This document shows, piece after piece, positions 1 through 36,294 of a DNA stretch of 36,294 nucleotides. The DNA is from Oscillospiraceae bacterium (lineage in GTDB: Bacteria; Bacillota; Clostridia; Oscillospirales; CAG-272). The translations under genes were made by a program, and so were the position numbers. Each line of letters opens with the position of its first letter. Within the stretch, counting starts at the first letter, position 1. The stretch is from assembly GCA_015064025.1 (NCBI GenBank), contig SVSZ01000011.1, positions 1 to 36,294 of the forward strand, in the 5' to 3' direction. The notes beneath the pieces are model-generated. The model did not search any database. It worked only from the letters and a program-made list of their open reading frames with translations, and was not told the origin of the DNA.

Positions 1-465
1 CTTTTTGATCATCTGCTTGGAAAGCTCCATGGTGGGGATCACCGTTCCCATCGTGTTGATCTCAAGCACGCTCTTGAAGGCGTCCATGTCAATGTCGTAA
101 AGTCCCTTTTGTCCCTCGGGAAGCTCGCCCGAAAGCTCACGCGGGTCGTATTTTGTGATGGTAGGCATTGCCTTAACGTTATTGCCGCCCGCGCCGTTGA
201 TGAGATAATCACAGCCGCCTGCCGCCTCTACGGTCTCTGCAAGCTTTGCAACGGATTTTTGGTCGGTGACGTCGCACACAAAAATCGTGGCAGGTGTGCC
301 GCCGAGAGCGGTGATCTTTTCCGCTGTTTTTTGAAGCTTTTCCTCGGTACGTCCCACGAGGAAGACACGAACCCCTTCAAGGGAGAGTTGGATCGCGATC
401 TCGGAGCAGAGCGTCCCTCCCGCACCCGTGACCACAGCGATCTTGTTTTCAAAGGTCTTGTTCAT
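1..465 (-). CDS. uxuB: SDR-family D-mannonate oxidoreductase (fructuronate reductase), partial
   Basis: Only the N-terminal 155 residues are in the window; the gene continues past the left edge. It starts at the ATG at 465-463. The N-terminus is a Rossmann fold with the nucleotide-binding motif VVTGAGGTLC (residues 11-20). This replaces the usual TGxxxGxG and resembles the GGGGVLC form of Bacillus-type SDR fructuronate reductases (YjmF/UxuB). An NGAGG motif follows near residue 90. The family reduces D-fructuronate to D-mannonate with NADH in the cytoplasm. The start overlaps the uxaC stop (ATGA), so translation is probably coupled, and UxaC makes fructuronate, the expected substrate. The alternative is another sugar-acid SDR. 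The family assignment is firm; the substrate comes from context. Confidence 0.75.
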   Translation of the reverse strand, partial: MNKTFENKIAVVTGAGGTLCSEIAIQLSLEGVRVFLVGRTEEKLQKTAEKITALGGTPATIFVCDVTDQKSVAKLAETVEAAGGCDYLINGAGGNNVKAMPTITKYDPRELSGELPEGQKGLYDIDMDAFKSVLEINTMGTVIPTMELSKQMIKK

Positions 466-1760
466 TGCTTTGCACCTCTTATTTTAATTTTTTCTTTTGC
501 GTTTTCATAGCATATCCTTCGTGCGATCTCTGCTTGCAGAGGGGGAGTAAGAGCCCAATCTCCCTTTGTGTTCTGCGTGTCGATCCAGGAAGCGAGAAGT
601 CTGCGGAAATAATCGTGGCGCACAAAGGAGAGGATGCTTCTGGAGTCGGTCGTCATCCCGATGAAGGCTGAGAGGACGCCGAAGGATGCGATCGAGGAAA
701 GGGTGTGCTCAATGCCGAACGCATGGTCGCACCACCACCATGCGGGCCCTAACTGAACCTTTGACAGAGTGCCATCCTCCGAAAAGGAGCCCTGCATGAC
801 TGCGAGCACAGCTTGATCACTCATATTGAGCGGAAAGAGAACCGTGTCGGGAAGACCGCCGCGCGTCTCCATGCTGCCGAGCAGATCGCAGAGCGCGTCC
901 GTGTCAAAGGACTTTCCCGCGGCGGCATATCCGCCCGCGGGACCTGCCAGACGGGCAAGGCGCTCGCTTGTTTTTCGTTTGGCTCCGATGTGAAGGAGAA
1001 GCGTCCAGCCGCGTGCGGCATATTCCACACCGAGGCGGCAGAGAAGCTCCGCTTTTTTTGCCCCCTGTTCGCCTTCAAAAAATCCCGTGTCCAGAGAGTG
1101 ATCGGCGAAGCGGCAGCCCGCCGCTGAAAATCTGTCCAAAAGAAGGGAGACGGCAGCAATATAGGAATCCGTATCCGTGATTTCTTTGCCCGTTTCCTTC
1201 TTCAAGCGCTCCAGAAGCTTTTCGTCGGGTAAGAGAAGATTGTCGCCGCGTAACGAGGGCGCCGTACTCTTACCATCAAAGCACGAGAGGTCGTCCGTCA
1301 GTGCCGCTACAGGAGACTGATATTCGATGCAGAAGCGGGAGAGGATGGCTTGCGTTGAGTACTCGGAGGAGCGAAGACGCTCGTTTGCCGTGTCCCAGAT
1401 GACGCGTGCCGTATCCTTGCTTGGAAGCTCTTCGATCCCAAAAATGCGAGAGAGCTCCATGCGCGACCAATCGTACACGGGATTTCCCGCAAGGAGGGGG
1501 AAGATCTCGCAGAATTTTGAATACTTTTCAAAGCCCGACGCATCTCCCGTGATGTAATGCTCATCGATTCCGCAGATGCGCATGAGCCTGTGCTTGTACG
1601 GATCGCACGAAAGCCAAATGTCGCAAAGATCCTCATATCGGCGGTCGGCGGCTATGTCCGAGACAGAGATATGATTGTGAAAATCGATCAGCGGCAGATC
1701 CTTGACCGCGTCATAAATGGCACGCGCTCCATTTGTGTGCAGTAGAAAATTCTCTTCCAT
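462..1760 (-). CDS. uxaC: Glucuronate isomerase
   Basis: 432 residues, somewhat shorter than the usual ~465-470. UxaC interconverts D-glucuronate/D-fructuronate and D-galacturonate/D-tagaturonate, the first cytoplasmic step of hexuronate catabolism. Visible hallmarks are the metal-binding motif DFHNH (residues 26-30) of the amidohydrolase-like barrel, a YKHRLMRICGI segment, NPVYDWSRMELSRIFGI near residue 93, the AWWWCDH segment, and the C-terminal signature GMTTDSRSILSFVRHDYFRR. AAAGGAGG precedes the ATG at a normal distance. The gene is first in a minus-strand operon and overlaps the SDR gene by 4 nt. It is transcribed divergently from the AraC-type regulator at 1909, its likely controller. 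Confidence 0.93.
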   Translation of the reverse strand: MEENFLLHTNGARAIYDAVKDLPLIDFHNHISVSDIAADRRYEDLCDIWLSCDPYKHRLMRICGIDEHYITGDASGFEKYSKFCEIFPLLAGNPVYDWSRMELSRIFGIEELPSKDTARVIWDTANERLRSSEYSTQAILSRFCIEYQSPVAALTDDLSCFDGKSTAPSLRGDNLLLPDEKLLERLKKETGKEITDTDSYIAAVSLLLDRFSAAGCRFADHSLDTGFFEGEQGAKKAELLCRLGVEYAARGWTLLLHIGAKRKTSERLARLAGPAGGYAAAGKSFDTDALCDLLGSMETRGGLPDTVLFPLNMSDQAVLAVMQGSFSEDGTLSKVQLGPAWWWCDHAFGIEHTLSSIASFGVLSAFIGMTTDSRSILSFVRHDYFRRLLASWIDTQNTKGDWALTPPLQAEIARRICYENAKEKIKIRGAKQ

Positions 1761-1791
1761 GATATTCCTCCTTTACATACCGTCTTCCCAT

Positions 1792-1820
1792 AGTATAACA
1801 CAATCCAAATCACTCTTCAA
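1792..1820 (-). promoter_or_regulatory. Promoter of the uxaC operon
   Basis: On the minus strand, -35 TTGAAG (1820-1815), a 17-bp spacer and -10 TATACT (1797-1792) preceded by an extended -10 TG. It lies 32-60 bp upstream of the uxaC start. The facing regulator promoter starts 42 bp away. Confidence 0.7.
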
Positions 1821-1862
1821 CCGCATATCCGATATTTTTTAACACGATCCGATCATTTTTTC

Positions 1863-1891
1863 TTGACAAACGCATGCGGAAGATGTAAAAT
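1863..1891 (+). promoter_or_regulatory. Promoter of the AraC-type regulator gene (1909)
   Basis: -35 TTGACA (1863-1868), 17-bp spacer, -10 TAAAAT (1886-1891). The start codon is only 17 nt past the -10, so the leader should be about 11 nt and barely includes the GAGGTG ribosome binding site (1898-1903). Confidence 0.75.
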
Positions 1892-1908
1892 CATGGTGAG
1901 GTGATGAT

Positions 1909-2685
1909 ATGAAATTTCGGTATGATTTGCAGGAACCAAGCTTTACAGTCCGAAGCATTGACATTCAAAACGTGACAAGATCGAAAAATTACAGGCATTT
2001 CGTCCGTCAGGGACGCATCAAGCACGGCTTTATCTACACAGTACGGGGCAAGATGCGCAATACGTTCTCGTACGGAGAGCGGAAAACGATTGACGTCGGT
2101 GCGGGGGAGCTGATCTTTATTCCCAAGGGCTGTGTTTATACGGGAACGTATATGGAAGAGGGAACGGAGATCAAGATCGTGCAGTTTGAGATTGCGGAGG
2201 GAGAGCTCCCCGAATATCTCGCATCCCCCGTCAAGCTCGAGCTCCCGAATGCAGGAGAGCTGATGGAGGCGTTTTTTGTACCCACGGAGCATCATACCCA
2301 CAATCACCCGTTTTATCATTTTTCCTGCCTTTATAACCTTTTGTGGCAGATCGATGAAAATTATGCCCGTATTCCAAAGAAATACAAAAAACTTCAAGCT
2401 GCGTTTCTTGAGATCGTTGAGCACTGGGACCGAAACGAGACCGTTGCCTATTATGCCTCACTTTGCGACATGAGCGAAGCAAATTTCCGAAGACTATTTC
2501 GGGAGTACACGGGAAAGTCTCCCATAGAATACCGTAACGAGCTACGGCTCGTGAATGCGCAAAGCAAGCTGCGGAGCGGAGAGTACAACGTATCCGAGGC
2601 GGCAACGCTGTGCGGCTTTTCCAATCTTTCTTTTTTCATACGCCTGTATAAAAAGAAATTCGGCTATACGCCGAAAAAGGAATAA
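1909..2685 (+). CDS. AraC-family transcriptional regulator, probably of uronate genes
   Basis: 258 residues. The N-terminal half (~20-110) is a cupin-like sensor domain with the pattern of AraC ligand-binding domains (GELIFIPKGCVYTG near residue 65). The C-terminal ~100 residues carry two helix-turn-helix units: YYASLCDMSEANFRRLFREY and, near the end, AATLCGFSNLSFFIRLYKKK followed by FGYTP, a classical AraC signature. GAGGTG lies 5 nt before the ATG. It is divergent from uxaC, and local AraC regulators commonly control the adjacent catabolic operon, so a uronate or a derived glycan intermediate is the likely inducer (inference). A strong hairpin follows its 3' end. Confidence 0.9.
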   Translation: MKFRYDLQEPSFTVRSIDIQNVTRSKNYRHFVRQGRIKHGFIYTVRGKMRNTFSYGERKTIDVGAGELIFIPKGCVYTGTYMEEGTEIKIVQFEIAEGELPEYLASPVKLELPNAGELMEAFFVPTEHHTHNHPFYHFSCLYNLLWQIDENYARIPKKYKKLQAAFLEIVEHWDRNETVAYYASLCDMSEANFRRLFREYTGKSPIEYRNELRLVNAQSKLRSGEYNVSEAATLCGFSNLSFFIRLYKKKFGYTPKKE

Positions 2686-2730
2686 TATTAAAGCGCGTTA
2701 ATTTTAACGGCTTTCGAAAAATCAAATCTT

Positions 2731-2776
2731 AAAAATCTCTTCGCACGTGCGTTTAGTGCTTGCGAAGAGATTTTTT
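2731..2776 (+). terminator. Rho-independent terminator after the AraC gene
   Basis: The arms AAATCTCTTCGCA and TGCGAAGAGATTT flank a loop and are followed by a T run ending at 2776. The end of the T run sits directly against the next promoter (-35 begins at 2778). Confidence 0.85.
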
Positions 2777-2777
2777 G

Positions 2778-2806
2778 TTGACATCCTTGCGGGAATGTGA
2801 TAAAAT
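2778..2806 (+). promoter_or_regulatory. Promoter of the 2840-7707 operon
   Basis: -35 TTGACA (2778-2783), 17-bp spacer, -10 TAAAAT (2801-2806) with extended -10 TG. It lies 34 bp upstream of the ATG at 2840 and is insulated from the preceding gene by the adjacent terminator. Confidence 0.8.
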
Positions 2807-2839
2807 GAACGGGAAATAAAATGTGCGGGAGGAAATACG

Positions 2840-3661
2840 ATGCTGCCGACAATGAATATTGGGGATCTCAAGGTGTCCCGTCTGATCGTGGGGAGCAATC
2901 CCTTTACGGGAAAATCCCATCTTGACCGAGAAACGGATGCGGATATGCTGGATCACTACACAGAGGAGCGTATTTTTTCCATGCTGGAGAGATGTGAGGC
3001 TGTGGGAATCAACGCTGTGCAGTCGCGCGGAAGCATGCCCGTGATGGGGCTGTTGAAAAAATATCGCGATCTTGGCGGAAATCTTTTGTGGCTGGCACAA
3101 ACGGGAAAGGATCTTTCTACGTTCTCGGAGGAGCTTGACGAAATGATGAAATACAAGCCCTCGGCGATCTGTATTCACGGCGAGCTTTCGGATTTTCTCT
3201 ATCTGAACGGAATGCTTGACCGTCTTGAGGGGCTGTTGGAGCAGATGCGTCGCAAAAACCTGCCCGTGGGGATCTGCTCGCATTTTCCTGAGGTGTTGAT
3301 CTATGCCGAGGAGCACGGGATCTGCCCCGATTATTACATGGCGTCGGTTTTTAATCTCTTTCTTCCCGACCCTAAGCGTGGGGAGAGCACTCCCGGGGAG
3401 CGCTTCGATATATCCGACGTACCGCGGATGTACGAGGTCATCCGCTCACTTTCGGCGCCTACCGTAGCACTCAAGATCCTGGGTGCGGGACGCCGCTGTG
3501 CGGATCAGAATGAGGTAAAGAATGCTTTCATAGAAGCATTCTCTTCCATGAAAGTGGGTGACGGGGTGCTCGTCGGAATGTTTGACAAGTACGTCGATCA
3601 GGTGCGACTGAATGCGGAGTATACCGCCGAGGCGATCCGCTTGGCTGAGAGCAAAAGATGA
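2840..3661 (+). CDS. TIM-barrel-like protein of unknown function
   Basis: 273 residues with no signal peptide or membrane segment. The N-terminus (GDLKVSRLIVGSNPFTG) resembles the first strand of aldo/keto-reductase-like barrels. Alternating strand/helix segments follow (LLWLAQTG, AICIHGE, LPVGICSHF, VALKILGAG), consistent with a (beta/alpha)8 barrel. I cannot identify the AKR catalytic Tyr/Lys/His set, so oxidoreductase activity is not claimed. It is first in an operon, behind a strong promoter, with GGGAGGAAA before the ATG. Its stop overlaps the start of the FliB-like gene (ATGA), so the two are probably translationally coupled. A sugar-related isomerase or reductase would suit the neighbourhood, but this is only a guess. 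Confidence 0.75.
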   Translation: MLPTMNIGDLKVSRLIVGSNPFTGKSHLDRETDADMLDHYTEERIFSMLERCEAVGINAVQSRGSMPVMGLLKKYRDLGGNLLWLAQTGKDLSTFSEELDEMMKYKPSAICIHGELSDFLYLNGMLDRLEGLLEQMRRKNLPVGICSHFPEVLIYAEEHGICPDYYMASVFNLFLPDPKRGESTPGERFDISDVPRMYEVIRSLSAPTVALKILGAGRRCADQNEVKNAFIEAFSSMKVGDGVLVGMFDKYVDQVRLNAEYTAEAIRLAESKR

Positions 3662-4578
3662 GGCGTGCCGTGAAGCTATACGCGCCGTGTTATTATAAAA
3701 AGTTTACATGCGTTGCCGACAGATGTCGGCACAGCTGCTGTATCGGCTGGGAGATCGACGTGGATGAGGACACGCTGGAACGCTACCGTGCTCTTCCCGC
3801 AGACTGCGGAAAGGAGATACTGCAAAGCATTGATACAGAGGACTGTCCGCATTTCAGACTTACAAAGGGGGAGCGGTGCCCACATCTTGACGGACGGGGG
3901 TTATGTAAGATCATTCTCTCTCTTGGCGAGGATTTTCTGTGCGACATTTGTCGCGAGCATCCGCGCTTTTATCACGTAACCTCCCGTGCAATGGAGGTGG
4001 GGATCGGAATGTCTTGCGAGGAGGCAAGCCGTCTGATCCTTACGGAAGAGGCATATTGGGACTTTTGTGAGATAGGGGACGTTGATGGGGAGAATGATCT
4101 TTCCGAGTTTGATGCATGTGCTCTGAGACATGCTATCTATGCGTGCCTTTCCGAAACGGCTCTTCCGTACGGGGAGCGCTTGAAGCGCTTGCGGAAGGAG
4201 TACGGCGTTACTCCGAGCCGATATTCGGACAGCGCATGGAGAGAGCTTCTTTCTTCCCTTGAATATCTCGATGGGGAGCACAGAGCTCTGTTTGGCTGTT
4301 ATTCCTCGGCGGCAAAGGTGTCCTGCGGACAGGAGATATGGCTTGAGCGTGCGCTTGCGTATTTTATCTTCCGTCACTGTTCGGATGCATGCGACAAAGA
4401 GAGCTTTCGCGCCTCCCTTGGGCTGGCGCTGTTTTTTGAACGCTTGTTCGCGTCCATGATAGAGACACAAGGGGAGTGCACCCTGTCGGATGCCGTGATT
4501 CTTGCGCGGATCCTTTCGGAGGAGCTTGAATACTCGGAAGAAAACACCGAGGCGATCAAGAGCTTTTTCTTGAATTAA
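3658..4578 (+). CDS. FliB-like Cys-rich protein (flagellin lysine-N-methylase family)
   Basis: 306 residues. The N-terminal third has the cysteine pattern of the FliB/YkgJ-like family: C11, C18, C23, C27-C28 (FTCVADRCRHSCCIGWEID), then CPHF, CPHLDGRGLC and LCDICREHPRFY, suggesting a metal or iron-sulfur site. In Salmonella, FliB methylates surface lysines of flagellin. No flagellar gene is in this window, and many Clostridia carry such proteins away from flagellar loci, so the substrate is open. The C-terminal half is helical with no recognised motif. It overlaps the upstream gene by 4 nt. Family assignment is good; function is uncertain. Confidence 0.8.
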   Translation: MRRAVKLYAPCYYKKFTCVADRCRHSCCIGWEIDVDEDTLERYRALPADCGKEILQSIDTEDCPHFRLTKGERCPHLDGRGLCKIILSLGEDFLCDICREHPRFYHVTSRAMEVGIGMSCEEASRLILTEEAYWDFCEIGDVDGENDLSEFDACALRHAIYACLSETALPYGERLKRLRKEYGVTPSRYSDSAWRELLSSLEYLDGEHRALFGCYSSAAKVSCGQEIWLERALAYFIFRHCSDACDKESFRASLGLALFFERLFASMIETQGECTLSDAVILARILSEELEYSEENTEAIKSFFLN

Positions 4579-4635
4579 AAAAGAGGAACGGATAGGGCTT
4601 CGGCTCTTACGTTGACGGTAGTGAGGTGTGTACAA

Positions 4636-5352
4636 ATGAACGCAGATGCGATTATTTTTGATAAGGACGGAACCCTGCTTGATTTTGATGCGTTCTGGGG
4701 CTGTGTGACACGGCAGGCAATGGAGCGATTGCTTTCGGATCTTTCTGCCAAGGACGTTCCCATGGAGGAAATTTTGGAGGCGTTCGGCGTGCATGACGGC
4801 GTGACGGATATCGACGGCGTGCTTTGCAAAGGGACGTATGCCGAGATGGGAGAGATCACTTATGAGATCCTGCACGCGCACGGCTGCAAGGTATCTCTTG
4901 AAGAGGTGCAGCGGCGGATCGTTGACGTGTACAACGAAAGCATCGGGGCGGGGGAGATCAAGCCTACAGATCCGAATCTTAGCAAGGTCTTGGCTGAGCT
5001 GAAGGCGCGCGGAAAGAAATTGGCGCTTGTGACAACGGACAACGAGGTGATCACAGGGAAATGTCTGAGTGCACTCGGCGTGTGCGGGCTTTTTGATAAA
5101 ATTTATACCGACGACGGGAAAACGCCGAAAAAGCCGGACCCCTTCTGCGCGAAGGATTTTTGTGAACGCATGGGAGTTGACGCCTCACGCGTCGTCATGG
5201 TGGGGGATACTGCGACCGACGTGCGATTTGCAAGAAATGCGGGTATTTCCGTCATCATTCTTGCAAAGGACGAAAAAAGCAAGGGGTGCCTGTCGTCGCA
5301 AGCTGATGCGGTGATCGAGCGTATTTCCTCGCTGTTGCAGGTCGTTTCTTAA
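4636..5352 (+). CDS. HAD-superfamily phosphatase (phosphoglycolate-phosphatase-like)
   Basis: 238 residues from the ATG at 4636, chosen because GAGGTG (4623-4628) lies 7 nt upstream; an in-frame TTG at 4612 has no good site. All HAD motifs are present: I, FDKDGTLLD with nucleophile D9 and general acid D11; II, LVTTDN; III, the lysine in KTPKKPDP; IV, GDTATD. The insert between motifs I and II is a helical C1 cap. The last segment (NAGISVIIL) is typical of Gph-like enzymes. The family hydrolyses small phosphate monoesters in the cytoplasm. The substrate is not deducible, though a sugar phosphate would fit. It sits 57 nt after the FliB-like gene and 59 nt before the glycyl radical enzyme. Confidence 0.88.
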   Translation: MNADAIIFDKDGTLLDFDAFWGCVTRQAMERLLSDLSAKDVPMEEILEAFGVHDGVTDIDGVLCKGTYAEMGEITYEILHAHGCKVSLEEVQRRIVDVYNESIGAGEIKPTDPNLSKVLAELKARGKKLALVTTDNEVITGKCLSALGVCGLFDKIYTDDGKTPKKPDPFCAKDFCERMGVDASRVVMVGDTATDVRFARNAGISVIILAKDEKSKGCLSSQADAVIERISSLLQVVS

Positions 5353-5411
5353 GTTCTTTGGAGCACGTTTCCGTTTTGGATGGGGGAGTGCGGTGGCACG
5401 GAGGTGAGAGC

Positions 5412-7502
5412 ATGGAAAGATTGAAAAGGCTTAGACAACAGGCTTTGAATTTTTCTCACTGTAAGGATGAGTTCTATTACAGATTTTATAAAGCGTATGA
5501 GCAAAACGCGCATCTTGGACGTTATGAAAGATACGCGGAGTCGTTTTATACTACCTTCTCGGGATTGACACCCTGTATTTCGGAGGGGGAGTTGATCGTT
5601 GGGAAGCTTGACGGTATTCTCTCGGGAGATGAGGCGGCAGAATGGGAGAGTACCTACCGCGACGTAGCGCGGACGCGATGTGACGGGGCAGGTGGCGGAC
5701 AGGATTCGCACATGGCATTTGATTACGAAAAGCTCCTGTCCCTCGGTATTGTCGGTGTGATCGGAGAGATCGATCGATATCTTTTGGATCGCGACGCGGA
5801 GAGTGCCGCTTATTACAGGTGCTGCCGTCGCTGTCTGATGGCGGTGGCGGAGCATGCCAAACGGTATGCCGCGCTTGCATCCGAGCTTGCGGAGAGTGAA
5901 ACGGATTCTGTGCGCGCTGAGGAGCTTCGTCTTCTTTCACGTGTTTGCGAAAGAGTACCGATGTATCCCGCACGGGATTTTTACGAGGCTTTGCAGTCGG
6001 TGCATTTCATGACGTATGTGATCTCACTCAATCCTTTCCGCTTCTGTCCGCAACAGTTTCAGCTGGGACGCCCCGACCGCTATTTGCTTCCCTATTATGA
6101 AAGAGATACAAGGGAAGGGAGGATCTCGCGCGAGCGAGCACAGCTTCTTCTGGATTGCCTCGGCATCCAGATCAATAACCGTGTTCCCGCGGGGCTTTCC
6201 TCGGGGTATCTGGTTGGCGGCAGGGATGAAGACGGCAGTGTTGTAGCCAACGATCTGACGCGGATGTGTATGCAGGTCGTTTCTGACGTTCGTTTGGTCT
6301 ATCCCGCAGTGGGGCTTTGTTATGTGGAGGATATGCCATCGGATTGCCTTTCCATGGCTTGCGAAATCCTATCACACGGCTGCTCCCATCCCGCGATCTT
6401 CAATGATGACGTCATTGCCGAGGGTCTGATATCGTGGGGCGTTCCCAAAAAGGACGCGCGCAGCTACATCCACAGCACCTGTGTGGAGATCACCCCCATT
6501 GCCGCATCAAACGTGTGGGTAGCAAGCCCGTACACCAATATGGTGGGACTGCTTCTCGAAGCAATGGATGGGGAATACGAAAGCTATGAGGCGCTTTTTG
6601 CAGCGCTTCTTGAGCGTCTTGATCGGCGAATTGAGCAAAACTTTGCCACAGAACGAAAAAAGCGAGAGGTGAGAGCGCAGAACAGCCTCAACCCGCTTCT
6701 TTCCTGCTTTGTCAACGACTGCCTTGCAAAGGGGAAGGATATTGAGGCAGGCGGTGCGCGGTATAACTGGATCATGCCGAGCTTTGTCGGTATGGCGAAT
6801 CTTGTCGATTCGCTTTACGCCTTGAAGAGTGTTGTTTACGATGAACGGCGACTTTCTCTCGGACAGCTCCGCGAGATCCTTGCACATAATTTCGAAGGTG
6901 CTGAGGCGCTTCGTCTGGAGCTCCTTGAAAGACTTCCGAAATACGGAAACAACGACGATGCGGTGGACGGTTATTTTGAGGTGCTGATCGATCACATTGT
7001 CAAAAAATGCAGATCCCTGACGGGCGAGGATGCTTCACGCGCCTTGATCCCCAGTGTCTTCTGCTGGCAGATGCACGAATACTTCGGGCGGCGGACCGGG
7101 GCGACCCCCGATGGCCGTGTTGCGGGATTTCCCCTCGGTGACGGCTCGGGTCCCTGCCAGGGTAGGGAACGATTGGGACCGACCGCCTCGGTGCTTTCCT
7201 CCACTAAGTGGGAGCACCGCGATCTCATAGGTGGCGTTGCCGTCAACATGAAATTTTCCAAGAGCACGCTCGGAAGAGATTCACTTGCTGCCATGGAGAG
7301 CCTCATTAAGGCGTATATGGCACGCGGCGGCTTTGAAATGCAGATCAACGTTACCGACAGAGATACGTTGCTCCGTGCACAGGAGACGCCTGCGGCATAC
7401 CGTGATCTTGTGGTGCGCATCGGCGGCTACAGCGACTATTTTACAAGACTTTCAACCGAGATGCAGGAGGAGCTGATCCTGCGTACCGAGCACAAAATCT
7501 GA
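5412..7502 (+). CDS. Glycyl radical enzyme (PFL-like, C-x-E lyase/dehydratase class)
   Basis: 696 residues from the ATG at 5412 (GGAGGTG 7 nt upstream; an upstream in-frame TTG at 5358 lacks a site). It is smaller than most family members (~760-850). The thiyl-radical cysteine is C357 in HSTCVE, with E359 as the possible general base. This C-x-E arrangement marks the dehydratase/lyase branch (glycerol dehydratase, choline TMA-lyase and relatives), not pyruvate formate-lyase, which has Cys-Cys. The radical glycine is G672 in RIGGYSDYF near the C-terminus. Activity would need a radical-SAM activase; none is in the window. Usual relatives have GCVE, while here Gly is replaced by Thr. It shares a plus-strand run with a HAD phosphatase and a barrel protein. 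Substrate unknown. Confidence 0.9.
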   Translation: MERLKRLRQQALNFSHCKDEFYYRFYKAYEQNAHLGRYERYAESFYTTFSGLTPCISEGELIVGKLDGILSGDEAAEWESTYRDVARTRCDGAGGGQDSHMAFDYEKLLSLGIVGVIGEIDRYLLDRDAESAAYYRCCRRCLMAVAEHAKRYAALASELAESETDSVRAEELRLLSRVCERVPMYPARDFYEALQSVHFMTYVISLNPFRFCPQQFQLGRPDRYLLPYYERDTREGRISRERAQLLLDCLGIQINNRVPAGLSSGYLVGGRDEDGSVVANDLTRMCMQVVSDVRLVYPAVGLCYVEDMPSDCLSMACEILSHGCSHPAIFNDDVIAEGLISWGVPKKDARSYIHSTCVEITPIAASNVWVASPYTNMVGLLLEAMDGEYESYEALFAALLERLDRRIEQNFATERKKREVRAQNSLNPLLSCFVNDCLAKGKDIEAGGARYNWIMPSFVGMANLVDSLYALKSVVYDERRLSLGQLREILAHNFEGAEALRLELLERLPKYGNNDDAVDGYFEVLIDHIVKKCRSLTGEDASRALIPSVFCWQMHEYFGRRTGATPDGRVAGFPLGDGSGPCQGRERLGPTASVLSSTKWEHRDLIGGVAVNMKFSKSTLGRDSLAAMESLIKAYMARGGFEMQINVTDRDTLLRAQETPAAYRDLVVRIGGYSDYFTRLSTEMQEELILRTEHKI

Positions 7503-7539
7503 TGATTAATATTCGCTCGGTGACTTTATTTATCAGGGG

Positions 7540-7707
7540 ATGAGGGGCAAGCACCTGCCCGCCGATTTTCTGCGTGCACAGGGGCTGACGCACGTTGTGG
7601 GGAATGGGGAAGCAGGAGAGATCTGCAAGCTTCTTGATTCACTCAGCCGTCCGTACAGCACGGCGTTCACCCTTCGCGATGACGGAATGATCGTGCTTGA
7701 GCTATAA
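7540..7707 (+). CDS. Small hypothetical protein (55 aa)
   Basis: An ATG at 7540 opens a 55-residue frame ending EMIVLEL-like (GMIVLEL) just before a strong terminator. I recognise no family. The start is doubtful: there is no clear ribosome binding site. A 13-codon frame beginning at 7502, which overlaps the stop of the glycyl radical enzyme gene (TGATG), ends at 7543, overlapping this ATG. The frame also stays open upstream of the ATG to 7510 with protein-like residues (LGDFIYQG). It could therefore be a frameshifted or decayed gene end, or a translationally coupled small protein. It is kept as a low-confidence gene because it fills the gap between the last operon gene and the terminator. 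Confidence 0.35.
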   Translation: MRGKHLPADFLRAQGLTHVVGNGEAGEICKLLDSLSRPYSTAFTLRDDGMIVLEL

Positions 7708-7750
7708 AAATTGCGCCGAATGCATCTGTTCTGCATTCGGCGCAATTTTT
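7706..7750. terminator. Bidirectional terminator between convergent genes
   Basis: Perfect 19-bp inverted repeat (7706-7724 with 7732-7750) around a 7-nt loop. The arms begin with AAAAA and end with TTTTT, so it can terminate both strands. It overlaps the stop codons of both flanking frames (TAA at 7705-7707 on plus; TAA at 7751-7749 on minus). Confidence 0.9.
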
Positions 7751-8513
7751 ATGCTTGAGTTCTTTGCTTGCGATAGGCTCCCGGAGAGCACCCCGTTTGC
7801 GCGTGAAAGGCTTGGATGAAATACCCTGTACTGTGATAGCCGCACCTTTGCGCGATCTCGGAAACCGTGAGATATTCGCTTTGTAAAAGCTCCATGGCAC
7901 GTGTCAGACGCACGCGTGATAGATATTGCGCGGGAGAAAGACCGACAAAGGCGCGGAACGCGCGACGCAGATAGGAGTCGCTCACTCCCGTTTGCGAGGA
8001 AAGAGCACTTACGGAAAGCTCTGCGTCGGAAAATCGCTCGTCGATGTACCGCTTGGCTTCCCTGACACAGTGTGGGATCGGTGACGTGCCGTAACCGATC
8101 CGTTCCAATTCGGACAGGATCCGATAAAAGATGGACATGCACTCAAAATCAAGGGGTTCTGTGACGCTGTAGCGCTCCTTGAGCTCAGAGAAGAGAGAGG
8201 AGAGCTGTGTGTCTGCGGCTGAGATCACGGCAGGTTTGCGGAAGGAAAGCTCCTCGGAGAGGCGAAAATGCACGGCGATCATGTGCGTGTCCTCGCGGAT
8301 GGAAGTTTTGTAGGACATGCCCGCGGGTGTGAAGGTGACGGTGTCGGGCGCAGAAAGAACGCGCACCCCACCTGCTTCTATCGTGACCTTGCCCGCAAAG
8401 CGGTAGGTCAGCGCATAAAAATCTCTTGGGGCGACCGTGCGGCGGGGATGCCTTCCTAAATGTACATCCAGAACCGTGATTCCGAGCACTGCGGCGTGAC
8501 GACTTTCCTTCAT
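7749..8513 (-). CDS. AraC-family transcriptional regulator
   Basis: 254 residues. The N-terminal ~100 form an AraC-type cupin sensor (APDTVTFTPAGMSYKT resembles the strand/turn around the ligand pocket). The C-terminal ~100 hold both helix-turn-helix units: LSVSALSSQTGVSDSYLRRAF and LTVSEIAQRCGYHSTGYFIQ, then AFHAQTGCSPGAYR, a typical AraC ending. The start is the ATG at 8513-8511 with GGAGGA 7 nt upstream; an earlier ATG runs straight into a stop. It is divergent from the QueG-like gene pair (8677-10715), which it probably controls, and convergent with the glycyl radical enzyme operon, from which a shared terminator separates it. The inducer is unknown. Confidence 0.9.
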   Translation of the reverse strand: MKESRHAAVLGITVLDVHLGRHPRRTVAPRDFYALTYRFAGKVTIEAGGVRVLSAPDTVTFTPAGMSYKTSIREDTHMIAVHFRLSEELSFRKPAVISAADTQLSSLFSELKERYSVTEPLDFECMSIFYRILSELERIGYGTSPIPHCVREAKRYIDERFSDAELSVSALSSQTGVSDSYLRRAFRAFVGLSPAQYLSRVRLTRAMELLQSEYLTVSEIAQRCGYHSTGYFIQAFHAQTGCSPGAYRKQRTQA

Positions 8514-8540
8514 TGCATTGTCCTCCGTTCTTTTTTTCTT

Positions 8541-8569
8541 ATGGTATCACATTCTCAGCAACTTGTCAA
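8541..8569 (-). promoter_or_regulatory. Promoter of the AraC gene (7749-8513)
   Basis: On the minus strand, -35 TTGACA (8569-8564), 17-bp spacer, -10 TACCAT (8546-8541) with an extended -10 TG. The -35 overlaps the palindrome at 8560-8572, a layout that would allow autoregulation. Confidence 0.65.
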
Positions 8570-8590
8570 GTTCCGTTTTTCTTAACTTGT
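8560..8590. promoter_or_regulatory. Candidate operator: palindrome plus direct repeat
   Basis: AACTTGTCAAGTT (8560-8572) is a perfect 6-1-6 palindrome overlapping the minus-strand -35. The half-site AACTTGT recurs at 8584-8590, 24 bp further on and about 15 bp before the plus-strand -35. AraC-type proteins often bind repeated half-sites spaced about two helical turns apart, so this is a plausible site for the neighbouring regulator. No binding evidence is available. Confidence 0.4.
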
Positions 8591-8604
8591 GCCGATTTTT
8601 GAAA

Positions 8605-8633
8605 TTGACACAGCGACGGAGCGGTGATATAAT
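8605..8633 (+). promoter_or_regulatory. Promoter of the QueG-like gene pair
   Basis: Consensus -35 TTGACA (8605-8610), 17-bp spacer, consensus -10 TATAAT (8628-8633) and an extended -10 TG at 8625-8626. It is one of the best matches in the window. Confidence 0.85.
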
Positions 8634-8676
8634 GATACGCGATAGTAAACATAAAAAGCAACGGAGGATCTTTTAT

Positions 8677-9600
8677 ATGACAGGAGATATGAAGCAATAC
8701 ATTACGGATGCGGCGAAGCGTATCGGCATTGACTTGATCGGCTTTGCCTCCCGTGACCGCTTTGCATGCGTTGATGCACAGCACAACCCCTTTTCCATTT
8801 TCCCGGAGGCAAAGACCGTGATCATGCTCGGAAAGCGTATCTGCCGCGGTGCTTTGCGCGGTGTTGAGGAGGGCACAAACTTCGGTGACTATGCGCTCTT
8901 CGGAAAGAACTGGCTGGAGGATGAATTTTTGGCGCTTGCCTGCTACGACCTTGTCAACGCGATCGAGGACGAGGGGTTCGAGGCATGTCCGATCTTCCCC
9001 AATCCCACGGAGATCAAGCCGAGCGGTGTTGCGGTAGCTCCCGGACGTCCCGAGCCGAACGTATTCCCCGATTTTGATTATGCTGCGGTTGCCTGCGGAC
9101 TTGGCGAGATCGGTTATAACGGGCTCTTCCTCAGCGAAAAATTCGGTTCCCGTCAAAGATTTCATATGATCATCACCGACGCAGAGATCGAGCCCACTCC
9201 CATTTACGAGGGAAGCATTTGCGATCGCTGCGGAAAGTGTGCCGCGGCTTGTCCCTTGGGCGCTATCGATACGGAGTGCACGGTGAGCGTTGAGATCTGC
9301 GGAAAAAGGATGGAGGTCGCGCAGATCGATTACGACGTTTGCCGTACCTGCAAAAACGGTGCGTGCGCCAATCGCTTTGCTTCCTATGCCCGTCCCGACC
9401 GCGTGGCGGCGCTTTGTAACCGCACCTGCCTTTGCCATCTTGAGGAAAAAGAGGCGCTCGAAAACAAATTTGAGAACGCCTTCCGCCAAAGCGAGGCTTG
9501 GGCGATCGGCGCGGACAGTGCGCGTGAGAGAAATACGGAGCGCATGAATGTCCTTGGCGGCACCTTCAGTAAGGATGGAAACAGAGGGAACGTAAAATGA
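8677..9600 (+). CDS. QueG/RdhA-like 4Fe-4S protein
   Basis: 307 residues from the ATG at 8677 (GGAGG at 8663-8667). The middle holds YAAVACGLGEIGYNG, corresponding to the conserved Gly-rich segment of epoxyqueuosine reductase (QueG) and reductive dehalogenases. Next comes a ferredoxin-like motif CDRCGKCAAACP (C182-C192), a second cysteine group CRTCKNGAC (from C222) and CNRTCLC near 247. That suggests two [4Fe-4S] clusters feeding a catalytic site which, in the characterised relatives, contains cobalamin. No Tat signal is present, so it is cytoplasmic. It is probably not QueG itself: it is short, has a close paralog directly downstream, and no queuosine gene is nearby. Substrate unknown. Its stop overlaps the next start. 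Confidence 0.78.
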   Translation: MTGDMKQYITDAAKRIGIDLIGFASRDRFACVDAQHNPFSIFPEAKTVIMLGKRICRGALRGVEEGTNFGDYALFGKNWLEDEFLALACYDLVNAIEDEGFEACPIFPNPTEIKPSGVAVAPGRPEPNVFPDFDYAAVACGLGEIGYNGLFLSEKFGSRQRFHMIITDAEIEPTPIYEGSICDRCGKCAAACPLGAIDTECTVSVEICGKRMEVAQIDYDVCRTCKNGACANRFASYARPDRVAALCNRTCLCHLEEKEALENKFENAFRQSEAWAIGADSARERNTERMNVLGGTFSKDGNRGNVK

Positions 9601-10715
9601 AGCTGACGTCACAGATGATCAAGGAGCGGGCGCGCGAGCTTGGCATTGACTGCATCGCGATCGGTAACGTCGAGCGCTTCAAGAATGCACCTCGGCTGAT
9701 GTCCCCGCTGACCTATTTCCCAAATGCGAAATCCGTTATTGCCGTCGCCATGCGCATTCCCCGCGGTACCTATCGCGGTATTGAGGAGGGGACGCATTGG
9801 CACAATTACACCTTTTATTCCTATAACAAGCTCAATTCGCTTTTCCGCCCAAGGCTTTCCTACGAGCTTTGCTGCTTTATAGAGGATCACGGCTGGGAGG
9901 CTGTTGCACACTATCCTGCGGTCCCCGAGGGGCAGGGCACCATGAAAGAGCCTGTGGCAGAGGGAAAGGTGCCTCCTGACGTTGTGTGCAGCGTGCGCGT
10001 GATCGCGGCAGGCTGCGGGCTTGGAGAGATTGGGTTTTCCAAGGTCTTCCTCACGAAGAAGTTCGGTCCCCGCGTGCGGCTTGGCTTGATCTTTACCGAC
10101 TGTGAGCTGGAGCCTGACCCCATTCTTGATACAGGAGACATATGTCTGCATTGCGGTGCCTGCACGCGTGCCTGCCCCGGAAACGCGGTGCCTCCCGTCA
10201 AGGAGGAGAATAAGCGTCTGACAGTGGACTTCGGCGAGAAGAAGGTCTGGTACGGAGACGTGAGAATGGGGCGCTGTACGCTTTCACACCACGGCATGAA
10301 CAACGAATGCTCCCCCTTCTTGAAAAAGGATTTCCCGAACATGGCGTTCGACGTGCGAAACAGTGAGATGACCGAGGAGGAGGCGTATATCTTCTCTTAT
10401 TCCCTTGCGCATGCAACGTGGGGAAGGAAGCCCGAAACGGATAAGGTCATGGAGTACTACGACTATATTCTTGACCACACGGGGTATTTCGCCATTTGCG
10501 GTGCAAAGGGCTGTATCCGTGCCTGTATGGACGTTTTGGAGAAGAGCGGACGGATCGAGAATACCTTCCAAAACAGATTCTTCCGCAAGGAGAGCTGGAG
10601 CCTCTCCAATAAGCCGGAGAAGGTGTCCGACGGTGTCAATCCCTACCGTGAGAAATTTCTGGATGAGCGTTATCCGGGCATCCGTGAAAACGAGTATAAA
10701 AAGACGGAGGATTGA
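9597..10715 (+). CDS. QueG/RdhA-like 4Fe-4S protein, paralog of the upstream gene
   Basis: 372 residues; the ATG overlaps the previous stop (ATGA). It aligns by eye with its neighbour along the N-terminal 200 residues: AKSVIAVAMRIPRGTYRGIEEGT here and a matching AKTVIML...GVEEGT there, then AAGCGLGEIGFSKVFL. The ferredoxin-like motif is CLHCGACTRACPGNAVP from C183. The C-terminal part differs: only scattered cysteines follow (ICGAKGCIRAC near 305) and there is an extra ~60 residues. The pair may form a heteromeric cytoplasmic reductase, or act in sequence on one substrate. This family is poorly characterised; the label follows the superfamily, and a role in queuosine synthesis is unlikely given the context. 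Its 3' end runs into the structured element at 10733. Confidence 0.75.
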   Translation: MKLTSQMIKERARELGIDCIAIGNVERFKNAPRLMSPLTYFPNAKSVIAVAMRIPRGTYRGIEEGTHWHNYTFYSYNKLNSLFRPRLSYELCCFIEDHGWEAVAHYPAVPEGQGTMKEPVAEGKVPPDVVCSVRVIAAGCGLGEIGFSKVFLTKKFGPRVRLGLIFTDCELEPDPILDTGDICLHCGACTRACPGNAVPPVKEENKRLTVDFGEKKVWYGDVRMGRCTLSHHGMNNECSPFLKKDFPNMAFDVRNSEMTEEEAYIFSYSLAHATWGRKPETDKVMEYYDYILDHTGYFAICGAKGCIRACMDVLEKSGRIENTFQNRFFRKESWSLSNKPEKVSDGVNPYREKFLDERYPGIRENEYKKTED

Positions 10716-10732
10716 TAGGTCCTTGATGAATC

Positions 10733-10985
10733 AAAGGGGCTGATTCATTCAGATGCAGAAGCCGCGCTCACGACACTGTAGCCGTACAAAGGTACGGTAA
10801 GTGTCGTGAGCGCGGCTAAAAAACACACATAAAAATGAAATCCGCAAGGATTTCTTCCTTAAATAGCCACTCTACAAGCGATTCTCGCCCGTAGGGTGGC
10901 ATTATGGTAATGTAAGAAGTCTGCGTTTCTCGTTTTCTTATTCCTTGTGTTTTTGTTCTGCGCTAAATGACTCAGCCCCTTTTTT
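10733..10985 (+). other. 250-bp inverted-repeat-bounded structured element (ncRNA or MITE-like)
   Basis: The ends form an imperfect 17-nt inverted repeat (10733-10749 with 10966-10982, one mismatch), and the right arm continues into six T residues (10980-10985). Inside are three further helices. The first is a perfect 18-bp hairpin (10760-10777/10800-10817) with an inner CCGTAC/GTACGG stem. The second is a 7-bp stem capped by a GCAA tetraloop (10837-10854). The third is a 10-bp stem with one T-G pair (10866-10875/10891-10900) enclosing GCGA/TCGC. The T-G pair is a wobble only on the plus strand, and the T run is also on that strand, which favours a plus-strand RNA. No coding frame is evident. 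It could be an sRNA, an elaborate 3' UTR of the QueG-like operon, or a non-autonomous transposon. Confidence 0.6.
10760..10817. repeat. Perfect 18-bp inverted repeat with inner stem
   Basis: Arms 10760-10777 and 10800-10817 pair without mismatch; within the loop CCGTAC (10782-10787) pairs with GTACGG (10792-10797). It is followed on plus by A residues, not T, so it is not an ordinary terminator on either strand. Confidence 0.85.
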
Positions 10986-10994
10986 ATACCGTTC

Positions 10995-13406
10995 CTATTT
11001 CCAATTCTTGATCTCATCCCAGATTATCCCCGCAAAAACAGGAAGCAGTTCCTCCCTATCTGGAGAAAAATTGTCGAGATATACCGGGATCTGACCGAGA
11101 TTTGCCGAAGCCGTTACGGTTTTTCCACCCTCAATGACCCTTCCGGTAAGAAGCTCCGTCCATTCACCTGCCGGCAAATAGACCTCTCGCTTGAAGGTAT
11201 CCTTTGTAAGGATCGGAGCCACCAACAATCCATCCCCGAGCATGAATTCATCATTCAGTCCGTAGACTGCGGAATCCTTGATATACTTCAGAACAGGATG
11301 CCGAACAGGCGGCATTCCCGTTTCACACGCAATACGGGAATATTTCTGTATATAGGGAATAAGCTCCGCATGAAGCCGTGTGAAATTACGGTAAATCTGT
11401 TGCACCTCCTCAGTCATTTCGTAGGCATGGCGAACGTCACCGTGTGTCTGCATGTTGGTGGTCATTGCAGTAAATTCGACCGCACGCGCAAAGATCGCAG
11501 ACTCGTATTCCCTGCCGATCGTATAGTAGGACTCTCCCCAATATTGATATCCTGCCATATCAAACGACATAAAGGGGATACCCGAAAGTCCGGAATTCAC
11601 GACTGCCAAAAGCTGATCCTTCAGTTTTTCGTGTTTCCGAGCCTGATCCCCCGCCCACATGTAGGGCGAACGTTGAGAGCCGATTCCGCCGCCGCGTGAG
11701 AAGACCATAAAGCCGTCGGAAAGTCTTTTCCTTTTCTTATGCTCAAACATTCTTTTGTAGAATGCGGAGATGAAGAAGGCGGGATATGCGTGGTGCTCAG
11801 CGCCTACTGCAATTTTGGAGGGATCCTTCCAGCGGTAGTGGGTAACGCCTGTACCGCAGGGTCTTCCGTGATCGGGCATTTCCTCGCAGAAGTCGATTTT
11901 TACACCGTCAACCCCAATGTCGATCATCTCCCCCCAGATCTGATCGAAATACCATTCAAGCGCTTCTTCGTTGGTAATATCAAGATATTTTTCCGCACGG
12001 TATCTGCCATCGCCCGCGCGCCACACGTCAGGATTTTCGCCTGTGCCTACGACCCAAGGTATCAGCGTTGTATTTTCATGCTTTGTAACCGTCCCGTCCG
12101 CATTTTTGAACGTAACGTCTGCATGCACCAGATATTCCTCCTTGAAGCCCTTATGCTCCATTACAACCCGTCCGCAGGCGGTGTAAAACATACTGTGCAA
12201 ACCATGGTCATGAAGCCACTTTACCGTATCTGCAAGCGTCCTCTTGTTCTCCGGATTCGGATTACGGTCATCAAACGCCCTGTACCAAGCAAAATTCTCC
12301 ATGCTTGCAGCATCCGGCTTGAGGTCCGCGCCGATAAAATTTCCCATGATGGTTTTGACACTGTTACCACCGGGGCTGTTCTTGGGTCCCTTCTTGTAAT
12401 ACTTGCCTGCGTCATCCTTGACGTATGCAAGCTCATACCTCCCGTCCTCCTTGGAAACATAAAAGCAGCTTGCCGCCATTGCATCATCACGGGAAGCCTC
12501 CCCGATCGGGACGTAGAGGTTATCCTTGAAAATATACAGATCTCTCCAATGCTCGAATTCCGTAAAGGAATCATAGGAAAAATCCCTGTCGAAGCATTGA
12601 AAATCAGGCCCGTAACGGCAAATGTGCATTCCCTGCATCCATGGTGTTGGCATATATGCGTGTCCCGAAAGCTCGGTGTATCCCAACAAAACCGCCGAGG
12701 GATCATCACTTGCGTAAAAATAACAGTCCATGACATCTCTTTTGACGGTATAGCTCCACCGATCTGCAATCTCCTTGCCAAAATCAATGAACGCCGTATC
12801 GTAAAGATTGATAAACATACCGCCGCCACGCGAGGTAAAGAACAAGGGGATAGGGGCATAGGTGGTAGACGTGTTGTTCCAACCGTCACAGCTGTAAAGC
12901 TCGGCTTTGGTGCCACGTTTGTTGACAACATCGAATCTCTCACCGCCGCCGAAGACAGCTTCATCCGCTTCGAGCACACCGCACATGCTCAGTGATCCAT
13001 TGCCCGTATAGATATCACAAACCTCGCATTTTACCTCACCGGATGCGGAAATGATTTTCAAGGAAAAATCCTTCTCTATTCCAAGTACGGCGCAGGTGCC
13101 GTTCGCAGAACGGGCACACGCGACATCCGCACTTATACTGAACGTAATTGCCTCGGGGCAAGCGGAATATTCCTCGCCCATAAATTTTGACAGTGCTTGC
13201 GACGCTCCGAGATGTGTGAATTCCAGGTCGCTTTCCGCATTTGCCTGCAATCTCCATCCCCTGACGCCCTCGTAAGTAAGGCGCGTAACGATGCCGCTTG
13301 CGAGTTGAAAATACAAAGCATTTTCAAGTGGACGGAGTTGTGTTACAAATGCGTTTTTCTCGGTACGGATCGTATCTGCGACATTCCAAAAGTTATCCTT
13401 TCCCAT
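10995..13406 (-). CDS. GH31 family glycoside hydrolase, cytoplasmic
   Basis: 803 residues from the ATG at 13406, chosen because AAAGG lies 7 nt upstream; an in-frame GTG at 13424 overlaps the previous stop. There is no signal peptide. The N-terminal ~250 residues are the GH31 beta-sandwich (VFGGGERFDVVNKRG). The barrel carries the nucleophile D505 in GVDGVKIDFCEE and the likely acid/base D587 in YMWAGDQ. The end is a beta domain (LVAPIL...REVYLPAGEWTEL). GH31 enzymes retain configuration and act on alpha-linked glucosides, xylosides or related sugars. The KIDFCE form differs from the KTDFGE of alpha-xylosidases, so the substrate is unclear. An insert of ~100 residues lies before the catalytic strand. 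It is third in an operon with a lipoprotein paralog. Confidence 0.88.
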   Translation of the reverse strand: MGKDNFWNVADTIRTEKNAFVTQLRPLENALYFQLASGIVTRLTYEGVRGWRLQANAESDLEFTHLGASQALSKFMGEEYSACPEAITFSISADVACARSANGTCAVLGIEKDFSLKIISASGEVKCEVCDIYTGNGSLSMCGVLEADEAVFGGGERFDVVNKRGTKAELYSCDGWNNTSTTYAPIPLFFTSRGGGMFINLYDTAFIDFGKEIADRWSYTVKRDVMDCYFYASDDPSAVLLGYTELSGHAYMPTPWMQGMHICRYGPDFQCFDRDFSYDSFTEFEHWRDLYIFKDNLYVPIGEASRDDAMAASCFYVSKEDGRYELAYVKDDAGKYYKKGPKNSPGGNSVKTIMGNFIGADLKPDAASMENFAWYRAFDDRNPNPENKRTLADTVKWLHDHGLHSMFYTACGRVVMEHKGFKEEYLVHADVTFKNADGTVTKHENTTLIPWVVGTGENPDVWRAGDGRYRAEKYLDITNEEALEWYFDQIWGEMIDIGVDGVKIDFCEEMPDHGRPCGTGVTHYRWKDPSKIAVGAEHHAYPAFFISAFYKRMFEHKKRKRLSDGFMVFSRGGGIGSQRSPYMWAGDQARKHEKLKDQLLAVVNSGLSGIPFMSFDMAGYQYWGESYYTIGREYESAIFARAVEFTAMTTNMQTHGDVRHAYEMTEEVQQIYRNFTRLHAELIPYIQKYSRIACETGMPPVRHPVLKYIKDSAVYGLNDEFMLGDGLLVAPILTKDTFKREVYLPAGEWTELLTGRVIEGGKTVTASANLGQIPVYLDNFSPDREELLPVFAGIIWDEIKNWK

Positions 13407-13420
13407 GCTCGCGTCCTTTC

Positions 13421-16222
13421 TCACGTCTCATCCGCAACACTTCTTGCGTAATCGTAAATTTCCTTGATACCGGCAACCAGATCGCGAGCGGTCTCACTTT
13501 CGGTTTCCATGTTAAAAAAGCTGGGAAGCTCCGCGATGCTCGCATTGACCTCTACTGTCTTTCCTTCGGCTCCGACCGTATAGATCTCTCCCGTATTTAG
13601 GTCTTCCCAAATGCCCTTGGGAAGATACACGGAGCGAGACGTGCCCTCTTCAAGGATGGGCGCGATCAGAAAAGCGTCCCCGAACGTATATTCACTGTCG
13701 ATCGAATAGACGTTTGCATCATCCTGCCAGCCGAGAACCAAATGGCGCATAACCGGCATTCCCGTCACGCCGGCTTCCCTTGAAAGCTCGGTGATATAAG
13801 GCGTCAGATGCTCGTGCAGCTTCGTATATGCACGGTAGATCTCCGTAACGTAGGTATAATCCTTCATCAGGGTGTCACCGTCCGCGTCCTTGACCTCGTT
13901 GCCCTGTGCATCCAATACGGGAAATTCCTGCGCAAACTGATATGAGCGTCTGACTGTACCGTGCGTCTGCATACAGAGTGTGAACGCAGTGTACTGTGTT
14001 CCGCGAAGAAACACTGAGGATTCATAATCAATGCGTCTGCGAAGAAGATCGCCGTACTGATAGCCTGCCATATCGTGACTCATGTAAGGCACGCCCGAAA
14101 GTCCTGAGGAAAGAATTCCCTTGAGCTGGTATTGGATACCGTCCCAGAAGCGATGCTGATCCCCCGTCCACATATAAGGAGCGCGCTGTGCACCGATCCC
14201 ACCTCCGCGCGTATAACACATTCCACCGTCCGGCTTGGAGGCGATCATATCATAGAACATCGTGCAAAACGCGGTGGGATACCAGTGGTGAGAGCCCGCT
14301 GTCGGAACGTTTTCGTCAAAATAATTCAGCTTATAGTTCTCGGGTAAGGTTTCGCAAAAGTCGATCTTGCAACCGTCCACACCGATATCGACAGCAAGAT
14401 AATTCCAATACTCGTCAAAGAACCACGCCATCGCCTCGGGATTGGTAATATCGATATAGTGGTGCGTTTGCCCGGGAGCACCGGCATCGGGATTGTTGGT
14501 GTCTGCCGTAGTATCCGGCAGATTATAGTTCTTTGCACCGCTCGCTATGGTCTGTGTCAAAAAATAGGAGCTGTCAAATCCCTTCATATACGCTTCTATA
14601 TTACCGACACGCATATAAACCAAAAACTTTTTCCCGAGCGAGTGTACGTAGTCGCATAGCTCCTTGAGATCCTCATGCTTGTAATCAATATAAGGTCCCC
14701 AAGCCTCGGCGATCACACCTGTCCATGGCAGATCATGCGCCTCCATGTTGGCGATCATTTCATAAACCCCTTCACCTCTACCGTCCACTTCACTGTGTGC
14801 AGGCTTAACGTCAGCGCTCCACTTCTCGGAGAGATCGGGACTGTATGCGCAAACGAGCATTCCATAAGTCCATTCCTCCGGCATATCCGCATAACCGCTG
14901 AGCCGGGAGTAGTTACGGATAACGTCCGCGATCTGTTCGGTGGTATAAACGTAGCAATCCAAAGGCGCACCCGTAACGGTGGCTGTCCACTTTCCCTCCA
15001 CGCTGTGGTTTTGTGCATTCTTTGAGTCGAGATCAAGCACCATGTGCTCGTAGTTGTTGATAAAGACCCCTGAGCCGCGGGAGAAGCACAGAAGCGGAAT
15101 AACCATGTAGCAAGCATTTGCCTGACTCCAAAAGTCCTTGGTGAACATATCGATCTTCTTGCCGCGCTGGTTAACGCTATTGAAGCGCTCACCCGTTCCG
15201 AAAATTGCCTCGTTCGGCTCCACGACACCTGTGATTGAGGCAGCCCCCGCATTATGCGTGATATTGGTGATTGAGGAAGCGAGCTTGCCGGAGGGGGTAT
15301 AGAAGTCTATTCTGAACGCCGCAAGGTTGATCCTCACTATGCTTCCGTCGGGAGCCGTCGCAGTGTAAATATCCCCTATTCGTTTTTTTGTTATCACCTC
15401 GGTATAAAAGCGATGATCCTCTGTACCAAGGGTATATTCCCCCATAGAGTAAGCAAGAATCTGCGCGGCACCGTCGTCTCGGAAGCTGTCGCCCTCACGG
15501 TACTTGGTTTGAATTCTCCAACCGGAGTTACCGGTGTAGGAAAGTCTCACATAGGTATACAGCGAAGGACCGTTGCCCAAAGAAAAATCTATGCATCGGT
15601 CATCCTCACTTTCAAGAAGCTCTACGTTGGGAACGTCGTAAGGGTGATAAGTAAAATTGTAATCCTTCCGTATTCCGTAAGCCTTTTCCAGAGCGGATTT
15701 ACTCACTGCTTGCTCCATAAAAAAGATGACGCCGGAGCACAGTGCCTGATCGGTCTCGGCATAAATAACGACGCGCGTATCGACCGCGCAGATCGCAAAA
15801 TCCGCATCCTCGATCTCAAAGCTGTCGATCGCATCAAGAGTCTCTGTTCTCTTGACCTCACCAACGGTGATTTCATAGGTGATTTGCTTCTCCGAAGAGT
15901 GAACAACGGGGATCTCTACACCCGTTATATCGTAGATATCTGCCGCCAACGCCATGCATTGTTCCTTGACACGGGGACCTGCTCCTATATCGTAAACAAT
16001 TTGAAAAAGGGGCTTATCCTCCCCGTCCGTTGCCGCGACGTTGATCATCTGATCGGTATCGAATTCCTTTGTATTAAGAAGAGCCCCTTGCCCCCGTTGT
16101 ATAAAATTCGGTTCTTCCTTGTCCGTGTCGCTCTCCCGCACCGTCGGTATAACCGCAACACAGCCAACCGTACAGAACAACGTAACAAGTAAAAGCATCG
16201 TTGCTATCAGTTTGATTTTCAT
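13421..16222 (-). CDS. GH31 family glycoside hydrolase, predicted lipoprotein
   Basis: 933 residues from the ATG at 16222 (AAAGGAG upstream). The first 20 residues (MKIKLIATMLLLVTLF, then CTVG) form a lipoprotein-type signal with lipid-attachment C21, although -3 is Thr, not the usual Leu. Residues ~45-190 form an extra domain (YDIGAGP, DITGVEIPV, YEITVGEV) resembling the small alpha/beta domain in front of GH20/GH67 barrels. Then comes the GH31 sandwich (IFGTGERFNSVNQRGK) and the barrel with nucleophile D621 in GVDGCKIDFCE and acid/base D688 in YMWTGDQ. It should act outside the cell on oligosaccharides, with the cytoplasmic paralog (10995) acting after import. It lies 23 nt after the DUF6259 gene; no transporter is encoded nearby. 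Substrate unknown. Confidence 0.88.
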   Translation of the reverse strand: MKIKLIATMLLLVTLFCTVGCVAVIPTVRESDTDKEEPNFIQRGQGALLNTKEFDTDQMINVAATDGEDKPLFQIVYDIGAGPRVKEQCMALAADIYDITGVEIPVVHSSEKQITYEITVGEVKRTETLDAIDSFEIEDADFAICAVDTRVVIYAETDQALCSGVIFFMEQAVSKSALEKAYGIRKDYNFTYHPYDVPNVELLESEDDRCIDFSLGNGPSLYTYVRLSYTGNSGWRIQTKYREGDSFRDDGAAQILAYSMGEYTLGTEDHRFYTEVITKKRIGDIYTATAPDGSIVRINLAAFRIDFYTPSGKLASSITNITHNAGAASITGVVEPNEAIFGTGERFNSVNQRGKKIDMFTKDFWSQANACYMVIPLLCFSRGSGVFINNYEHMVLDLDSKNAQNHSVEGKWTATVTGAPLDCYVYTTEQIADVIRNYSRLSGYADMPEEWTYGMLVCAYSPDLSEKWSADVKPAHSEVDGRGEGVYEMIANMEAHDLPWTGVIAEAWGPYIDYKHEDLKELCDYVHSLGKKFLVYMRVGNIEAYMKGFDSSYFLTQTIASGAKNYNLPDTTADTNNPDAGAPGQTHHYIDITNPEAMAWFFDEYWNYLAVDIGVDGCKIDFCETLPENYKLNYFDENVPTAGSHHWYPTAFCTMFYDMIASKPDGGMCYTRGGGIGAQRAPYMWTGDQHRFWDGIQYQLKGILSSGLSGVPYMSHDMAGYQYGDLLRRRIDYESSVFLRGTQYTAFTLCMQTHGTVRRSYQFAQEFPVLDAQGNEVKDADGDTLMKDYTYVTEIYRAYTKLHEHLTPYITELSREAGVTGMPVMRHLVLGWQDDANVYSIDSEYTFGDAFLIAPILEEGTSRSVYLPKGIWEDLNTGEIYTVGAEGKTVEVNASIAELPSFFNMETESETARDLVAGIKEIYDYARSVADET

Positions 16223-16245
16223 TTCAAAGACTCCTTTCCGAATTT

Positions 16246-18342
16246 TTACTTCGATCGCAGGCAAGCATCCAGTGCGGGAACAAGCACGCGCTCTCCGTCA
16301 ACGAAACAAGCCTGCTCCGTCTCGGTCGGGTTGACAAGAAGCGTCACACGCTCACCTTCTTTTCCTGCCCATGCCGTGCAGATCACGGCGGGAAGCACGC
16401 TGTCGCTCTCCTTGGCAAGTCCTCCGATATTCTTGTGTAGGACAATCGTCTCGCATTCGACGTCGGGCGTTTCAACCATCCGTCCGCCGAAAATATATTT
16501 TGCCGCCTGCTCGCGCCAAAGGCGCGAAAGATTGGAAACGAACGTAAGTACCTTTTCCCGATCGGGGATGTAATCGGTCTCAATGCTTCCCCAGCGGGAT
16601 TTGGGATTGCCGTCCTGATCGAGCACCAGCGTCATACTGTCCCCCGCCGCAAAGGAGTATCCGATGCGATACCACAGGCTCTTGTCATCGCACTCGTCAA
16701 AGGGGGAGCAAACCTGATTGCCCATAAAGTTGTAAAGATATTCGTGATACAGATACGCGTACAGCGGCACGGCTCTTCCGATGTGATAGTTCAACTCAAA
16801 GCGGTTGTCGCTCATGAGAAGATTTCCGATAAAGGGCTCTGCCGCCGCAGATTCACAGCCAAAGAGCATCGAAGGTGCCGCCGCATTCCACTCCGAAAGC
16901 ATCTCTTGCATCCTCGCGGTCATCCACGCACCCGGAGCGGGCGGATGACCGTGATCTCGACTGTAGCAGAAATACTGTCCCCCACCGTGATTCTGATCCA
17001 GAATTTGCGCGTAATCAATGCCGCTTGCAAACAGAGGGCTGTACGACTCCCAAAGAAGCGCGCGTCCCGCATCCGACGCAGGACATATATCCAAGCCACG
17101 TCGCTGTGCCGTACAGATACGGCTGATGGCGACCTTATGATCAGGACCTGCACACATAGCACGCTCAAGCCCTTGTGATACGTACTTTTCTTCCTTATTG
17201 TACTCCTCGATCAGATTGCTCTGTAGCGTGTAGCCGAAGCCGGAGCAATACACGCCGAGCAAATCCCCCTCCTCGTGAAGTGCATCACGGAAGGCATTGA
17301 ACATCTCCTCGCCTCCATAGGGAGGCCAAACGAAGGGAGGCGCCCAGGGTGCCGTTCCCTCCCAATGCATGAGAACGACCATGATCCTCGCGCCCGTCCG
17401 ATCCTTGATCTCGCGCACAACGGGAAGTGCATTGGAATAAGGATACATCCGATTCGGTGTCATCGTATCCATATCGTGCACGCCGCGCACGGGATAGGTG
17501 AGCACCAGCGGTACGTCCCGATACCACTCCGGGAGTGTTTTGTTTTCTCTGACGGGCTTTGTCCCACGCGGAAGATTTTTTTCGTTCCACGCGCGATAAC
17601 GTTCAGCAGCACTTTCCCAGCGCGAACAAACCGCCGACCAAACGATCGGATAATCTTGCACGTAGGGCTCTCCGAAATCTACGCCGCAATAAAGACGCAT
17701 CTGCATACGCACGCCCTCGCCCTCTGCATAAAAACCAATGCCCTTCACGCCGCGCGACGGGTCGTGTGCTCCCATGTAAAGTCCCGCATCCTCCCAAAGG
17801 TACGCAAGCATCTGTGAGCAAACCATGTTTGGAAATACGCCAAACGCCCCCTTGGAGGGATACTGCGGCTCCTCATAGCCAAACCACGCCGATTCATAGA
17901 GCTCAAGATCATCCACCAAAGCCCCCTCATTGTAGGGGTAAAGCACCTTGCCTCCGCCCTTGACGTTTTTTTCCAAGGACGGGAGCGTCACAAGCGGGAA
18001 ATCGATCCATTCCAAAAGGAGGTCAGCGTCGATGTCCCGTACGTGCACACGCCAGACGACTTCTCTCGCCGCCTCCGTCAGACATACCCGTACCGACATA
18101 CCGAGTGCCCGACCGTCGGGAAGGCAAAAGTTCGAAAAGACTCCACCGTCCTCGGTCTCCTTGTGTTCCGCCGCATCCTTTGAAAAAAGGATCAGAGCGT
18201 TCCCATCCCGATCACGAAGACAAAGACGGAACAGAGGCGTACCGCTCGCAATACGCTCTCTTCCAAGGAGACACACCGAGGTGATCTCGCCTTTTGACAC
18301 ATCAAACGACACCTCCAGCACATCCGTTCTTACCGTATACAT
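16246..18342 (-). CDS. DUF6259-type glycoside-hydrolase-like protein
   Basis: 698 residues, no signal peptide. It has an N-terminal beta-rich part (to ~230: LEWIDFPLV, LYPYNEGALVDD, GLYMGAHDPSRGVKG), a central barrel-like region (RIMVVLMHWEGTAPW, LLGVYCSGFGYTL, DYAQILDQNHGGG) and a C-terminal beta domain (VTLLVNPTETEQACF). The pattern fits the DUF6259 family, which looks like a clan of alpha-glycosidase-like barrels but has no well-established activity. Candidate acids are in the ILDQNHGG and CESAAAEPF strands; I cannot assign them. AGGAGG lies before the ATG at 18342. It is first gene of the minus-strand operon with the two GH31 genes, so it likely works on the same glycan. It is divergent from an AraC gene. 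Confidence 0.75.
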   Translation of the reverse strand: MYTVRTDVLEVSFDVSKGEITSVCLLGRERIASGTPLFRLCLRDRDGNALILFSKDAAEHKETEDGGVFSNFCLPDGRALGMSVRVCLTEAAREVVWRVHVRDIDADLLLEWIDFPLVTLPSLEKNVKGGGKVLYPYNEGALVDDLELYESAWFGYEEPQYPSKGAFGVFPNMVCSQMLAYLWEDAGLYMGAHDPSRGVKGIGFYAEGEGVRMQMRLYCGVDFGEPYVQDYPIVWSAVCSRWESAAERYRAWNEKNLPRGTKPVRENKTLPEWYRDVPLVLTYPVRGVHDMDTMTPNRMYPYSNALPVVREIKDRTGARIMVVLMHWEGTAPWAPPFVWPPYGGEEMFNAFRDALHEEGDLLGVYCSGFGYTLQSNLIEEYNKEEKYVSQGLERAMCAGPDHKVAISRICTAQRRGLDICPASDAGRALLWESYSPLFASGIDYAQILDQNHGGGQYFCYSRDHGHPPAPGAWMTARMQEMLSEWNAAAPSMLFGCESAAAEPFIGNLLMSDNRFELNYHIGRAVPLYAYLYHEYLYNFMGNQVCSPFDECDDKSLWYRIGYSFAAGDSMTLVLDQDGNPKSRWGSIETDYIPDREKVLTFVSNLSRLWREQAAKYIFGGRMVETPDVECETIVLHKNIGGLAKESDSVLPAVICTAWAGKEGERVTLLVNPTETEQACFVDGERVLVPALDACLRSK

Positions 18343-18362
18343 AAAAACCCCTCCTTTTGGTA

Positions 18363-18390
18363 TTGCAAAATCAAAAAAATATGTTATACT
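18363..18390 (+). promoter_or_regulatory. Promoter of the AraC gene (18444)
   Basis: -35 TTGCAA (18363-18368), 16-bp spacer, -10 TATACT (18385-18390) with extended -10 TG. The facing minus-strand promoter has its -10 only 4 bp away. Confidence 0.55.
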
Positions 18391-18393
18391 TAT

Positions 18394-18402
18394 ATTATAA
18401 CA
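18394..18402 (-). promoter_or_regulatory. Extended -10 promoter of the DUF6259-GH31 operon
   Basis: On the minus strand TGTTATAAT (18402-18394) is a perfect extended -10; no good -35 is seen 17 bp upstream, suggesting activator dependence. It almost abuts the opposing -10 at 18385-18390, so the two promoters overlap. Confidence 0.5.
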
Positions 18403-18443
18403 GCCATTTTAACAAAAATCCATCGGAGGAACACGCATATATC

Positions 18444-19322
18444 ATGCAAAAACACGCATACAAGGACATAACAGAGCGATATCGGACCGTCTACGAGCCA
18501 CTCCCCACCCTCACCGGTGCCAAGGTCTACCGCGACACAGACACGGTTTATCTTCCTTACAGCGAAGATTTCCCCAAGCTCCACTTTCACGACCGTTACG
18601 AGATAGGTCTGTGCGAAAGCGGCGAGGGGCTTTTCCTCTCCGACGGAGAATTTGCCTCCGTATCTGCAGGCGACGTTATTTTTGTTCCTCCGGGAAAGCA
18701 TCACTACTCCCGTTCCCTCCATGCAGACGCACTGTGCATTTTTCGCTTCGTCTACATCGCCGCCCCTGCACTTGAGGAACTGCTGTCATCGCTTTCAGGC
18801 TTAGAGTCCGAAGCCCTTTGGCGCATTGCGTGCGGTATTCCTCTTTCGCTTCGAGCCGACACGGTTCCCGCTCTTGTAAAGGGGATCTTTGAGACGTCCC
18901 CCGCATCTCCCCACGCGGACAGTACCGCAATACTGCGTCTTTGTACCTTTTTACTGGAGTCGGTGTCTCTTGCCGTCCCACCGCACTCGGAAACGCAGTC
19001 GCAAGAATCGGACGTTGTCATACAGATCGCAGAATATCTCTCGCTTCACTACAATGAAAACGACAGCGCGTCAGACCTTGCCGCCCTTTGTCACTTGAGC
19101 GAAAGCCAACTGCGAAGAAAATTCACAGCACGCTACGGGATGCCCCCAATCGCCTTCCGAAACGAGCTTCGCTGTCGGGTCGGAGAACAGCTTCTGGTAC
19201 GCACCGATCTTTCGATCGCTGCCATTTCCGAGCGTCTCGGCTATTCCTCACCCTCGGATTTTTACCGCATGCTCCGAAAATTCCGAGGAATGTCACCTCG
19301 CAAGCTTCGCACAAAGCATTAA
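18444..19322 (+). CDS. AraC-family transcriptional regulator of the GH31 operon
   Basis: 292 residues from the ATG at 18444; GGAGGA lies 13 nt upstream, a long spacing, but there is no closer in-frame start. The N-terminal cupin (residues ~40-110) includes KLHFHDRYEIGLCESGEG and GDVIFVPPGKHHY, typical of sugar-responsive AraC sensors. The C-terminal helix-turn-helix pair is DLAALCHLSESQLRRKFTAR and IAAISERLGYSSPSDFYR, followed by RKFRGMSPRKLR. It is transcribed divergently from the DUF6259/GH31 operon with overlapping promoters, which makes that operon the probable target, with the glycosidase product as probable inducer. No clear terminator follows; the next promoter begins 51 bp after its stop. 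Confidence 0.9.
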   Translation: MQKHAYKDITERYRTVYEPLPTLTGAKVYRDTDTVYLPYSEDFPKLHFHDRYEIGLCESGEGLFLSDGEFASVSAGDVIFVPPGKHHYSRSLHADALCIFRFVYIAAPALEELLSSLSGLESEALWRIACGIPLSLRADTVPALVKGIFETSPASPHADSTAILRLCTFLLESVSLAVPPHSETQSQESDVVIQIAEYLSLHYNENDSASDLAALCHLSESQLRRKFTARYGMPPIAFRNELRCRVGEQLLVRTDLSIAAISERLGYSSPSDFYRMLRKFRGMSPRKLRTKH

Positions 19323-19373
19323 ATCCTTAGGTTTTCTTTCCGCTGTGCGCTCTCAAAAAACAAGGAAACCCTA

Positions 19374-19402
19374 TTTACAAGCCATCTCAGCTTTGTTATA
19401 AT
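19374..19402 (+). promoter_or_regulatory. Promoter of the UROD/corrinoid gene cluster
   Basis: -35 TTTACA (19374-19379), 17-bp spacer, -10 TATAAT (19397-19402) with extended -10 TG. It lies 35 bp before the ATG at 19438 and is the only strong promoter seen ahead of the seven tightly spaced genes to 26951. Confidence 0.75.
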
Positions 19403-19437
19403 AAAATCGGAACCACAAAAAAAGAGGGAGGATCACA

Positions 19438-20496
19438 ATGTTTCACCCCAGCCAAAAAACACTCGATCTGCTCGAGGATATTGAAAAGCGCATCGATCCG
19501 GAAACCGAAGAGGATTTTCAAGATCAGTGGAAGGATTTTCTCTACGACCGATTCAAGGGGGAGCTTTTCCGTCCGAAAAGAAAAAAGCTCTCTTTGCCCA
19601 CCGTCCCCACTCCGAAGATCAATATCAACGATGCCGTTGCGGATTACGATCTGATGCTACAGGATCAGTTGGGGCTCGTTTCCCGCGATTTGAACTCGGA
19701 AACCGCAGCTCTCGGCATTCGTGCCAATTACGGCACGGGTATCCTCTCCTCGCTCTTCGGCGCCGAGATCTTTATTATGCCGTATGAAAACAATACGCTT
19801 CCTACCACACGGATCCTCGGGGATACCGAGCGTATCCGTGAGATGGCAGAGGGGAGGATCCCCGATCTTGAGTGCGGCTTTGGAAGACAGGTCTTTGAGT
19901 TTGGCGAGATCTGCCGCGAGCTGTTTTCGAAGTATCCCAAGATCTCAAAATACGTCCCCGTCTACCATCCCGATCTCCAAGGTCCTCTTGACATTGCGGA
20001 GCTGCTTTGGGGAGGCGAGATGTTTTACGCCATGTACGACGAGCCCGAGCTCGTCCACGAGGCGCTTTCCCTCATCACCGATACCTATACGGCGTTTATG
20101 GAGCGTTGGAACAAGCTGTTCCCGCCGAGGACGGATATGAACACCCACTGGCGCAGCCTTTACTACCGCGGCACGATCCTGATCCGAAACGACAGCGCCA
20201 TGAACCTATCTCCCGACTTTTACCGAGAATTCTCCATTCCCTACGACCAAAGGCTTCTTGACCGTTTCGGCGGTGGCGCGATCCATTTCTGCGGTCGCGG
20301 TGACCATTATATCGAGGCACTGTCCGAGCTACGCGGGCTCTACGGTGTCAATATGTCTCAGCCGCATCTCAACGACATGGAAAAGATCTACCAAAACACC
20401 GTGGATAAGGGAATCAAGCTCCTCTCTTTCAACCGCGAGCGTGCCGAAAGTGACCTTGACCGCCCCAATGCATTCCACCACAATCTGCATTCGTAA
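19438..20496 (+). CDS. UROD-superfamily protein (methyltransferase-like), paralog 1
   Basis: 352 residues; GGGAGGATC before the ATG. The C-terminal half has the features of the uroporphyrinogen decarboxylase/MtaA superfamily: ISKYVPVYHPDLQGPLDIAELLWG, then AIHFCGRGDHYIEAL (H283, C285) and a terminal strand LLSFNRE. The HxC pair matches two of the three zinc ligands of methylcobamide methyltransferases, but no third cysteine follows. It is unlikely to be HemE, since no haem gene is nearby and four paralogs follow. In other anaerobes such proteins transfer methyl groups to or from corrinoid proteins; the corrinoid partner may be the product at 21650-23197. First gene of the cluster, 14 nt before the next. 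Substrate unknown. Confidence 0.82.
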   Translation: MFHPSQKTLDLLEDIEKRIDPETEEDFQDQWKDFLYDRFKGELFRPKRKKLSLPTVPTPKININDAVADYDLMLQDQLGLVSRDLNSETAALGIRANYGTGILSSLFGAEIFIMPYENNTLPTTRILGDTERIREMAEGRIPDLECGFGRQVFEFGEICRELFSKYPKISKYVPVYHPDLQGPLDIAELLWGGEMFYAMYDEPELVHEALSLITDTYTAFMERWNKLFPPRTDMNTHWRSLYYRGTILIRNDSAMNLSPDFYREFSIPYDQRLLDRFGGGAIHFCGRGDHYIEALSELRGLYGVNMSQPHLNDMEKIYQNTVDKGIKLLSFNRERAESDLDRPNAFHHNLHS

Positions 20497-20510
20497 AAGG
20501 AGAAGCATTC

Positions 20511-21629
20511 ATGACAAACCGTGAACGCACATTGCGCATCCTCCGCTTTCAATCCGTGGACCGCTTCCCTGCCGTCCACTTCGGATATTGGAGAGAGCTC
20601 CTTCTCGAGTGGGCAGAGCAGGGATATATCTCCCGTTCTCTTGCCGAAAGCGTTGGAGACAACAACGCTGCCGATCATGAGCTTGACAAAATACTCGGTT
20701 GGGACTTTAACTGGGCGAGCACGAGGGGAGCCAGTACGCGGTTTTTCCCGGCCTTTGAAAAAAAGGTTTTGGAAACCCTTCCCGACGGAACGCAGCGTGT
20801 ACAAAACAACCTTGGCGTGATCGAGCGGATCAAGCCCGGTATCGTCTCCATCCCCGCAGAGGACGATTATCTGCTCAAGGACCGCAAGGCGTTTGAAACG
20901 CTGTATAAGCCCAAAATGCAATTTGACCCCGCGCGTGTTGATCTTGACTATTTCCGCACCTTTAACGAAACCCGTCCCAAGGACACGCCCCTTGGTCTTT
21001 GGCTTGGAAGCATCCTCGGTGACATCCGCAGCATGACCACCGTCCCCGGCATGAGTTATTTAATTTACGATGAGGACGAGGAGCTTTTTGCGGACATCGT
21101 GGATACCTACGCTCAAATGCAGTACGAATGCGCAAAGGCGATCCTTGAAACGGGTGCGAAATTTGATTTTGCACATTTTTGGGAGGATATCTGCTTCAAA
21201 AACGGTCCGCTCTTATCCCCCGCGCTCTTTGACTCCCTTTGCTCTAAGCACTACCGCCGCATGAGCGAGCTTTGCCACGCACACGGGATCGATCTGATCT
21301 CCCTTGATTGCGATGGCGTTACCGAGCAGCTTCTCCCCATCTGGGTCGAGAACGGCATCAACGTGATGTTCCCGATTGAGATCGGCGTGTGGGGAGATCA
21401 GTTTGAGCCTGCGCGTAAAAAATTCGGAAACCGCGTGCTCGGTGTAGGCGGAATGGACAAAGTTGCATTTCGCAAGGATCGCGCGGCAGTAGATGCGGAG
21501 CTTGAACGTCTTACACGCCTTGTCAGACTCGGCGGCTTTATCCCATGTCCCGACCATCGTTTGATGCCGGGAAGCAAATTTGAGCTTGTCCGATACTATA
21601 CAGAGAAGATCAAGGAGATCAAAATATGA
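20511..21629 (+). CDS. UROD-superfamily protein (methyltransferase-like), paralog 2
   Basis: 372 residues; AGGAGA before the ATG. The N-terminus MTNRERTLRILRFQSVDRFP is the usual opening of UROD-type methyltransferases. LGLWLGSILGDIRSM and the late segments ISLDCDGVTEQLLPIWVENG and INVMFPIEIG follow the family pattern. The usual HxCG is replaced by LDCDG, and a possible later ligand lies in FIPCPDHRLMPG, so the metal site differs from MtaA. In anaerobes, several corrinoid methyltransferase systems for methoxylated or methylated substrates use divergent UROD members as the substrate-binding methyltransferase, a plausible role here. Its stop overlaps an upstream in-frame ATG of the AraC-corrinoid gene; the better start of that gene is 20 nt further on. 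Confidence 0.82.
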   Translation: MTNRERTLRILRFQSVDRFPAVHFGYWRELLLEWAEQGYISRSLAESVGDNNAADHELDKILGWDFNWASTRGASTRFFPAFEKKVLETLPDGTQRVQNNLGVIERIKPGIVSIPAEDDYLLKDRKAFETLYKPKMQFDPARVDLDYFRTFNETRPKDTPLGLWLGSILGDIRSMTTVPGMSYLIYDEDEELFADIVDTYAQMQYECAKAILETGAKFDFAHFWEDICFKNGPLLSPALFDSLCSKHYRRMSELCHAHGIDLISLDCDGVTEQLLPIWVENGINVMFPIEIGVWGDQFEPARKKFGNRVLGVGGMDKVAFRKDRAAVDAELERLTRLVRLGGFIPCPDHRLMPGSKFELVRYYTEKIKEIKI

Positions 21630-21649
21630 TAAAAACGGAGGAAGCGGAC

Positions 21650-23197
21650 ATGCAAACGGAAGCCGCACAAAAATGTGCAGATACGTCCATCGTTTACCGA
21701 ACGGAAACAGATTTTCCGCTTCATGCTCCCGATCTTATGACAGGTATTCTTTCGGCAAGCGAATTCCCGGAGGTTTGTCTGATCGCAAGTGGAAACGGGA
21801 TCCATCAGATCCTTGAACAAGCGATCCCGTGTCGCGAGGGAGAGATCTACATCATTGCCCCCTCTGTCCCCCATGCCTTTTACCGTACGGATCCCGACAC
21901 CACTCTGACCGTTCGCCGTCTTCGCTTCGATCCCGTTTCATTTCTCGGACAGGAAGCTTCAAGGGAGGACAGTCCTCAATATTGCTACGGAGTGTTCACC
22001 GAAAATCCCCTTTCCACCTACGCTATGCTTAACATAAAGACAAGGGCCGAGGTTGCATCCCTGCTGGATGCCATCTGCCGTGAGCTTGATGATGATCTTC
22101 CAAGCCGACAAGCGGCTCTTGGAGCACATATGACTCTTTTGCTGGTTTCGCTTTCGCGGTACGTAGGAAAGGCGATCAAAAATCTTTCCTCCCTTCCACC
22201 CAAGGATCATGCGCTCGCAACGCTTGCCTTACGTTTCGTAAACAAAGAATACAGCAACCGTGAATTGACGCTGGAGCGCATCGCCAAAGAGCTTTACGTC
22301 AGCCAATCGCATCTGAGCCGTATCTTCAAAAAAATGACGGGGGAATCCTTCTCGGCGTATCTGCGCTCACTTCGTCTCACGCGCGCATGTGAGCTTCTCA
22401 GAGACACCTCCCTTACCGTCGACCGCATCGTTGAAATGTGCGGTCTGCGCGACCTTCCCTCCTTTTATCATTCTTTCCACGCACATACGGGCATGACACC
22501 CCACCAATACAGAACACAGCAAATACTGACACCAAATCAAAAACGAATAGGAGAAAAGATCATGAGTATTCTCAACGAAATGTCCGAAAACCTTCAAAAG
22601 GGCAAAGCAAAGCTTGTCAAGGAGCTTGTTGAAAAAGCAATTGCCGAGGGCTGTGACCCCGCAGACATCCTCAACGAGGGACTGCTTTCCGGCATGAGCA
22701 TCATCGGTGAAAAATTCAAGAACAACGAGGTCTACGTGCCCGAGGTGCTTGTCGCCGCAAGAGCTATGAACATGGGCGTTTCCGTCCTCAAGCCTTATCT
22801 TGTCGAGAACGGTATCACAGCTACGGGGCGCGCCTGTATCGGAACCGTGCAGGGTGACCTTCACGACATCGGAAAGAATCTCGTAAAAATGATGCTGGAG
22901 AGCAAGGGGATCGAGGTGATCGACCTCGGTGTTGACGTTCCTGCGGAGAAATTCGTGCAGACCGCGATCGATGAGAACTGTCAGGTCATCTGTTGCTCCG
23001 CTCTTCTCACCACTACCATGTCGGTCATGGCAGATGTTGTCAAAGCGGCGGAGGCGGCAGGCATCCGCGACAAGGTCAAGATCATGATCGGTGGTGCACC
23101 CGTCAACGAAGCATACAGAGAAGAGATCGGTGCAGACTGCTACACGGTAGATGCTGCAAGTGCTGCTGACGCGGCAGCTGCATTCTGCAAAGCATAA
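21650..23197 (+). CDS. AraC-type regulator fused in frame to a corrinoid (B12-binding) protein
   Basis: 515 residues from the ATG at 21650 (GGAGGA at 21638-21643, 6 nt spacer). Residues ~30-110 are an AraC sensor (GEIYIIAPSVPHAFY). Residues ~205-290 are the AraC DNA-binding domain: LTLERIAKELYVSQSHLSRI, then LTVDRIVEMCG, then AHTGMTPHQYR. After a ~15-residue linker, residues 305-515 are a complete methyltransferase corrinoid protein. It has the helical cap (ILNEGLLSGMSIIGEKF, VYVPEVLVAARAMNMGV), then the B12 site GDLHDIGKN with D403, lower ligand H405 and G408, and CSALLTTTM and IGGAPVNEAY. AGGAGA with a 7-nt spacer precedes an in-frame ATG at 22562, so the corrinoid protein may also be made alone. 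The product could be a regulator that reads methyl-corrinoid state. A lost stop codon by sequencing error is the main alternative. Confidence 0.8.
   Translation: MQTEAAQKCADTSIVYRTETDFPLHAPDLMTGILSASEFPEVCLIASGNGIHQILEQAIPCREGEIYIIAPSVPHAFYRTDPDTTLTVRRLRFDPVSFLGQEASREDSPQYCYGVFTENPLSTYAMLNIKTRAEVASLLDAICRELDDDLPSRQAALGAHMTLLLVSLSRYVGKAIKNLSSLPPKDHALATLALRFVNKEYSNRELTLERIAKELYVSQSHLSRIFKKMTGESFSAYLRSLRLTRACELLRDTSLTVDRIVEMCGLRDLPSFYHSFHAHTGMTPHQYRTQQILTPNQKRIGEKIMSILNEMSENLQKGKAKLVKELVEKAIAEGCDPADILNEGLLSGMSIIGEKFKNNEVYVPEVLVAARAMNMGVSVLKPYLVENGITATGRACIGTVQGDLHDIGKNLVKMMLESKGIEVIDLGVDVPAEKFVQTAIDENCQVICCSALLTTTMSVMADVVKAAEAAGIRDKVKIMIGGAPVNEAYREEIGADCYTVDAASAADAAAAFCKA
22549..22564 (+). promoter_or_regulatory. 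Internal ribosome binding site and start codon within the fusion gene
   Basis: AGGAGA (22549-22554), 7-nt spacer, ATG (22562-22564). These bases also encode the linker of the AraC-corrinoid fusion. The site sits exactly where an independent corrinoid protein gene would start. Confidence 0.75.
22562..23197 (+). CDS. Corrinoid protein as a possible separate internal product
   Basis: Starting at the internal ATG gives 211 residues, the normal length of stand-alone MtbC/MtmC/MtaC-type corrinoid proteins, which hold the cobamide that shuttles a methyl group between two methyltransferases. The order is an N-terminal helical bundle (~1-85) and a Rossmann B12 domain with D99-x-H101-x-x-G104. Both the length and the ribosome binding site argue that this product is made whether or not the fusion is. 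It is the same reading frame as the 21650-23197 entry, listed so that the alternative is not missed. Likely partners are the MtaA-like protein (24300) and one of the UROD paralogs. Confidence 0.7.
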   Translation: MSILNEMSENLQKGKAKLVKELVEKAIAEGCDPADILNEGLLSGMSIIGEKFKNNEVYVPEVLVAARAMNMGVSVLKPYLVENGITATGRACIGTVQGDLHDIGKNLVKMMLESKGIEVIDLGVDVPAEKFVQTAIDENCQVICCSALLTTTMSVMADVVKAAEAAGIRDKVKIMIGGAPVNEAYREEIGADCYTVDAASAADAAAAFCKA

Positions 23198-23218
23198 ACT
23201 CCGGATAAGGGGGCTTCT

Positions 23219-24289
23219 ATGAAACCAATGACCACACGCGAACGCATGATCCGTACATATCAAAAACGGGAAGTCGACCGTGTTCCCATGGTTGACAGCG
23301 CTTGGGCCGGCACCGTACGCCGTTGGTATGCAGAGGGTCTGCCCGCCTCCGTTGACTGGGAAGATTATTTCGGCTATGACAAGGTCGTGCGTATCAAACC
23401 TGACAACTCCCCTCGCTTTGAAAACAAAATTCTCGAAACCACCGACAGATATGTTCTGCGAACCACAAGCTGGGGGCAAACGCACCGTCAGTTCAACGCA
23501 CTTGACTCTACACCCGAAACGCTTTCCTCCTACTACGACTCCCCCGAAAAATGGGAGGAGGCAAAGGCACGGATGCTGACCGATTACGAGGACCGTATTC
23601 CGTGGGATACCCTTGCTGAAAATTATCCGAAATGGCGCGCAGAGGGAAGATTTCTGCAGCTTGTCGTCTGGTTCGGATTCGACGTGACACACTCGCATAT
23701 GGTGGGAACGGAAAATGTGTTGATCGGCATGTATGACGACCCCGATTGGATCAAGGATATGTTCGAGACATATCTTAGCACCTCATTGCGCCTTTGCCAG
23801 AAGATCCTTGATGCAGGGTATGAATTTGACGGCATCTTCTGGTATGACGATATGGGATACAAGGGCGCTCCCTTTTTCTCCTCCGAGCTTTATCGCTCTC
23901 TTTTAATGCCCTATCACAAGAGGGCGGTGGATTGGGCTCACGAGAGAGGGCTCTTCACAGAGCTTCACTCCTGCGGCTATATTGAGCCGCTCCTTCCCGA
24001 CATCGTTTCCACGGGTGTGGAGATGCTCAACCCCCTGGAAATTAAGGCGGGAATGGATCCCGCGCGACTGAAAAAGCTTTACGGCGATAAGCTTGCCTTC
24101 CACGGCGGCATCAACGCGCAGATCTGGGACAAGCCGGATCTCGTACGCGCGGAAATGGAGCGCATCATTCCCATGATGAAGGAGGGCGGCGGCTACGTCT
24201 TCGCCTCAGACCATTCCATCCCCAACTCCGTGTCCTTCGAGGATATGAAGCGAATCTCCGAGCTTGCACACAGGCTTGGTACGTACTGA
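23219..24289 (+). CDS. UROD-superfamily protein (methyltransferase-like), paralog 3
   Basis: 356 residues; AAGGGGG before the ATG, 21 nt after the corrinoid frame. The N-terminus TTRERMIRTYQKREVDRVPM is a standard UROD/MtaA opening. The central FDGIFWYDDMGYKGAPFFS and late TELHSCGYIEPLLPDIVSTG (H250, C252), then EMLNPLEIKAGMDP and LAFHGGINAQ, are strongly conserved in UROD proteins found beside corrinoid proteins. After the barrel strand YVFASDHSIPNSV there is no third cysteine, unlike MtaA. Position directly after the corrinoid gene suggests it is the substrate:corrinoid methyltransferase, but this is inference. Which methylated compound is used cannot be told from the sequence. Confidence 0.84.
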   Translation: MKPMTTRERMIRTYQKREVDRVPMVDSAWAGTVRRWYAEGLPASVDWEDYFGYDKVVRIKPDNSPRFENKILETTDRYVLRTTSWGQTHRQFNALDSTPETLSSYYDSPEKWEEAKARMLTDYEDRIPWDTLAENYPKWRAEGRFLQLVVWFGFDVTHSHMVGTENVLIGMYDDPDWIKDMFETYLSTSLRLCQKILDAGYEFDGIFWYDDMGYKGAPFFSSELYRSLLMPYHKRAVDWAHERGLFTELHSCGYIEPLLPDIVSTGVEMLNPLEIKAGMDPARLKKLYGDKLAFHGGINAQIWDKPDLVRAEMERIIPMMKEGGGYVFASDHSIPNSVSFEDMKRISELAHRLGTY

Positions 24290-24299
24290 GGTACCTCAT

Positions 24300-25316
24300 A
24301 TGAAGTACAATATGAAAAAATGGTTGGCAGACCTTGCATCTGCCGAAGAAAAAAAAGCACTCCCCATCCTCTCCTTTCCTTCGGTCTCCTTGCTTGGCGT
24401 TTCGGTGCGTGAGCTGATATCAAGCAGTGATCTGCAGGCAAAAGGTATGCAAGCGGTGGCAGAGTGTGTCGATTCCGCTGCGGCGGTAAGCCTTATGGAT
24501 CTGTCCGTGGAGGCAGAATGCTTCGGCGCAGAGGTCCGTTTTGCGGACGACGAGGTCCCCACGGTCATCGGGCAGCTGATCCACGACGAAAAGGAGGCGG
24601 AAAAGCTCTGCGTGCCCACGGTGGGAAGCGCTCGATCCGGACTTTATATCGATGCGATCGCAAAGGCTTGTAAGCTGATCACGGATCGCCCCGTGCTTGC
24701 GGGAATGATCGGTCCTTTCTCCCTCTCCGCCCGTCTTCTTGACGTATCCGAGATCATGATCTACTGCTACGACGAGCCCGACATGGTTCACACGGTGATG
24801 GAAAAAGCAACGGCGTTTCTCACCGAATACGCAAAAGCCTACCGTGAAGCGGGCGCTGACGGCATCGTAATGGCAGAGCCCGTAGCAGGACTTCTCTCTC
24901 CTTCGCTTGAAGAGGAATTTGCAGCCCCGTACGTAAAAAGGATCATTGACGCAGTCCAAGCGGATGACTTTGCCGTAGTCTACCACAACTGCGGCGACAA
25001 TACACCCATGATGATCCCCTCGCTTACTTCCGTGGGCGCTATGGCGTATCATTTCGGAAATGCGATCGATCTCAGTGCTATGCTTGAAAAATTCCCTGCA
25101 AACGTTCCCGTGATGGGCAACGTAGATCCCGCCGGTGTCCTTCGCGCGGGAACCCCCGAGACCGTACGCAAGGAAACCCTTTCTCTTCTTGAAAAATGCG
25201 CTCGTTATCCCAATTTCGTCGTTTCATCGGGCTGCGACGTACCTCCCATGACACCGTGGGAGAACATTCGTGCCTTCTTCGCCGCGGTGGAGGAATTCAA
25301 TGAGCACAGTAAATGA
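24300..25316 (+). CDS. MtaA/CmuA-like methylcobamide methyltransferase
   Basis: 338 residues from the ATG at 24300 (GAGGT 7 nt upstream), the usual MtaA length. The zinc triad of methylcobamide:coenzyme M methyltransferases is visible: H229 and C231 in VYHNCGDN, and C312 in SSGCDVPPMTPWEN. Other family segments are VLAGMIGPFSLSARLLD, ADGIVMAEPVAGLLSP and VMGNVDPAGVL. The family moves a methyl group between a corrinoid protein and a zinc-bound thiol. In a bacterium the acceptor need not be coenzyme M, and tetrahydrofolate-type enzymes are a different family, so the acceptor is open. It is the only one of the five UROD members here with the complete triad. The 3' end overlaps the DUF2284 gene by 17 nt. 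Confidence 0.86.
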   Translation: MKYNMKKWLADLASAEEKKALPILSFPSVSLLGVSVRELISSSDLQAKGMQAVAECVDSAAAVSLMDLSVEAECFGAEVRFADDEVPTVIGQLIHDEKEAEKLCVPTVGSARSGLYIDAIAKACKLITDRPVLAGMIGPFSLSARLLDVSEIMIYCYDEPDMVHTVMEKATAFLTEYAKAYREAGADGIVMAEPVAGLLSPSLEEEFAAPYVKRIIDAVQADDFAVVYHNCGDNTPMMIPSLTSVGAMAYHFGNAIDLSAMLEKFPANVPVMGNVDPAGVLRAGTPETVRKETLSLLEKCARYPNFVVSSGCDVPPMTPWENIRAFFAAVEEFNEHSK

Positions 25317-25881
25317 GCGTCTTACAGAGGCGGTGCTCTCACTCGGTGCCGACCGTGCGGCGGTCATTCCCGCACACGAGGTCGTCACGGACAGCGCCTT
25401 TCGCCCCATGTGTGAGGCAAACACCTGCGGAAAATACGGAAAATGCTACATGTGCCCCCCCGACGTAGGAGAGATCGATACATTGATCGCCTCGCTCGAA
25501 AGCTATTCCTCGGTGCTTGTCTATCAGAGAGTTGAGCCGCTTGAGGACAGCTTTGACGTAGAGGGAATGCACCGTGCGCGCATTGTGATGTTCCGTCTTG
25601 CACAGGCGTTGCGTGATCGCGTGAAGGATATAGGGATTACACACGTCCTTCACTTAACTGCGGGTGCCTGCGGTGTTTGCAGGGTATGCGCCAAGGAGGA
25701 GGGTCTTCCCTGCCGCGTCCCCGACCGTGCGACCTCCTCGCTTGAGGCGTACGGCATTCACGTATCCCGCCTTGCAGAGTCTGCGGGGATGCGTTATATC
25801 AACGGTGAAAATACCGTGACCTACTTCGGTGCTGTCTTCTTTACTCCCACCGAAACCGAAAAGGAGGAATCCGCATGCTGA
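25300..25881 (+). CDS. DUF2284 predicted metal-binding protein
   Basis: 193 residues from the ATG at 25300 (GGAGG, 6 nt spacer), overlapping the preceding gene. Cysteine clusters NTCGKYGKCYMCPPDVG (residues ~42-58) and GACGVCRVCAKEEGLPC (~125-141) match DUF2284, a family of small cytoplasmic proteins predicted to bind metal or an iron-sulfur cluster. Members recur next to UROD-type methyltransferase genes in anaerobes. Their role is not established; they may supply electrons, or help repair or load a corrinoid or zinc centre (inference). The stop overlaps the next start (ATG at 25875). AAGGAGG for the next gene lies inside its last codons, indicating tight coupling. Confidence 0.82.
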   Translation: MSTVNERLTEAVLSLGADRAAVIPAHEVVTDSAFRPMCEANTCGKYGKCYMCPPDVGEIDTLIASLESYSSVLVYQRVEPLEDSFDVEGMHRARIVMFRLAQALRDRVKDIGITHVLHLTAGACGVCRVCAKEEGLPCRVPDRATSSLEAYGIHVSRLAESAGMRYINGENTVTYFGAVFFTPTETEKEESAC

Positions 25882-26951
25882 AGCTTGATCCGATGATCGC
25901 CAAACGATACGATGCCTTTTGGCAAAGAGGCGCCGTTGATCGTTTTCTTACCTATCTTGCCGTCGGCAAGAATCCCTCAAAGCCGCCGCGACTCGCAGGC
26001 ATGAGCGATGAGGAATACATCAGGCGGAAGTGGGACGATATCGCGCTTCGCACAGAGGTCTCCAACAAGCACTGTGCGACCAACAATTATTATCTTGACG
26101 CTTTTCCAAGGCAATTTATCAACTTCGGACCTGGTTCGCTTGCGGCATCCATCGGCGGTAATTATCAATTTGCACTTGATACCGTTTGGTTCGACAGGAA
26201 TCCCGTTGTGACCGATTGGGAAGCTCCCCCCACGATCGCCTTTGACCCCGACAGCGACCTTTGGAAAAAAACGCTTGCCTTTACCGATGGGATCCTTGAG
26301 GGCGGTATTGCACACACCTCCATCGCGGATCTTGGAGGCTCGCTTGACATCGTTGCTTCCCTGCGTGGCACCGAGCCTCTTCTTTACGATCTGTACGACT
26401 ATCCAGAAGAGGTCAAGGCAGCATCCCGTCGAGTCACCGAGCTTTGGAAGCATGCCTATACCCTGCTTGCAGATCGCACGGCTCCTTATCAGGAGGGAAC
26501 CTCCTCGTGGATGCCCCTGTGGTGCCGCGAACGCTATTCTCCTCTACAATGCGATCTTTCCGTCATGTTCTCTCCCGATATGTTTGAGGAATTCGTGCTT
26601 CCCGATCTGATCGACCTGACGGAATTTCTCGACCACTCCGTCTATCACATGGACGGGCTCGGCGAGATCCCGCACCTTGATCATCTCCTCTCCATCCCAC
26701 GCCTTGACGCCATTCAATGGACCCCCGGTGCGGGCATCGGAGATCCGGGAGACGAGAGATGGTTCGAGATGTACCAAAAAATCCAGGCGGCAGGAAAGGG
26801 GCTTGTCCTCTTCGTGGGAAAGCCCGAGCTTGTCGAGCCGCTTATTCACGCGCTCTCCCCCAACGGTGTGTTCCTCTCTGTCGGAGGTTGTGACGACTAT
26901 ACCGCGAAAAAAGTAGAGGAAATGATCGTTTCCCACGGCTTGGGAAAATAA
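25875..26951 (+). CDS. UROD-superfamily protein, divergent paralog 4
   Basis: 358 residues; AAGGAGG before the ATG, overlapping the DUF2284 stop. The fold is recognisable from FLDHSVYHMDGLGEIPHLDHLL, AIQWTPGAGIGDPGDERWFEMY and LVLFVGKPELVEPLIHAL, a pattern of the UROD-like proteins found with trimethylamine-type corrinoid systems. The catalytic zinc HxC is replaced by YHMDG, and one cysteine remains in SVGGCDDYT. It is thus the most divergent of the five and may bind a substrate without zinc, or serve as a corrinoid-loading or structural partner. It is the last gene of the cluster before a strong terminator. Function unknown. Confidence 0.78.
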   Translation: MLKLDPMIAKRYDAFWQRGAVDRFLTYLAVGKNPSKPPRLAGMSDEEYIRRKWDDIALRTEVSNKHCATNNYYLDAFPRQFINFGPGSLAASIGGNYQFALDTVWFDRNPVVTDWEAPPTIAFDPDSDLWKKTLAFTDGILEGGIAHTSIADLGGSLDIVASLRGTEPLLYDLYDYPEEVKAASRRVTELWKHAYTLLADRTAPYQEGTSSWMPLWCRERYSPLQCDLSVMFSPDMFEEFVLPDLIDLTEFLDHSVYHMDGLGEIPHLDHLLSIPRLDAIQWTPGAGIGDPGDERWFEMYQKIQAAGKGLVLFVGKPELVEPLIHALSPNGVFLSVGGCDDYTAKKVEEMIVSHGLGK

Positions 26952-26963
26952 GTATCTCAAAAG

Positions 26964-27018
26964 AAAAACCGAAGGATCGGCTATACCCTTACGGGCACGT
27001 GCCGATCCTTCGGTTTTT
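26964..27018. terminator. Bidirectional terminator after the UROD cluster
   Basis: 18-bp perfect stem: AAAAACCGAAGGATCGGC (26964-26981) pairs with 27001-27018, ending in TTTTT. It lies between convergent genes and serves both. Confidence 0.9.
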
Positions 27019-27021
27019 ATA

Positions 27022-28098
27022 TTAGTCAAGGTAAAAATGATACATCGGGTATCTGCCGTTTCTGAGCTTTAGGCATTTATGGAGCTTGCCTTCCTTTTGC
27101 ATAGCAAAAAGGACGTTATATGAAAGCTCCGCATAAGGCTTGAAAAGCGCATCTTCCTTGTAATAAATGCAATCGCTGTATGGCTCTTGCCAGATATGCT
27201 TCCACTCGGTCATGTACATTTTTTCCAGATCCCAGAGGTTCTTTGGATCATCCTTCCTGCCGCGCAAAAAGGCTTCGATCAGATCGTATGCCTTTTTGAA
27301 AATATCCGCCGTAACGCGCTCCATGCGCATATTGCGTACGTGATGCCGCGTCACCGTCAATTCTCCCGCGCGCGCCGCGCAAACAACCCCCTCGGGCGGC
27401 TGTACCACCGTATCAAAAACCAGATTCTCCGGAAAACCGAATTGTGTGGTAGCAATATAGGTCTCCTCTCCGATCATTCCCACGCTCATGGGCATATTCA
27501 GCTTTCCGATGGCAATGGTGTCCGGCTCATCCACGCGAAGTGCCACCGCCACAATCGCATTGGGACGCTCGGAAAGCGTTTCTGCCAAAGCTTTGCAAAG
27601 GGGCATCCCTCTCTCGCAAAATTCTCCCGTGCGCAAAGCATAAGACTCCGTTCCGTGATAGCGCTTGCCATCGGGAAGAAAGAACATTCCCGTACCGTCG
27701 GGAGGCAAAGCGCTCCGTATATGCACTCCTTTTTCATAATATCCGCTCATGAGACGTCTTGTGTTTTCCATGTATTCAGGTGTGGCGGTCGTACTGAAAA
27801 TGCCGTTTGCCACCAGAGCAAGCCTTCCAGCATCATCCAAAAAGGGGTGCATATGCTCCACCTCATCTCCCCCCGGACGTGAGTGCGCAATACCGATCGT
27901 TCCCGGAAAATTCAAAGCATCTGTCGTGCGGAGCAGCTCGTCTACGTCACCGACCACCTTTGCGGTATAAAGAACACCGTTGTGGATCGTCGCAATCCCC
28001 GTTCCCGCACCACCGTCATAATACTGCTGGCGACGCAAAAGATCGATCAGGATCGGTGCCGCCTGCTTATTTCCTATGTAGCCCGCTATATTACACAT
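27022..28098 (-). CDS. Class II glutamine amidotransferase-domain protein
   Basis: 358 residues from the ATG at 28098 (GGAGGGG upstream). After Met removal the N-terminal residue is Cys (MCNIAGYIG), the nucleophile of Ntn-type glutaminase domains as in GlmS and PurF. Supporting segments are GIAHSRPGGDE (the GlmS GIAHTRWATHG region), LALVANGIFSTT and TYIATTQFGFPEN. The remaining ~120 residues carry no SIS isomerase or phosphoribosyltransferase domain, so it is not GlmS or PurF. Such stand-alone glutaminase proteins are widespread in Clostridia and of unknown acceptor. It has its own promoter, is monocistronic here, is convergent with the UROD cluster and is divergent from the GTPase-NYN gene. 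Confidence 0.82.
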   Translation of the reverse strand: MCNIAGYIGNKQAAPILIDLLRRQQYYDGGAGTGIATIHNGVLYTAKVVGDVDELLRTTDALNFPGTIGIAHSRPGGDEVEHMHPFLDDAGRLALVANGIFSTTATPEYMENTRRLMSGYYEKGVHIRSALPPDGTGMFFLPDGKRYHGTESYALRTGEFCERGMPLCKALAETLSERPNAIVAVALRVDEPDTIAIGKLNMPMSVGMIGEETYIATTQFGFPENLVFDTVVQPPEGVVCAARAGELTVTRHHVRNMRMERVTADIFKKAYDLIEAFLRGRKDDPKNLWDLEKMYMTEWKHIWQEPYSDCIYYKEDALFKPYAELSYNVLFAMQKEGKLHKCLKLRNGRYPMYHFYLD

Positions 28099-28158
28099 GG
28101 TTTCCCCTCCAATAATACGGCATAGCATCCCAGTGCCGAAAATCAAAGCTTACAGTAT

Positions 28159-28187
28159 ATTTTATCATGCGTCTCCTCATTTGTCAA
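28159..28187 (-). promoter_or_regulatory. Promoter of the glutaminase-domain gene
   Basis: On the minus strand, -35 TTGACA (28187-28182), 17-bp spacer, -10 TAAAAT (28164-28159), extended -10 TG. Confidence 0.78.
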
Positions 28188-28227
28188 GAAAAACATGATG
28201 CCGCTACCGTTTTTCACTTAGGATGCC

Positions 28228-28256
28228 TTGAAAGGAATCCTAAAAAGTGTTATAAT
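28228..28256 (+). promoter_or_regulatory. Promoter of the GTPase-NYN fusion gene
   Basis: -35 TTGAAA (28228-28233), 17-bp spacer, consensus -10 TATAAT (28251-28256), extended -10 TG; 28 bp before the start codon. Confidence 0.78.
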
Positions 28257-28284
28257 AAGTAAAAAACAGAAAGGAGGCTAACGT

Positions 28285-30867
28285 ATGAGAAAAAAACTGA
28301 CCGTCGGGATCCTTGCGCACGTTGACGCGGGGAAAACCACACTCTCCGAAGCGCTCCTTTATCTTTCGGGCAAGCTTCGAACACTGGGGCGAGTGGATCA
28401 CCAAAACACGTATCTTGACACCAATCAAATGGAGCGCGAGCGAGGAATTACCATTTTTTCGAAGCAAGCACGCTTTTCCTTTGGGGAATGCGACTTTATT
28501 CTTCTTGACACCCCGGGACATGTGGACTTTTCCGCCGAGACGGAACGTACGCTCGCTCTTCTGGACTATGCTATCCTTCTTATCAGCGCTCCCGACGGCG
28601 TGCAGAACCATACCCGCACGCTTTGGCGGCTGCTTGAATTTTATCACGTTCCAACCTTTGTTTTTGTCAACAAAACCGATCTTTCCATCAAACAAGCATC
28701 GGAAACGGAACGTGATCTCACCCTTGCACTTTCAAAAAGCTGTGTCCCGTTTTACGAAAGAGAAGACATACACAGGCGGGACGAACGGTTGGCACTTGTG
28801 CACGAGGCATTTCTTGATCAATGCATCGAAGGGATCCCCGTAAATGACGAGGACATTGCTGCCTTGATCACGGAAAGAAAGCTTTTCCCCTGCTTTTTCG
28901 GCTCTGCCCTGCGCCTTGACGGCATTGCGTTTTTGCTGGAGGCACTGGAAAGATATACCCTCGCGCCGCTTTATAACGAGGAAGACTTTGGCGCACGGGT
29001 ATATAAGATCTCCAATGCATCGTTGCGGCTCACCTTCATGAAGGTCACAGGCGGTTCGCTTTCTGTACGTGATGAGCTATCCTATCTTTCCTCGGACAAT
29101 ACCGCCATGCGCGAAAAGATCGGTGCGATACGGCTGTATTCGGGAGAAAAGTTCGAGCAGGTCGATCGGGTATCGGCAGGTGAGATCTGTGCCGTCACGG
29201 GGCTATCAGCGTCTTATGCGGGTCTTGGACTTGGCGTGGAAGCCAATACCCAAAAGCCGCTTCTTGAGCCTGTCCTCTCCTACGCGCTTCGCTTGCAGGA
29301 GGGCTGTGATCCCATGCAATATTTCCCAAGGCTCAAGCTATTGGAGGAAGAGGAGCCCTCCTTACATTTGTGCTGGAATGAGGAGCTGCGACAAATCGAG
29401 GCACGCTTGATGGGCGATATTCAGACGGAGCTGCTGCAACGTATGATCAAGGAGCGCCTCGGAATCTGTGTAACGTTTGATGCAGGCAAAATTCTTTACA
29501 AAGAAAAGATCAAAGAACGTGCGATTGGCGTCGGACATTTCGAGCCGCTTCGCCACTATGCGGAGGTTCAGCTTCTCCTGGAGCCGACGGCAAAGGGAAC
29601 GGGACTGAGCTTTGATACACGCGTTTCTGAAAACGAGCTTGATACCAACTGGCAACGGCTGATCCTTTCTCATCTTTATGAAAAATCGCACAGAGGTACG
29701 CGGATCGGTGCACTTCTGACCGATACGCGGATCACGCTGATCGCGGGACGCGCTCACCAAAAGCACACCGAGGGCGGAGACTTCCGTGAGGCGACCCTGC
29801 GAGCTGTGCGGCAAGGACTGATGCGTGTGGGCTGTACCCTTTTGGAGCCCTACTACCGCTTTCGCATGGAGCTGCCAAGCGCCGCCGTCGGACGCGCGAT
29901 GTCGGAGCTGCAGGAGCGACACGCAACCTTTGAGATCGAATCTGTACAGGGAGAACGGCACGTTCTGGTCGGTAGAGCTCCCGTTTCCACGCTTCACGGA
30001 TATACCCGGGAGCTCATCTCCTACACACGCGGAGCAGGAACGCTCTCTTGTGTCTTTGACGGCTATGACCCATGTCATAACGAGGATGCCGTCACCGCAG
30101 AATTCTCGTATGACCCCACCGCGGATCTTGAGAATACACCTCACTCCGTCTTCTGTGCCCACGGCGCAGGCTTTGTCGTTCCCTGGAACGAGGTAGACAC
30201 CTACAAGCATCTCGATCCACAAGTTTCTCTCGCCGAGGGAGATGAGGTCATCCTTCCCGCAAGACGCACGCTGGCAAGAAAATATAAGCTCAGCGACGAG
30301 GAGCTGGAAGCGATCATGAAACGCACCTTCGGACCGATCAAGAGACGTCAGTACCGCGAGCCGCGCGTCAATGCGGCGGACACGCAAAAAAATCACGTCC
30401 CAAAAAAATCCCTTATGCCGCACCGCCGCATGCTCATCGTGGATGGATATAACATCATATATGCGCATGAGGAACTGAAAAGGACCGCAGAATACAGCCT
30501 TGAAAAAGCGCGGGAGCTTTTGATGGACATGCTGAGCAATTACGTTGCCTATACGAAAACCGAGCTTACACTCGTCTTCGACGCATATCTTGTCAAAAAG
30601 GGCGCAGGCTCGGATTTTATCCACGACGGCTACCGTGTGATCTACACCAAGGAAAACCAAACAGCCGACGCCTTTATCGAGCGCATGATGCACGAGCTGG
30701 GTCCCGATTACAGCATCCGTGCCGTCACAGGGGACTCGCTGGTTCAGCTTTCTGCTCTTCATGCAGGGGTGCTACGCATGACCGCACGTGAATTTTTCGA
30801 GGAGCTGGAGAGCGTTTCTGCCGAGATCACGGAATTTCTCTTTCGGCTGTCTGAGCAAAAACGCTAA
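28285..30867 (+). CDS. TetM/EF-G-like translational GTPase fused to a Rae1/YacP-like NYN nuclease domain
   Basis: 860 residues; AGGAGG before the ATG. G1 is AHVDAGKTT (residues 11-19); the switch region has MERERGIT; G3 is DTPGHVDFS; G4 is NKTD. Domains II-V of EF-G/TetM type follow (to ~690), with the TetM-like end-of-domain segments LMRVGCTLLEPYYRF and LPSAAVGRAMSEL. From about residue 716 a new domain starts, RMLIVDGYNIIYAHEE, then LTLVFDAY, TADAFIERMM and VTGDSLVQ. These are the acidic motifs of NYN/PIN-like RNases of the YacP type. In Bacillus, YacP (Rae1) cleaves mRNA in the ribosomal A site; TetM-type proteins also act at the A site. The combination suggests one ribosome-rescue or quality-control protein (inference). 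Tetracycline resistance is not implied. Confidence 0.87.
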   Translation: MRKKLTVGILAHVDAGKTTLSEALLYLSGKLRTLGRVDHQNTYLDTNQMERERGITIFSKQARFSFGECDFILLDTPGHVDFSAETERTLALLDYAILLISAPDGVQNHTRTLWRLLEFYHVPTFVFVNKTDLSIKQASETERDLTLALSKSCVPFYEREDIHRRDERLALVHEAFLDQCIEGIPVNDEDIAALITERKLFPCFFGSALRLDGIAFLLEALERYTLAPLYNEEDFGARVYKISNASLRLTFMKVTGGSLSVRDELSYLSSDNTAMREKIGAIRLYSGEKFEQVDRVSAGEICAVTGLSASYAGLGLGVEANTQKPLLEPVLSYALRLQEGCDPMQYFPRLKLLEEEEPSLHLCWNEELRQIEARLMGDIQTELLQRMIKERLGICVTFDAGKILYKEKIKERAIGVGHFEPLRHYAEVQLLLEPTAKGTGLSFDTRVSENELDTNWQRLILSHLYEKSHRGTRIGALLTDTRITLIAGRAHQKHTEGGDFREATLRAVRQGLMRVGCTLLEPYYRFRMELPSAAVGRAMSELQERHATFEIESVQGERHVLVGRAPVSTLHGYTRELISYTRGAGTLSCVFDGYDPCHNEDAVTAEFSYDPTADLENTPHSVFCAHGAGFVVPWNEVDTYKHLDPQVSLAEGDEVILPARRTLARKYKLSDEELEAIMKRTFGPIKRRQYREPRVNAADTQKNHVPKKSLMPHRRMLIVDGYNIIYAHEELKRTAEYSLEKARELLMDMLSNYVAYTKTELTLVFDAYLVKKGAGSDFIHDGYRVIYTKENQTADAFIERMMHELGPDYSIRAVTGDSLVQLSALHAGVLRMTAREFFEELESVSAEITEFLFRLSEQKR

Positions 30868-30889
30868 CGGTATTTTTTGAAAACGCGTA

Positions 30890-30918
30890 TTGACGAAGTA
30901 TGAAAAGCATGATATAAT
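30890..30918 (+). promoter_or_regulatory. Promoter of glnA
   Basis: -35 TTGACG (30890-30895), 17-bp spacer, consensus -10 TATAAT (30913-30918), extended -10 TG. It begins 23 bp after the preceding stop; no terminator is seen in that gap. Confidence 0.8.
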
Positions 30919-30968
30919 GTAAATGGCAATCCCCGCTAACGCACATAAAACTGGAGGAAGAAAACATT

Positions 30969-32393
30969 ATGTCTAAAAGTGTACAGGACATTCTCAAGCT
31001 GATTGAGGAAAACGGAATCAAAATGGTGGATTTCAAGATGGTGGACATTAACGGTCAATACCGTCACGTCACCATTCCCGCGCAAAACTTCTCTGAGGAC
31101 ACGATGAAGAGCGGCATCGGCTTTGATGCATCCAACTACGGTTATGCGGTCGTTGAAAAAAGCGACATGGTCTTCATTCCGGATCCCGACACCGCACTGA
31201 TCGACCCCTTCTGCGAGATCCCCACGCTCTCCATGACGGGAAACGCAATGATCATCGCAAGCCCCGAAAACAAGCCTCTTGCCCAGTATCCCCGTAACAT
31301 TGTCCTCGCGGCCGAGCAGTATATGAAGGATTCCGGTATCGCGGACACCATGCTCATCCTTCCCGAGTTTGAATTTTATCTGTTCGATCAGGTCGGCTGG
31401 GAGGTCAGCGGCAGACAGATCGGCGTTGAGCTTGACGCACAGCAATCCTATTGGAACAGCGCAACCGAGGGACTCGGCGTGGTCGTTCCCAAGCAGAAAA
31501 ATTACCACATCGCAAAGCCCTTTGACGTAGCGTACGAGTGCCGCAGTGAGATGTGCCTGCACATGAAGGATGCGGGCATTGAGATCAACTATCATCATCC
31601 CGAGGTTGCCGCTTCGGGTCAGTTTGAGATCGAGCCTCAGCTTGGAAAAATGTCCCAAATGGCTGATGCGACCATGATGATCAAATATATCATCCACAAC
31701 ACGGCGCTGAAATACGGAAAGACCGCGACCTTCATGCCCAAGCCCATCTACGGTGAGGCGGGAAGCGGTATGCACGTGCATATGCTTCTTCTCAAGGATG
31801 GAGAGCCCGTCTTCTCCAAGGACGGCGCATACGCAAATCTGAGCGAGACCGCACACTACTTTATGGGTGGTCTGCTCAAGCACATCGATTCCCTTTGCGC
31901 ACTGACCAACCCCAGCACCAACTCCTTTAAGAGACTGGTTCCGGGCTTTGAGGCGCCCGTCACCGTCGGTTACGCTACCTCCAACCGCAGTGCGGTCATC
32001 CGTATCCCCGCATATGCAAAAACGCCCAATAAGCGTCGCTTTGAGCTTCGCAACCCCGACGCGACCTGCAATCCTTACTTCTGCTATGCCGCAATTCTGA
32101 TGGCGGGTCTTGACGGTGTCAAGAATAAGATCGATCCTCATGCAAACGGCTGGGGTCCCTATGACGTCAACCTTTATCACCTTCCCGAGGAGGAAAAAGC
32201 AAAGCTTTCTCACCTTCCTACCTCTCTTGACGAAGCGCTTGACGCACTTGAAAAGGATCACGACTACCTCACAGCGGGCGGTGTCTTCCCGATCGAGCTG
32301 ATACAAAACTTCATCAAGGCAAAGAGAGAGGAATGCCGCGAGCTTTCCAAGATCCCTCATCCCGCAGAATTTGACAAATACTACAATCTCTGA
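30969..32393 (+). CDS. glnA: Glutamine synthetase, type I
   Basis: 474 residues, a normal GSI length. It makes glutamine from glutamate, ammonia and ATP in the cytoplasm. Hallmarks in order: the beta-grasp N-terminus (VDFKMVDINGQYRHVTIP), LPEFEFYLFD and QFEIEPQLG with metal-binding glutamates, TFMPKPIYGEAGSGMHVH with the active-site residues, NSFKRLVPGFEAPVTVGY, NRSAVIRIPAY and RFELRNPDATCNPYF. VNLYHLPEEE corresponds to the tyrosine loop adenylylated in enteric enzymes; no adenylyltransferase gene is visible, so that control is not implied. GGAGGAAG precedes the ATG. It is monocistronic between its own promoter and a strong terminator. Confidence 0.96.
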   Translation: MSKSVQDILKLIEENGIKMVDFKMVDINGQYRHVTIPAQNFSEDTMKSGIGFDASNYGYAVVEKSDMVFIPDPDTALIDPFCEIPTLSMTGNAMIIASPENKPLAQYPRNIVLAAEQYMKDSGIADTMLILPEFEFYLFDQVGWEVSGRQIGVELDAQQSYWNSATEGLGVVVPKQKNYHIAKPFDVAYECRSEMCLHMKDAGIEINYHHPEVAASGQFEIEPQLGKMSQMADATMMIKYIIHNTALKYGKTATFMPKPIYGEAGSGMHVHMLLLKDGEPVFSKDGAYANLSETAHYFMGGLLKHIDSLCALTNPSTNSFKRLVPGFEAPVTVGYATSNRSAVIRIPAYAKTPNKRRFELRNPDATCNPYFCYAAILMAGLDGVKNKIDPHANGWGPYDVNLYHLPEEEKAKLSHLPTSLDEALDALEKDHDYLTAGGVFPIELIQNFIKAKREECRELSKIPHPAEFDKYYNL

Positions 32394-32400
32394 TAGACTC

Positions 32401-32449
32401 ATAAATTTTGAAGCCCATGTGCGTTTTGCACATGGGCTTCAAAATTTAT
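32401..32449. terminator. Bidirectional terminator between glnA and the lipase gene
   Basis: Perfect 22-bp inverted repeat (32401-32422 with 32428-32449), 5-nt loop GTTTT. It is A/T-rich at the base on both sides. The minus-strand lipase stop codon (32448-32446) lies inside the stem. Confidence 0.9.
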
Positions 32450-33381
32450 TTCTTTTCCTCGCAAAACGCAAGAATATCCCGCTTCGCGTCCTCATACGTA
32501 AAATCGTTGAGGATCTCGTGCCGTGCACCTTCGTAAAGAATGCACCGCACACAGTGTCTGCTCCTTTGCAAACGGCGGTAAACTGTCTCAACGCCCTTGC
32601 CAAAGCCGCCTACGGGATCCTCACGCCCCGAAACAAGCAGGATCGGAAGCTCACGCGGCAAATTTTTGTACCACGCGCCACGGTTGGCAGTCTTCAAAAG
32701 GCGCATCAGGTCTCCCATCGCGCTTACGGTAAAGCGAAAACTGCAAAGCGGATCCTTTGCGTATTTTTTTCGCACCTCAAGATCGGTCGTCAGCCAAGGA
32801 TCGGGGGCTTCCTCGGTCGCATCGTCAAAGCGCTGATTGTAGCCTCCGAATGCCAGCTGATCGATCAAGCGGGAAATATGCCGCTCTCCGTAAATGCGCT
32901 TGATCAGGGCAATGAGTGCCAGACCCGCGCCTGCGGCGGGATTGGGACCGCCTGTCCCCATCACAATGAGCTTGTCGGGGGTAACGTATTTTTCGGATGC
33001 CACACGGACAACAAAGGAGCCCATGCTGTGTCCCATAAGAAAATACGGTCGATCCCCCTTTCCGTATGCCGTCATCACACGCTCCGAAAAAAGCTTCACG
33101 TCCTCGCAAAGGCGAAGATACCCATCCTTCGAGGCAATAAAGCCAAGCTCGCTCTCGTCCCGTACAGTCTTCCCGTGTCCGAGATGATCGTATCCGAACG
33201 CAAGATATCCCTCCTTTGCAACGTCACTCATAAGGCGCTCGTACCGACCGATGTACTCGGTCATGCCGTGTACCACGTGGAAAAAACCGTGGATCTCTCC
33301 GACAGGCTCAAAAACGACGCCCGAAAGCGTATGGATCCCATCGCTCGAAGGACACGTAAAATGCTTTTTCAAAACTTCCAT
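32446..33381 (-). CDS. Alpha/beta hydrolase, monoacylglycerol lipase/lysophospholipase type
   Basis: 311 residues from the ATG at 33381. Its ribosome binding site GGAGA lies in the last codons of glpK, only 4 nt after whose stop it begins. The catalytic triad is visible: S119 in GHSMGS, D255 in SGREDPVGG and H288 in GARHEIL. HGMTEYIGRYERL (from H38) and YDHLGHGKT are typical of the monoglyceride-lipase/PldB group. No signal peptide, so it acts inside the cell. The family releases glycerol or lysophosphoglycerol head groups from mono-acyl lipids. Coupling to glycerol kinase suggests the freed glycerol is phosphorylated at once. A general esterase role cannot be excluded. Confidence 0.87.
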   Translation of the reverse strand: MEVLKKHFTCPSSDGIHTLSGVVFEPVGEIHGFFHVVHGMTEYIGRYERLMSDVAKEGYLAFGYDHLGHGKTVRDESELGFIASKDGYLRLCEDVKLFSERVMTAYGKGDRPYFLMGHSMGSFVVRVASEKYVTPDKLIVMGTGGPNPAAGAGLALIALIKRIYGERHISRLIDQLAFGGYNQRFDDATEEAPDPWLTTDLEVRKKYAKDPLCSFRFTVSAMGDLMRLLKTANRGAWYKNLPRELPILLVSGREDPVGGFGKGVETVYRRLQRSRHCVRCILYEGARHEILNDFTYEDAKRDILAFCEEKK

Positions 33382-33385
33382 GTTT

Positions 33386-34900
33386 TTATTCTCCTTCCGA
33401 AAAGATACGACATGCTCGCACGGCACGGTGCCATCCGTCAAGCGTCTTTTTTCTCTGCGCCTCCGTCATAGACGGTAAGAAGCGTTTTCCTTCACCAACC
33501 TTACCCAAAAGCGCTGAGCGATCCTTGAAAAATCCGACGGCAAGTCCCGCAAGATACGCCGCTCCCAGCGCGGTCGCCTCCGCGTTGCCAAAGCGCAACA
33601 CCTCCACCGCAGAATAGTCACTTTGCATCTGCATCAAAAGATCGTTCGCGCTGGCGCCGCCGTCAACACGCAAGCAGCGAACACCTTGAAAGTCTTTGCC
33701 TAAAAGCGCCTTCATATCTGCACTCATCGCGTCCAGCACGTCCTCCGTTTGAAGTGCGATGGACGCCAAAGACGCACGGATGATATGATTTTTACTGCTT
33801 CCCGCGCTGAGCCCCACGACCGTACCTCTGGAATGCATATCCCAGTAAGGTGCTCCCAATCCCGTAAAAGCGGGAACCACGTACACGCCGTCGGTATCCT
33901 CCACCTTTCTCGCGAAATATTCGCTATCCTTTGCCTCGTGGATCAGCTTCAGTTCGTCTCTCAGCCAACGAATCACGGCTCCGCCAATAAAGACACTTCC
34001 CTCAAGTGCATACTCGATGGGAGCGCCCTTCTCTCCTGCAGCGATCGTCGTTAAAAGCCCGTGAGAGCTCTCCACGGCATTCTGTCCGGTATGCGCAAGC
34101 AGGAAACAGCCCGTACCGTACGTATTCTTCGCCTCTCCGGGAGAGAAGCATCCCTGACCGAACAGAGCCGCCTGTTGGTCTCCTGCGATGCCCGCAATGG
34201 GGATCTCGGCACCCATGCATTCAAGAGTGCCGTAGATCTCGCTGCTCGAACGGATCTCGGGAAGAATGGTGCGTGGGATATCAAGAATACGAAGCATCTC
34301 ACCGTCCCACTCACCCGTATGGATGTTACAAAGCATCGTGCGCGAGGCATTGGTCCTATCCGTGACAAACACCCGCCCGTCGGTCAGCTTCCAGATCAGC
34401 CACGTGTCCACGGTGCCTGCCATCAATTCTCCTGCCGCGGCTCTTTCACGGGCACCCTCCACGTGGTCAAGGATCCACTTCAGCTTCGTGCCGCTGAAAT
34501 ACGGGTCAAGGCGCAATCCCGTGGCTTTACGGATGTATTCCTCATGTCCTTCTTCCGAGAGTGCGCGGCAAACATCTGCCGTACGTCTGCACTGCCAGAC
34601 GATCGCGGGACAGATCGGGCGACCCGTTGCCCGTTCCCAAACGACCACGGTCTCCCTTTGGTTGGTAATTCCCACCGCCGCGATCTCCTCGGGAGAGATC
34701 CCGCTTTTGGCGACACATTCGGTCAATGCCGCATACTGATTGGCATAGATATCCATGGGATCCTGCTCCACCCAACCCGGCTGTGGGTAATACTGTGCAA
34801 ACTCATGCTGCGCCATGGAAACAATGCGGGCATCCTTATCAAACAGGATCGCACGCGCACTGGTGGTTCCTTCATCAAGCGCAAGAATATACTTTTTCAT
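33386..34900 (-). CDS. glpK: Glycerol kinase
   Basis: 504 residues from the ATG at 34900 (GGGAGG upstream; M10 of a longer frame), the normal GlpK length. It phosphorylates glycerol to sn-glycerol 3-phosphate using ATP, in the cytoplasm. Hallmarks: [51 protein letters not shown], the FGGY signatures [11 protein letters not shown] and [13 protein letters not shown], and [15 protein letters not shown]. The usual Asn-Ala after GTTS is Ala here (GTTSARA), as in several Gram-positive enzymes. No glpF or glpD is in the window. It is first gene of a two-gene operon with the lipase-like hydrolase, which starts 4 nt after its stop. Confidence 0.95.
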
Positions 34901-34941
34901 TGCAACCTCCCAAAACGAAGAATTCAAGGCTTTCTATCCTT

Positions 34942-34970
34942 ATTGTAACACACCCAAGCCAAAATTGCAA
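34942..34970 (-). promoter_or_regulatory. Promoter of the glpK-lipase operon
   Basis: On the minus strand, -35 TTGCAA (34970-34965), 17-bp spacer, -10 TACAAT (34947-34942), extended -10 TG; about 40 bp before the start codon. Confidence 0.7.
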
Positions 34971-34994
34971 TACCCGAAAAGAAGAACGGAAATA

Positions 34995-35046
34995 GGGGGT
35001 GAGTCAAATGCGAAAATGCATTTGGTGCTCACCCCCGTCGTTTTTT
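34995..35046. terminator. Hairpin between the CorC-like gene and glpK, probable terminator
   Basis: GGGGGTGAG (34995-35003) pairs with CTCACCCCC (35028-35036), and an inner CAAATGC/GCATTTG stem pairs next to a small bulge. On plus a TTTTTT run follows at 35041, but both flanking genes are on minus, where the hairpin is followed only by TATTT. It probably ends the CorC-like transcript, but weakly placed T residues make this uncertain. Confidence 0.5.
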
Positions 35047-35084
35047 GGGAAGGGGCTTCGTCGTTTGCCTCAGCCCCGACCTTC

Positions 35085-36294
35085 TTATTTATCCTTGTCT
35101 TTCTCTCTATCCTTTTCCTTATCCTTGTCGCGGTCCTTTTCCTTGTCCTTAGAATCCTCCTCATCCTCCTCTTCGTCCTCGGGATGGTGGATCTCAACCT
35201 CGACCTTTGTAATTCTCTGTACGTCCTTTTCCTGAACGGTGATGGTCATATTCTCGTCGGAATAGACCTCACCCTCCTCGGGGACACCGCCGAATTTTTC
35301 CATGACAAAGCCCGAGAGCGTACCGCTTTCGGATTCGATCTCCATGTCGAACTTCTCGGCAAACTCATCAAGATTGACCGAGCAATCTACCAGATAGCGA
35401 TCCTCACCAAGCTCCTCGAAGTCCTCCTCGACCTCGTCGTGCTCGTCCCAGATCTCGCCGACAAGCTCCTCAAGAATATCCTCCATCGTAACAATTCCCA
35501 AAGTTCCGCCGTACTCGTCAAGAATGACGGCAATGTGTGTCTTGTTTTTCTGCATCTGCATCAGAAGATCGTTGATGCGCTCGGTGTGCTGAACGTAAAC
35601 GACAGGGGTGAGAAGATCGTCCAGGGTCTTCTCTGTCACGCCATCCTTACCGAAGAAGTCCTTCTGATGTATCGCGCCGATGATGGTATCGATGCTGTCT
35701 CGGTACACAAGAAGGCGGGAGAATTGAGAGTTTGAAAATTTCTCCGCGATCTCCTCCTTGGTCGCGTCCATGGGGACTGCCTCCAGATCCATGCGGTGCG
35801 TCAGAATATCTCCCGCGCGTCTCTCTCTGAACTCGATCGCGTTGCGCAAAAGGTCGCCCTCGTTCTCATCGATGCTTCCCTCCTGCTCAACCTCTTCCAC
35901 AAGCATCAGAAGCTCCTCCTGGGACATCTTATCCTCTTCCTCTTTCTTTTTGAAGATCTTGGAAATAAGCTTCTTCCAAAGGAAGAACAAAAAGTTGACG
36001 GGAAGCAGAATGTAGATGAATGCCTGAATAAAGGGTGCGGAAAACATTGCGAATTTCTCGGGGAAATCCTTCGCAAGGCTTTTGGGAGTGATCTCTCCAA
36101 AGATCAGAACGACTACCGTGATCACGACTGTGGATATCGTTGTCGCAATACTCTCTTCCCACATTCCCAGTCCGAGGAAAAATACGGTAGCAATTGCGGA
36201 AAGCGCAATGTTGACAATGTTGTTACCCACGAGAATGGTGGAAAGCAAGCGGTCGTACTTATCCAAAAGCTTGAGCACCCGTTTCGCTGCGCGG
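35085..36294 (-). CDS. CorC/HlyC-type (CNNM-like) membrane protein, N-terminus missing
   Basis: About 402 residues are present; the frame is open to the right edge (AAKRVLKLLDKYDR), so the N-terminus and first membrane helix lie outside. In order: the rest of the DUF21 membrane domain with helices near LSAIATVFFLGLG, ISTVVITVVVLIFGEITPKS and FIYILLPVNFLFFLW; a CBS pair (GDILTHRMDLEAVP, then LDDLLTPVVYVQ and LDEYGGTLGIVTMEDILEEL); and a CorC_HlyC domain (LVDCSVNLDEFAE, SGFVMEKFGGVPEEG). Relatives are linked to Mg2+/Co2+ export or tolerance. The C-terminus carries an unusual ~30-residue acidic/Lys-Asp-rich tail after HHPEDEEEDEEDS. Transport function is by family, not shown here. Confidence 0.9.
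   Translation of the reverse strand, partial: RAAKRVLKLLDKYDRLLSTILVGNNIVNIALSAIATVFFLGLGMWEESIATTISTVVITVVVLIFGEITPKSLAKDFPEKFAMFSAPFIQAFIYILLPVNFLFFLWKKLISKIFKKKEEEDKMSQEELLMLVEEVEQEGSIDENEGDLLRNAIEFRERRAGDILTHRMDLEAVPMDATKEEIAEKFSNSQFSRLLVYRDSIDTIIGAIHQKDFFGKDGVTEKTLDDLLTPVVYVQHTERINDLLMQMQKNKTHIAVILDEYGGTLGIVTMEDILEELVGEIWDEHDEVEEDFEELGEDRYLVDCSVNLDEFAEKFDMEIESESGTLSGFVMEKFGGVPEEGEVYSDENMTITVQEKDVQRITKVEVEIHHPEDEEEDEEDSKDKEKDRDKDKEKDREKDKDK
35088..35172 (-). repeat. Low-complexity coding repeat (KD/KE tail)
   Basis: Short tandem-like units encode an acidic run (DEEEDEED) followed by KDKEKDRDKDKEKDREKDKDK-type alternation at the C-terminus of the CorC-like protein. On plus it reads as repeated TCCTTNTC-type units. 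Such tracts change length easily by slippage. Confidence 0.75.

Follow-up and report, generated by a model that had tools for sequence, protein, structure and literature searches.

A gene that joins an AraC-type regulator in frame to a corrinoid protein, with a predicted internal start for a free methyl carrier

One gene of the window, the 36,294-nucleotide stretch of Oscillospiraceae DNA analysed here, probably encodes two proteins: a long autoregulator with a corrinoid sensor and a short methyl carrier. Ribosomes that start at 21650 (or 21626) would produce an AraC-type regulator that ends in an entire corrinoid protein, and ribosomes that start at an internal site, 22562, would produce the corrinoid protein alone. 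The short product would be the methyl carrier of the surrounding URO-D-type methyltransferases. The corrinoid domain of the regulator probably retains its cofactor and would act as a sensor; because it copies the carrier of the pathway, the methyltransferases and the activator could act on it. Its state (empty, Co(II), Co(I) or methylated) might be relayed via a four-helix cap to the AraC part, which would then set transcription of its own operon. Cobamide and DNA binding, the direction of control and the state that is read are what we infer here from sequence. Comparison between genomes supports a conserved fusion, use of the internal start and retention of the cofactor motif in fused copies that lack this start.

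The fusion gene lies on the plus strand (21650..23197; 515 amino acids), in a frame without a stop from 21626 or 21650 to 23197. The ATG at 21650 follows a GGAGG Shine-Dalgarno sequence (21637..21641, energy -9.5). An alternative ATG upstream, at 21626, overlaps the stop of the preceding gene, has a Shine-Dalgarno energy of -8.5 and would give 523 residues; the long product would start at either 21650 or 21626. Residues are counted here from 21650. All features that follow are on the plus strand. A cupin-like AraC_binding domain (residues 41-165; 21770..22144) is matched weakly in the window (Pfam, 27.1 bits against a cut-off of 21.1) and found in 33 of 39 aligned fused members. The AraC-type DNA-binding domain, HTH_18 (residues 211-289; 22280..22516), scores 81 bits against a Pfam cut-off of 33.6, which places the protein with the AraC/XylS regulators, and this part is predicted to bind DNA and control transcription. 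A linker of about 15 residues (290-304; 22517..22561), highly variable in relatives at 10-25 residues, leads to the B12-binding_2 four-helix cap (residues 308-381; 22571..22792; 73.4 bits) and the B12-binding Rossmann domain (residues 394-506; 22829..23167; 97.4 bits), with the cobalt-binding histidine motif DLHDIG at 22856..22873. HTH_18, B12-binding_2 and B12-binding were each matched in all 39 aligned fused members scanned. The initial annotation had described a single frame made up of an AraC-type regulator and a complete corrinoid protein with DLHDIG, and the stop-free frame and Pfam matches bear this out. Two cysteines and a histidine in the cupin-like part (C61, C112 and H75 of the window protein) are nearly invariant in the alignment of fused regulators (A1); they possibly constitute a second input.

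The gene sits in an operon-like row on the plus strand. Before the row is a promoter-like site (TTTACA-17-TATAAT, 11/12 consensus; 19374..19402), found by consensus match in a region where five such sites compare with 5.2 expected from shuffles; the consensus scan found no plus-strand site within the fusion gene. Then come a weakly matched URO-D-like methyltransferase gene (19438..20496, 26.6 bits), a second directly before the fusion, the stop of which overlaps ATG 21626 (20511..21629), and, after the fusion, a third (23219..24289), an MtaA/MtbA-like methylcobamide methyltransferase gene (24297..25316, URO-D 197 bits), a DUF2284 predicted metal-binding protein (25270..25881) and a protein without a Pfam match (25875..26951), similar to open reading frames beside L038, L039, L050 and L072 (36-42% identity) and beside L077 (26%). 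Relatives of the window's URO-D-type genes were present, within the stretches examined, at 40 of 45 fused loci, 16 of the 45 having one 66-74% identical to 20511-21629; the loci without are L046, L052, L068, L075 and L083, some on short stretches. RACo-type activators adjoin L067 and L087, and the genome of the window has one on another contig (G000:C133:4938-5656), as a two-piece match with a TAA in the second piece. This genome (2.16 Mb, 135 contigs, 80% complete) has no other gene that matches the corrinoid part at E <= 1e-45; besides the fusion, the only match covering the B12 part is an 870-residue frame of 33% identity, which we read as MetH. Elsewhere in the window are a glycyl radical enzyme of the PFL2/hydroxyproline dehydratase kind (5358-7502; TIGR01774 408 bits, below cut-off) and two adjoining 4Fe-4S proteins of 360 and 372 residues (8518-10715; weak Fer4 matches in Pfam), QueG-like in our reading only.

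How widespread is the fusion? Among 117 loci, which include the best 80 of 571 confirmed stretches of a genome collection, 48 carry the HTH and corrinoid matches within one unbroken frame. Two of these, L009 and L010, appear to duplicate L044 and L077 and were dropped; the remaining 46 genes come from 45 genomes and were all selected for being in-frame joins. As an unbiased check, a profile restricted to the AraC part (A2) was run against samples from the order (394 genomes), the genus (35), the class (391) and the phylum (398). Among the candidates scored, 15 genes reached E < 1e-80, and 15 of 15 run into a corrinoid domain, the frame of one (G541) being cut by a contig end; A2 was itself derived from fused proteins and may favour fused genes. 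Five of these genes are new (L161, L166, L172, L181, L182), in four further genomes, which brings the total to at least 51 distinct genes, in 49 genomes. The distribution is patchy. Counting the genome of the window each time, the fusion is present in 3 of the 35 genus genomes and in at least 9 of the 394 order, at least 3 of the 391 class and at least 1 of the 398 phylum genomes; in these last three samples the best five candidates per genome were scored and matches may be missed, and the genomes compared are mostly metagenome-derived and incomplete. In a tree of the AraC part, all 51 fused genes form one clade against five unfused relatives (support 100/100).

The initial annotation had proposed a search for the same domain order in related genomes, with stop-separated genes in all relatives as the outcome that would count against a fusion. 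The in-frame join was found in 48 other genomes. AraC/corrinoid pairs with a stop between them exist as well (17 rows, 15 in frame; L012 and L086 look identical): in L012, L080, L090 and others, an AraC-type gene stands directly before a separate corrinoid gene of the same family. The high share of in-frame pairs (15/17) possibly reflects search bias. Could such pairs be the two-gene ancestor of the fusion? This was not accepted, because their AraC genes are of another type (354-437 residues in the five scanned, three of the five with a PocR domain). The unfused AraC genes that come closest (E 1e-50 to 1e-58) did not reveal a pre-fusion ancestor either, since in the eight genomes examined for this the corrinoid gene of the family was not found (G333, G214, G614, G658) or lies on another contig or more than 80 kb away (G616, G622, G715, G780).

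The linker holds the signals of the putative internal start. A GGAG sequence (22550..22553) precedes an in-frame ATG at 22562, which would open a nested coding sequence for a free corrinoid carrier of 211 residues (22562..23197); a ribosome binding site and start within the ~15-residue linker had been noted at the outset, and both are there. Taken alone, the window offers an unexceptional site: with an anti-Shine-Dalgarno core duplex energy of -7.3 it ranks fourth among the 26 in-frame ATG, GTG and TTG codons of the frame, a GTG at 22916 being stronger (-7.6), and 7.3% of 1580 other in-frame starts in fused frames reach -7. The internal site is more than chance because it is conserved across fused genes. 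GGAG or AGGA lies no more than 18 nt from the start in 32 of the 34 start-keeping genes versus 6 of the 17 others. The GGA of these Shine-Dalgarno sequences falls in one codon register in 24 genes and in a second in 8, and the residue pair encoded there is GE (22 of 32), KE, GD, EE or TE. Two registers and five residue pairs suggest that the bases, not the residues, are conserved. In strength the internal Shine-Dalgarno sequences match those of stand-alone corrinoid genes, 64 of 65 of which, in a control that was not de-duplicated, are at -5 or below (median -8.7).

The fate of the internal start follows the presence of another carrier gene. Genes were placed in class D (start kept) when an ATG or GTG lies at, or one codon past, the aligned corrinoid start with an anti-Shine-Dalgarno energy of -3.5 or lower, and otherwise in class S; this rule was fixed after the first 48 loci had been viewed, and the five new genes were classed by reading the junction. 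There are 34 D and 17 S genes. In genomes without another corrinoid gene of the family (cut-off E <= 1e-45, or 1e-40 in part of the genomes), all 29 fused genes are D, two of them (L047, L073) with weak Shine-Dalgarno sequences; in genomes with another such gene, 17 of 22 are S and five are D (L041, L044, L061, L172, L182). Fisher's test on this genome-wide count, which ignores relatedness, gives 1.8e-9. An earlier, local count (48 loci including the two duplicates; ATG, GTG or TTG within four codons, energy -5 or lower) had scored the start as present at 30 of the 33 loci where no further corrinoid gene was visible and at 3 of the 15 where one was (Fisher 2.3e-6), by a criterion that 22% of the 1580 other in-frame starts pass; the genome-wide count is the better test. 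L046 and L056 are S genes without a visible neighbour, and in both genomes a stand-alone gene was then found on another contig. The later-found genomes G169 (98% complete) and G262 agree with the rule, and G800 holds an S gene (L181) alongside a D gene (L182). Weak alternative starts are present in L043, L046 and L077.

Trees and a relic add to this pattern. On the AraC tree, 11 changes between D and S are needed, at least five of them forced by supported branches, in counts that cannot separate gain from loss of the start. A tree-based pair test found five independent supported pairs, with 2.7 on average in the same direction and none in the opposite (median p 0.25), and is not significant alone because the pairs are too few. 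In a two-state simulation on the same tree, with a rate from a coarse grid and tree uncertainty ignored, none of 15500 kept draws was as concordant as the data. At L089 the order is a URO-D gene, a short relic of the AraC end broken by stops (L089:5936-6080), GGAG, ATG and an intact carrier gene, which is the only one found in its genome. That a former internal start opens an intact gene is as expected if the internal start works, and the locus speaks for a loss of the AraC part there. L116 has a free gene at the same place without a recognisable relic, and it and the D gene L067 group with L089 (99/97). In L070/L071 and L074/L076, the fused S copy and the adjoining carrier are sisters (100/97 and 100/99) placed near D genes, which we read as a probable tandem duplication after which the fused copy lost its internal start. 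The two products proposed earlier for this one gene are thus strongly supported by comparison, as the start is kept where no other carrier exists, is mostly absent where one does, and survives alone after decay of the AraC part.

A three-part frame of about 895 residues occurs in genome G800 (L181, the same as L180; L181:3186-5870, minus strand): AraC regulator, corrinoid protein and URO-D methyltransferase are joined in one open reading frame, the internal start is absent at the first junction, and a Shine-Dalgarno sequence (-7.5) precedes MTNKERF at the second.

What has become of the corrinoid domain in the S genes? By sequence, these would yield only the fused form, so that the domain should serve the regulator. 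The cobalt-binding histidine is present in all 17 copies without an internal start; DxHxxG is found in 16 of 16 aligned, which retain 93% of 84 carrier-conserved columns, and L181 matches the signature too. Against the stand-alone reference, conservation in the S copies is 89% over 38 columns of the cap and 93.5% over 62 of the Rossmann domain; in the D copies it is 97% and 98%. S copies are often on longer branches, L083, L066, L058 and L077 being flagged as long. The carrier signature DxHxxG...SxL...GG (S-x-L, with T or V allowed) is complete in 49 of 49 fused domains, two cut by contig ends being left out; a stricter B12 signature with S-x-T/V was found in none of the 51 fused genes, the family having S-x-L. 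The natural reading is that the fused corrinoid domain of S genes would have a sensing role.

Other explanations account for part of these observations. Two products may be made while the regulator reads only whether a cobamide is present (apo or holo), as a sensor of supply with CarH-like logic; this is an unlikely but serious contender. CarH forms DNA-binding tetramers once it binds coenzyme B12, according to the portions available of PMC4557120 and PMC8156234, and in S copies the cofactor motif is kept while the cap is less conserved than the Rossmann domain. A supply sensor is harder to reconcile with the URO-D-type methyltransferase genes at 40 of the 45 fused loci in the stretches examined and with the domain being a paralogue of the carrier, not a general B12 module, in which the cap is still 89% conserved. 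Considerably less probable is a corrinoid part that senses nothing and travels as a passenger, the fusion persisting because the carrier is still made from the internal start and the join is harmless. As the three-part frame of L181 shows, stops between adjacent genes of an operon can be lost in this group; for an unneeded domain, however, decay or a new stop would be expected, and the S genes, without a free carrier by sequence, keep the frame, the histidine (16/16 aligned) and 93% of the carrier-conserved columns.

Is the internal start perhaps an accident? The fusion itself would then be the carrier, with a chance Shine-Dalgarno sequence and ATG in a K-G-E-K-I-M linker, and GGAGAA does code for G-E in 22 of 32 linkers, at a site unexceptional in the window alone. 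It is very improbable all the same, given a start absent in 17 of 22 genes with another carrier versus 0 of 29 without, Shine-Dalgarno sequences in two codon registers with five residue pairs, and a carrier gene at L089 that relies on this start alone. A CarH-like light sensor built on a different DNA-binding domain shares the domain order (DNA-binding domain, four-helix cap, Rossmann) and was rejected as scarcely credible: the Wx9EH motif, known from the part of PMC8156234 at hand, is missing in 51 of 51 fused genes (two of them cut at the 3' end by contig ends), and many records are titled as animal gut samples. Least probable of all, to the point of being negligible, is an assembly or sequencing error joining two genes. 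The window's own assembly is fragmented (135 contigs, 80% complete), yet the identical in-frame join recurs in 48 other genomes, including the 98% complete G169, and because there are 51 distinct fused genes in 49 genomes, an assembly slip was rejected.

How does the fusion compare with known systems? CarH and AerR come closest, and it matches neither. In CarH, a MerR-type DNA-binding domain is followed by a cap and a B12 domain akin to that of MetH, every CarH homologue studied is said to conserve Wx9EH (PMC8156234, in the text available), and DNA-binding tetramers form on coenzyme B12 binding (PMC4557120, likewise). The fusion resembles CarH, as described in these portions, in its order of DNA-binding domain, linker, four-helix cap and Rossmann B12 domain, and differs in its AraC-type DNA-binding domain with an extra cupin-like part, its nested carrier gene and its methyltransferase setting. 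The 47 matches to solved structures include methyl carriers and methionine synthases but none named CarH; the best chain is 1y80, a 'predicted cobalamin binding protein' (E 4.8e-53). Like the corrinoid methyl carriers (TIGR02370, MtgC, MtbC, MtaC), the fused domain consists of B12-binding_2 and B12-binding with DxHxxG; unlike strict TIGR02370 and MtgC members, it falls below the curated cut-offs (193 of 215.3 and 214 of 370 bits) and is fused to a regulator. In Rhodobacter, the accessible part of PMC9144470 describes AerR, one gene that gives long and short forms of a B12-binding regulator via an internal start; AerR is not itself a DNA-binding protein, and its long form exceeds the short one by 40 residues. 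Two forms from one gene via an internal start are predicted here as well, the support for a translation start inside the coding sequence being comparative (the D/S pattern, the Shine-Dalgarno registers and L089); unlike in the AerR of that source, an entire transcription factor would set the long form apart from the short, which is probably a carrier of the pathway. The initial annotation had held that known B12-based regulators use other DNA-binding domains and that the design would be new. This stands for CarH, with its MerR-type domain, in the text at hand; a B12-regulator gene with an internal start is, however, already on record in AerR (PMC9144470).

Related clusters are the type 1 mlp gene clusters of Kountz and Balskus (PMC10418091, in the text available). 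Such a cluster unites several Mlp genes with a corrinoid protein and a Ram/RACE activator. URO-D-type genes and the corrinoid part are present in the window, while a RACo-type activator adjoins L067 and L087 but is on another contig in the genome of the window; 'AraC' and 'fusion' do not occur in the main text of that paper. SignatureFinder records fusions of cobalamin domains with HTH and with other outputs, and 'AraC' does not occur in the available text of its paper (PMC11796333). No description of an AraC-corrinoid fusion was found in the portions of literature searched, a scope that lay outside most subscription journals.

To our knowledge, the sensing of flux through corrinoid methyltransferase operons in bacteria is an open question. 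The fused copy might sense methylation or redox state, and a specific form of the two-product reading can be put forward tentatively. When substrate is available, the methyltransferase of the pathway would methylate the carrier copy in the regulator, and methyl-cobalt would switch the AraC part; the internal start would supply the free carrier, and carrier duplication would, time and again, leave the fused copy free to specialise in sensing. The cofactor protein of the pathway probably also controls the pathway's genes. If this is true, the sensor is a copy of the catalytic cofactor protein, and one mRNA serves both carrier and regulator. The recurrent tie between another carrier gene and absence of the internal start would then constitute a natural experiment in splitting the roles of a bifunctional gene.
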